Positions 1 to 64,000 of a DNA stretch of 64,000 nt are shown here, piece by piece; the first letter of the stretch is position 1; each line of letters begins with the position of its first letter. A program made the translations under genes and the position numbers. The notes below the pieces were generated by a model. That model saw nothing but the letters and a program-made list of their open reading frames with translations, did no database searches and had not been told where the DNA came from. This DNA is from Patagioenas fasciata (lineage: Eukaryota > Chordata > Aves > Columbiformes > Columbidae): positions 117,028,501-117,092,500 of the forward strand of contig NC_092520.1 of assembly GCF_037038585.1 (NCBI RefSeq), written 5' to 3'.

Positions 1-3000
1 GAGGTAAAGGCTTGAGACCAATATTTCAAAGGATGCCATTCCTACTGACCAGAGAGGGGACACAATGCAGGCTTCCTGGAGTCATGGCAGGGCTAGAAAG
101 AACTGCTAAATTCAGGATATTGAAAAGAAGCATGGAATTGATCCCTGTATTGAGATACTTTATATAATACAGTAGAATGTTGAGATGAAAAGGGGGTGAG
201 GGTCTTTAGGAATAGAGATTTAACTCTCCCTTCTCTGGAGCTGTCCTTTCACTAGAAGTTAATTTTCAGTCTTTTGGTGACAGATTTACTAGAGGAGGCT
301 AAGGGAGCTGCATCCCTCCTTTTCAACCCCTCTATGCATACACACACAAGCAGACACAGGGAGGCTGCCGCAGGACACATTTCCATAACTAGAAGACAAA
401 CTCTCCCATTCACAGTTTCTTCCTAATCATCCCGCGACCCTGTCATCAACCCTCTCACTCCCATTAGCTCCTGTCGGTGAAGTTATTGTTTGTTGAATGT
501 GATTCTAACAACCTGTCCTTCAGAAAGGTAAAACACGTAATTTAAACAGTAGTCTTTCCTATGTCATACCAGCTTTTGTAATGACCATCGTGGCCAAAGG
601 AATATCCAAAAAGATGCAATTCTGTTACCAACATTTTAATTTCCTTTCCCTTTACCACTTTTTTTTTTCTCCCTTCATCTAAATCTAATAGTTTCAGAGG
701 TGAACTTACAAGCCACTGAAGAACAGATTCAATGTGTAATGTATGTGTAATGGCATTTTTTAAATATAAAGTGGGGAGGAGGAACAAATTGCTGCCAAAT
801 GGTGAAGACTGCAACTGGTAATGGAAAAATTATTTTCCTGTATTTAAAAGAAAGTGCTGAAGAGTTTTATAATCTGTTTTATAAAGTACTTGACAATGTC
901 CTTCTAGTGTAAACCTGGCCAGAATAATTACTAGATTCCTTGGCTATTCTCAACAAATTAAAATAGAAGCTCCTCCTTTCCCTGTATGAAGAATCATGAT
1001 TTCTGCCCCTTTAGAGGGAATGAACTCACTCTCCTCCTGCTCATTCCATCATATGGCCTCCTCCAAGCAGCTGAGGGCCAAATAAAATGCAAGTGATTTC
1101 TGCTTGCAGTTCTTTTTCCCAGAGCCTGAAAATGCTTCTGAGCCCTTTCTCTCCTGCTTCAAATTTGTAACGAGCCTCTGCCAAAGCACAGATCAGCAGT
1201 TTGCCCAAGTTATTTTCTTTGATTTAATCTTCCTGACAGGCACAGGTCCGTTGTCTCATGAAGATCCTCATTAAGTACATCTGTCCCGTTTCAGTCAGGT
1301 GAACATTGTTATATTGATGAAATAGCCCAGAGGAACTGCTCAGGCACGACTTTATTACTTACACTGAAAAACTGCATCTACTAATCTTGGCAGTGAAGGG
1401 TGGTGTTCCTCTCAAACTCCCTCCTCACCAGATGGACTGCAGCAGATCCAGCAGCATTTCAGCCACCTTCTTCTGGAAAACAGCACTGACAACTGGGTCA
1501 ATAAACAACTATGAGGCATTTGAGCACATACTCTACTTTTATTGCTCCATTAATGCTGTCTCTGTAAAAGATACTTGTGTTTTAATGAATAGCCTGCAAG
1601 TTATTGTAGAAAAACTCTGACTACCAAATGAATGAACAAACATTTACATCAGATGGTTGGGACTATTCTTTTCTGAAAATGTTTCGGAGGATATGGGCAG
1701 CCGATACCTGGAGAGTATCGCTGTCTGAAATCCTTAATATCTGCAGAAACATCACAAGACAAGTGTCCTGTCTGACTTGGCAGTAAGCTGTGTGGTGCAC
1801 TAGTACAAGTTATACAACAACAAGGGATGGAGTGCTCATGTATCTTTTCTTTTCTTTGGCTAGTTTCTCATGTGAGTGTGGGAGAGGCAAGAAAACCTAG
1901 TTTTATATGTTGCACCCCTTTGGGGGATGGTCAAAGGTAATGGCCAGGTGCAGGTTTTTATTTTTCCGGACTGTGATTAAAGTGCTTTCTGCAAAGCAAG
2001 GCTCACGTTTCAAAGCTTCTTTTTTAAACACTGTGTCAGAAACTTGGAAGTGTATAGCAGGTATGGAATGTCAAGTGGACTCTTACTGTTATTTTAGTTG
2101 TGGAAGGGATAGAAATTCAATTTCTGATCTCTCAACATTTTCCACAAATTTATTGTGGAAACATCTAACTGAGACTAAAGTACAAACATCAGTGCGTGGG
2201 AAGGGGGAAAGAATATTTCATAGTGGTCACATATAGCAAGAGTTAAAAAGTCGTCATGGGTGTCAAGCTGGTTAAATACTTGTAGCTTACCTATTTTTTC
2301 AGGAAACAAAGTTTTCTCCAAAATACTTAAGTGTGTAATCCTACAGGAATAAACTGGATTTGCCCAAAGCAGCAAGCCCTTTGATCACCTCTCTTCATTC
2401 CTGCCATCCACCACCAACAGGATAATGCTACTCAAACTCTGTCTTAGTTTTCAAAAGCCCATAATTACAACCTGTTATGTTATTTACTTCTTAATACACC
2501 TTGACAAAGCTCTACTTGGTCAAGACCAAGACTTTCCTAAGCGTGCAAAACCAAATTTTCCTTCAAACACAGATGGAACAAAATCCCCTAGAAATAACTA
2601 AGGTCCAGGATACAACAAACAAAGCCAAGCCAAAAGCAGGTCCTTCTGTCTCATGGCTAGAGGTCACTTCACCTTGAATGAATGCTGGAGGACAAGGTTT
2701 ATTTATTTTTCTAGATTTCCTGCCTATTAAGGCTCCCTCATTAGTGAGAGAAACCTACTGAGCAATGAAACCACTCCAAAAATGAATGTTTACTGGAAAA
2801 ACCGGCCAGGAAGTTGTGGGCAGAAACTGCAGGGTGGCCTTCTGCACTAGCTCTGCCCTCCCCAGCAGGAGAGCTGGGTAAGTTCCTTTTTCATTCTGCT
2901 AATGAAACCCAGGTGAACTGTCTCTTTTTACAAATCTACCTGACACTGGTCACCTAAGCAAAAAGGCCCCAGGCATCCCAGCTTTTTTTGCTATCACTGA

Positions 3001-6000
3001 AGAGAGCAGCAGAAGTGTGGTGAGAATGGAGCATCCTTTGACTCAAGGCTCCACACCATATGAGCTATTTCCAGCAGTCACAAACAGGAGTTTTAAAAGA
3101 GAGTGTCTGCATCTCCTGCAACAACTACTGCTGTCTAACCTCAAGATACTTTCCAAGAAACAACTGTACTTTTATATTTAAAAATTAAATAGGCCTGATT
3201 AACTATCCAGTAAAGTGAAGGTGAGTCATCTTATTCAAGGAATCTCTAGATGCTGAAAATCCTGAGGCATACATTTCTGTTTCTGCTACAGGTTTCTTCC
3301 CCAACTATTGTTATTTATACCACAGTATGACCCTCAGACAGGAGTTAAAGCTCCATTATTTTGGGTACAATTCATCCAACAAAAAAGATGACTCATGCAC
3401 CAAAAAGGCCAAGTTCATCATGACAGTGATATTCTTATGGTTAATTGTGAATCTTTCACTTTATCTTCCATGAAAATTAGAGACAATAATGCTGCTTTCT
3501 AGTATGTGTTTTGAGGTTAGCAAGCATAGTTCATAAATGTTTGGAAGTGCTTAATATTTATTGTGCAGGGTACTATAGAAGTATAAAGTAATACACAGAC
3601 CTTCCCTCCAGAGCAATTGTGAATCAAGCAGTTGCAATATTTCAGATTTTTTTTTCCTACATGAATACTGAATAATACTCTGTTCTTTAAATGACCCCAG
3701 GGTGTCATGGTAACTGAGACCACATTCCTTCACAAGTCATCACAGTGTTTTGTTTTATTGATAATTATTCTACAACGTTCAGTACGTTACAGTAATGATG
3801 GAAATCTCTGTCTCTTGTACACCCTCACTGTTAGATCATCAGTTTGACAGTGAAATACCCCAAATCCCAAACCAGATCAGAAATATATGTCTTTCAGCAT
3901 ACATTAAAATTACTTGGTCCTCAACCAGCTCTCTTTGGCTCATCAACAGCCAAAATTTCACAGCAGATGTGTCTGCTATTTAAGACTTCTGTTTGCCAAA
4001 GTGTTCTTCTGGCTGGGAACAACCCCTTGGGTACGGTGCTGAAAAACTTGCCAAAATAGGGGGGCTTGTACTACATTTGGATCTTTCTGTCTTCTCCTTA
4101 GATTTCATTTCTCGCTTGATCTTTTCTCCTGAAAAAGGTCAAGGAACTGACAATGGAGTTAAACAATTATAACACATGCCACATAACATATTTACATAAT
4201 AAATATATCTTCTCACAAGTTCAAAATTTCACATGCTCTAAATGTAATTATGTAGGAGGAGAAATTTAGAAACAAACTTGTTCTCCTTTATGTTAAGCTA
4301 TTAGACATCCAGTCACTAAATGCAACAATACAGAAAACAGCCGCTAGAGATGGTTCATAAAATGCACAAGAGGGGTTTTGAGTCTCCTCTTCAAAAAGGG
4401 AAAAAATAAAACCACAAGAGTATAATTTAGATGTGAAGCATTAATGTCATGTTCTTTGAGACAAACTTATGGTCTGGACACATTTGATTTAGCGGGAGAA
4501 ATTACAGAAAAGGAAACATGATAATCTCAATAGTCAATTCTAATATTTTAATAAAGATCTTGTCTAAAAACCTCTATTTTCTCCTACATTGTCCTTCATT
4601 TCTTTTGAACACCATGAAAAAACAGCATAAGTGTATATTAGAAAAGCAAGATGCACATCTCATTTTCCCTGTGGTACTGAAAACCAACAGACCTCTAAAA
4701 GCAATATAGGCCAAAAAAGCCCTACCCATAAATATGTGTGTAATACATATTAAGTAATGATATATATGTTTAATTGACAGAATAATTCTATATACAACTT
4801 TGACCAGAGTGAAATCTGCTTTCTCAATACAGAAGTAAAATACAGTGAAATGCGAAGCTATACCTGTCCGGTATCTTTTTATTTGTTTTAATTAGGTACT
4901 ACTGCAAGGCATTTTGCATTCTCTGCTAATTTACCTTGCAAAGTATTTCCACATCAATATCTTCTACATGGCAGCAAAGTGGTTGCAGGCCTGTGAAAAA
5001 GAAAAAAATGATTGATAGTGTACGGTATGGCGAATCCAGAATTTACTGAAATTCCTGTGATTTTTTGCTTTGGTTTCAGGATCAGACTTTAAAGCAGTGC
5101 TTGAGGAATCTTGAAAGTTTATTCTACATATGAAAGGATGAACTGCAAGCCAAATAATTTATGAGAGAGAGAGAGAAGAGTAAGACAAAGATTATTCTTT
5201 TCTTCATGCTGCAGACTGTGGAAGGACAGTTCTGTTCACAGTCTTGAACTATAAATAACTTAATTGCCAATCTGAAAAATCTAAAAAATAAATAAACAAC
5301 ATTAAATAACATACAAAACACATTCACAAAAACCACTACTAAAAACATGAAGAAATTTCATACATTTTGTGATGTCTTAAACACATGATGTTGTGCTTTT
5401 AGAATTGAAAATCACTCTCTTTTTGGTAATTTCTATGAAATTAGCGATTTTAGACATCTGAAAGAATTTTAGATCTCACATGTATTTTGATATCTGGATT
5501 TACTTTATCCCAACATTCCATTTTGAAAGCAACAAGATAACTTCATCCCACTATCTGTTCAGCTCATCTCAGTGATTTTTCTCTTCCTTTGCTCTATCTG
5601 GATGTATTTTCTGAGACCTGTTTCACATTAAGTGGAGAACTCCTGCCTTTGGAACAGCTACTGGAGGGCTTAAAAAGTTCAGTCTGGAAAAGAGTGATTC
5701 CAAAGCAGATTCCTGCATGTTAGTGGACTCTCCCTTCCTCTTAAGAACACAGTGGAGCATAGATTACCTCATCCCACAACAGACAAGTGATACCATATCT
5801 TGTCTCTAACAGCAGCCAGCTACGGGTGCATCTGACAAAAATGGAACGTGCATTTGGAGACGCATGAACCCATTGAGAACTTTTCTCCGGCTCCAGCCAC
5901 CAAGGAGTTGACTTATATTTTAAAGCTTGAGGGTTCTGTGCTCTTAACATCTTGGCCCAGAGTTCTGTGGGCTGATTATATATTTTTAAATAATTTTTAA

Positions 6001-8550
6001 ACCATTTGTTCTCAGATTCATTGGAAGACACTGCTGTAATACATGAGAGAATAACTAACTTAGTCACCTCTTACAGAAGGTTTCCTGTGTTTTTCTTCAG
6101 TCTCACCCTATGTATCTATGCTAATAGGAAACAGGTCCAATCTCTTTGATATTTCCTTCACCTACAGAAGTCTGAAGAAACCACTTTAGACTTTTACAGC
6201 AGTGTCACGTGCCTTTGTATCTTCTTGTCTCTGTATTACACAAAATGAACTGAGAATAATATTCCAGCTTGTAAAATCTTATTTAGTTACCCAGTGGTGT
6301 TGTAATCTCTTCCATTTCACAAACTCATTTTCTTTCTTACCAGGATTGTCTGGCATTAGATGAATGTTGTTATGAGCTAGTTAATTTCCAAGCTTGAACT
6401 TTCTCACTACTTTGAGAAGGTTTTCAGCCATCTCAAGTTCTGATTGATTTTGAACAGTTTATCTCACCACTTCATTATTCTATAAGCTTTGCCATCTCTG
6501 AAAAAGCAAACAAACAAATTGTAAAATCAATTATAGGATTCTTAAGGCACGCTGCTACTAGTTATCATGGAGCACATTTTTCATTAGGAAAATAATGTTT
6601 AAATGTTATCACATTTCTTCAAATCAATATCAAATTTCTTCATACTCTTTGGCAAAATTAAGTCTATAATCCCCACATGTGGTTTAAAGGATAAACAAAA
6701 AAAGAGGGGGAAAAAAATCTGCTAGTTCAATAAAATAGTTCTGCCCGAGGAAAGTCATAGCTAACATTATTAGTGTCAAAGCCTCCCCATGCTACTTGTG
6801 CCTTGCCTTTCCTGGAGGTTGCCTTTCACAGAGGGATGGTGGGCTCTCACCAGCAGCATACTTCCCACTTTAATTCCTCGTATTTGAACAATGCTTCCTC
6901 TCCCTGCCTGTAGTAACCTGGTGACACACATAGAAATGCATAAATTGTGTGGAGTAGAAATCTTTAGTTTTCTGAGTAATTGCACTGAGAAGCTAAAGAG
7001 TAAGTTGAGCACAGGGCATCTTCCATGGCATCCTCTGTCAACAGCCCCCCTCCATGCAGCATGGAAATGACTCAGATATCTCAGTTTCCAAGGAAAATAA
7101 CCACTGTTTCACAGTCTGTAATGTGTATCCTAGTAAATGGAACAATGTCACTGCTGTCAACAAATCCATGCAAAAATTATTTACTAAGGATTATCTATAT
7201 ATCAAAAGTTATTGCAGGAAAGTTAACCTGTCTAGACTTAACATGATGAAAGGCAAATGACAATTAAAGACATAAGGTGTAACACTATAAACCACTCTTA
7301 CTGAATAATACCACCGTATGACAAGATGCAACATTTTCTAATCCTAACCCAGGCTTGGAAAAAAACACCAGTCTCTCAAGAGGACAATTAACACTGTGAT
7401 ATTTAACAGCTATGCAATTAGATATTTACTAAATATGACATCTCCCAGCTACCTATAATGTATATATTTCACTTTATTTATTACTCTTGAGCACATGTTT
7501 TTAAGCTTGTGTATGTATGTGTCCAGAAAAAAATAAACACATCTTACTTGAACTCAAAATTTAAGGTAGAGTTCCTTGGGACATCAGAGCTATCACTATC
7601 AGGTGTTGATAATTGAAACCTGGAAAACAGTATTCCACAGCTGCTAAAACTACATGCAACATTCAGTAGTGGATTCATAAACCTAATTTTCTTCACTCGT
7701 ATTCAGAGGAAAATTGGTGTTGATGCCTCATAGGCTTTTATTTTAGTAAAATCTGTATTTAAAAGCTGTATGGAAAAATAAACTTTCGACGGGCTCTAAA
7801 TTGTAACACACATTTTAGTTTGTTGAAATTGAATTTTGTTATGAAATCATAACAGAACTGTTATTTTTGTAGATACATTTATTGTTTTTTTGTAAAATAG
7901 AAGCTGACTTTATTTTCATCCCTGAACTCTGAAAATGGCCCCATTGGAGACTACAGTCAAACTGCACATCAACCTAAAACTTAAACAAGCATTTAGTTAT
8001 GCACTGGCCAGGTTCATTTCACCACAAATTGCCTTGCTTTCTGACAAACGCTGCCAGAGCAAAAATAAAATAACAGAAATGGAGATTACTTTAGCAGTAC
8101 TGCTTTTACAATCAAAATTTTTACAATCTCAATAGCAAAGATTAATGCAGTATAAATTAACATATTTGGATTTATAGTAGAAGGGTCATGTCTTGGATAA
8201 TAATACTTATTTTGAAGAAAACCCTGCTTTTAAGAAACCAAATATGTAATAACTGTAGCATTCTATCTGACCTTTCTGCCCTAGTCATGGTTCCCATCAT
8301 CTCAGAGTTGATATAATGTCTGCTTTTCATTTTCTAAGAAAAATCTAATTGTTTCAAATTTTGTGGTTCTGAGAAGAAGTGAAATGAAAGGAATTACACT
8401 TTATCTCAAAAGTTCTCATGCTGAGATGCATTAAGAATACAGACAACTTACTGTTGTCCAAAATTTTTAACCAAGGTTAGTTAGTTCTATGAAAAGAAAA
8501 ACCTGTCTCAAAATTTAACCATAGATTTCATGTAAAAATGTAGCAGAGTT
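1..8550. other. Unassigned AT-rich non-coding DNA
   Basis: No recognisable gene or transposon was found on either strand. Reading frames are 60-110 codons, lack domain signatures and look like chance frames in AT-rich DNA. Short low-complexity patches include a T run near 660, a GA run near 5163-5176 and A-rich stretches. The composition suits avian intergenic or intronic sequence. Old, diverged repeats or conserved non-coding elements could be hidden here; they cannot be seen without alignment. Confidence 0.6.
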
Positions 8551-8646
8551 TGTATGGTTTTTGGTTTTTTGTCACTGTTTGTTGTTATTGTTTGGTTTGT
8601 GTTTTGGTTTTTTTTGGTTGGTTTTGTTTGTTTGTTTGTCTGTTTT
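8551..8646. repeat. T/G-rich low-complexity tract (TTTG/GTTT-like)
   Basis: About 95 bases with almost no A or C on the plus strand, made of irregular GTTT, GGTTT and TTTG units and ending in several TTTG repeats. It is an imperfect microsatellite with strong strand asymmetry. A T/G frame across it encodes a Phe/Val/Trp/Leu-rich string that is an artefact of composition. Confidence 0.8.
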
Positions 8647-11378
8647 ACAGCTTATATCTTTTATGCAGCAGATTGGATAATAGCAAAGACTTTGCCCAGC
8701 TTTAGCATTCAATGTTATGTTTGTCTTCCAGACTAAATTCCACAGCTGTCAAGTAAATACTGTGCATTCAGCAAAGATCTGACTTCTAGAGGTAATGGAT
8801 CCAGCAAGACACAAAATCCAGGTCCACGCAGCACCTCACAGTACTGGTTATGCATTTCAGCCTAGCTGAACTCTCATTCCAAGTCACATCCATCAAAAGT
8901 CATTGTATTGGGAACATGCCTGACTAAACACACATTTTTTGTCATTTGAGGCCATTGAGTCCCACATGCTGAATGTGAGAACTGATCTGTTTCCTCCCAC
9001 CCCAAATCCTTGCCCCAGTGTCCATATCTCCCCATTTTTGGTGCAGTGCCTTCACCTCTATGCCCTTCCTCATGATCTTCTCGTCTGCCGGTCAAAACCC
9101 ACTGTGGTCATTGCCACAGCAGCCCACACACTCAGGGGCTGTGCCCCTGTGTATTTGGCACAATTCCCAAAATATTTGTCTCATGGGTTAGCATTGAAGT
9201 GGCTTAAGATGTCCGCAGTTTCTTGGTGTGTGAGCAAAACTGAATGTCTTCAGAGTTTAAAGTGACATTAGGCCTGCAGTAAGCTGCTCTTCTAATGACT
9301 GTACTGCTACTTCTATGAAGATCAGAATATATGTTGTTCAGCTTAATTATAAATATTAGTGCTTGTTACAGGGAATAGAAACACTAAAATTCTGCTGTGT
9401 TTTTAACTAATCTTTTGTCTGTCTGCAATGCTGTGGGTGATGGATAATCATAGCACACCAATGGCACCGTAACAATGTCCTCTGCAGCAGCAGGCTTCTG
9501 CATGACAACCTCATGTGAAAACAGTGATATTTTGCATCCAAAACTTTATCTGAAAAGCAAAAAACTGCTGTGTAGATCTAACTTACAAGTTAAGAAACTT
9601 ACTGTTTTCCTAACTTGGTTCCTAGTCTTAAGAAATATTCTTTGAAAAAAGGACATAAATAGCAAGAGATAAATTATGTGCAAGATTCCATAAAATAATT
9701 CAATGTTAACATAACATCAGCATCTGAACAGAGGAATACAACAGAAAGTGTGAGACCTATCTAATGAAAATGTAGGCCCAATTCAAAATCCATGTCTTTA
9801 AATATATATAGGCTGAAATTTCACTGCTTTTACAGAGAAATTGACGTGGTCACCCTCCCCCCCCCAAAAAAAAAAGACTCATGATTAAGAAATGAGAGGA
9901 ACTGAGAGGGAGTTGAACAGCCATAATAGAAAAAAAAAAAAAAAAGCAACTGTGAGGGTTGGAGAAGGTGAATTAAAAGAAACTAAAAACAACCTCTGTG
10001 TAAAGAGCACAATGCAATGGCTGCTGAAATCTGCAGACCAAACAAATAATTATTTACTTGTACTACACATCACTCATTTTAATAAATGAGAAAAAATACA
10101 AACTATTGAAATTATCAATAAAAAAGGATACATAACAAACCACATAGAAAATGTAAAAGTGCACAGAGGAAAATACTTAGCCTTAACATTACTGCCCTGT
10201 TGATCTAACCATTAAATAAATAAATATCCATGAGCAGCGTGCATTTACAAAGAAGAAATACCTGAAGATATATCAGCAAAATGGCACAAAAAGGAAAATC
10301 TCCACAAGTTATGAGAACAAGGTAATTCTGGGAACACAAAAAGGCATGACAGTGAATAATTCCACAAAGTTAAAGGAAAATGGAAAAAAAAGTTATCTCC
10401 AGCCTGGATGAGCAACTGAGTGTGATTTTAAAAAGTATAATCTTGGGCCTAAATATCTGAGATCTACATAAGGATTTGCATCTTTCATTGGATGAGGCTA
10501 TTTCACTCAGCCCACAATAGCTGCCAGAAGTCTTTGTATATGATATGTTTTGCCTGTTTTTTTTTTTGTTTTCCTTTACAGATTTATAGGTGTTTATTAT
10601 AATTTCCTCCTGTGACTCCAGTCTGCTGTGCTGATACACCAGTGATGAGTGAACTCAAAACAGTAGGGTGTTTTACTAAATTGCATAAATCAAATATGTT
10701 GTACATAATGAGCTCTTTTTATAACACAAGCTATTGCACCACCTGTGTGTATGTTCTTAGTTGTAAATTGGTTTACAGCACGTATAGCACATTGCAGAGT
10801 GCAAGTGCTTTTTCAGAGGCATCCAGAAACTCTGAGCCTTCACTGACTCCGTGAAGGTTCCAGGCCGTGAAATCCATTAGGAAGTGCCCAAATAGAGTAT
10901 GTTCTGTTTGACCTACCTCAAAGGGACAGGGGACATCAGGAATGTGTCTGCATTCCACAGTGTGGATCCCAGGGGCTTACTTGATGGATAAGATACAAAC
11001 AGATATGTAATGACCCTCCAGTAGTCCCTTACTTGAGTCCCAGCTCCCTTGCAGAAGTGGTTTCCCCAGCCAGGGCTGGAAGCCACAGCTGAGATAATGC
11101 ACAAGCTTCCATCTCTTTTCCTTTTTGGATGCTTGCTAATGACTTCATCTAACTGGATGACTGATAGTGACTTTCTTAAGAATATGTTTTAATGAGAAGT
11201 CAGGTCAGATTTGAGAGTGCATGGAAATACTCATATCAAACAAATTGTTAAATGGACCATGCTAACAGCTCTCTTGTTCCCTCTCCTGAGTACTCACCAT
11301 AGCCTGATCTCTTGTAAGGTACTGGTGCTCCCTGCACCTCCTGGGAAATGAGTGAGAAGCTACAAGGGCTGATATGTA
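8647..11378. other. Unassigned non-coding DNA with homopolymer runs
   Basis: No gene recognised. The stretch has a C9 run followed directly by an A10 run (9857-9875), an A16 run (9930-9945) and a T run near 10557-10567. Frames here, including a 108-codon plus-strand frame at 8939-9265, show no domain. Part of 10840-11110 is less AT-rich than its surroundings but was not identified. Confidence 0.55.
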
Positions 11379-12398
11379 TAGAATCATAGAATCATTCTGG
11401 TTGGAAAAGACCTTTAAGATCATCAAGTCCAACCATTAATCAAAGAGTACTAAGTCCACCACTAAACCATGTCATTAAGCACCACATCTACACAGCTTTT
11501 AAATACCTCCAGGGGTCGTGACTCCATCACTGTCCTGAGCAGTCAGTTCCAACACCTGACAACCTTTTCTGTGAAGAATTTTTTCCTAATATCCAATCTA
11601 AATTTCCACTGGTGCAACTTGAGGTTGTTTCCTCTTGTCAATCACTTGTTACATGGGAGAAAAGATCAACACCCTCCATGCTACAACCTCATTTCAAGTA
11701 GTTGCAGAGAGCAAGAAGGTCTCCCCTCATGCTTGTTTCTCCAGGCAAAACAACCCCAGTTCCCTCAACCACTCCTTGTAGGACTCGTTCTCTGGACCCT
11801 TCAGCAGCTTCATTGTTCTTCTTTGGAAATGCTCAAGCATCTCAATGTCTTTCTTGTAGTGAGGGGTTCAAAATTGAACACAGGATTTGAGGTGGACCCC
11901 CATCAGTGCCAAGTATGGGGGTATGATAATTTCCCTAGTCCTGCTGGACACACTATTCCTGATACAAGCCAGGATGCTGTTGACCTTCTTGGCCACCTGG
12001 GCACATTGCTGGTTCATGTTCAGCCAGCTGTGGACCATCACTCCCAGGTCCTTTTCCTCAGGCAGCTTTCAGGCCACTCTTTCCCAAGCCTGTATCGTTG
12101 CATGGGGGTTATTGTGACACAAGGGCAGGAACCAGCACTTGGACTTGTTGAACCTCATACAATTGGCCTCAGCCCCTAGATCCAGCCAGTCCAGATCTCT
12201 CTGTATGGCCTTCCTACTCTCCAGAAGATCAACAATCCCACTCAATTTGGTGTCATCTGTAGACTTACTGAGGGTGCACTTAATCCCCTCATCCTGATGT
12301 CCTGATCATTGATAAAGATATGAAACAGAACCAGCTCCAATACTGAGCCCTGGGGAACACCACTTGTGACCAGCCACCAGCTGGTTTTCAATCCATTC
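11379..12398 (-). mobile_element. CR1 LINE copy A, 3' part (oldest layer of nested cluster)
   Basis: Read on the minus strand this is the C-terminal RT region and 3' UTR of a 5'-truncated CR1. The 3' tail lies at 11379-11395 (TAGAATCATAGAATCATT on the plus strand), followed by the usual CR1 3'-terminal block. Further along, the minus strand gives degenerate versions of SGVPQGSVL and the RT C-terminal region, with frameshifts and stops. It ends abruptly at 12398, where the 3' tail of another CR1 begins. The missing 5' continuation lies about 2.65 kb away at 15047-15150. The sense codons rejoin without a gap (VVVN then G-L-K-S/T-SWW), so one copy was split by a later insertion. A 236-codon plus-strand frame here is antisense to the RT and is not a gene. 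Confidence 0.9.
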
Positions 12399-12721
12399 AT
12401 AGAATCACAGAGTCACAGAATGTTAGGGATTGGAAGGAACCTCAAAAGATCAACTAGTCCAATCCCCCTGCCAGAGCAGGAACACCTAGATGAGGTTACA
12501 CAGGAAGGCTTCCAGCTGGGTTTTGAATGTCTCCAGAGAATGAGACTCCACAACCCCACTGGGCAGCCTGTTCCAGTGTACTGTTACCCTCACTGTGAAG
12601 ACATTTCTTCTCAAATTTAAGTGGAACCTCTTGTGTTCCAGTTTGAACCCATCGCCCCTTGTCCTACCACTGGTTGTCACTGAGAAGAGCCTGGCTCCAT
12701 CCTCGTGACACTCACCCTTTA
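12399..12721 (-). mobile_element. CR1 LINE copy B, 3' half (middle layer of nest)
   Basis: This is the 3' end of a second CR1 subfamily, with tail AGAATCACAGAGTCACAGAA at its plus-strand left edge followed by the 3' UTR block. Upstream in sense, the minus strand encodes the ORF2 C-terminus ([14 protein letters not shown] through HWNRLP to FLCNLI). The homology stops at 12721 inside the codons for Y-K-Y-I-K-G. The matching 5' half, which ends at DLISVY, starts again at about 14305. The two halves are therefore one insertion later split by copy E. Confidence 0.9.
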
Positions 12722-14304
12722 TCACAGTATCACAGTATCACAGTATGTTTGGGATTGGAAGGGACCTCAAAAGATCATCTAGTCCAATCCCCCTGCTGGA
12801 GCAGGAACGCCTAGGTGAGGTCGCACAGGAATGTGTCCAGGCGGGCTTTGAATGTCTCCAGGGAAGGAGACTCCACAACCTCCCTGGGTAGCCTGTTCCA
12901 GTGCTCTGTTACCCTCACTGAGAAGAAGTTCTTTCTCAAATTTAAGTGGAACCTCTTGTGTTCCAGCTTGATCCCATTGCCCCTTGTCCTATCATTGTTT
13001 GCCACTGAGAAGAGCCTGACTCCATCCTCATGGCACTCACCCTTTATATATTTATAAACATTAATAAGGTCACCCCTCAGTCTCCTCTTCTCCAAACTAA
13101 AGAGCCCCAGCTCCCTCAGCCTTTCTTCATAAGGGAGATGCTCCACTCCCTTAATCATCTTTGTTGCCCTACGCTGGACCCTCTCCAGCAGTTCCCTGTC
13201 CTTCTTGAACTGAGGGGCCCAGAACTGAACACAATATTCTAGATGGGGTCTCACCAGGGCGGAGTAGAGGGGAAGGAGGACCTCTCTCGATCTACTGACC
13301 ACCCCCCTTGTAATACACCCAAGGATGCCATTAGCCTTCCTGGCCACAAGGGCACAGTGCTGGCTCATGATCATCCTGTTGTCCACCAGGATCCCCAGGT
13401 CCCTTTCCCCTACACTGCTCTCTAATAGGTCATGCCCCAACCTATACTGGAACTTGGGATTGTTCCTGCCCAGATGCAGGACTCTACACTTTCCCTTGTT
13501 AAATTCCATCAGATTATCCCCCGCCCAACTCTCCAGCCTGTCCAGGTCCCGCTGGATGGCGGCACAGCCTTCTGGCGTGTCAGCCACTCCTCCCAGCTTA
13601 GTGTCATCAGCAAACTTGCTGATAGTACACTCAATTCCCTCGTCTAAATCATTAATGAATATATTGAATAATATTGGCCCCAGTACTGACCCCTGAGGCA
13701 CTCCACTAGATACTGGCCTCCAACTGGACTCCGCACCATTGACCACCACTCTCTGGCTTCTCTCTTTAAGCCAGTTTGCAACCCACCTCACTACTCTATT
13801 GTCGAGACCACACCTCCTCAATTTAGCTGTGAGGATGCTGTGAGGGACTGTGTCAAAGGCTTTACTGAAGTCAAGGTAGACCACATCCACCGCTCTGCCA
13901 TCATCCATCCACCTTGTTACATTCTCATAAAAGGCTATGAGGTTGGTCAAGCATGACTTACCCTTGGTAAAGCCATGCTGACTGCCCCTAATGACCCTCT
14001 TATCCCTGATGTGCCTTGAGATGGCACCAAGGATAAGCTGTTCCATTACTTTCCCAGGGACAGAGGTGAGGCTGACCGGTCTATAATTACCCGGGTCCTC
14101 CTTCTTGCCCTTTTTAAAGACTGGAGTGACATTTGCTTTCCTCCAATCCTCGGGCACCTCTCCCGTTTCCCAAGACTTGGCAAAAATGATGGATAGCGGT
14201 CTAGCAATGACTTCAGCCAGCTCCCTCAGCACCCGCGGATGCATCCCATCTGGACCCATGGATTTATGGACGTCCAGACTACTTAATTGTTCCCTAACCC
14301 AGTC
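12722..14304 (-). mobile_element. CR1 LINE copy E (youngest layer of nest), 5'-truncated
   Basis: This minus-strand CR1 lies between the two halves of copy B. Its 3' tail is three ATACTGTG-type octamers (12722-12748 on the plus strand), followed by the standard 3' block, the whole ORF2 C-terminus and the RT. The 5' end is truncated in ORF2 near the D-W-V-R-E-Q-L segment just before the RT, so the endonuclease and ORF1 are absent. With copy F as a guide to the uninterrupted target, about 4-6 bases of the target were lost and there is no clear target-site duplication. It is the least decayed member of the cluster, in line with being the last to insert. Confidence 0.92.
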
Positions 14305-14325
14305 TGTAAACACTAATAAGGTCAC
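12811..14325 (-). pseudogene. 5'-truncated CR1 ORF2 (reverse transcriptase) with a long open frame
   Basis: There are 504 sense codons without a stop. The frame opens at a GTG, and its first five or six codons belong to the surrounding copy B/D. From TDWVREQL on it is CR1 ORF2. Visible RT features are [40 protein letters not shown], the catalytic YLDFSKAFD block, [11 protein letters not shown] and the FADD box with its aspartate pair. The conserved C-terminal region ([30 protein letters not shown]) follows. An intact CR1 ORF2 is about 950 codons, so the N-terminal half with the endonuclease is missing. The fragment cannot retrotranspose by itself and has no native start codon. Its openness reflects youth rather than host gene function. 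Confidence 0.85.
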
Positions 14326-15046
14326 CCCTCAGTCTCCTCTTCTCCAAACTAAAGAGACCCAGCTCCATCAGCCTTTCCTCATAAGGGAGATGCTCCACTC
14401 CCTTAATCATCTTTGTGGCTCTGTGCTGGACTCTCTCCAGCAGTTCACTGTCCTTCTTGAACTGAGGGGCCCAGAACTGGGCACAATATTCCAGATGTGG
14501 TCTCACCAGGGCAGAGTAGAGGGGAAGGAGAACCTCTCTCGACCTACTAACCAACCCCCTTCTAATACACTCCAGGATGCCATTGGCCTTCTTGGCCACA
14601 AGGGCACAGTGCAGGCTCATGGTCATCCTGCTGTCCACCAGGACCCCCAGGTCCCTTTCGTCTCCGCTGCTCTCTAACAGGTCATTCCCCAACTTATACT
14701 GGAACCTGGAGTTGTTCCTACCCAGATGCAAGACTCTGCACTTTCCCTTGTTATATTTCATTAATTTTTCCCTGCCCAACTCTGCAACCTGTCCAGGTCT
14801 CACTGAATGGCAGCACAACCTTGTCGCGTGTCAGCCACTCCTCCCAGCCCGGTGTCATCAGCAAACTTGCTGATAGTACACTCTATTCCCTCATCCAAAT
14901 CATTGATGAATATATTGAGTAACACCGGCCCCAGTAACGACCCTTGAGGCACTCCACTAGATATAGGTCTCCAACTAGACTCTGCCCCATTGACCACAAC
15001 TCTCTGGCTTCCTTCCTTCAACCAGGTCGCAGTCCAACTCACTACC
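14305..15046 (-). mobile_element. CR1 LINE copy B/D, 5' half (middle layer of nest)
   Basis: This is the 5' part of the same insertion as 12399-12721. In sense it starts near [16 protein letters not shown], so it is 5'-truncated in the RT thumb-side region. It continues through [11 protein letters not shown] and FADDTGLGG, then a frame change near 14800, and the connection region to L-I-S-V-Y at about 14305, where copy E interrupts it. The FADD box is kept, but the frameshift makes it non-functional. At its 5' end (15046) copy A resumes at once. Confidence 0.88.
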
Positions 15047-15150
15047 CACCACAACTCTTTGAGCCTGACCATTCAGCCAGTTTTCTACCCAGCAAAGTGT
15101 ATATTCATCCAAGCCATGGGCAAGCAATTTCTCTAGGAGAATGCTGTGCA
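15047..15150 (-). mobile_element. CR1 LINE copy A, 5' part
   Basis: The minus strand reads HSILLEKLLAHGLDEYTLCW then a [14 protein letters not shown] segment, the CR1 RT region directly upstream of SGVPQGS. It ends exactly where the 3' part at 12398 would continue. Beyond about 15150 homology stops, marking the 5' truncation of the original insertion. The remaining length shows that about 2.65 kb was later inserted. Confidence 0.87.
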
Positions 15151-18100
15151 AAACAGGTAACATGTTTGCTACCTGCCTGGAGAAGAAAATCCACCCACTT
15201 ATTCGACATATTTGCTGAGCAAAGGTAGTTAAATTGTGTTATCCAGCAGCTCTGACAAGACTAGGCTATGAAAATTGAACTGCAAGTATGCAGTCAGTTC
15301 AGCATATTTGGATATTACAAGAATTGCAGGAAACACACAGATCATCTGCAAGGTATTGAGCGGCATATCCAAAGTGTCCTGCATCTGCCTTGCTCCACAC
15401 ACATAAGTAATCTATACGTGTTCAGGTGGCCAAAGCTGTGTCTGGGTACCACCACCCTGGCTGCTCAACCAGGGTTCTTTTGTCAACAGTTCATATTCAC
15501 AGCCAGAGCACTATGGGCCCAAGCAAAATGGAGAGAAGTACTTAGGAAAATTGGGTGCTCTATTTGGTTTACTAAATCTTATGTGGGAGGTAAATCATTA
15601 ACCCTCTGATCAGATTTTGCTTGACTCTCCATTTTACTTTCACGTGTTTATACACTTGCACTCATCCCAGTGCATACATGCCCAACTTCCACTCCTACAC
15701 AATACTCCTTGTGTCACCTCAGGAGTTCTGTCCTCCCCAGCTCTCAGTTATTCACAGTCAATTCTTTGCAGGTGCTTAATGTGCTTTGTATATCTGCTCT
15801 TTACAAAGCACAGACTTCAGGCAGGGGCAGTGCTGCAGAAGAAATGTAGGTTTAGCTGCAGCTAAGCAAACAGGACTGTTTGAGCCCTGAAAAGCACACA
15901 AACTGCAAATTGAAATGAGAGTAGTTGTTGTAAGGCAAGGATTACAACTGGGGGCATAGGGAGGTTGTCAAGAATATAGGGGTGGGCAATTGAAATAAAG
16001 TTAAAACAGTTTTGTAATCTATGGGAGACAGGCTTTCTGAACCTTGTAAGTGTCAGGAAAGAGGAAGGTGTTGAATTGGGAAAGTAGATGTAGTGTCAGC
16101 AAAGAAAGTGAAGACAAGTCAGAGGACAGCTTTTCTTATCTAAAAGCTGCAGTCTGTGGGACCAAAGTACTTAACAACAGAAAATCATAGAGAATGGGGC
16201 AGAAAATGTCTGAATTTGAGTTTGGGAAGATATGTTGAGATGGAACAGGAAAGGGGAACTGTGGAGTTCGGGAAGGAACAGAATCAAAAGATGAATGACA
16301 TCGTAGAAAGAGGGTAATACAGTTTCCCTCCTTGCTGCACTTTGTTATCCTTTACAGAAAAATCAAATGTATTGAAAATCAAGACGTTTCCTGCTTTTAG
16401 ACTGAGATGTAAAAAAAAAACCAAAAAAACCCCCAGTATTTACATTTATCAATGCTGTATCTGTGTCTCAGTTGCTTCATTATCTTCTGTGATCCAGATT
16501 TACTGAATCACCCCATGGTGTGCAAGAGTGTCTCACCAAAGTCTCATGAACCTATCAGGCATGAAATGAGAGGGAAAGTGGAGTTCTTGAATAACTTCTC
16601 ATTTGGAGAACCGAGGGAAAGCACCCTAGTGAGTTTTAAGAGATGCTTGATACCTTGGTGTTTGTGAATGTGAGCTTACAACATTTTCATTCCAATGGAC
16701 CCAGTGACTGTTTTCTTGGACTCAGTAAGTACTTTCAGACTCGGATGCTAATGATCCATGAGAGCACCATGCATCAAACTGAAATGCTGTCAAGCCCCCA
16801 GAAGGGTTAAAGGTCATAACAAACTAAAATATAAATCAGCTTTAGTCTTTAAAAACATCTTGGGTCTTGCATTTTTTTGCAGGAAATTAATGAGATTTTT
16901 CAGGAAAAATTGATATTTCTACATGTGCTTACGTTGCCTTCTGAGTCAGAAGACACACAAAAAGGAAAGAACCCTCCAATCTCATCTAGTTCTCCTCATT
17001 TCTAGATGAGTGTTAATTTTCATTTTAGGAAAAGGAAGTGAGAATGAGGATGTTAAACTGAACACAGCAGACACCAGGTAAATGTAAACATTATTCTGGA
17101 GTTTGCCAAGAGTGATGTACTTCACCACTTGATGGACTGATGTGACTCCCATGCAACTGAGCTTTTTAAAGACTCCTTTACAGCCCATAGATGTTCTGTG
17201 TTGGCATCACTGAAGCAAATCAAATTCCAAGGAAAGGATGTGGAGGCCAGCACAAAAATCTAAATCAACCATATCTTAGACAGAAATGTACCACTGAAAT
17301 AGATTGCTTAAGTTGTTTAAATATAGCTTCAGCTAAATTACCACTATATGCCCTTGCGAGAAAAGCAGCCTAGGTTAACTTACAACGTGCAATGAGGTGC
17401 AAAATTACACCTGCTCAGGAAATTAAGACATTTTCCTTGGAAAAGGCAACCTTTCAGAAAAAGTGGCATTGGTCAAGCACAATAGCCTCAAGAACGGTGG
17501 AGTATAGGCTCAAAATTTACAACACTTACACATTGTTAATGTCAATTTACAACTTTAAAGCATTTTCTGGGCTTTGCGTTGGAAACAGGTGATTTTTTTA
17601 GCTATTAGTTGTAACAAACAAACAGGTAAAAGTTAGATTTTCATTACTCCCTTAATCTTAGCACTTGCAAGAATACATTAATGGCAGTGATTGGTTCAAA
17701 TCTCAAGTGCGCGTTCTCCTAATAGGACTGTTTCATACAGACCTTTTGCACAGAAAAAAGATTTGGTAGAAATACCTCAGATCTGACTCTGCAGAAGACA
17801 GGCACATTTGTGTTACTAGACTATATTCTGGCCAAAAGCACTGTCACAAACCTTAAATACTTCCAGTTGTTCTACGTGACATTTTTCCCAACGTTTAACC
17901 AAAAGATTTTTTTAAACACCCATTTCTTAACATATGTAAGTGATAACATAGTGTTAAGCTCATGTTGCTCCATTTGCCAAGTCACTTAGCATGTGATAAA
18001 ACATGCCAAACAGAGATCCGAAGGGATTCATTATTTCAAAACTCCCATCAAAGGAAACAGGAAAATATTCGTCTTACAGGAAAGGAGGAACTTCAGCGTG

Positions 18101-18173
18101 CATTGTGAGTGATGAAATCTAGATACTGGCATTATGATGTGTTAGCACAGCCAAATAAATGAGCATAAGCAAT

Positions 18174-18189
18174 AAAAAAAAAAAAAAAA
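18174..18189. repeat. Poly-A run (A16)
   Basis: Uninterrupted adenine homopolymer. No upstream sequence resembling a retrogene or SINE body was recognised, so this is recorded as a simple repeat rather than a retrotransposon tail. Confidence 0.85.
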
Positions 18190-21100
18190 GAATAATCTTT
18201 TGTAATATTTCTAATATTTTGCAGTGCAGTTCTTTCTAATTTATATAAGCTTATCCTTTCAAAACCATTCCTAAGCAGTACACAGGTATTTTTCTCTCCC
18301 AATAAAATTAATTAATTCTGAGTGGCATTTCAACAGCCACTGAGCAGATGTTTTTAGTTTTAAATGGAGACTGCAGATGCAAAACTGATTTGCTGAATTT
18401 TTTGTCACCATAGAAGGGAAGTTAATGAATGTGTACTACAGCACCCCTTTCACCTTCAGTCAGCTTAGTGGTTTACAGTGTTTGTAACCCTCATAGAGCA
18501 GTAGTTTCATATTTTAAAAATTTCAATATTTAGTAACAATTCACTTTGAGGTATCATATGAAAATTATTTTTTGCCATTTTTTTTCCTAGAACATGATAA
18601 AGCTTTTTATGGTATCAATTTATCTGAACAGCTGATCAAAAAAATTAGACATGAAATTTATTTAAACTCTCTTTTGCTTTAAAATAACTGAAAGAGAGCT
18701 ATGCCATGATAAGCCACTGGAAGTCATATTATTTACTGCATCAGTAATGACACCTAATAAGCATACTACTGTGTCTACAAATGTAATTTTAAAATATTCC
18801 TGAAAAAGGCATTACTCCTGCTAGTACAGTGGCACCAAAAATTATTTCCTCATTTAATATTTTTTTGTGTGCTTGAAGTGAAGAATTGCAAAACTGCTTG
18901 GAATTAATAATAATTAGTGGTTCTTATTCTGAAATCTTGCTAGACCTTTATCTATATCACCACTTCCAAACCACTCTGTTCAGCAATAAAATAACATGCT
19001 GAGTCCATACATCTGCTGATTTATAGGCATACATTTGACTTCGTGTATAGTTGTAGCTCCACTGGATTGCCCTTGTGTGTAAAGCATGTGATGAGCAATG
19101 TTTGGTGTTACTGGATTTGCTGAACTGAAAACCAGATCTCCAAATTCAAGGGACCAGATTTTGGACCAGAATGAGAATCTTTCTTACATTCAGAGTCTCC
19201 ACTGTAAGGAAAAAAAAAAAAAAATTAAAAAAATCCAGCTGACTTTTAGATACAGATATGATTACTTAGTCTGGCTTTTCTCTGGCCAAAGAGTGGAGAC
19301 TGCTGCCCTCTGATGAGCCACTGGTATGTGTGATAGAGATGATAATCTGTCACGTTTCTAGCAAATAAATGATAGCCTGCTCATTGCTCTGGACCTTGTA
19401 GATTCATCCACAGCAGATAATAAAATTCAGATGTGTTTACAGGGCATTGGCCTAATTGGAAAAAAATGGTCAGCTGGTAATGACCATGCACAGTATGAGG
19501 AAACGGAGACACAGGCTCTGTCAGGATTAGGATAACACTTTGGACCAGAGCATTAGGGACTGACAGGAAGGTCTAAGGAACTGAACAGTACTTTTCCCAG
19601 TTTCTTCAGCCTTGAAGAACAGAAAAGCGGTAATTAATACTCAAGTTAACCCTAATGCTACACAGAGGCAGTAGATAAATTCTGCTATTTATTTTAGCAG
19701 CATGTGGCTCTTGCTCTCTTCCCACCCTGTATGGGTATAACATTAATTGACAAGATCAGCACTGAAGAATTTGGTCTGGATATGCTTAATGTATAACAAA
19801 TAATGCTATAAAACTGATATTTAAAAGAAGCAGGAGCATGGAACAAAAGCTTTTTGAAATACATGCTACCAACAAAACCAACAGCAGCAACGAAGTAAAT
19901 GTTTTACATAACTATGATACTTGAAAAATGTTTGATCACATGTATTTTGGCATGCAGGTTGCATAAGTAACTACCCTACATCTATTCTCAAGTCTCAGAG
20001 ATTTTTCTTAAGGATGTTTCTCCAGTTTCCATAACTCAAATACAGATTGTGACTCCATACTTGAAGCACGGCCCTATATTCAGATACTTCTACTCGAGCT
20101 GGATCCTGTCTTACTCTTCAGTTAACTTTCAGTAATTTCATTGGGACTGTTCATGAGGTAAAGACAACTGGATCTGGACATCTAAAGGGAAGACATACTT
20201 TCCACATGGGCAGGCAGGTCTTGCTGTTCTATGAGAACACTGGTGTCTTTTAAGGAAGTATGAGGTACAAGTCGCAGTGCTTCATCAGGCTGCAAAGGTT
20301 TTTAGGCAGGGACATCTTAAAAACTTTTGCATATTGTTAAGGAAAGATCTGCTCTTTTTTTTCTTGTGAATTGGCCAAACCTCAGCACCACTTCTGCAAG
20401 CTCCAGATGTTGTTATGCCCAAAATTTCAATGCACTGGATTCCCATAACTAGAACCAGCTCAGACATGAGTAACACGCTCCCCAACAGTTTTCTAGTCCA
20501 TAAGCTTAAAGAAACAACTGCCTCACCTAGCAGCACTGCATATTTTGGTCCAAATATTACTTTAAAACTATATATATAAAGGAACATGGTAATTTTTGGC
20601 AAGCTTTTTGAGGTTTATTACTCCTGTCAATTGCAGACTGTGGGAATTTTGAAGGCCAAAATTAGGTAGCTCAAGAGATGCGTGGCAAAACTTTTAATGA
20701 TGTTCTGCAGTCCTCCACCATCTAAGAAATAAATCTTTTTTCTGTCTCTCAAAGTTGGAATTAAAATAGATTTAATAAATTCATACAGTGGGAAATGTAT
20801 TTGAACTTTAGTTCATTTAATTTCAAAAGAAAAGACTAAAACAGTAAAAAAATGTGATCACTTAATAACAGAAACGAGTGAGCCAGATCCTTTTTTCTGA
20901 CACATTTTAGACTATCTAATGTACCTGATGCCTCTGTGTTAAGCAAGTCCAGGTTTGTTTCCTCATCTTCACTGCAATCTGGCATAACACAGAGCAGCTC
21001 ACAGGAAAATCTCACAGGACCAAAGGGAACCATCCCTGCACTAAGTGCCAGCAACATTACAGCTGGACAGAGGTGAGCTTTAAGCCACTTGAGCATGTAA

Positions 21101-22062
21101 CTGAAGACAGCAGCATGTGGCTCGACCACACCGTGACACCTTGCCAGAAACCTGTAGGCTTGAAGGCTGTACAGTCTTCCTGGGGCCACAAGTACAATTG
21201 TAGCTGCCACATTAGTACCACCAACTGCAGTACTGACACCTGTTATTATATTGCAGTTTGGTTCATGCCTGGATGAGGGGTTTTCATGTCCTGATCATTT
21301 GCTATTTTATTTTAAACTTTGTTTAACTTTCTCAAAATTTATCTCTGGGAGCTGAATTTATGTCTTGTGACTCACATTATAAATATACCCTAAATTGGTA
21401 TCATTAACAACACGCCTGGTTGGAAAGTCTAGGAATTCTATAAAACAAAGATTTACTAATCTTGTAATCTCTGACTTTTCATTCTGTGCTTGAGGAAGAA
21501 TTTCATTCCATTGTCACTGTCACGTCTAAACAGTGCAGTAGATTTTCCCATTTCATTTTCATTGCAGAGTTGTGATTCCACACAAAAGGTGCTCTAAAAT
21601 GTTTAATATAAAATATATGATTTTTATTTGTTTGTTCAAAAAAAAAGAGAAGAGGCAAGATTTTTATAAGGCAAGTGTTGGCTAAATCTTGGTATTAAAC
21701 ATCAGGTGAGCTTCTTAAACAATTAAACTCTGAAATCTGCAAAGCTGATACAATGCAGGACTATATGAGGGAGGGAGACAGTTACATTCGCTGCTCTTTT
21801 ACTGCAAAGGCTGAGATCAAAAGTCCACAGTTAATAACTGTACATTTCAGTGGTTCTTTGACTTGGAAGTTGTAATCCAAACAATCTTTTGCAATTATTT
21901 ATAACAGAAAACCTCAGTAGAGATGCATGGGATTCCTGGTTTCTACATCTGATAGTTGAGAATAAAGTGTTCTGTAATAGATTACTTTTATCTCCAAATA
22001 ACCACCAAAAAAAATGAAATATATATTTGTTGAAGGAAAGAAGATAATTGAATAAGTTGCTT

Positions 22063-22092
22063 AAAAAAAAAAAAGAAGAAGAAGAAGAAGAA
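22063..22092. repeat. A12 run followed by (GAA)6 microsatellite
   Basis: Twelve adenines run into six GAA triplets, giving a purine-only strand of about 30 bases. It is a simple repeat; on the minus strand it translates to polyserine/polyphenylalanine, which is an artefact. Confidence 0.9.
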
Positions 22093-25000
22093 ACATTATA
22101 AGATCTGTCCATGGGGTCCAGTGTTGTCCCTGTTTACGGTCCTCATAATGCACACTACTGGACGAATTCACGTACTTGTTCAGGCTGCCATGAGGCTTAA
22201 TGACCCATGACTTACATGAACTGTATGTTTGGATATGGCTGTTACCTCTCATACTAATACATATTACAGCCTACATATAGCCCAATAATTTAACTCATTT
22301 GATGGCAGGGACAGACTTTTGGAGGGGAGGAGTCAGTAGATTTTGATTTGTCATGATGTAAGCCAGGAAAATAAATTAATTAATCTACAAAGATTCAACA
22401 TACTCCACTATCTTCAGCAGCATAGTAAGTAGTTCATGGTTTAGCACTTCACTGAAGAGGGAAGATGTGCAAAAGCCTGTGAATCCATCACTTAATGGAG
22501 GAAACATTTTTGCATTTATGTCTATAAGAGACCTTGAAGGGCAGAACAGTTCCTGCACCTTTCACAGCTTTAGATTCGCTAGGGGGATAATGTCAACAGG
22601 GAACATGCTGAGGACCCTCTGTAGCTGGCATGAATTTCAAGGCCTGCCTTCACCTACCCCCAACCCGGCCACTCCAAGGCACTTTCCTTTACAGCAGTCT
22701 CACACCTGACCTTGTTACTTTCCTTTTTGATCCTTCCCCAGGAGCAGAGACAACAATTTTGGAGTCATTCACGTTTTTAAAGCTGTGGTTCTGTCCCTTG
22801 TGAGGCTTTCAAAAGCATTAGAGTACGCTTGGCACCTTGATTTCAGATCAGAATGTTTCAATGTGCTGCTGAATATCTGTGACTATTTGCCTCTGTTCAG
22901 CTGCTAAATACTGTTGAAAATCTGCACCTACATGTGTCTTTGCAGCTGTATGTCATGTCATTTTTAAGTGACACCAACTTCAAAACTGTTCTCCACTGTG
23001 CAACAAATATGTTAAATAGTGATAAAAAGAATGACAGAAGCAATAAGGAATGCTCCAGTAAAACTTTGCAACCATGTATTTTTTCAGGGACTGTTCCAAA
23101 AGTCTCCTAGTTTAAAGCACGACTCCCGGGTTTGTTAGACAGCCGGTTCCTGCTCTGTGAAACTCCTCAGGCTGCCTCTGATTCCATGAGGTAGCCCCAC
23201 ACAGTGCCCTGACACAAGAACACTGCTTCAGTTACAAAACAGCTGGCTACCTGCTAGTTTTCTGGTGTAAAAAGAATGGAACCAGAACTATTTTCCAAAC
23301 TTTATTTTTTTTAATTAATTTCCTTACAAAATTGCACAATTTTTATTTTTGCTTTATACTTCAAGCTTTCAGCAACACAGGCTGAGGCTCTAATCAGCTG
23401 TAGATAGAATGCTTTGAGTGGAATATTTCAATATTTAATATTGAAAGTCACTTGGGTAATACCCAATCTGCAGCAAAAATACTAATGAAAATATGCATTT
23501 TGTAGTCTGCTTTTCCTAGAGCCAAAAGATTCTCATCTATTTCTTACATTCTTATTTTGCCTGAGTCTTTGACTATTACATTTTCTTGGACATATTCCAG
23601 CTGAAAAAGTTTGGTCTTTTTTTCAGCAGTAATAAACACTTGAGTCTTCCATACCTTTCACTCTTCTGTGCCAACCATGAGGAAGAAAATGTCTCTTTAA
23701 TTTGGATCCTGAGGAACCACAAAGTCAGATCAAAGTCTGTGCATGGAACAGGCATATTTTATCTCTGGTAAATAGCTGTGTTGAAATGACATTTACATCT
23801 TTGAGATTTATATGCTCATAAAGTTGAGTGCAGTATTGTAGATCCTTACTTAATTACTTTTGCAACTTGCTTCACTGTAGGTCTTAAATCAGCCCAAAGA
23901 CTGCCTCATCTTTTTAATAAAGACATCACAGTTTCCAGGCAAATCTGTTCTGGAAATCTGCACCTTTCTTCTTTATTTGTTTTACTGTCATTCAGAGAAT
24001 GAAAATGTATATAAACAAGTCATCCATGAAATTCCAAGCATTGGTGTCATAACTCTGAGGTCTTTGAGTCTTCATATTTGAACAGTTCACAGTTGAGACA
24101 TCTGACTTGATTGAGCACAGATGTCTATGATATCACTAAGTTCTTCGGAAGACAGGGTATATTATTGCAGTATTAATGTTGAATATGTTTCTGTTTAATA
24201 TGTGCTCCAGAGACCAAATTCCCTGTGTCATCTGGGAGGCTTTCTGCATCTAAGAACTAGTTAATACAGTTCTGCTAACAGTTAAATTCAGACTCAGCCC
24301 CAAAACCCAGTGAAATTCATATTATTAGATATTTTGTTGTGGATGCTAATAGTTGACTTGAATTCAAAAACAGATCAAACAAATTCATGGAAGAAAAACC
24401 TATTCAGGGCTATTAACTATAAAGCTCAGGAAATCCTTGATGGAGGTAAAGAAGTATGGCTGCTATTCATTCCCTGTTCATACAATTTCTCCTATACAGC
24501 TTTTATTACCACTTATATAAACAGGAAAAATTAGATCAACTTTAATCTCATTCATTACAGCTGTTTATATGTTCTTATCTATATTTTGAAGAAAGAAACA
24601 GCAATTAATAGAAAATATTTTACTCATGTCAGTGAATGTATGGACCTTCCAATTCAATGAAAACCACACAAGGAATCTTAGGAGAGTGTTATACTCAATA
24701 GCACATACTTCTGATAGAACAGTACTAATACTAAAATGAATAGTAAAAGTACTATGGATTTCAGTGAAGTCTCAAGTCAGTGCTGATCAATAATACTAAT
24801 TTTTAAAAATCCCTAAATTTTACTACTAGGAGATAATGTAAATCCATAGCAGCATACAATCTGCGGATTCCAAAGAAGTAATATTTCTTGCATTGGATAA
24901 GCCCTTTATATCTTCATCATTGTTTTTGGTAGCTAAAAATACTCCACTGACAGCATTCATAGCTGCCATACACAACGTTTATTCTGTTGAAATCTCACTC

Positions 25001-28000
25001 TGTCCTGCTCCCAAGGTGTTTGAGAGGTTGCTTGCTCACTGCTGTGAAAATTCAAATGCCGCTATAAAAATCAGAGCTCACTCTCTCTTGCTCAGAGTTC
25101 TGTCACAGCTCCTCATATATCGACACTTCCTGAATTAACAACAAAAACACATCCAGAGTTTCCTGTTAAAGTAACTGGGAAAGCATTCCTGAATTCTCCC
25201 TCCCTCTCTCTCTGCCACTATTACCTGAATAGATGTGGAATTTATTTTGGAGAAGCCATATATATTTCTTACCACATCCTGTGACTACAGTTTATATTAA
25301 ATTCCTTCCTTATCTCTCTAATGTCTGTTCTAGTTTTATGCTACAGTCTCCTTACAGAAAGAGAGTGTTGATTTAAGCAGTACAATCAATCATTTTTAAC
25401 CCCTGTACAATCCAATAAGTGCTGATGTTGTCATATGTTTTTCAAAATACACCTTAACAAATATATTTAAATCAAAGTACAGTTAAGGTTAATTTAAAAA
25501 ATAACAGGTTGGGAATATATATCACCGTACAAAATCAACCATCATTAGATTTCTGTTTTGCAGAATCCATAGAATTTTCAAAGATAATTACTGTCCAGAA
25601 GTTTAATAATCCAGCTGCAATTTATTTACATTAACCAGCCTCTCAGGCTTTTAAATTCAACATTCTTTGAAATCAGATCTTAAACATCTCCTGAAACTCC
25701 CTTTAAAAACTCACAGTTCCTTAAAGTGGTGTAATTATGTGTCTCAGAGTTCATAAAAAATAATAATTCATTTATCTTCCTCCTTACTGAAGAAGGGTCT
25801 GGAAATACAAATTCTAGTGCTCAAAAACTAGAAGGGGAGGGAAAAGATCCCAGAATATCTCATTGTTAGAACTGTTAATATTTAAAGGAATACCATGGGA
25901 GCTTGACCAGTATTCACAAAGAACTGGGATGAAAAAAATCACAAGTTTTTCTGGGTTTTGTAATACTAATATTCTATCTATAAAACTAAGGTGCAATTTT
26001 GGGGAACACCAGCATAATATGTTTCATTCAGGTAGGAAGTAGCTATGAACGTGAAAATGTTTTAGCTCAAACTAGGGAGCAGAATATGTATTTGTAGAGT
26101 TTGAAACCTGATTGCTAGTACATGTCAAAGATATGTGGGTCATTACTACTGCTCACTGCTGATTACATCTACACAAGGATGCCAGTACATGCTGTCATCA
26201 TATCTTTGTTTTGTTGTAGAAAAGAGTACTATCTCATGTATGTTACTTAAGAGCTTCTACTTCTTGTCCAGCCCAGACCAGGGAGCACAGGACTATGCAT
26301 GTATGCCTGTAAACATCTTGATGGGATTTTAGATGGAGAAGAGGGAGGAATCTTTCTAAAACTTAAAAATAACGTACATAAAAGAATGAAATTTCATCTT
26401 GAACTTTACTGTAAACCAGCACTGAATTTTAATTCTGAACAAAAATAATGTAAGGATGATATTTACAAAATCATCCAACAGCGCTAGGGAAAATATAAGA
26501 AAGGACAATAGGACGGTTTGCCTCACAGAAGCCTAGAGAGATTTCAATAGCACATATTTATGAATCAGAACACCAAAACATAACCTGGTTCTTTCATTTA
26601 TTTTAAAGCCTTAGCACCACTCTATTCATAACCCTCAATATGAAATCAATTACATTCTTCATTGGTCCTTTTTCCCAAGATAAATACAAACAGATGGGTA
26701 CGCATAAGTCAGGAAAAGAGATTAGTTCTATGGAAGAGACATGAAGAAGGCGCAGGTTACATCTATGTGTTTGCAGTGGAATTCAATTAAATTTTGCCTT
26801 TTAACCTACCCTCCAAATGGAGCTCCAGGAATCAGAGATCTCTTCTCTCTGAGGATTTTCATCCAACACAAAGGGGGTGAAACACAATCCAAAGGACCAT
26901 TTCTCTCACCATTGACCACAGAGAACTCCGTGTGCCTTACCTTCTTACAGTTAAACTTACTTAAATTCTTCCTTACCGTATGTAGTAGATATACTAGTGT
27001 GTAGCAGATATTGTAAATCTAGGGCTAAGTATTCTTCACAAGCACTTTAATTCACTTCGGAAGTTTCACATTTAAAGGTTTCTTGTGGTTTATAGCTCAA
27101 AGCAGAGTTTGTTTCTCAGTGATAAACACAGATGTTTCTTCTAAACAAAGTCACAGTAATTAAAATTACAGGGCAGATCAGATTTTTCTATCAAGCTAAA
27201 AGAAATTTACAATAATGGTTACATTCCAATGTACTTCACTGCATTTTTAAAGTCTGCAGAACCCCAGCATAACATTTGCTATTCACACCTTCCCAGCCGG
27301 CTGCTTGAGATCTGTCGCACCAGGCCTGAGTTGTCCAAAACTGCTCCCTCTGGCGGGGCAGGCTGCAGTGATGGCTCATTGGTGGCCTTGCAAGCCCTCA
27401 GCTTCGCTTAGGTTAGACTCAAAAGAATTGCTTACTAACTCTACCAAGTGTGAATGCTACTGCTTCTGTTTGAGATCCAAAGTAGTTTTGTGGGCTAAAA
27501 AACTTAACTGCTTTTTCAAAACACATGTTAGCTAAAAACAAGCCATGAATTCAGTCTCCTAAATTGCCATGTTTATATCCTCAGAAATTCACTTCTACAA
27601 CGTCACTACTCCTACTCATCCAGTCTAACATTTTTCATGGAAAACAGACTATCTCTGCCACTTCTTCAGATAAGTAGAACTTTCTGACTTAGGTATCAAT
27701 AACTTAAATAAACCCTTTCCAGAGTTCTGCTGTTAGGGACTCCTTGGGTTTTATGATTCACCTACTCGGTTACTTACAGTAAATCCAGAAAATAGACTTG
27801 CAGGCTTCACGAGGTTTCCAAATCTATTCACTTTCACTTCAGGTAATGCAAGAAACTAAGTAACTATAACACTAACCACCTGCAATGGCTTCCTTGTGTC
27901 ATCTTCTTACTTGTCTGAGCAGGCTTCGGGTTTAGGTACAAATGCAATAAGGATCTTCTTTCGCCCGTACATCCTACCTCTTGACTGCAGTTGTCCAGGA

Positions 28001-28061
28001 ATGGGTCCAGGTCTGTATATCACAGAAATCACAGAGCACTGAGAAACTACTGAAACACCTA

Positions 28062-28500
28062 TACTGGGTTTGACTGGACTGGAATTAACTTTCTTTACAG
28101 CAGCCCATAGGGTGGTGTGTTTTGGATTTGTGACCAAAACAGTGGTGATAATGCAGCAGTGTTTTAGTTATTGTTCAGCAGTGCCTGCACAGTGTCAAAG
28201 CCTTCTCCATTTCCCATTCTACTCCACCAGTGTGTAGACTTGGAGTGGATAAGAGGCTGGGAAGAGACAGCTGAAAGAGCTGACGCAAACTGTCCAAAGG
28301 GATGTTACACACCCTATAGCATCATGCTCAGCAATAAAACTCAGGGCATGGGTGGTATAGTTGTTCCAAGGTAGCCATTGCTCAGAGACTGGCCAGGTAT
28401 CAATCAGCTGGCGGGAGATGGTGAGAGACGCCCTTTGCATTACTTGGGGTTTTTTTGCTTTGTTTTTTATTTTCTTCACTTTGTATGGAAAATTTTCCAC
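28062..28500 (+). mobile_element. Avian ERVL-like solo LTR remnant
   Basis: The region resembles a common avian endogenous-retrovirus LTR. In order it has CAGCAGCCCATAGGGTGGTG, a block ending ACAGTGTCAAAGCC, CCACCAGTGTGTAGACTTGG, CAAACTGTCCAAAGGGATGT and CATGCTCAGCAATAAAA, then a T-rich 3' part. The AATAAA at 28333-28338 would serve as polyadenylation signal in plus orientation. No gag, pol or env coding sequence adjoins it and no second LTR is present, so it is most likely a decayed solo LTR. The assignment rests on remembered family patterns, not an alignment. The boundaries, especially the right one, are approximate. Confidence 0.55.
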
Positions 28501-28558
28501 TAGCCTGCATTAAGATTACAGTTGTAACATGCCTACAGTTCATCAAATTTGCATCTGA

Positions 28559-28590
28559 AACAAAACAAACAAACAAACAAACAAAAAACC
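28559..28590. repeat. (CAAA)n microsatellite
   Basis: A short array of CAAA/AAAC units directly downstream of the LTR-like segment, ending in an A run and CCC. Simple repeat. Confidence 0.85.
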
Positions 28591-30841
28591 CATTTATTTT
28601 GCCCTAAGCTGCATTTTCTAATTTAAAGAACTCTTAATATACAGGCTGATACTTACAGGTCAGTGACTTATTGGAGTAACAAAATCCCTGTCTCTGTTTC
28701 GTACTCCACCTGGTACAGTGAGGACACACACGGGAGAGTTGGCTCATGGCTCAGTCCTTTGCACATATTAAAAGCCCAGGAAACATTTTTTTACTTCTTG
28801 TATGCATAGCTTGAATAATTGGTATCTCCCTGAAATTTTCAGTGGTATGAGCCATCCACTAGAGCCTAACCTCTTATCAGGCACATATTTCTGCTATCGT
28901 TAAAACCATTCAAGCATGTGTGTGCTTCTTATACAGGGTGGTCAGATATTGCAATTGACAGTGGATCTTTGCAACACTTTGTGGCTGTGCTTGAGGTAGC
29001 TGTCACAACTACCATTAAAGCAAAGTTAATGACTCTGCAAGAAGCCCAAAGTAATAAAAAATGCAAATTTTTTTCTAAGCTAGCATTAACCAGACCACAC
29101 AGAAATTCTTACAGTAGAATTAACTTCGTGAAACAAACTGCATTCTTGTCCTGAAGGAAATCCCCAAGCAAGTTGAACTTTTTAACTGATAAGTATTACT
29201 TGCAAAGAAAACTGTCTAATTCTGCCCAGGTGGAAGACAGCTATGCAAGTGCATCTTTTTTTAATACTGTTTGCTGAGGTTTTGTGGGGGCTTTTTCCTG
29301 TGTAGCATTAATCATATTTTCCATAAAAAGTACTTTAAGTCCTACTCTCAGTTATTAAGACCTAGAGAAGATGGGTTAAAATAAAAAGTGCTCCCAGGAC
29401 TTGAAAAATGGGGCCTTGTAATCAGATGGATCTGATTGATATACTCGGGAAAACAAAAAGCTCATGAGTGCCTAGGTACTATAAGACTTTGCTAAAAAGG
29501 TGCTTATGATAAAATTTTTTTAGCTAGTTGCCAATGTAGTCTTGGAATCAGAGAGAAGCTGTACAACATTTAAAAGTACATCCAAAAGGCAGTTTGCTTG
29601 GAGATCCCAAAACAAAGCAGAATGAATCAGAAGGATGTTGGAAGGGAGTGGGAAGGAGGCAGGAGGGCCGGCCTTACACCCTGCTGCAAGTCCCGGTGAA
29701 ATGAGGCCCCTTGATGCCACCTTTGCAAGAGCACATGGCTCCATTTATTAACTGGGAGGTCTGTGCTCAAATACAAAGATTACTGCATGGAAGGGTTTCC
29801 TAAAATCAGCAACATGTTCTAAACATGGACCTATTTCACACAAAGAAACTGTGCATATTAAAACACTGAAAAGTAAGTGGTCAAATGACACTTAAGGCAG
29901 AAGGGCCTGTGCTGCTCAAACAAAACCACGGAAAACAAAAATGAAATGCAAATGACCTTTTGGTATTAATTCCATCGTCCTCTGATTGTATGATGCATGC
30001 AATTTGGATGTCAAACTCAGGAGATGCTCCATTCCTCTTGGCTTAAGCTCTGGAAAAAAAAAAAATGGGAGAGTGAAATTTAAGTCTGTTTTGATGAATA
30101 TGCCCATCTGGGTTTAATTAGAACAAACTGCTGTATAACTTCAGCACTGTTTCTCTGCTTTCCTTTCTTCTTCTTGTCCTGTGTCAGGCTCCCCATATCT
30201 ATCTTCTTTTCTGTAGCACCCATTTAATTGAACTCCAATCCTTGCTTTCTTCCTCAAATGCTTTGCTGTCAGTGGACTGGTACCATTTATTAACTTGTCA
30301 CTTCAAGAGTGTGTCATCTGCTTGTTATCATTTTTTTCAAAAAAGCACATGACTGTCAGTTTCTCTTCATGACTATTCTTATTACTGCTAATTTGTGGGC
30401 TTTTGTAAAGCAGTGTTCCCCTACCTAAGTGCCATTAGTTAAACAAGACAAGCATAAGAAATTCATACAAGAACTGAATGTCACTTGCAGACAAGAGTGA
30501 GCCAAGAAAAAGCGTTCATTACACTACCTTTCTTGAAAAAAAGGTTTGAAAAGAGCAAAGTTTGAATCTAAGAAAAGGAACACTGCAGAAACAAATCGTG
30601 AAGTATAACTCTTCTAAATAATCAAAAGAAAATATTTTCAGGCTTAAATCAATTCACTTTCCCATAGAGATACTAATTCTCACTAACCCTCCTTCCTATA
30701 TCTCATTTTATATTAAAGAGCTATCCTCAGGCACCTGAAGACTGAATTCCTATGGGATAAAATCCTCAACCTGAGAAGTATTTGACCTATCTTTTTGAGC
30801 CAGCATTATAGAGAACGTTTCTCACTTTTTATTTACAGACC
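28591..30841. other. Unassigned non-coding DNA
   Basis: No gene or mobile element recognised. It holds an A12 run at 30054-30065 and a modestly GC-rich patch near 29640-29720. All frames are under 80 codons. Confidence 0.55.
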
Positions 30842-32525
30842 TTCACAGAATCACAGAGTCACAGAATGTTAGGGATTGGAAGGGACCTCAAAAGATCATC
30901 TAGTCCAATTCCCCTGCCGGAGCAGGAACATCTAGATGAGGTTACACAGGAAGGCATCCAGGCAGGTCTTGAATGTCTCCAGAGTAGGAGACTCCACAAC
31001 CTCCCTGGGCAGCCTGTTCCAGTGTACTATTACCCTCACTGTGAAGACATTTCTTCTCAAATTTAAGTGGAACCTTTTGTGTTCCAGTTTGTACCCATTA
31101 CCCCTTGTCCTATCATTGGTTGTCACCAAGAGGAGCCTGGCTCCATCCTCATGACACTCACCCTTTAAATATCTGTAAACATTAATGAGGTCACCCCTCA
31201 GTCTCCTCCAAACTAAAGAGACCCAGCTCCCTCAGCCTTTCCTTATAAGGGAGATGCTCCACTCTCTTAATCATCTTCGTTGCCCTGCGTTGGACTCTCT
31301 CCAGAAGTTCCCTGTCCTTCTTGAACTGAGGGGCCCAGGACTGGACACAATATTCCAGATGTGGTCTCACCAGGGCAGAGTAGAGGGGAAGGAGAACCTC
31401 TCTCGACCTACTAACCAACCCCCTTCTAATACACTCCAGGATGCCATTGGCCTTCTTGGTCACAAGGGCACAGTGCTGGCTCATGGTCATCCTGCTGTCC
31501 ACCAGGACCCTCAGGTCCCTTTCCCCTACACTGCTCTCTAACAGGTCATTCCCCAACTTATACTGGAACCTGGAGTTGTTCCTACCCAGATGCAAGACTC
31601 TACACTTTCCCTTGTTATATTTCATTAATTTTTTCCCTGCCCAACTCTCCACCTGTCCAGGTCTCACTGGATGGTGGCACAGCCTTCTGGCGTGTCAGCC
31701 ACTCCTCCCAGCTTGGTGACATCAGCAAACTTGCTGATAGTACACTCTATTCCCTCATCCAAATCATTGATGAATATATTTAATAATATAGGCCCCAGTA
31801 CTGACCCTTGAGGCACTCCACTAGATACAGGCCTCCAACTAGATTCCACCCCATTGACCACGACTCTCTGGCTTCTTCCCTTCAGCCAGTTCACAGTCCA
31901 CCTCACTACCCGATCATCCAGACCGCACTCCCTCAATTTAGCTGTGAGGATGCTGTGGGAGACTGTGTCAAATGCCTTACTCAGTCAAGGTAGACCGTGT
32001 CCACCACTCTGCCATCATCCATCCATCTTGTTATGTCCTCATAAAAGTCAGTGAGGTTGGTCAAGTACAACTTCCCTTTGGTGAAACCATGTTGACTGCC
32101 CCTAATGACCCTCTTATCCCTGATATGCCTTGAGATGGCACCAAGGATAAGTCGTTCCGTCGGTTTCCCAGGGATGGAGGTGAGGCTGACCGGTCTATAG
32201 TTACACAGGTCCTCCTTCTTGCCCTTTTTGAAGACTGGAGTAACATTTGCTTCCCTTCAGTCCTCAGGCACCTCTCCCATTTCCCAAGACTTGGCAAAGA
32301 TGATGGAGAGTGGTCCAGCAATGACCTCAGCCAGCTCCCTCAGCACCCGCAGGTGCACCCCATCCAGACCCATGGATTTATGGATGTCCAGATTGCCTAA
32401 CTGCTCCCTAACCCAGTCCTCATCAACTGAGGCAAACACTTCCATTGTCCTGCCTTCCTCTGGGGCCTGCATCATGGACAGTTCAGGTACTAGCAAAGTG
32501 GATACCGTACTCTCTTTATATGCTT
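30842..32525 (-). mobile_element. CR1 LINE copy F, 5'-truncated and degenerate
   Basis: This is a minus-strand CR1 of the same subfamily as copies B and E. The 3' tail (CACAGAATCACAGAGTCACA) is at the plus-strand left edge, followed by the 3' block and then the ORF2 C-terminus and RT in several broken frames. The minus strand shows [43 protein letters not shown] and HKSMGLDGVHLRVL. The 5' end stops near 32525, upstream of the RT, so the endonuclease and ORF1 are missing. A small deletion in the [10 protein letters not shown] segment, a one-base loss near 31984 and other indels break the frame. The RT box reads F-A-D-V instead of F-A-D-D, which removes a catalytic aspartate. It is a dead copy. 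Confidence 0.92.
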
Positions 32526-33920
32526 CCAAAACTTTTAGCCTGCCATTGCTAATTCATAATCTTCTAGTAAGAACTTTTTAGCAGTTTGTCTGATCTGGGT
32601 AACTTTAAATTGAGAGTGAACTTGCAGAATAGTACTCAATTGGAACGTGTATGTGTGCATGTCATTACCTAGCATGCCCTTTCTGCTCATGCCTATAACC
32701 ATTTTCCAGTAATGCTCATGTTGTCAGAGAAAGCTGAAAACCATACTTGTAAAAATATGTGGGAAAAAAAAAAAAAAAAGATGAAGTCTAAGAGGGCCAG
32801 CTAATTCAAACTTTAAAAAATATGTTTCATTACGCTGATACATAGAGCTACTTCCAAAAATAACACTTCATGTGACAGATAGACATGCAGGATAGAAAAC
32901 TGGGCAAGAGGAGCTGAGCCTAAATGCTTAATGCATCCCAGTTTGGCAGTTAGCACGTCAGTTGTACAGGCTGTGCAGAGTCTCTTGTCTTGTGCTTGAG
33001 ATGCATTTCCTCACATTCCTCTTTTTATGGACAAAATGACCTTGTCCTACTTTCAGTCTTTTTCACTGCCATAAGTAGACATTCATATACTTCACTTTTC
33101 CATTCCATTTCAACAACACGCAGGTGAGATCTTTCTGGCCATTGGAATGGGATATATTAACAACAACAAAATACTAGTTTAGTCTGGTTCTCTCCTGCAG
33201 CGCTTTTATGTAATATTCAGAGCTGAGTGATTTTTATGGACAGAATATCTGTCATAGTTATGGGTATTCCACTGCTGACATGACAACTGCGATTGTTTTC
33301 CCATAAAAATTATGATAGCCATCTGGAATAACAAGGAAATGAACAGAAAGCACTTCAGATCGAATGAATACATTTTTTTATTTACAGTTTTACATCCAAA
33401 AACATGATGGGGAAGAGGAATTCATAGTTTTTTCTGATAAAAAGGTAGCAATGGGAAGGTTTTTCAAACTATTTCATTCCTCAAACAGCTTTAACTAGCA
33501 ATGTAATTCTAGAAAGATTTCAAGTCTGTAACATTTACTCCCAATGATCTGCTTAAAATATGTTTATTTCATTTTTAAAAGGTTACTAAAGATTGCCCTC
33601 ATAGAAAAAAAAAATAAAATCAAATACTAGCTCTCTAATTTACATTATAAAGTAGGCTATTGATTTATTACAACAAAATAGTAAAAATTGTTGCATGCAT
33701 TGTACAGTTTTTCAAATTCCGCAGTGATCATGACACAAATTGGCAAACATATGAAGAAATAACTTCAGTCATCAATAAAGAATATCTTATTACTAGCTGT
33801 ATAATTTCCAATTTTATTTGAGCAAATCATACTGAATTATCTGAGGTGTCTGAATTTTTTTGGTTAATACTGTTTTTTGCCCAAGTATTTGCTAGCATTT
33901 TGATTACTGTGCTAAATGAT
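32526..33920. other. Unassigned AT-rich non-coding DNA
   Basis: No gene seen. It contains an A16 run at 32764-32779 and several A/T-rich stretches. It separates a minus-strand and a plus-strand CR1 copy of different subfamilies. Confidence 0.6.
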
Positions 33921-35038
33921 GTGCTTCCATTTTCCTTGGAAAAATATGCATTGGACAGGTGTACTCTTTGCTGGGTAAAGAACTGGTTGGATGGCCAGGC
34001 CCTAAGTGTTGTGGTGAACGGAGCCAAATCCAGTTGGTGGCCAGTCATGAGTGGTGTTCCCCACGGCTCAGTATTGGGGACAGTTCTGTTTAATATTATT
34101 AACAATGATCTGAATGAGGGGATCGAGTGCATGCTCAGTAAGCTTGCAGATGACACCAAATTGGGTGGGACTGTTTATCTGCTGGAAGGTAGGAAGGCCA
34201 TACAGGAGGATCTGGACCAGCTGGATTGTTGGGCTATATCCAATCGTATGAGGTTTAACAAGGTCAAGTGCCAGGTCCTGCACTTCTGTCACATCAACCC
34301 CAGGCAGCGCTACAGGCTCAGAGAAGAGTGACTTGAAAGCTGCCTGACAGAAAAGGACCTGGGGGTTTTGATTGACAGCTGGCTTAACATGAGTCAACTG
34401 TGTGCTCAGGTGCCCAAAAACGTCAACAGCATACTGGCTTATATCAGGAATAGTGTGGTGAGCCGGACTAGGGAAGTGATTGTTCCCCTATACTTGGTGC
34501 TAGTGAGGTCCCACCTTGAATCCTGTGTTAAGTTTTGGGACACTCACTACAAGAAAGATGTGAAGGCACTGGAGAGAGTTCAGAGAAGGGCAATGAAGCT
34601 GGTGAGGGGTCTGGAGCACGAGTCTTATGAGGAGCAGCTGAGGGAACTGGGGCTGTTCAGCCTGGAGAAAAGAAGGCTGAGGGGAGACCTTATTGCTGTT
34701 TATAACTACCTGAAAAGAGGTTGTAGCATGGAGGGACTTGGTCTCTTCTCCCAAGTTGCAAGTGACAGGACAACAGGACACAGCCTTCAAGTTGCATCAG
34801 TGGAGGTTTAGATTGGATATTAGGAAAAATTTCATGGAAAGGGTTGTCAGGCATTGGAACAGGCTGCCCCAGGAAGTGATGGAGTCACCATCCCTGGAAG
34901 TATTTAAAAGACACTTAGATGTGATGCTTAGGGACAAAATTTTTTTATACGTGGACTTGGCAGTTTTAGGTTAATGGTTGGACTCACTGATCTTAAAGGT
35001 ATTTTCCAGCCTAAATCATTCTACGATTCTATTCTATG
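33921..35038 (+). mobile_element. CR1 LINE copy G, old 5'-truncated copy
   Basis: Plus-strand CR1 starting inside the RT. The first homologous codons correspond to L-E-K then [13 protein letters not shown], with about three codons missing compared with sister copies. It continues with [40 protein letters not shown] and the C-terminal [15 protein letters not shown] region, and ends with the 3' block and tail ATTCTACGATTCTATTCTATG (about 35017-35037). Stops and indels near 34331, 34810 and the end break ORF2 into three frames. The RT box reads L-A-D-D. The subfamily resembles copies A and K more than copies B, E and F. Confidence 0.92.
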
Positions 35039-38000
35039 TTTTATTTTAGTACAAGTTGACAGTGGTCACTCATATTTCTGATATAAGGTACTGACACGAG
35101 ATTTGTCTTATTGAGTATTTATCTGATCAGTTGAGTTCAAACTCTGATTTTGTTCACCTGAGCAGCTCACCTGAGTTGGAGGCATGAAGATTTATGTTGG
35201 ATTCAAAACCCAAATCTTTTCAGCTGAACTAGGACAAAAGGTGAGACTTTTGTACCATTATGATGGTTCTGATATTCCCGTTTACAATTTTTTGGAAAAA
35301 CAAGCAAAACAAACTATGCTATGTCACAAAAAGAATGAAACAACAGGAAATGTACACACTTGTCATACAATATTAGCATAGTTACAGTACAATGAAAATG
35401 AGATTGATTTCTTCATCATACTTTTGTATCCGAGCCCTGTATGCAACAGATACTTGTAAGGTTGGGGGGTTTCAAGTCAAATACTAGGATAAAAGTTTTC
35501 ATTCATGTGATTGAAATCTGTGGTATTGGAAGAGAATATTTGAAGAGACTGAGTAGTCTCCGACACTGGTAATTTTCAAGATTTGATTAGAGAAAACTAT
35601 GACTAATTTCATGTAGTGCTGATGCTAGAATTGTGGTAGGATGGACTTGGTAACCTTCAAGGTTTTCTTCAAACTGTCTGTACAATTAGTTGATTTCAGC
35701 CAGATCAGCTGCTCTTATTCAAATGCATCTCAAAAGAACTCCAGGCACACTTGAAAGGTCTGATACCATACAACACTGATTTTCGTTCAGGTGCAATTTC
35801 CAGTGCCTGTGTGCATTTTATAGAACGATGTCCTTCCTCAAAATCCTGACAGTCCCCAGGCTTTTAATACCCAGTTCAACTGATTATATTCAAATCAGAA
35901 CAATGTTATGGTTTGCCATGCATTTAGATGAAACACTGTATGTGAATATTAATATTACCTATTCTGCACATCCTTTTTGTATTCTACTCCAGCACTTAAG
36001 CTGAATGATATTTTTGTACTTTTGGATAATGCATCAGATTACAAATCCAAGTATGCAATACATGTATGGCTAAGACACCACCAACATCTGAGTAGGTCAT
36101 GAATAGGACTGTAGTCAATAACAAGTTATTTCAAATCCAGTTACAAAGCACCGCAATAATAAAGCCCTGAAATCAATTATGGGATATAAATTGTAATTAA
36201 TTCAATACTATTCTACCAAAAAGACAGGAAGGAAAAAAAAAAAAAGTGAAACTCATCATAACAGAGCTCCATTTTGAAACACATGTTTGTTTCCAGTTTC
36301 TTATACAACACAGGTTCAGGAAAGTATTTTATGACCTAATTTCCCCCAATAGCGTTTGCTCTGAGGCTGAGCAGTAAGGAGCTATGCAGTCCCACATGCT
36401 TTGCTGATTGCAGCCTTGATGCTCTGCAACTAATGGGGCCCATATGGAGCCAAGAACAAACAAAATGAGCTGGGTGGAAAGGGACTGATTTATAGTCCTG
36501 CTCATTCTCCTCCCTCTCCAAAATAAACAAACCTAAGGAAAGGCAAATCCACTCTGCTGCCAGGGAAATCTCCAGGCCACATGACATATGTACATTCTTA
36601 GAGGTCTCAAAATGGAGGAAGAAAATGAGATCATCAGATGCATTCTTCTTGACAGGGCAGGCTAGTCTGCAACTACTATAACCGCTGTATCGTTTTTGGA
36701 GTTATTGCCTTGGAGGAACATCTGGCTTAAGAGGAATTGTAAAGAGTCAGATAAGCTACGTATGATATTTCAACCAAATGGTAAGTATTTTCTATGTGTA
36801 TGGTAGGGCTTAGGTCCTCCAAGGACTATTGCATCTGAAAAGTTTAGTATGGCAGAAGGTCAATCTGTTTGCAAGTGCCTGCTTGCTCATACAAACTATC
36901 TACATAAATATTTCATTCTAGGTATATGATGAGTTAGTTACTAGATAATGTATAAAATGAAGTAAGTTTCCTTTAAAATAAGTCTAGTCTAGAGGTAGAA
37001 ATAATTCTTTCATTCATGCATGAAACCTCTCGCATATAATTTTTGGCCTTTCCACAATTGTTTTCCTTTTTATACACAAAATTGTCATTCATGTAAGTCA
37101 ATTTTTATACAGTGTCTCTTTTTATCTGACCTTCTTAATGTTTGGCATAAAGTTTTGCAGTGATCCAAGAGCAATCTCATGCAGATAAATCTGTTTTATG
37201 AGGTACCAACACAGCATGATTGCTTTACTACCCCTCCAGGTACAAACTAGTATATAGGATTAAGTGACATTTTAAGATTGGGCAGGATGATAAATAAAGA
37301 GGGATAGTGAACTGTGTTGAGAAGAATTATAAGTATATTGTCATACCTCCTGACATCCCTTGGTTAACCATAATAAATACTGATCTTCAGTAATGTTTCA
37401 AAGTTTTCAAAAAATGGTTATGATTTGGAAATCAAATGCACATTTAAAATATTATTTTAGCCTCAAAAGTGGGACTCTAAAACTGGCAGTGTCAGACCTG
37501 CTATCTGCAGTTCCAAAAATATGTGGGGAAAAAAACATCTCTGATGTTGCAGAAGCTGGGTACGTGGCAAGGTGGCTCTGACTTCACCAAAATAATGCCA
37601 CGTAATTCTTGGGCGATTATGACTCCCAACCCTAAGCTCTAGGCTGAAGCTGGCTTTCTAATAGTTTGCAGAACCTGTTGACATGTTACATAAGAAAGGC
37701 TTATAAATGCACACTGGAGTGTTAGCTTCAAGACATTAACAGCATTTAACTATCTTTCATGCGCTATGTAATCTCATATCATTTATGTACTTTTGTGTAT
37801 TGTATTCATGTTGTTTTGTTCAACTTCTTAATTTGCCTATGAGTCTTCCCAACAGGCAGCAAAAATCAACCATGGCTTCATGTACTTTCTTTTAGGAAAA
37901 TGAACTCCCTTGTTAGCAAATGTGAGATTTTGGAGGAATGCCCAGAAAGTCTACCTCTGAGCATTACAGGAACGAAAAAGAGAGATGAGGAAAAAGTCTG

Positions 38001-38649
38001 TTTTAAACTTAACAAATGAATTAATCATTTCACATTTTAAAAGTATGTAGTTGTTGGTTGATGAATTGTTTAATGTTTCAGCGAAGAAACGTAAAGATAC
38101 CCCAAGGAGGTATGTATATATATGTGTGTGTATATACGTGTATATATATATATCTATATATCTATATACACCTTCTGTGACAGTGGAATGACTGGTAACA
38201 AAAGACCAATTCCCATGCAGGAATAAAGAAAGAGAATATCTGAATTCCTCAATAATTTTTCCAGTTCCCCAAAATCATCCAATTAAGGGTAACATCTCAC
38301 ATTGCTATATAAATAAACCAGCAGTGATTATTTTGTAACTTCACTGTACATTCTTGTCACTAAATTAGAATATGAAATCTTAGAGTTTACATTTCCCTAC
38401 TTAGAGAAGGGAGAGATGCTCTTTAAATGAAAGAAAAAGCCTTTCTGTAGGTAAACTTTGCACCACTCATTCCCACCTAAGGTGAGCTAGTCATATGGCC
38501 AGGTGATTGCTGCAGAGCCTGAGTGATAGAAGTGACCTGGGAGGAAAAGGGGTTCATGAGATGCTGGGAGGGCAGAGAAAGTCACAGCAGTGAGACTCAT
38601 CTCACCTGGGAAGTGCTGTATTTCAGCCTAAAGTGTACATTGATTTACT
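35039..38649. other. Unassigned AT-rich non-coding DNA with a TA/TG microsatellite
   Basis: No gene recognised. It contains an A13 run at 36233-36245 and the TATATG-type microsatellite annotated separately. The segment 36340-36600 is less AT-rich and carries an 83-codon minus-strand frame without recognisable domain. No transposon body was seen. Confidence 0.55.
38111..38172. repeat. Compound (TA)n/(TG)n/(TATC)n microsatellite
   Basis: About 60 bases of alternating TATG, TGTG, TATA and TATC units. It is nearly pure alternating purine/pyrimidine except where TATC units occur. Simple repeat. Confidence 0.92.
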
Positions 38650-38748
38650 TAACTCTTAGGGACATGATTTATTGGTGGACTTGGTAATGTTAGGTTAGTG
38701 GCTGGACTCAATGATCTCAAGGGTATTTTCCAACCCTAATGATCTATG
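38650..38748 (+). mobile_element. CR1 LINE copy H, 3'-terminal fragment only
   Basis: About 100 bases matching the extreme 3' end of the copy G/K type of CR1. It runs from CTTAGGGACATGATTTATTG (end of ORF2 and start of the 3' UTR) through GGCTGGACTCAATGATCTCA to the terminal CCAACCCTAATGATCTATGA. It is extremely 5'-truncated, as is common for CR1. No coding content is left. Confidence 0.85.
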
Positions 38749-41157
38749 AAAACAATAGTTAAAAGCAGATGTGTAGATCATATAAAATAGCAGTGTAACA
38801 TGTTGCATCTCTAGTGATCTCTTGTTTCTTTTATTAGGGACACCCTGTGACAGAAATCATAGCTGCCCTCCAAATTTAAAACAGCAAACCACCAGACTAA
38901 GGATGGCAAGTTGTTTTCACTGAGGGAACATCAGGGGTTTTAAGCACAAGCCCCGTTCTTTTGGGGGATCTTTAATAACCTTTAGTTTACCTTAACTACC
39001 TTGCAAATTAAGCCAGTTAGAGGGTCTGGTGGCTTCTCTTTGCCCTTCTTCATGAAAGGCCAGCAGCAGTCAGTGTAACATTTCATTTTACCCTGAGCTG
39101 GTTTTGTTCGAAGCACAAATGTGAAACAGTATCATTAAGGATGAGTGGTGTGACCTAGCATGACCCTACTTATGAAAACATTTTCACACTCTGCAGGCTA
39201 TAAATCTTTTGATGTTCCCGAGTTTTGCGAATGATTGCTGCGGAAGTGAAGAATATCCATATAATTGTATTTGACATGCAAACTGCACTATGTGTTCCAA
39301 ATCTGTCATCGCAGCACTGAAATCCATCTTTGACACTAATTTGTACAAATGGCAGGTCACTTGAGGAGAAAAATATTTTTTTCTGGAAAATAGTGCAGTT
39401 TGGTTTTATAGGGGACAAATCTTTGAAGGGCTTTTTGCCAGTCACTGAGATATGGCTGTCAGCTAGACCTGTTTCCCATGTAAATAAAACTGTCTCTACA
39501 GTGTAGTTTTTCCTCCTGGAAGTTCTTTGTTTAAATACAAAAGAATGCGAATAGTAATCCTGTTTCTTTAAAATGGAGAAAGAGAAGCGCATGAAGATTG
39601 ACAGGGAAGAGAGTTAGCTTTCAAGGATTTTGACGTTTCAGACAAACTTTTTAAAAGCATAAAACTTGGCCTTTTTGTTTTTCTTTTAATAGAGTTTTTT
39701 GGTAATAATGCATTGCTTTATTCATAGCATTCAGAAATTAACAAGCACTTAAAGACAAAGCCAACCTGAAGCCGGGATACATTTTGTATTTTTATAAATG
39801 TCAGCCCATGCCCTGATTAATTTCCTTAGAAAGGGACTCTAATGAAAATTAATGCTTTACATGTGGAATATAACAAAGAAAGTACTGTATCTTAAATAAT
39901 ATTTGAGGCACTGCATAATTCCATGCATGCCAAGAATTCTCCATTCTCACCAATTTTAAAACCTCACAGCATTAGGCCCTAAGTATTCTAAAATGGGTCC
40001 TAAGCTATCCAACAGTCTCATGTCCTTTTCTAACGAAAACCCAACTCACTTGTAAACTAACTTAGTGCCAAAAATATCAAAATCTGAATGAGTTCTCATA
40101 ATATTTTTGTTCCAAAATGGAAAGAAATGTCTTTTCTGTCATCCACACCAAGGTTTTGAGTGGCAGTTTTCACAGCCTTGGCCATGAAAACAGTTGGAAA
40201 ATCTGATTTCCATAATTCCAGTATGTTTAATTTAGTCCCCAGGCACACAAAATGAGTTAATACAGTGGGGACCTCAACACTGACTCTGCCCTAAAGACTA
40301 TTTTACTGTAATTATATAGTCCTGCTAGACTGGAAAACAGGCCAGATAACAAGCAAAATTTTGAATCTTGCTCCCTGATGCACACATACATACTCTAGAA
40401 TATCAAAACTTTGTCCCTATTATAGTTTAAAAGGCAAGCTGTCCCATTGAGCTCCTTTCATTTTGTTCATAAATACAGGTATTGCTTAGCTGGGTCAAAT
40501 GCATGATTGTGTTTTAATTCTGAATTGAGATCATTATTCACTAGCTGTAAAACTGTGATGCTACTGAGACTGCCATACATGAAAAACAACTTATTTTTCC
40601 AAGGACTGTGCCTGTTGTTAGGTTCTTCCTGGGTGACTGGGATAACAACAGGTACAATCACCAGAAATCTTAAATGTCTCACTCCTTGTAAACTGCTTGA
40701 GTACTTCCTTGGTTTGTCACAAAACCTTCTGCTTGTACTCATGCTTTAACACCACAAAGTCAACAGGAAAAAGTTTTGAAAAGCAGACAGCATTGTTTCA
40801 TCTTCAAATACTCAGAAGTTGCCTTTTTTTTTTTTTTTGATAACTGCAAAGCCTGTTTATGGGACACTGAACTCCTGCTGACATGGTACATCTACTTTTT
40901 TATATATATTCATATTACTTGTTTAATGTGTTTATTTGTGTACAGTTGGATGTTAGTTATCTGTACTGTCGCTGAATCCCAACATCTCCTCTCTGCTTTC
41001 TGGCTTATAACTTCCCCAAACAAGTCCTTTTTTGACCTAATTTTTTACACGTGTCAGTCCAAGTATATAGAAAGCAGAAGGAAAATTACTGTAAAAATCC
41101 CCAAGCACGGCATTCCTCTCTATACAAGAAATAGTTAAGGTATGTTTTAAGTCATTG
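38749..41157. other. Unassigned AT-rich non-coding DNA
   Basis: No gene recognised. A 140-codon minus-strand frame (39170-39592) is the longest non-CR1 frame in the window but has no recognisable domain, signal peptide or repeat. A T15 run is at 40824-40838. CpG-containing patches near 39225-39245 and 39305-39320 stand out slightly from the AT-rich background. Confidence 0.5.
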
Positions 41158-41429
41158 CTGCTTTTCACAGCACCAGAGACTGGAGACCCCCCCTGCTGGG
41201 AGACCAGGGGTCTCTGCCCAGGCTGAGGGACATGGCTGACACTTTCCACTTTGTAAGCTCAATCAGTAGTGAAGCTGACTGTGTATCCCAGAGACACACA
41301 CGTGGACACCTTACAGAGTTGCAAGCACGTTCCACGGATACTCTGAATACCAGCACAGCTCCTCTACATCCCAGCTGCCCTTGTCTGGATCCAGGTCCTC
41401 TTGCTCACCAGGGGATCCAGCATGGAGTT
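41158..41429. other. GC-richer segment of unknown nature (left part of the CR1 target)
   Basis: Composition changes sharply at about 41158 from AT-rich to GC-rich. The segment ends at the 12-base word CAGCATGGAGTT (41418-41429), which recurs directly after the CR1 3' tail. It is therefore best read as the left part of an older GC-rich sequence into which CR1 inserted, with its right part at 45381-45930. A plus-strand frame from 41232 runs through it without recognisable domain. It could instead be CR1 5' UTR, but the repeated 12-mer argues against that. Confidence 0.5.
41418..41429 (+). repeat. Left copy of 12-bp putative target-site duplication
   Basis: CAGCATGGAGTT here is identical to 45369-45380, immediately after the CR1 3' octamers. 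Its place at both element ends is what target-primed reverse transcription would leave. Confidence 0.65.
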
Positions 41430-41479
41430 TGCTGTCATAGGCACATGCAGACCCCACACACACTCTGTTTTGGGGAGAT

Positions 41480-42418
41480 ATGGACCTCTCAGCAGCTGGC
41501 ACCAGGCACATGGGCTGTGACTTCAGCCCAACCCCAGCAATGGTGGAGAGACTAAGGAGCATTAGGGAAAGTGAAGTGGAAATTGACTGGTGGAGTCAAA
41601 CCCTCTTGGCTCCTAAGGGTGTGCAACCAGAGATGGTGAAGCCCCATCCTTCCTGCCATAAGGCGGATGGAGCAGAACTAGCTGATGAGGGGGAATGGAA
41701 ACGGGTCCCTGATCGGAGAGGCAAAAGAGCACTCTCTCGAACACCATCACCACCCTTGGTGCCCTTAACAAATAGATACGAGGCCCTGGACCCAGAAAGT
41801 CCATCAGAGAACAGCCAAGAAGATCTGCCTGGAGAGCCTCCTAGACAGACCTCATTTACAAAAAGAATTACAACCGCAACTATAAGGAAAAAACAAAGAA
41901 GGGTGGTTGTAGTCGGCGACTCCCTTCTGAGGGGAACAGAGGGCCCTATATGTCGCCCAGACCCATCCCACAGGGAGGTCTGCTGCCTTCCTGGGGCCAG
42001 GGTGAGGGATATCAATAGAAGACTGCCGGAGCTAATTCAGCCCACAGATTATTATCCCCTGTTAGTAGTCCAAGCTGGCAGTGAGGACATTAACAGAAGA
42101 AGTATCAGGGCAATTAAAAAAGACTTTAAAGCACTGGGTCAGTCAGTTCATGGGACAGGAGCACAGGTGATATTTGCCTCAGTTCCTGTGCTATCCGGAA
42201 TGGATGAGGAGGCAAATAAAGAGAGAAACAGAAAAGCCCATCTCATTAACAGATGGCTAAAGGATTGGTGCCACCATAAAAATTTTGGTTTTTTTGACCA
42301 TGGGGCAAACTCCATGGTACCTAGTCTCATGAAATCAGATGGGCTTCATCCCTCTGGGAAGAGCAAGAGGACTATAGCCCATAAGTTGGCAGCACTGATC
42401 AAGAGGGCTTTAAACTAG
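41480..42418 (+). CDS. CR1 ORF1 protein with SGNH/GDSL esterase-like domain
   Basis: This 312-codon ORF has an ATG start; an in-frame stop at 41438-41440 limits further extension. Residues 22-39 ([18 protein letters not shown]) and 73-102 ([11 protein letters not shown] to TNRYEAL) match segments typical of CR1 ORF1. Residues 140-312 form an SGNH-hydrolase-like domain. Block I is VVVGDSLLR with candidate nucleophile Ser148, block II is PGARV around Gly172, and block V is DGLHPSG with Asp287 and His290. Block III reads GSED (200-203), whereas the family usually has an Asn in a GxND motif. In CR1-type elements ORF1 is thought to bind RNA or chaperone nucleic acid, and an esterase domain is known in the family; its substrate is unknown. 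The N-terminal 20 residues lack the coiled coil or zinc finger often seen upstream, so the N-terminus may be truncated. The stop TAG overlaps the ORF2 frame, which opens at 42385. Confidence 0.9.
42409..42415 (+). promoter_or_regulatory. Candidate -1 ribosomal frameshift heptamer T_TTA_AAC
   Basis: The final ORF1 codons read GCT TTA AAC TAG. This puts the slippery heptamer T_TTA_AAC in the ORF1 zero frame directly before the stop at 42416-42418. After a one-base backward slip, reading continues TTT AAA CTA GGT TTG into the open ORF2 frame with no stop. ORF2 has no ATG until codon 33 of its open region. The same heptamer class works in coronaviruses and some other -1 frameshift systems. A downstream stimulator is uncertain: GGTTT (42418-42422) can pair with AAACT (42440-42444), and the G5 in its loop could pair with TCTCC (42449-42453) as a weak pseudoknot, with only a short spacer. 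Function is inferred. Confidence 0.55.
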
Positions 42419-42420
42419 GT

Positions 42421-45276
42421 TTGAAGGGGGAAGGGATTGAAACTGGGCTCTCCAAAGATCAGCCTAAGGACAAAAAGCCTGAATTAAGAGTGAAATCAGC
42501 AGCCCACTTGAAGTGCATGTACACTAATGCACGCAGTATGGGCAACAAACAAGAGGAGCTGGAAGCCATCGTGCAGCAGGAAAGCTATGACATAGTTGCC
42601 ATCACAGAAACGTGGTGGGATGACTCGTATGACTGGAGTGCTGCTATGGGTGGCTACAGGCTCTTCAGAAAAGACAGGCAGGGCAGGAGAGGTGGAGGGG
42701 TGGCTTTATATGTTAGAGAGTCTCTTGACTCTGTTAAACTTGAGGTCAGTAGTGACAAGGTTGAGTGCCTGTGGACCAGAATCAGGGGCAAGTCCGACAA
42801 GGCTGATGTCCTTGTGGGTGTCTGTTATAGACCACCCGACCAGGATGATGAAGGAGATGAATTATTCTACAAGCAGCTGGCAGATGTCTCAAAATCGACA
42901 GCCCTTGTTCTTGTGGGGGACTTTAACCTGCCAGATATCTGCTGGGAGCTCAATACTGCACAGAAGAGGCAGTCTAGGAATTTCCTAGAGTGTATAGAGG
43001 ACAATTTCCTTCATCAGCTGGTAAATGAGCCTACCCGGGGTAAGGCCTTGCTAGACCTACTGTTTACAAACAAAGAAGGGCTGGTGGGAGATGTAGTGGT
43101 TGGCGACCGCCTGGGGCATAGCGACCACGAAATAATAGAATTTTCAATAGTTAGAGATGCAAGGAGAGCCACCAATAAAACCTCTACACTGGACTTCCGG
43201 AGGGCAGATTTTTGCCTATTCAGAAGTCTAGTTCAGAGCATACCCTGGGAAACAATGCTTAAAAACAAGGGGGCCCAGGAGGGTTGGACATACTTCAAGC
43301 GGGAGGTTTTGAGGGCACAGGATCAGGCTATACCAGTGCGCCGAAAGGCTAGCCGACAGGGAAGACAACCGGCTTGGCTAAACAGGGAGATTTTGAAGGA
43401 AATCAGAAATAAAAAGAGAGTTTACAGACTGTGGAAAAAAGGGCTGGCTACCTATGAAGAATTTAGGAAAATAGCTAGATCGTGCAGGAAAAAAATCAGG
43501 GAAACAAAAGTGCAGTTTGAAGTTAATTTGGCCAATTCTGTTAGGGATAATAAAAAGTCCTTCTTTAAATATGTTAATAACAAAAGGAGGGGCAAGGAAA
43601 ACCTCCATTCTCTACTGGACTTTGAGGGAAATATAGTTAACAAAGATGAGGAGAAAGCTGAGGTACTTAATACCTACTTTGCCTCAATATTTACCAGTCA
43701 AACAGATGGCCCTCAGGATAACTGGCCTCTGGAGATGGTTGACAGGAATAGGAAGCCAAATAGTCCCCTTGTATTCCAAGAGGAAATAGTTGGTGGCTTA
43801 CTGAGCCATCTGGATCCTCATAAGTCTATGGGACCAGACGGGATCCATCCTAGGGTGATGAGGGAGCTAGCAGAAGAGCTCGCCAAGCCGCTCTCCATCA
43901 TCTTCCAACAGTCTTGGCTCACTGGGGAGGTCCCAAATGATTGGAAACTGGCAAATGTTACCCCAATCCACAAAAAGGGCTGCAAAGCTGACCCTGGCAA
44001 CTACAGGCCTGTCAGCCTGACCTCGGTGCCTGGCAGGGTGATGGAGCAGATCATCCTGAATGCAATCACACAGCACCTCCAGGATGGACCAGGGATCAGA
44101 CCCAGCCAGCATGGGTTTAGGAGGGGCAGGTCCTGTCTGACCAACCTGATTTCCTTTTATGATCAGGTGACCCACCTAGTGGATGAGGGGAAAGCTGTAG
44201 ATGTGATCTATCTAGACTTCAGCAAAGCCTTTGACACTGTCTCCCATAATATACTCCTTCAAAAGCTGATAGCCCATGGCTTGGACAAGTGCACTCTCTG
44301 CTGGGTTAAGAACTGGCTGGAGGGCCGGGCCCAGAGAGTGCTGGTAAATGGGGCTGCATCTAGCTGGCGGCCAGTCACTAGTGGTGTCCCCCAGGGGTCA
44401 GTGTTGGGTCCAGTCCTGTTTAACATCTTTATTGATGATTTAGATGAGGGGATTGAGACCACCATCAGCAAATTTGCTGATGACACCAAGTTGGGGGGCA
44501 GTGTTGACCTGCTGGAAGGCAGGAGGGCTCTGCAAAGAGATCTGGATAGACTGGAAAAATGGGCTGATTCCAATGGGATGAAGTTCAACAAGGCCAAGTG
44601 CCGGGTCCTGCACTTTGGCCACAACAACCCCCTTCAGCGCTACAGGCTGGGCACAGAGTGGCTGGAGAGCAGCCAGACAGAAAGGGACCTGGGGGTACTG
44701 ATTGACAGCAAGCTCAACATGAGCCAACAGTGTGCCCAGGTGGCCAAGAAGGCCAATGGTATCCTGGCCTGTATCAAAAATAGTGTGGTCAGCAGGACAA
44801 GGGAAGTGATCCTTCCCCTGTACTCTGCATTGGTGAGGCCACACCTGGAGTATTGTGTTCAGTTCTGGGCCCCTCAGTTCAGGAAAGATATTGAGGTGCT
44901 GGAGCGGGTCCAGAGAAGAGCAACAAGACTGGTGAAGGGACTTGAGCACATGACCTATGGTGAGAGGCTGAGGGAGCTGGGGTTGTTCAGCCTGGAGAAG
45001 AGGAGGCTTAGAGGTGACCTCATTGCTCTCTATAACTACCTGAAGGGAAGTTATAGTCAGGTGGGAACTGGTCTCTTCTCCCAGGCAGTCAGCAATAGGA
45101 CAAGGGGACATGGGCTTAAACTCTGCCAGGGGAAGTTTAGGCTGGATATTAGGAAGAAGTTCTTTACGGAAAGAGTGATCAGGCATTGGAATGGCCTGCC
45201 TAGGGAGGTGGTGGACTCACCGTCCCTGGAGGTTTTTAAACTGAGATTGGACATGGCTCTTAGTGCCATGATCTAG
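42421..45276 (+). CDS. CR1 ORF2: endonuclease-reverse transcriptase polyprotein, intact
   Basis: 951 codons counted from a TTG at 42421; the frame is open from 42385, overlapping the end of ORF1. No ATG lies near the start. The first is codon 33, inside the first endonuclease strand, so translation probably depends on frameshift or reinitiation from ORF1. Residues 30-245 form an apurinic-type endonuclease: TNARS (Asn36), TETWW (Glu63), CYRPP, GDFN (Asp167, Asn169), LDLLFTN and GHSDH (Asp235, His236). Residues 455-800 form the [47 protein letters not shown] (Asp599), [11 protein letters not shown], and FADD (Asp687, Asp688). The C-terminal region ([30 protein letters not shown]) is complete and ends S-A-M-I. 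The enzyme would nick genomic DNA and prime reverse transcription of CR1 RNA from its 3' end. No inactivating change is visible. A 248-codon antisense frame (44440-45186) is a shadow of this gene. Confidence 0.93.
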
Positions 45277-45342
45277 TAAATGGGCTGAAGTTGGACCAAG
45301 GGTTGGACTTGATGATCTCTGAGGTCTTTTCCAACCTAGCCA

Positions 45343-45366
45343 ATTCTGTGATTCTGTGATTCTGTA
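45343..45366 (+). repeat. CR1 3'-terminal octamers (ATTCTGTG, ATTCTGTG, ATTCTGTA)
   Basis: Three direct octamers end the element, the last with one change. CR1 ends in short octamer repeats rather than poly-A. They are thought to mark the site where reverse transcription starts. Confidence 0.93.
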
Positions 45367-45368
45367 AT

Positions 45369-45380
45369 CAGCATGGAGTT
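45369..45380 (+). repeat. Right copy of 12-bp putative target-site duplication
   Basis: CAGCATGGAGTT, identical to 41418-41429. It follows the octamers after only AT. Confidence 0.65.
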
Positions 45381-45930
45381 CATCACTCACCTTATTCACC
45401 TTGGCCCCCAATAGCTGTTTTTTGGGACGCACACTGTTCCTGCCCCAGGGGCTGCGTTGAGTTCCCCACCTGCTTCAACTGGTGTCCCTGAGACTCCACT
45501 GGCTCCAGCTGCTGCCACCAACAGCCCAAGGCACCTGCACCCCCATCTGACTCCAATGTCTGGTCCCAAATCCACTCACACCACCCCCAGCAGCTGGCAC
45601 CTCATCCCTAAAGCACTCATATACCCACAGGACAGCAAGTGAGGTGGTGCAGGGAAAGCTACGACAGGATTTAAGAAGAAAATGGGCCAGGCTGGGGTGG
45701 TGAGGTACAGGGCTGGGTCAGACAAGCCTGCTGACCAGCCATGGTCTGCACACAACTGCACCCTCTTATACACAGCCCTGTTCACCTCTTACCCCTTTGC
45801 TCCTCTTCATTCCCTACAAACTCCCTTGTAAGTTTTACAAAGTCTCACTGACACACCCTCCCCTCCCCGCCCCCCACGAATGTCTGGGACACGCAGCTTT
45901 GCAACTTTATCAGTGGCAAAGCCTGCAATT
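45381..45930. other. GC-richer segment of unknown nature (right part of the CR1 target)
   Basis: C-rich plus-strand DNA, with tracts such as CCCTCCCCTCCCCGCCCCCC near 45860-45880, separating the CR1 end from AT-rich DNA. A 61-codon Pro/Thr/Ser-rich frame at 45457-45642 is probably compositional. Joined to 41158-41417 across one copy of the 12-mer it would form an uninterrupted GC-rich block of about 0.8 kb. No LTR or gene signature was recognised. Confidence 0.5.
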
Positions 45931-47136
45931 TCTTAATGGCACATCAGTTGGTGGGACGAAAGAGGATTGTCTCCATTGTCTTTCTAGTACAGGTTTGTTT
46001 CTCTGTATGATCTCATCAGTTCCCTCTTTACTAGTTATCCTGCTTTTCACAGAAAAGGCCCTTGATCAGGTCACTTTACTGGAGCAGAGGCTCTCATCTG
46101 CTATACGCCCTTGCAGGAGTAACACAGCAGAAACTTTTGAGATGTAGGAAACATCAAGTGCTGAAATGGAAATGGGACCATCTCTGTGAATGCTGTTGAG
46201 ATCTAAAAATCAAAGGACATTAAAAGGCAAATGGTTGGAAAATGTAGCTGGTGGGTTCTGAAAATTGAGATGATTACAGGCAAGATTTCTGAGGAAGGGC
46301 TGAAGGCGTTCCACTTGTGTGCTTCACCCAGTCAGAGCTGCTTATCTCTTTTTTAAAGTACTTTGTGTTTAATAATTTAATATCAGAAACGATTGTTTCA
46401 GAAAACAGGATCTATTAGCTGAGTTTCTGCATTTCCCATGATCAATTACACTAGTATATAGATAACAAAGGAAAAAGTAGCAATTTCTCCTTTGTCCTGT
46501 ATTTGTAAACCAGACCACCATGTACTATAATGGAAAAGATATTATGAGTCCATGATATACAATAAGATCCCCTGTGCCTGTAGAGAAGATCAGTATGTCC
46601 CTAGAGAAAAGACAGGACTCTGTTCTTCTTCCCCAAAATGTATGTTTTATTAATTTCTCCATTCCGTTTTTGCAGTTTAAATGGTAAATAAAACTTTAGA
46701 TTTTTTAGCTCATCCAAGCAACTCTAAATCAGGATTTACCTAATGTATAGCTTCTGGCTTTCAACAAAGCCAAGAGGCCTTTCAATTGTGGTGTCATACT
46801 GAGCATGAAGTTATTCATTACAGTGTTAGTTTTGTTACAACTCAATCATCAGTGTTTCATTATGAAAAATTGTCAGTGGATCCTCTCTGGGCAGAGCTGT
46901 CTTGATATAAGGAATGAGAGGTGAGAGTGTAGCCAAAATTAAGAAGAAAAGGATGTGGGTGTTTTCATTGCTACCTCAGCCAGCTAAGGAAAATCCTTAT
47001 CTCTAATTTTAGAGATGCTACTTCTGTATTAACCTAACAGTAAAGCTCTGGAAAATAACTCTGGAGAAGACAGTGTAACATGTGCGCTAGATGAAAACCT
47101 GTCCGGTACTAGGAATAATGAATCTTTCACTCACCA

Positions 47137-47182
47137 AAATAATAAAAACAAAACAAAAACAAAACAAACAAACAAAATAAAA
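47137..47182. repeat. (AAAAC/AAAC)n microsatellite
   Basis: An array of AAAAC and AAAC units of about 45 bases, imperfect. Confidence 0.88.
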
Positions 47183-50100
47183 GGTTAATTCCTCCAAAGT
47201 GTGATTGTTGAAATATGGTGAAAAACATAGTGCCAGATCTGTACTAGTCTTCTTTTCCTACTTTCCCACCTCAGAGCACTGTGACCCAACGAAAACTTGC
47301 CATTGAACTGCCTGTATCTTCTCCATTAAAGCATGCTGATGAGCAGTAGCATTTGAGAACTATCAAGGACTGGAAAAGTCTACCTTAAGGAGTACTATTT
47401 CCATTTATGAAAAACACAGCCTTTGTTATCATGTTCTCTGGTGTCAGTACTCTGGGTTAAAACTAAATTTTAAAGTTTATTCTTTGTAGTTCATAAAGTT
47501 AATATGTAACTTTAACCAAAGGTATTTTCCCACTGCTGCTACTGAGAGGTTATTTCCAAGTGTCAGGCAAGAAACCCACTCTTTATATATGATCCACACA
47601 GAGAAATGGAAGTGATTGCTTTGAAGTCCTAGAGCCTTCTAATGAAAAAACAGCAAGGGTCTTCCGCCAAACAAAAAATGCCATATTTTTCCTCCAGCTG
47701 TTAGGGAACTCAGAGCTCCAGTATTTCTTGCAAGGGCCAGCAGAGGACTTGGGACCAGAATAATTAAACTTCTCAGATAATTTGCTGACATGCTCCCCCT
47801 GGCCCTAGACTTCTAAGAATTAAAAATAAAGTCTTGGCAAATTTTCATCCAGTTGCCACAGGGCTGTCTTATGCTGGAATATGATAGAGCCACTTGATTA
47901 AGAACAGCAGCATGTAGAAACTTAGCAGAAAAACAGCAGCATACTAAAGATGAATTCAGCTTCTGCTCTGTCTACTCCTCTTCATGTCTGCAGAAAAGGC
48001 AGCTCACTTTCTGATACCTTTCCTGATGAATAAGGGAGCTGAAGGTTTTTCTCCATTCAGACTGCAGCCCCAATAGTCTCTTCCTTTGTCTACCTTAGAT
48101 GTTTTTTTATTTCTTTTATTGGAAATACCCCATAAAATTGTGCTAAATAAGACCCACGCCCTGGTGCACTCTGCTGTTCACAAGCAAGCTGACCAGTCAC
48201 TCACAGGCACTAGAGCAGATGGTTGCAAGCTGGAGGTGCAGAAAACTATACTAAGCCTTTCCACTCCTGAGACCTCACAGCATAGCCATGCTACCTCCCA
48301 TGGTCCTCTGGCTTTAAGAAATTTCTCTTGAAGGAAATTATAGCAATGAAAGCTGTAAAATTTGCTTGTATCAACAGGCACTTATGGGTGTATTTCAACT
48401 AAAAGGTGTGAACTTTTTTCTTCTAATCTTCACCTCAAAAACCTCAACTAGTTACACATTATTTTCCTTAGTTATTTCAACAGTAGGAGCCATTTGTCTT
48501 GTGAAAGTTTAATGCATAGGTTACAAAAAACCTACTGTAGATTATTTCCAGACTACATATGTTCCATTAGTGCCACATACACTCCTCATCCCACATGAAG
48601 TATACATTCATGTCTTAGAAAAGAATCAGTGAAGAGAAATGAAAATTAATATACTGTGCCAATTCACTGATATGAAAATGAAACTAACTAGACACTCAAA
48701 AGCCACAATGTTGCAAAGTCCTTCAACAACAATCAGCTGTGGGAATAATCAATATGCTGTTTCTAGGAAAAATCTATTTGCAATCAGACATTGTAAATTA
48801 AACTAAGCTTTAGGATGTGTACTTAACATTGTATTATAAAAAATCCTTTTTTTTCTGACAATGAGTGAATCTTTCATATTACTGAGTCTAATTTAGGTCA
48901 ACTGACTAGTACAAAAAAGATCATAAACCTAAAATTAGTTTATTAAATCCTTCCAGTGCTCTGTTTCAACCTTGTTATTAATTTTCTGTTTCTAATTTGT
49001 AGAGTACTTTTTCTTTCTTCTACTTTAATAAAGACATTTCCAAGCAATTTTCTGGGTATGACAAAAGCACAAAATACAGTTCCACATCCAAAAGCCTTAC
49101 TGTCAAGAGACGTTTATATAATATTCTTTCATAATATTGCATTCGTTTGTCTACTCTCCAGAAAACAAACATAGCATCTTGACAGAGTAATTTGAAGTAA
49201 TGCAAGGGAGGTAGGAGGAAAGAGTCAGAAATAAACGATTTTCTTTATTATCAAATAATAATCTCTGTCTTGGAACTTAGTCTTTTCATGAAGAATTCCA
49301 GTGTGAAGGCCAGAATTTTGCCAATAGTGTAACCTAATTTTAAAATAACACACACTGAACACAATCTGGGTATAATCAAAGAACTTAAAAAAAAAAAAAA
49401 AGTCCTTTTTATTTTTCTCACGAAATTAAACAAGTCTTTCAAAGATTTTCAAACTAGGAAAGACTCTCTTTCCTTCTTTTCACTATTTTTTTCTCTATTC
49501 ACTCTCAGATTAGTCACCCACCAAAAGAACCAAGGCTTTAGTCAGGAGGTAGAATAATTAAATTAAAAACCTTTTTCTTCCCAAATCAATTTATTGGAAG
49601 TTGATGTCTCCATGTTCAACTTCATTTTTTTGAGTAAAAAACAATATAGTATTGGACAATTCTGTGAAAGTCGTCTGATCAAACTAAACTGGTTTCACTC
49701 TATTTTTCGTTTGGCTTCTAGTCCTGTGTGATGTAGTATTGGCACTTCTTTTCTTGGGACATTCACACACTTCCACTATCATTCCTACAAGGCCAGAAGT
49801 GGAACAGTATTGTGATTTGGCTCTGAAAATCAGATTTATAAAATTTATAAAAAAGAATGTTGTTAGTGTGTATGGACTACTCATTTTTGCACTTGTAGGT
49901 AGAATAAGCCTTGGGATCTCTAAATTTCCTCAGATTAAGACAATCCTTTATACTTCCTGGAGATCTGAGCTTTGGCTTTTGATTTCCACAGGTGTACAAT
50001 AAATAGTATAGTATCATTGAGAAAAATTATGATCGAACTTGTATTCTTCCTTGCTTACTGGAAGTGATAATAATAAATCTTCAGTGACTTTAATATGTTT

Positions 50101-51537
50101 TACAGTTAGATAGTAAAATCCTGTGTTCTCTATACGAAAGTAGGAAACAGATTAACAGAAATGGAAGATAAAGAAGAGACTGGTTGCCACGACACTTGCA
50201 CAACCAGTAACTGTATGTATAGTATTAGGTAAATCAGGGGTTTTGTTTTGAAAGATACTGAGATGCTCACCATGAACCACTTACTATCAAGTGATAAAAT
50301 ATACTGTATACCCCAGAACTGCTGAAGAAATTACTCAGTATACCTTTGAAGTTGATTTACTGTTTCTGGTCTGGAAAATATTACTTGGAAAACCCGATCT
50401 CTAGACAGTTTGGAAACAAGTATTTTGGAGGGGAGGCAGAGCAGCAGGTCAGCCCTATGTGCTGAGGATGTGTTAGAGTTTAGTCATACTCTGAGATTTT
50501 GCCTCTGTTAACTGCAAGCAGCTGACACTTCAGCAGGTCTTCCTTGAAGAAGGGTCTTTAGTACTATAGCACCAGCAACAAAACTGTTCATCATGATCAA
50601 ATCAACAATAGCAGAAATTTCATTACTGGTCACAAAGGAGATGAGTACAGATCCTCTGTGCTAACTGGGGAAAAAGAAGGGGAAATCAGTTTGTTGTCAC
50701 CTCTGTATAATTCAGTCAGAAAGTACTAAGTGACTTATCTCTAGCTTTATCTCCTGCACCTCTGTTTTAAATTATTAAGTTTTTAAAAAGTAATTTCAAT
50801 ATAATAATACATTGGCAGTGTCATAACACAGCTAGCATTTGGTCAGGTTTTCCGTTGTAAGGATCCGTCTTCAGATGTCTAAACTAGAACTTAGTGGGGA
50901 TAAAAAAACTTCTGGGCCATAAAGGGATAAAATTTGACTTCCAAAATCTTCAGACCAGGATACACTATTTCTATTTCTTAAATGCAGAGACAGGGAAAAA
51001 AAAAATATATATTAGATATGCAGTCAATTTATTACTCCACTTTCTCAACTGCATTAACTCCTCCTGTCAAGCAAAAGTAATAGATTTCAGTATGATCAAT
51101 AAGCATAGTTATTTGGAATATAACGTGTTTTTAATGTATTTGGGTTTTGTTTTTTGAGGTAATGGAATGCAGGTTTCCCAGAGAGCTGGACTGGGATCTG
51201 ATCCAACGCATTCAGATTCATTAGCAGTGATTTTGTATCCCAAGGTAACTCTTTGGAAGAAAACAAATACATCTGGCTTTCACAAAGACTGTAGTGCAAA
51301 GCTACAAAAGGAAATGCTAAAGTAACTGTTTCTTTGCTAATGCAATAGACTCAAAGCCTGACCAAAGTCAAATGGAGCCTAATGTAACTTGGGGGATTTA
51401 GGTAAAAAACAGACTGTCCACAATATATTACAGTGAAGAGCTTATCACTCTTATTTAAAATATTGCTACAGGTCATGAGATGATAGCTTTTTCTTTTTCC
51501 AGACACAGAACTTGTGTATCTTTACTTTAAAAATGCT

Positions 51538-51570
51538 GGGTTTTTTTGGTTTTTTTGTTTTTTTTTTCCC
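51538..51570. repeat. T-rich tract with GG interruptions
   Basis: T runs of 7, 7 and 10 separated by GG or G, followed by CCC. Low complexity. Confidence 0.85.
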
Positions 51571-52689
51571 ACAGAACCACAGTGGATTCAAATGGAGTGA
51601 AAAATGCTTATTTCTTATGCAGTATTGCTCTGTTCAAAGTTGAAGGTCAAAGTCTGCAACCAACAAAAGTTAGTAACATCTCTGTGTGAAAAGGCCATGA
51701 TGCTGTGCAGCCACATATGAAATACAAGCTTTTCAGTGAATGATTCACAGTTAACCAAATCTATAAAGTTTTCTCAGCAGACCTCATAATAAAATAAGTA
51801 CGTCTCATTCCTTTAGTACCATTTTGTAAATGTGTGGACTTTAAGGTCTGTTGCCAAGGGGTGCAGTTTCAAGTAATTTCTCTTTAAATTAGCAGTGGTA
51901 AAATAGTCTTTTAATTCTTAGGGGGCAGGGAAACATCACTCTCTTTCACTCTATAGTATTTATTGGCATACAGATTTGGAAGTCAGAGTATTCAGCTGCC
52001 TTGGAGCAAGGGTAACATGTCTCATTTTTAATTTGGTGGGTCTATAGCCAGTACAGAGTCCAGCAATAACAGCTGCTACACAGGTGTGATAGGCAAGAAG
52101 CCTGTCCAGATTATCTGTCTCACTGCCACCTGTGTCTTACAGGAACAGGACTGATTTGGGCCTGACAGACAAGATACCTTTCCAGGACCTGGCAAAACCA
52201 GAACCCAGGCTTCCCAGGCTTGGCAAGGAAATGTGCCATAGCCCCTAGGCATTTATACAGGTGTCAATGTGCAAGATCCACAAAGTTTGCCGGTACACAC
52301 TAATATTTTGGATGTTTTCCCTCCAAGTAGGCAATATAACCTAATTCCTCATCTTTGCCTGGCTGCAGTTCTGTTGCACAAGCACATGGATAAAGCACGA
52401 TACAGCACACTCAAGCAATTCTAGGTTAAACTCTCATTATAAAGTTGGAAATGGCTTAGAAAAAGAACATAAATTCTCTTAAAAATAACTAGATTTATTT
52501 ACAAAAAACCTCTTTTTTGGATGTGTACCTTTCACTTATGATATTTAAGAAATGCCTCAGCAGAAACAGCTCATAAGACAACATCCATTTCTGCTCAACA
52601 GACTTGAAACTTTTCAAATTTTAGATCAAGTTATATTCTGGAGGCAGAGACTTAGTGCCACTCCTTCACACTGCAACTTGCACAATCAT

Positions 52690-53076
52690 TTTTCTGATCC
52701 AGGTAGGGTCTCATCAGAACAGAGTAGAGGGACAGAATCATCTCTCTCGACCTGCCAGCCCCACTCCTTTTGATGCAATCCAAGATACAGTTGGATCTCT
52801 GGCCTGCAAACACACAAGTGTATGGTTGGACTGAATCTTAAGGGTCAATTCCAAACAAAATGATTCTATGATTTCTGGCTCATTTCCAATTTTTATCCAT
52901 GACTAACCCCAAGTCCTTCTCCAGGAGGCTTCTCTCAATCACTTCATCACCCAGCTGGTATTGATACCAGGGGTTGCCCTGACCCAGGTGCAGGACCTTG
53001 CACATGGTCTTGTTGAACCTCATGAGGTTCTCATGGGCCTATCCCTCACGTCTGTCAAGGTTATTCTCCTTTATTG
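52690..53076 (-). mobile_element. CR1 LINE copy I, old internal fragment interrupted at 52820-52875
   Basis: Read on the plus strand this is the reverse complement of a widespread old avian CR1. It shows GGTAGGGTCTCATCAGAACA, CAGAGTAGAGGGACAGAATC and TCTCTCTCGACCTGCCAG, then the block ending GGTGCAGGACCTTGCACATG and CTTGTTGAACCTCATGAGGT. These correspond to the RT connection and C-terminal part of ORF2 on the minus strand. The copy has neither a CR1 3' end nor a long frame and is broken by a short plus-strand CR1 tail. It is among the most diverged CR1 copies here. Confidence 0.85.
52820..52875 (+). mobile_element. CR1 3' tail, 56 bp, inserted in copy I in opposite orientation
   Basis: The sequence ATGGTTGGACTGAATCTTAA, then GGGTCAATTCCAAACAAAAT and GATTCTATGATTTCT is the CR1 3'-terminal block with its octamer end on the plus strand. 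It separates two stretches of copy I that belong to the minus-strand CR1. It is an extreme 5' truncation that landed in an older element. Confidence 0.8.
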
Positions 53077-54629
53077 TATTGCTTCTTATCTGAGTTGTAG
53101 ATACTTTATTGATCATCATGGGTGCAGCATTCACAGGCACTCTTAAAATAAAGCAGAATGATGATTCCCTTCCCTCATTCCATGCTCTAATTTAATTGGC
53201 ATCAGACAGTGTTAGATCACATAAAACAGCAGGGAAAGACAAACTGTAAATATATCTGTTCTCAAAAATACAGCATTTCTCTTTGGAGTATGATTTTTCC
53301 TCAGTCACAAGAGGTTACTCATTTGCTCCTGTACTGCAAAGTACAATTGTAGCCTTTTTTAGGTAGCACGTAATGTCCTTCAGCAATAGTCCCTCTGCAC
53401 ACGGGGGAACTTCCTCATTTTTGGGTTGAGGCCAACTCTTTCTCGGCCAAGACAGGGGTTTTTGGAGCTCACTATTTCCCTGCAGCAATTCTTCTCCAAC
53501 AGCTCCAACACCATCTTCCAAACTGACAAAAGCCAACAGCAGTGAGAGTGTTTTCTACAAGGGAAATCCTTTAGCGGTTCCCCGTCTGCTTCAGGAATAG
53601 AAGTCCCTCTTTTTACTTTGCTTTGGAGACAAAGAAAAGAGGAAAAATGGGGCTAATGCTCCATGCCAAAAAGCACATTAAGAACTGTGAAGCTGATTTT
53701 AAATCCATGGGAATGCATGTGAATCTTCAATTGACTTTGTAGCTTTAGAGATATCAAATCCCATTTTTTCTGGTAGTTGCATATATTCGCAAAAACTAAG
53801 GGCACAAGTCACAAATACATTTTTCAGATGTCCTTCAGCAAAGGAAGATCCTCAAAGAGCTGCTTCAGGTAGCAGCTGTCAGCTGGTCTCATGACAAAGG
53901 AGTTTCCTTCTGTTATTTCATGCTGCAGAAACAGGACACTCTGCAGACAGATAAATCTTTTCCCTTAGGTTTTTTATTACCACTTCTTCCTCCAGTGACA
54001 TGTACTCAGACATACGCTAGAGAAATCAGTGTAATTTTTTGCTTTTAGACAATATTGACCATTGACTTAATTTTTTGGCTCTGTTTTTGTAATAGCTCTG
54101 AACACAACTTTAAAATATACGATAGTCTTAATAATATATTAGCTAACTTTGCACACGGGAATGGAAAAAACTTGCTGGGTCCTAGAATCTGTTTCTCTGC
54201 CTTTATGGGCAGATATTTAATATAATTTAAAAAAAGTTATCTAGATATATCTTTAAGTACTTACAGGTCTCATTAGCTTGGGAAGGTTTTCAGAAGCTAC
54301 CCTCCTCAAGCCGGTTAGTACCCATTTAGTCCTGGAACATCATTGTCCTTAAATCAGAAATTCTTTTTCACTGTTTACCTACCTGAAATATATATAACCA
54401 GAATTTGTGAATGATGCCACTCTTTGTTTCACTGTCTTTATTGTAAGTTCTACAGATTCAGCTGACCTATTGAAGGATACATCTCACATCACATATAATT
54501 TTCTGCCAATTTGTATATGAGAAGAGAAATTGCCTCTTCTGGACAGAAGAAACACAAAGTGCTCTTCTATTTCACATAGCGTTAGAGAATACAGTGTATT
54601 ACGCTGATGAAGTTTAGCAAACACAGAAC
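53077..54629. other. Unassigned non-coding DNA
   Basis: No gene or transposon recognised. Frames are under 75 codons. Composition is AT-rich apart from a balanced patch at 53390-53540. Confidence 0.55.
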
Positions 54630-55088
54630 CATAAAACAGCCCAGGTTCAGAGGAGACACTCCTTTACCCTCCATGGATGCTTCTCATGGAACCCCTCGCA
54701 GCTGGGCTCTGAGTGTGTTGAAGATGGTTCTTCTAAAATCCAGGATCTTTGTCCTAATATTAGTCTTCATTGTGCTCAGCAGGATCTTAAACCCCCCAAT
54801 CTTGTGATCGCTGTGTCCAAGGTGATTATGTTATCAAGTAAGTCTTCTCAGTTTGTGAGCAGTAAACCCAGCAATGTGTTGCTCCTTATTGGCACATCCA
54901 GCCTTTGTAGCAGGAAGAAGTCCTCAGTGTGTCCCAGCAACATGATGAACAACTTGTGTGCTGCCATGTTGTTTTCCCAACAAGTATCTGGGTAATTGAA
55001 ATCACCCAGCAGCACCAGGTTCTGTTGGCCCAAGACTTCATTGAGCAGTCAAAATAAGGTTTCTTCACCCTTGTCATCCTGATTCTAA
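54630..55088 (-). mobile_element. CR1-type LINE relic: endonuclease segment only
   Basis: The minus strand carries a decayed CR1 ORF2 endonuclease. From 55088 down it reads D-D-K-G-E-E-T-L-F, a stop, then LGQQNLVLLGDFNYPDTCWE and LLGLLLTN, and after a stop and gap GHSDHKIGGFK and TKILDFRRTIF. These match the GDFN, LDLLFTN, GHSDH and LDFRRA blocks of the intact CR1 at 42421-45276 in order. Several stops and indels are present. Neither the RT nor a CR1 3' end is next to it, so the copy has probably lost its 3' part by deletion. Confidence 0.85.
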
Positions 55089-55436
55089 AAAAAATATTTT
55101 CATTTAAAGCTTCAACCACACTTTACCGATAGACAAATGTTACTCGGATATAAGCATTGCAGTTCTGAATAAATATTAATATTACTTATCACTCACTTTT
55201 GTTACGGTCAGATAACTTGCAAAAAAGCAGAAAACAGTGGCTTGTTCAACTTGTTTGTGTTTTTCTATAGTTGCACAAAGATTCTATGTATGTCTAACTC
55301 CCATATGAAATAAATTACTGAGAACTTGATATGTTTGATGCTTTGACTCTAGAGTTACTTATCAATTCTTACCATTTTATATATTATTTTTAAGAGCTTA
55401 ATGAAAACTCCGGTGTAGAAATAGTGCATTACAGAA

Positions 55437-55467
<31 letters not shown>

Positions 55468-56935
55468 CACCTGGAACACTGCATAGAGACACTATATGTA
55501 AGTTCAAATAATGAATGTGAACTGTTTATACAGTTACTTAATAGCACAGACTGTTTTAATTCTCCTTAGGTAATCAGTCTTGATTAGGTAATCTACATTG
55601 ATTATCATAAAATCTTTTTTTTTTCTTTTACAACATTGCACAGATGAGGACAATGAATTTCCTTTTAAGAAGCAAATGACAGATGAGTTAGAAAAAAAGC
55701 TGTCATTCAAATATCTTTTTTCACTCTAAAGGATCCCAAAGCTATTTAGAAATATTGTGTGTGCAGCAAATACTTCATCATTGATGCACACCCTTCTGAG
55801 AATGAGGGAGGGTAGGAGCACAGTAAAACAGGTTAAGTCTTGCAGCAAAACAAGACAGCTGAGGTTAGTGGAGGAACTGGGGGAGAACCAAGAGTGCTGG
55901 CAAGACTACAGGACTAACACGAATCCCACTCCAGGAACAGACTGTAGTGTGCATTTGTAGTGTGCAAGTGCAATGTTGAAGCATACTGCCCTTGTTCTCC
56001 TGCACTTTGATTTCACTGCTCAGTGAAATCACAGCTCAAATTCTGGTTTAGGGACTGCAGGAAATCTTAAACTGCTTTTACTCCTACAGGCACTGCACAT
56101 CTATCTATCAGTGCGTCATCATTGACAGTTATCAGTCAAGATTTGAAAAGAGAATAACACACATATTATAAATAAAGCATTAAATTAACATGACAGACAC
56201 TTTAAGACTACTAAGAAATAGAAACAATATTATGCTTGCTTGTCATCAGAAGCTATTGGCCTACTATTGTTCATTAGATATTTCTATTTTTTGTTGCTGT
56301 TGCATATTTGTCTGCAAGAATCCAACAACATTTTTACACTGTCATATTTAGATGTTTCACACACACATATATATATATCTCCTCTCCTGATCTTCATTCT
56401 GAGTTATTGGATCCACGGTCACACCACAAAGTACTGCATTGCCTGGCCTCTATTGAGCTTTAAGAAAATGGTAGCATCTCAACCCTGTCTCAACTTCATT
56501 GCTGTATTAGCAAAGATATTCTGGCCTGGGACAAGGGGTAACCTTTTTCTTAGTCCATTGTTACACTACCAGTCACAGTATCCAAAATTTGGAAAACACA
56601 CATCCTGGGCACGTTTGCATTAACCAGGCTGGTTCATATCCTCCTCCTTGTTCTCTGAGCGGTTTAGCACCTTGAGCTCCCCACAACTCAACCTACTTCT
56701 GAATAGCTGGAAGAGATGACTATACACCTGAGGTCTCACACACTCCATTTTCTGTTTGTTTCTGCCTTTTACAGTCTCCATCTGGCTCCACACTGCATCT
56801 GTGCAGAGATGGGGACACATACACATCTACACTCCTTTCCTATTTTTTACCTTTTCATGAGTCAAAGGACAGTATTTAATACCTACTTAAAATCTATGAC
56901 ATGAAAAACTTATCCAGAACTACACCTCATCTTGC
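55089..56935. other. Unassigned AT-rich non-coding DNA
   Basis: It contains an A21 run at 55447-55467 and a CA/TA repeat at about 56361-56380. A 127-codon plus-strand frame (56240-56623) is hydrophobic because of T-rich composition and has no recognised domain. No transposon body was seen. Confidence 0.55.
55447..55467. repeat. Poly-A run (A21)
   Basis: The longest homopolymer in the window. Nothing upstream resembles a processed gene copy. Confidence 0.88.
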
Positions 56936-57065
56936 CACTACTGTCAGAGTCCTGCAGGGCCAGGGGCTCCCTGTGGAATGTGGGGGCTCCCTATGGGGCT
57001 CAGGGCAGGGTCTGGCAGCCAGGGCCCATCCCAGCCCCCACCAGCAGCAGGGGACTGGGTGCACT
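56936..57065. other. GC-rich segment left of CR1 copy K
   Basis: About 130 bases of GC-rich DNA with GGGGGCTCCCTRTGGGGCTC-type internal repetition (GGGCTCCCTATGG, GGCTCCCTGTGG). It abuts the 5' truncation of CR1 copy K and is probably the left part of a block that continues at 58263. Function unknown. Confidence 0.5.
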
Positions 57066-58262
57066 GGGGAAACCTGATCTCCTTCTATGACACGGTGACC
57101 CACCTGGTAGATGAAGGAAAGGCTGTGGATATTGAGTACTTCGACTTCAATAAGGCTTTTGACACCATATACCACAGCATTCTCCTGGAGAAGCTGGCAG
57201 CTCATGGCCTGGATGGGTGTACTCTGCGATGGATAAAAAACTGGCTGGAGGGCTGAGCCCAAAGTGTTGTGGTGAACAGAGCCAAATTCAGTTGGCAGCC
57301 GGTCGTGAGTGGTGTTCCCCAGGGCTCAGTATTGGGGACAGTTCTGTTTCATCTCTTTATCAATGATCTGAATGAGGGGATTGAGTGGACCCTTAGTAAG
57401 TTTGCAGATGACACCAAATTGGGTAGGACTGTTTATCTGCTGGAGGGTAGGAAGGCCATACAGAAGGATCTGGACCAGCTGGATCGTTGGGCTGTATCCA
57501 ATGGCATGAGGTTTAACAAGGCCAAGTGCCAGGTCCTGCACTTGTGAGCAGCACTACAGGCTTGGGAAAGAGGGGATGGAAAGGTGCCTGACAGAAAAGG
57601 ATCTGGGGCTGTTGATTGACAGCCAGCTGAATATGAGCCAGAAGTGTGCCCAGGTGGCTAAAACGTCAACAGCATTCTGGCTTGCATCAGGAATAGTGTT
57701 TCCAGCAGGACTAAGAAAGCGATTGTCCCCTGTACTCAGGGGTGAGGCCCCACCTCACATACTGTGTTCAGTTTTGGGACCCTCACTACAAGAAAGATAT
57801 TAAGATTTTGGAGGGAGTTCAGGGAAGGGCAATGAGGCTGGTAATGGGTCTGGAGCACAAGTCTGATGAGGAGCAGCTGAGGGAACTGGGGTTGTTTAGC
57901 CTGGAGAAAAGGAGGTTGAGGGGAGACCTTATCGCTGTCTACAACTACCTGAAAGGAGGTTGTAGCATGGAGGGTGTTGGTCTCTTCTCTCAAGTAGTAA
58001 GTGATAGGACAAGAGGAAACAGCCTCAAATTGCACCAGGGAAGGTTTTGATTGCACACTAGGAAAAAATTCTTCATGGAAAGGGTTGTCAGGCATTGGAA
58101 CAGGCGGCCCAGGGAAATGGTTGTGTCACCATCCCTGGAAGCATTTAAAAGGCATTTAGATGAGGTTCTTAGGGACATGGTTTAGTGCTAGAGTTAGGTT
58201 AGGTTATGGCTGGACTTGATGATCCTGATGGTCACTTCCAACTGAAATTATTGTAAGTCTTC
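57066..58262 (+). mobile_element. CR1 LINE copy K, old 5'-truncated copy
   Basis: Plus-strand CR1 that begins in the RT at N-L-I-S-F-Y-D and continues with GKAVDIEYFDFNKAFDTIYH, a stop after N-W-L-E-G (57254), [14 protein letters not shown] and [21 protein letters not shown] stop and a short deletion follow near 57546, then a frameshifted connection region, [15 protein letters not shown], and the 3' UTR block ending about 58262. The catalytic block reads YFDFNKAFD. The 3' octamers are worn (AAATTATTGTAAG). The frame is broken into at least four pieces, so the copy is dead. It is closely related to copies A and G. Confidence 0.92.
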
Positions 58263-58930
58263 TAACCCCAGTGCCCAGCATCGGGCACCTTCCTGGGAAC
58301 CGGCCAAGCCTGGAACACGGGACGCATGCCCATGGGTGGGTCCCGCTCAGGGGCCCATGGCCTGGTAGGGCAGGTCTGTGCAGAGGTGGAGGTCAACCCT
58401 GCTGGGGTACCACTGGGGCAGGGACTGTTGGCCCTGGTGGGCTGGCATGGGGTCCTGAGCAGGGTGGGGAAGCCCCGAGGGTCCTGCAGGGACAGTCAGG
58501 GCAGTGGGGCCTCTCAGGGACATGACAAACACAACACAACCTGTGTTCAGAGGGAAAAAAAAACCCTTTAATCTACTAAAGGTGCTGTTTTAGCAAACCA
58601 GCTTTTGTTGTTAGTATTGGGAACCCTGATCCACTGGCTGGGCATGCCTGTGCCCAGGAACGTGCCTACCCATGGGGTGTAAACAAGTCCAAACACACCC
58701 TGACCATCCCACGCTCTGAGGCTGCTGCACTTGAGCCGGTTTTGACCTAAAGGTTGTGCAGTTTGGGTCAGTTTTGTAACCAGCCAGGCTACTGGTGTTG
58801 AAGGAGCACAGCCCCTTTAGAGCCCAGCATCAAGATGAGGAAGCCTGCAAGGTGGGTGTGCAGCAGCCTGGAGAGCAAGTGGGACAAACTGGAGTTCATC
58901 GAGCCCCACCTAATCACACCTGCCATAAAT
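58263..58930. other. GC-rich segment right of CR1 copy K, nature unknown
   Basis: Markedly GC-rich with several CpG sites at 58280-58520, then an A9 run, then a balanced stretch to about 58930 before AT-rich DNA returns. It probably continues the block at 56936-57065 that was split by copy K. Frames of 60-84 codons exist on both strands but none shows a domain. It may be an unrecognised transposon, an old LTR or a host element. Confidence 0.45.
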
Positions 58931-61900
58931 TATGGCCTGAAGTTGGACAGCTCAGCATTTAGCTGGGTTTTAGATACTTCCGACCTAACATTTTTAAGAG
59001 ACAAGAGCATTTTACTGAAGCTAGTTGTTTTAATTAGCATTACAAAAAAGCAACTCTGTAATTCACAGAACAATTGACAGCATAAGACTACAATCCTTAA
59101 GAAGTTTTTTTCCACATAGCTCCAGGCCACTAAGTGAATGCATCAGAAGTTATGAGTATGTTGTAGCCTTGAAATCGTAACGTTGTGCATTGATTTAGAA
59201 ATGCCTCCTGCACATTAAAGGATCTAGTGTTTTGCTGTTTGCAAAGACTACATTCTCCTGTATTGCAGTCATAAATGGATAAAGTCATGCTTTTGCTTTC
59301 AATGGACACATCTAGTCTTTTAAAGAATTTTCCCCTGCACTTTCATGTACATGGCACGTTGGTTTGTACAGTGGAGTTAGTGGAGTTGGCATGCAAAAAC
59401 TATATTTCTTTCAGGTGAAATTAAACTGAAAGATGAACTGCAGGACCATACTTAATGTACTCCGGCAGCTCCAGTATTCAGTCCCTGAGACCAGTCTGAT
59501 GTCAATCTATAGAAAAAAAAAATTCCCTTAAGTGTGTTGCAAGGTTGTAGCATCAAATGCCTGATGCTGCAGATCCAGCAAGCTGTGTGTGCATTGGTTC
59601 CCAATCCTTGCTAATGTAGATAGAGCTTAGATAACCTTATAGTTGAGGTTTTTACCAAATTTTACCCTTTGCTTTACTGATGCAAAGATACTTTTCATAC
59701 AGAAGCATGTAACGTGATATGTTTAGAATTCATATTTCCACACAGCATATTGCAATTTCAATGTAATTTTTCCTCTGTGGCCTTACACCATGCTATATTC
59801 TACTGCATTGCCATCTCATATGACTTCTTTAAAGAACACAATTCATGTTCTATGTTTCCCATTTTAGGTTCCTTTCTGCATGTATCTTTTATGTCTTTCA
59901 GTATTCCTCACAGTATTTCCAGAATTACAAACAAGAACCTACCAAGTGACTAGTATATTGATTTCATCAGTAAGGAAGCATGTAAATTTTGGTAGATAAC
60001 TTCCTGAAGAAGGTGGGATGAATGTTCTGTAAGCCCCTTGGCACTGTGCACTGGCTAAGCTGAGAATTTGGGGTGACATAATACATTTTTCCATGTAAAT
60101 GCAAGAAAGAAAGAACACAAAGGAATCTAGGTTTCATCCCTGTTGTCACAAAGTCTGGTAAATGCATTAGCTAAGGGCAGTGATTAATTCAGCACTTGTG
60201 TAAATGAAATATGCTGTCAAAGTAATTTTTAGTTTTAGTCTAAGTTTAATTTCATCATCAGCTGTTGATAACATGCCACTTCCTAATTTTGTTTATTTCT
60301 CATCCATATGCTCACTAACATATAAACTACATTATCACAATAATGCATCTTTCAATACAGTTGCATCAGTGGTTTCTTAACACAACCAGAACATTTTATA
60401 ATGGCAATACACTTTAAATATCATGTCATTACTAAATTATTTCTGACTTGCTGCCACAGAGACCTGTAGGTCATATATGTTTTTTTCTTAATGGTTGAGT
60501 AAAAGTTCTACCATATGGAGAGAAGTAAAATATGTGTAATAAGGAGGAAAACACATCCCTTGATGGGACTGAGGCAGGAAAAAGAAATCTTGTTCAATCA
60601 CTGCCCTCTCTCCCCTACCTCTGATTTATCTTTGATCTTTTTCATGTAATTAAATGCGACAGGCAAAGGAACTGCAGCATTCCTAAATAATGCATATTAC
60701 ACCAGCATATAGGAGGAACAAGGTAAGTGACATAATTTTCAGAATGCTTAAAAACAAGAGCTCTGTAAAATAGAACTAATGCCATTGAACATGGAATGGG
60801 TGCCATTCCAGATCTAACTTTCTTGAAAATTGGAGACAGTGCACTGAAGTACAGTTATCCACATAAGGAACAGAGGTTTGTCTGTTGTTTGTCTCCCTTA
60901 GCTTGGCTGAAACTCCCGTGACCCCTTCCCTCCACTTTGTGCCCATTGCCAGTCTTCAAGAATCCTCACAGAATGCACGTATTTGCTTGTAAGCCTGCAA
61001 AAACATTTTGCAAATGTCAAATTCAGGGAGTAGCTGTTTTCAGACTGTAGGATTGCTTTCTGTGTGCTTGGTTCCAGCAAGATTACTGCTAATGCAGTGG
61101 AAGCACTTAAGCAGCAAGAACAACAATGCAGTTTAATACATTTTCCTTACTTTGCTACTAAGAACTCCCTTGGAGGTCAAAATTTTCCTTGGAAAAAAAC
61201 CAAACAAACAAAACAACAACGCAGGGATCCAAGAGCTACAGCTCAATAGTGTTAACAAAGAGCAAAGCACCTGGCAAAACATTGTCTGGAATAAGATAAA
61301 CTGGTGTGTGGGGGGGAGCCTTATTATTAATATTTTCTCACCAAGTCTTATTTCAAGACAATGCTTAAATCAATCAAACCATTTATATGATTTCACAGTT
61401 AACTAGACCGTTGGGTAAGATTTCTGTGTAAATTTTGCTTCATAGCATCATTGTTGTGATAGAAATTGCTGCATCTAAAAGGGGAAGTACCAGCATGTGG
61501 AAGTGTTGCTCTTATAAACAGCATGACAGAGGAGCTGAAGGCTTGTTTTGAAACTACATAAAGATTGTTTTGCCACATTAACACCAACTGGAGGTCTAAA
61601 AGCTCCCAACCTCTGACAACTGAACGGTTTATTCAGTCAGGTGTCTAAAAAGAATCAGACATTAAAATCTGCAGGCATTTAAATTTGAGAATTGTTTGGG
61701 GTCTCTAATAATAACGCACAAGATACTTGCAGTCATGTGAAATGGCTCAGCCATGTCAGACAGACCGAAATGGTTCACAGTCTGTGCTTCTGTTCATGCA
61801 CTCAGATTTACTTAAAGAATGTCCTGCATGAAACTCACAGAAAGAAACTGGTTAGAGGAGTCAGAGTCTGGAGAAAAGCCAAGGAATTGTTTTATCCACA

Positions 61901-62994
61901 GAAAGATTCCTAAGTTGCAAAATCTGGGCAAATATGGATTAGTATAAGAACTGGATTAGTATAAGAACTATGAAGTCCCTTTGTATGATGTCTTTACTCC
62001 AGCACAATACATAAAGCTGCAACTGTGCTTCTATTTTATAGCTGCAAATGGTGGAAAGGCAGAAAGGTTATGTCAATTTCTCTATTTACACATACAAGTC
62101 TAGTACTTACATTGAAAATAAATGGAGGATTTAGACTTAGAACTCCTGAAAAAAAGTACATTCCACAAAAAGATCCTATTAACAAAGTCCTAGGCCCTCA
62201 GAATTTAGGTATGCAGTAGTGCTGACTGCATCTTTTAAAACCTAAGGCAGAAGTGCTCTTTGTAAAGTTAGTGTATCGTGTTCTTGAGTGGCCACTTAAA
62301 GTTATGGCCAAAATAATTTTTAAAAGATATATAATTTAACAGATTTATACAACCATAAAGTCACACATGCACAGTTAGGGGAGTCACTTGAAAGCAAAGA
62401 TCCACTATGAGTTTTCTATACTAGATTATTAAAAGTCATATATTAATACAAAAGAGAGAGCAAGAAAGAAATGAGAAATTTGTTTGAAGCCAAAACTGCA
62501 GGTATTTGTACTAATCTGCAGAATCAATCATTGAGAAGGGGTAGATTTTATGAATGAAGAACAAAATATACGCTGTTTTAATAGTGAACATTTTGTATTG
62601 GCATGAGAAATATGGCATAATTGTTTTCTCATATGCTCAGGAATGAGCCACAATTGACTTGATTGGAAAAAAAAAAAAGTACAGAAAGTTGGAAGAACAA
62701 ACTGAAAACTATTTCAGAAGAGCAGCAGTAGCTTTCAATTACTCCCTTACTAGACAACACCTTACTTGTTCTTTAGGCATTATTATGAGCCTGCCAAGAA
62801 CAAACAGTCCAAGAAGGTCATTCCTTCTTTAAGGCCTGTTTGGCTTTTCTCCTGTACTAAACCAGTGGGTTTTATTTTATAATCAAAATAAATCCTGCAA
62901 AACTGCTAAAAAACACTGATTCCTGGTGTGTGCTTCAGTCTAGACTGCTTTGTCTACACAGAACTGCTAGAACATGTTGGGTGACAGCTTTTTG
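58931..62994. other. Unassigned AT-rich non-coding DNA
   Basis: No gene or mobile element recognised. It contains an A10 run near 59513-59522 and an A12 run at 62667-62678, plus a tandem duplication of GGATTAGTATAAGAACT at about 61937-61970. Frames are at most 84 codons. Confidence 0.55.
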
Positions 62995-63300
62995 AGAGAT
63001 TCACAGAGTTGTATGTCAATAAGGACCATTACATGATCTAATCTGACCTGCAAGATATCAGAAGACCTTGCATTTCATCCACTTATTTCTGCATTAAGCC
63101 AAATAATCTATTTGGCTAAAACTTTTCTTCCAGAAAGGCATCCAAGCTTGAGCTGAACACGTTAAGAGAGAAGTCCATGGCTTCTTCAATAGTTTATTGC
63201 AATCTGATATCAAAGATGGTGGGTATGTCCTGTTTGCAGATGTCGATCCAGATTCTGCTGCCAGCCACTGGTATTTGTCAAGTTTTCACCATTAATATGT
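62995..63300 (-). mobile_element. Probable ancient CR1/L3-like LINE 3' tail
   Basis: The plus strand begins TTCACAGAGTTGTATGTCAA, then AAGGACCATTACATGATCTA and ATCTGACCTGCAAGATATCA, later GCCAGCCACTGGTATTTGTC. This order resembles the reverse complement of the 3' end of old amniote CR1/L3 elements, where a hairpin-like tail is followed by CTAATCTGACCT and GCTTCCAGCCATTGG motifs. It is much more diverged than the other CR1 copies and has no coding remnant. The call rests on remembered family patterns; the right boundary is unclear. Confidence 0.5.
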
Positions 63301-64000
63301 TAGTGCCTCTCATATTCATTATTCCTGCAACCCTAGAGGAACCTGCATATTCATGAGGAATCACCTGGCGCATTATTTAATCCAGTCTTTTTAAGGGTCC
63401 CACTGTAAATTGTGTTCTGAGACTCTAAAATTATTTTTCTGTACCTCTTCCACTGTTTCAAAAGTCTCTTTGAGAAAGCAGATACCAGAAGAACAGCATA
63501 CTAGCACTCCACTGCTGTTTCAAGTGTATAAACTCAATGATCACATAATCCTCCCTCTATACTATCATTCTAGCAATTCATGCCAAGTTAAAAAGACACT
63601 ATCACCAGTCCCTTTTCACAGCCCTCTTTGCAGGACATGGTCCCTACTTGATACATCGTGCCACTCACAGTCCAGCAAGTAAGTGCCCTGTCTCTGTTGA
63701 AGGGACTCACCCTATCAAGCAATCCAAATTCCAGTGCAGGGCTGTCTTGTCCTGATGTTTGCTTACTTGTCTTTGGTCCTTGGAGCAATTGTACTCGGCA
63801 GTAATTTTTGTCTCCAAGTCTCATGGACAATGTCGATTGTGCTAGAGCTAAGACAGATATTTATAAACACAAGTCTTAGAGTAACATTTCCTCACTAACA
63901 ACTCCTTTATTCATAATATGCCAGTTAGTCTATTCTTAACTTATGTCATATATGCTTCACTGGTATAGTGGAGTATTTATTACACTTTTTAAACTAGAAC
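63301..64000. other. Unassigned non-coding DNA at window end
   Basis: No feature recognised. It may include a further part of the old LINE at 62995-63300. A 90-codon plus-strand frame at 63410-63682 has no domain. Confidence 0.5.

What the first reader, a model, noticed from the sequence alone, without database searches (positions are those of the whole stretch)
42385..42519. Candidate -1 programmed ribosomal frameshift joining CR1 ORF1 and ORF2
Directly seen: ORF1 ends GCT TTA AAC TAG, so T_TTA_AAC sits in its zero frame right before the stop. The -1 frame is open from 42385 through all of ORF2, and ORF2 has no ATG until codon 33, inside the first endonuclease strand and three residues before catalytic Asn36. 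Known: T_TTA_AAC is one of the most efficient -1 slippery heptamers. Inference: ORF2 is translated as an ORF1-ORF2 fusion, or by slippage at termination, instead of by independent initiation. I do not recall this being established for avian CR1. A weak pseudoknot could form at 42418-42453.
Basis: partly seen in the sequence, partly recalled or inferred. Interest (0 to 1): 0.8.

Follow-up and report, generated by a model that had tools for sequence, protein, structure and literature searches.

The report
Ribosomal frameshift site in bird LINEs
A common jumping element of bird genomes appears to make its copying enzyme by having the ribosome slip back one letter at the end of its first gene, as retroviruses and coronaviruses do, because the second gene has no usable start codon of its own.

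Summary
ORF1 of a CR1 LINE ends GCT TTA AAC TAG, with T_TTA_AAC in phase at 42409-42415. The -1 frame is open through ORF2, with no ATG before the endonuclease's first strand. The host genome gave 40 places identical over the junction. At 97 distinct places from several families the heptamer is exact in 93. Among 40 distinct junctions it ranks first of 74 seven-base windows (tied with two overlapping ones). A second family, ORF2 60% identical, differs at 16 of 25 degenerate same-residue codons but keeps GCT TTA AAC. In 22 of 22 of its junctions the first in-frame ATG lies past the catalytic Asn, behind at least three out-of-frame ATGs. ORF1 homologues from birds, turtles, lizards, a snake and frogs end in Leu-Asn in 130 of 137. 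Two distant LINEs carry other recoding signals: G_GGA_AAC in phase, and in-frame UGA CUA. I conclude that -1 frameshifting most likely makes an ORF1-ORF2 fusion. Against it: no downstream stem or pseudoknot is supported, the leader shows no clear selection, some older copies have leader ATGs, and nothing was measured. Ten searches of open-licence papers gave no earlier report.

The parts
41543..45364 (+). 5'-truncated CR1 LINE copy (family A)
   Evidence: Homology to ORF1 relative P0001 starts at its residue 73 at 41543; 3' end carries ATTCTGTG octamers; the exact right edge is my estimate
41441..42418 (+). ORF1 frame (esterase-type ORF1p, C-terminal part); open 325 codons plus TAG
   Evidence: element sequence starts near 41543
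41984..42361 (+). SGNH/GDSL-type esterase region of ORF1
   Evidence: Pfam PF13472 E=3e-07, just under the curated cut-off (31.5 against 32.9 bits)
42385..45276 (+). ORF2, -1 frame, 963 codons plus stop; overlaps ORF1 by 34 nt
42409..42415 (+). Slippery heptamer T_TTA_AAC in ORF1 phase
   Evidence: exact at 93 of 97 places
42416..42418 (+). ORF1 stop codon TAG directly after the heptamer
   Evidence: TAG at 91 of 97 places
42423..42435 (+). Purine tract GAAGGGGGAAGGG, 7 nt downstream of the heptamer; possible stimulator or spacer element
   Evidence: next-best kept stretch apart from the heptamer region: windows within AAGGGGGA kept in 0.70 of 40 distinct junctions; AAGGGGGA present at 85 of 97 places; no stem found
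42517..42519 (+). First in-frame ATG of ORF2, inside the first endonuclease strand; not conserved (mostly Leu or Ile in relatives)
42532..43128 (+). APE-type endonuclease domain (Pfam range)
   Evidence: Pfam PF03372 E=6.9e-18
43966..44628 (+). Reverse transcriptase domain
   Evidence: Pfam PF00078 E=6.7e-39
45343..45358 (+). Two ATTCTGTG octamers at the 3' end, typical of CR1 (recalled)

Best explanation
This is the ORF1-ORF2 junction of a young avian CR1 LINE family. A share of ribosomes reading ORF1 slip back one base on U_UUA_AAC, from UUA-AAC to UUU-AAA, just before the UAG stop. They continue through ORF2 and make an ORF1-ORF2 fusion (esterase-endonuclease-reverse transcriptase), while the rest stop and release ORF1p. 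ORF2p is thus a minority product fused to ORF1p, like Gag-Pol. Shown: the anatomy, the conservation of heptamer, phase and stop in this genome, and the absence of a usable AUG in two families. Inferred: that slippage happens, its rate, and whether the fusion is later cleaved.
For: Junction anatomy. U_UUA_AAC and G_GGA_AAC are named among the most shifty heptamers on mammalian ribosomes (PMC5009743, passage). 40 places, the window included, are identical over 301 bp. The four full-length copies examined have ORF1 of 368 aa from its ATG and ORF2 open over 963 codons, first Met at 45. Heptamer exact at 93 of 97 distinct places; 36 of 40 distinct junctions, rank 1 of 74 windows (tied with the two that start one and two bases earlier), median 0.325. 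Between families A and B, ORF2 is 60% identical and 16 of 25 degenerate same-residue codons differ, but GCT TTA AAC is unchanged. Family B: 3 of 3 copies read to the end have a 966-codon ORF2 with first Met at residue 54, after the Asn; 22 of 22 B junctions have the first Met past the Asn, with at least three out-of-frame ATGs before it. 130 of 137 ORF1 proteins that reach their C-terminus end in Leu-Asn. With the FKL peptide seen in the other frame in stork, ibis, godwit and flycatcher records, only TTTAAA(C/T) fits both. A distant LINE, L001, has G_GGA_AAC in phase in its 9-codon overlap and no Met until residue 79.
Against: No downstream stem or pseudoknot: the window's 80 nt fold worse than all 200 shuffles (z +2.34); folds of 15 copies at 60 and 100 nt show no common stem, though single B, B' and D copies reach z about -1.3 to -2.5; H-type pseudoknot matched by 108 of 200 shuffles, and in L001 by 83 of 200. 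The -1 leader shows no clear protein-level constraint: five pairs gave dN/dS-like ratios from about 0.3 to 2.7. In-frame leader ATGs exist: 11 of 97 places have one within 36 codons of the heptamer, among them older C and D copies and one B' copy; 81 of 87 annotated ORF2 records have a Met 3-27 residues upstream, though annotated proteins tend to start with Met. In the window, 4 other of 279 frames also have a canonical heptamer right before their stop. The terminal Leu lies in a predicted C-terminal helix, so part of the Leu-Asn conservation may be structural. The 97 places were found mostly with protein queries ending in Leu-Asn, best matches first. No protein, ribosome-profiling or reporter data were available.
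Confidence: 0.86

Rival explanations
1. ORF2 is made by termination-reinitiation or internal entry at an AUG or near-cognate codon in the leader, as proposed for LINE-1 and described for SART1.
For: Precedents in non-LTR elements (PMC5972666, passages). In family A the first AUG after the stop is in the ORF2 frame. 81 of 87 annotated ORF2 records have an in-frame Met 3-27 residues upstream of the first endonuclease strand, and 11 of 97 places in this genome have an in-frame ATG within 36 codons. Near-cognate codons exist in the leaders.
Against: The AUG position is not kept: the window's Met is Leu in 70 and Ile in 12 of 87 records. In family B at least three out-of-frame AUGs come first and the first in-frame AUG lies past the catalytic Asn, 22 of 22. 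It does not explain the kept heptamer in phase.
Confidence: 0.08
2. The Leu-Asn end is kept for ORF1p function only, and the heptamer is a by-product of codon choice.
For: The terminal helix of the esterase domain runs to the last Leu in the predicted model. Arg-Ala-Leu before the end is well kept. TTA is not a rare Leu codon in this ORF1, 7 of 30.
Against: Same-residue codons around it changed 16 of 25 times between families A and B while TTA, AAC and the preceding T did not. Residues before Leu-Asn are only those with an NNT codon: A 119, S 6, C 2, V 1, D 1, T 1. The distant L001 has another top heptamer at the same place with different residues.
Confidence: 0.04
3. Slippage takes place at termination, with the UAG in the A site and tRNA-Asn in the P site, rather than by tandem slippage of both tRNAs.
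For: [quoted passage not shown]
Against: Such a slip needs only the P-site codon to re-pair, whereas all seven bases are kept. In L001 the stop is one codon further on.
Confidence: 0.02

Closest known systems
Retroviral gag-pol and coronavirus ORF1a/1b -1 programmed frameshifting
   Same: Slippery heptamer X_XXY_YYZ in phase at the end of the upstream frame; downstream frame in -1 encodes the polymerase; fusion as minority product. U_UUA_AAC is the IBV heptamer (PMC5009743, passage).
   Different: Carrier is a non-LTR LINE; no downstream stem or pseudoknot found, only a purine tract; efficiency unknown.
Rous sarcoma virus gag-pol site
   Same: Avian host; -1 shift near the end of gag in 5% of ribosomes (PMC5009743, passage); stop codon directly after the heptamer (recalled).
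   Different: Different heptamer (recalled); a stimulatory pseudoknot is described for it (PMC5009743, passage).
CR1 LINE, esterase-type ORF1 (CR1 subgroup 7 of PMC4120745)
   Same: Esterase ORF1, APE endonuclease and RT in ORF2. Placement in that subgroup is my inference from the esterase; no tree was made.
   Different: The passages of that paper that I saw (12 of 27 places) do not discuss how ORF2 is translated, and its main text has no occurrence of 'frameshift'.
SART1 and LINE-1 ORF2 expression
   Same: Non-LTR RNA with ORF2 downstream of ORF1.
   Different: Described as termination-reinitiation (SART1) and an unconventional form of it near the ORF2 AUG (LINE-1) (PMC5972666, passages); CR1 families A and B lack a suitable AUG.
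UGA-CUA stop-codon readthrough (Sindbis virus, OPRL1)
   Same: L002, a distant LINE, has ORF1 - UGA CUA - ORF2 in one frame; UGA-CUA alone supports 1.5% readthrough (PMC4132726, abstract passage).
   Different: Other recoding type, other element; single copy.

Membership tests
-1 programmed ribosomal frameshift signal | Canonical X_XXY_YYZ heptamer in the zero frame | tested here: met
   T_TTA_AAC at 42409-42415; 93 of 97 places
-1 programmed ribosomal frameshift signal | Overlapping -1 frame open into a functional downstream ORF | tested here: met
   42385-45276, endonuclease and RT domains
-1 programmed ribosomal frameshift signal | Heptamer conserved beyond neighbouring synonymous sites | tested here: met
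   within one genome
-1 programmed ribosomal frameshift signal | Downstream stimulatory stem-loop or pseudoknot at 5-9 nt | tested here: not met
   only a purine tract. Not every known site has such a structure (recalled)
-1 programmed ribosomal frameshift signal | Measured frameshifting or fusion product | not testable with these tools
   needs a reporter, profiling or proteomics
CR1 LINE, esterase type | ORF2 with APE-type endonuclease and RT | tested here: met
   PF03372, PF14529, PF00078
CR1 LINE, esterase type | ORF1 with SGNH esterase domain | tested here: met
   PF13472 E=3e-07, slightly under its cut-off; several homologues are named SGNH hydrolase-type esterase
CR1 LINE, esterase type | 3' octamer repeat tail (recalled feature) | tested here: met
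   ATTCTGTG at 45343 and 45351
CR1 LINE, esterase type | Placement in the CR1 clade by an RT tree | not tested
   no tree was built
Reinitiation-type LINE (SART1, LINE-1) | ORF2 AUG at a kept place near the ORF1 stop | tested here: not met

The most novel reading that the evidence does not exclude
Recoding at the ORF1-ORF2 boundary is a general way for CR1/L2-type LINEs to make a Gag-Pol-like fusion. It would be U_UUA_AAC frameshifting in tetrapod esterase-type CR1, kept since before birds, turtles, lizards and frogs parted; G_GGA_AAC frameshifting in a distant PHD-type element; and UGA CUA readthrough in another. Different signals would have replaced one another while the outcome was kept.
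Probability: 0.55. Interest if true: 0.85.

Novelty: new variant of a known kind. Interest (0 to 1): 0.77.

Why it matters
How LINEs make ORF2p is an old question; the examples I know are reinitiation and internal entry. CR1 is a major LINE of birds and reptiles (recalled). If its ORF2p is a frameshift fusion, then the ORF1p:ORF2p ratio is set by a seven-base signal. ORF2p would carry an ORF1p module into the particle, and copies cut short within ORF1 could not make it in the normal way. It would also give conserved -1 sites of chromosomal origin that can be tested directly.

Tried and rejected
Pseudoknot at 42418-42453: drawable, but no better than shuffles, and its first stem is not formed by the junctions of the other families shown.

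TTTAAAC as a rare word: it is not.

Window Met45 as the ORF2 start: rejected because relatives carry Leu or Ile there and the family B junctions have no Met there.

Other CR1 copies in the window: 5'-truncated, none reaches the junction.

Viral contigs: no LINE found in six scans. Two contigs matched a degenerate RT pattern, look like phages to me, and were set aside. Plasmids: 1043 records matched, 20 listed, none covering 80% of the query; the named ones are bacterial reverse transcriptases or polymerases. Genome contigs: five loci. Only L001 and L002 show a two-ORF junction. L003 is a single long ORF that looks R2-like, L004 looks like a group II intron RT, and L005 is a partial match (these labels are my reading).

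dN/dS of the -1 leader: tried, no clear constraint.

Rows dropped before counts: 31 of 168 ORF1 proteins that do not reach the C-terminus by the criterion, including P0263, which runs past Leu-Asn; 9 of 106 loci that repeat a place already held. In one search I moved the ORF1 end of L094, L099 and L111 by one codon by hand, because their matches stopped one residue early. The seven C-terminal exceptions are P0033, P0042, P0065, P0084, P0095, P0108 and P0114. The four heptamer exceptions are L094, L099, L102 and L111, all from the set of 20 chosen for divergence.
Full report
What is there. The window holds a 5'-truncated CR1 LINE on the + strand, about 41543-45364. ORF1 (esterase type) ends GCT TTA AAC TAG at 42407-42418. 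ORF2 (endonuclease and reverse transcriptase) lies in the -1 frame, open from 42385 to 45276. T_TTA_AAC is therefore in phase directly before the ORF1 stop. As a bare word TTTAAAC is as common as expected in the window (18 against 17.7). With ORF1's codons drawn at random, a canonical heptamer directly before the stop has p=0.0023, and one of the four shiftiest falls in the overlap with p=0.0038. Against this, 5 of 279 stop-to-stop frames in the window, this one included, have a canonical heptamer right before the stop. The single copy is suggestive only.

The family is young. The host genome (1.45 Gb, 359 contigs) gave 40 places, the window among them, identical over 301 bp across the junction; only 40 of 1039 candidates were scored, so this is a lower bound. 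Two copies match the window without a difference over at least 41851-44100. I read four full-length copies. Each has ORF1 of 368 aa from its ATG and an ORF2 frame of 963 codons whose first Met is residue 45. So a recently active family has no ORF2 AUG before the first endonuclease strand.

Is the heptamer kept? From the matches I took junctions at 97 distinct places; 20 were chosen because they were divergent. TTTAAAC is exact in 93 of 97 and the next codon is TAG in 91 of 97. The four exceptions, L094, L099, L102 and L111, come from the divergent set. Collapsed to 40 distinct 80-nt junctions, the heptamer is kept in 36 and ranks first of 74 seven-base windows, tied with the two windows that start one and two bases earlier; the median is 0.325. 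The next separate peak is in the purine tract, AAGGGGGA (0.70), present at 85 of 97 places. Bias to note: the copies were found mostly by protein queries that themselves end in Leu-Asn, and the best matches were taken first.

Two families compared. Family B has ORF2 60% identical to family A. In the last 73 aligned ORF1 codons, 29 residues agree. Leaving out the last two, 16 of 25 degenerate same-residue codons differ. GCT TTA AAC is unchanged. The 22 B junctions read have a median pairwise identity of 98%. The first in-frame Met is past the catalytic Asn (the residue's role is recalled) in all 22, though 3 of the 22 have a stop in the stretch read. In all 22 at least three out-of-frame ATGs come before it. 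Three B copies read to the end have 966 open codons from the heptamer and a first Met at residue 54. Reinitiation at an AUG cannot easily give an active endonuclease there. Other families are less clear: 11 of 97 places have an in-frame ATG within 36 codons of the heptamer, among them older C and D copies and one B' copy.

Wider conservation. Of 168 ORF1 homologues listed reach the C-terminus and 130 of these end in Leu-Asn. Their sources include many bird orders, ostrich, turtles, lizards, a snake and frogs. Both searches list only the best 120 of 260 and of 367 hits. The other frame is visible in 28 of 120 ORF2 records as FKL(D/G/E)-KGEG-like peptides, from wood stork, ibis, godwit and flycatcher. 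Only TTTAAAC or TTTAAAT, followed by T(A/G), satisfies Leu-Asn-stop in one frame and Phe-Lys-Leu in the other. The two peptides come from different records, so this is an inference about subfamilies, not single copies. The predicted ORF1 model has its last Leu at the end of a helix (pLDDT 79 in the last block), so the protein may add to the conservation of Leu.

Distant relatives. L001 (34% identity; a weak PHD match in ORF1, below the cut-off) ends TCG GGA AAC TTC TAA. G_GGA_AAC is the only canonical in-phase heptamer in its 445-codon ORF1 frame, lies in the 9-codon overlap, and its ORF2 frame is -1 with no Met until residue 79. L002 (32%; PHD match just under the cut-off) has ORF1, UGA CUA, then ORF2 in the same frame with no Met until residue 67. 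The chance product for window and L001 is 1.7e-5 under the codon-draw model. [quoted passage not shown] PMC4132726 gives UGA-CUA alone 1.5% readthrough (abstract passage). Each of these two LINEs is a single copy.

What is missing. No stem or pseudoknot is supported downstream of the window or L001 sites. L002 has a candidate pseudoknot that 3 of 200 shuffles match, but its plain fold is weaker than most shuffles (z +1.46). The leader peptide shows no clear purifying selection, which fits a linker but does not add support. Frameshifting was not measured.

Literature. Ten searches of open-licence papers showed no report of frameshifting or readthrough for CR1, or for ORF1-ORF2 of a non-LTR element. 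I saw listings, three of them cut short (20 of 34, 15 of 77, 15 of 40 papers), and passages of five papers. The review PMC5009743 discusses HeT-A, which needs a frameshift to express its gag gene, TART and LINE-1, but has no occurrence of CR1 in the part held (passages). In PMC1925062, on butterfly CR1 elements, the passages seen speak of frameshifts only as mutations. Classical CR1 papers in subscription journals (recalled: Haas and others 1997 and 2001, Kajikawa 1997, Kapitonov and Jurka 2003) could not be read (two look-ups not held), so a prior remark there is possible.

Conclusion. The best reading is -1 programmed frameshifting that fuses ORF1 to ORF2, in a LINE. The class of mechanism is known; its use here would be new as far as the searched library shows.

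Noticed in passing
L002:1520-1531: A distant two-ORF LINE (contaminant in a Poribacteria MAG) has ORF1 and ORF2 in one frame separated by UGA CUA, a known readthrough context; the endonuclease begins at once after it.
   Followed up: partly
L001:1601-1628: A distant LINE with a weak PHD match in ORF1 (contaminant in a Flavobacteriales MAG) has G_GGA_AAC in phase one codon before the ORF1 stop.
   Followed up: yes
window:42423-42435: Purine tract GAAGGGGGAAGGG; its core AAGGGGGA is present at 85 of 97 CR1 junctions read, next in conservation to the heptamer; function unknown.
   Followed up: partly
L003:600-4478: Single-ORF LINE that looks R2-like in a contig binned with a tubeworm endosymbiont.
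   Followed up: no
window:11368-15142, 30845-34908, 57071-58242: Several older 5'-truncated CR1 copies, 67-76% identical to this one over the long matches.
   Followed up: no
P0067: A CR1 ORF1 esterase filed under Klebsiella pneumoniae (2932-bp contig), most likely animal contamination.
   Followed up: no
P0211, P0236, P0205, P0231: CR1 ORF2 proteins carry host gene names such as 'mitochondrial enolase superfamily member 1', 'egg-white cystatin' and 'adaptin ear-binding coat-associated protein 1' in bird annotations.
   Followed up: no
G000 contig C47: Many old CR1 copies with ORF1 ends lie on contig C47, perhaps a sex chromosome (my guess).
   Followed up: no
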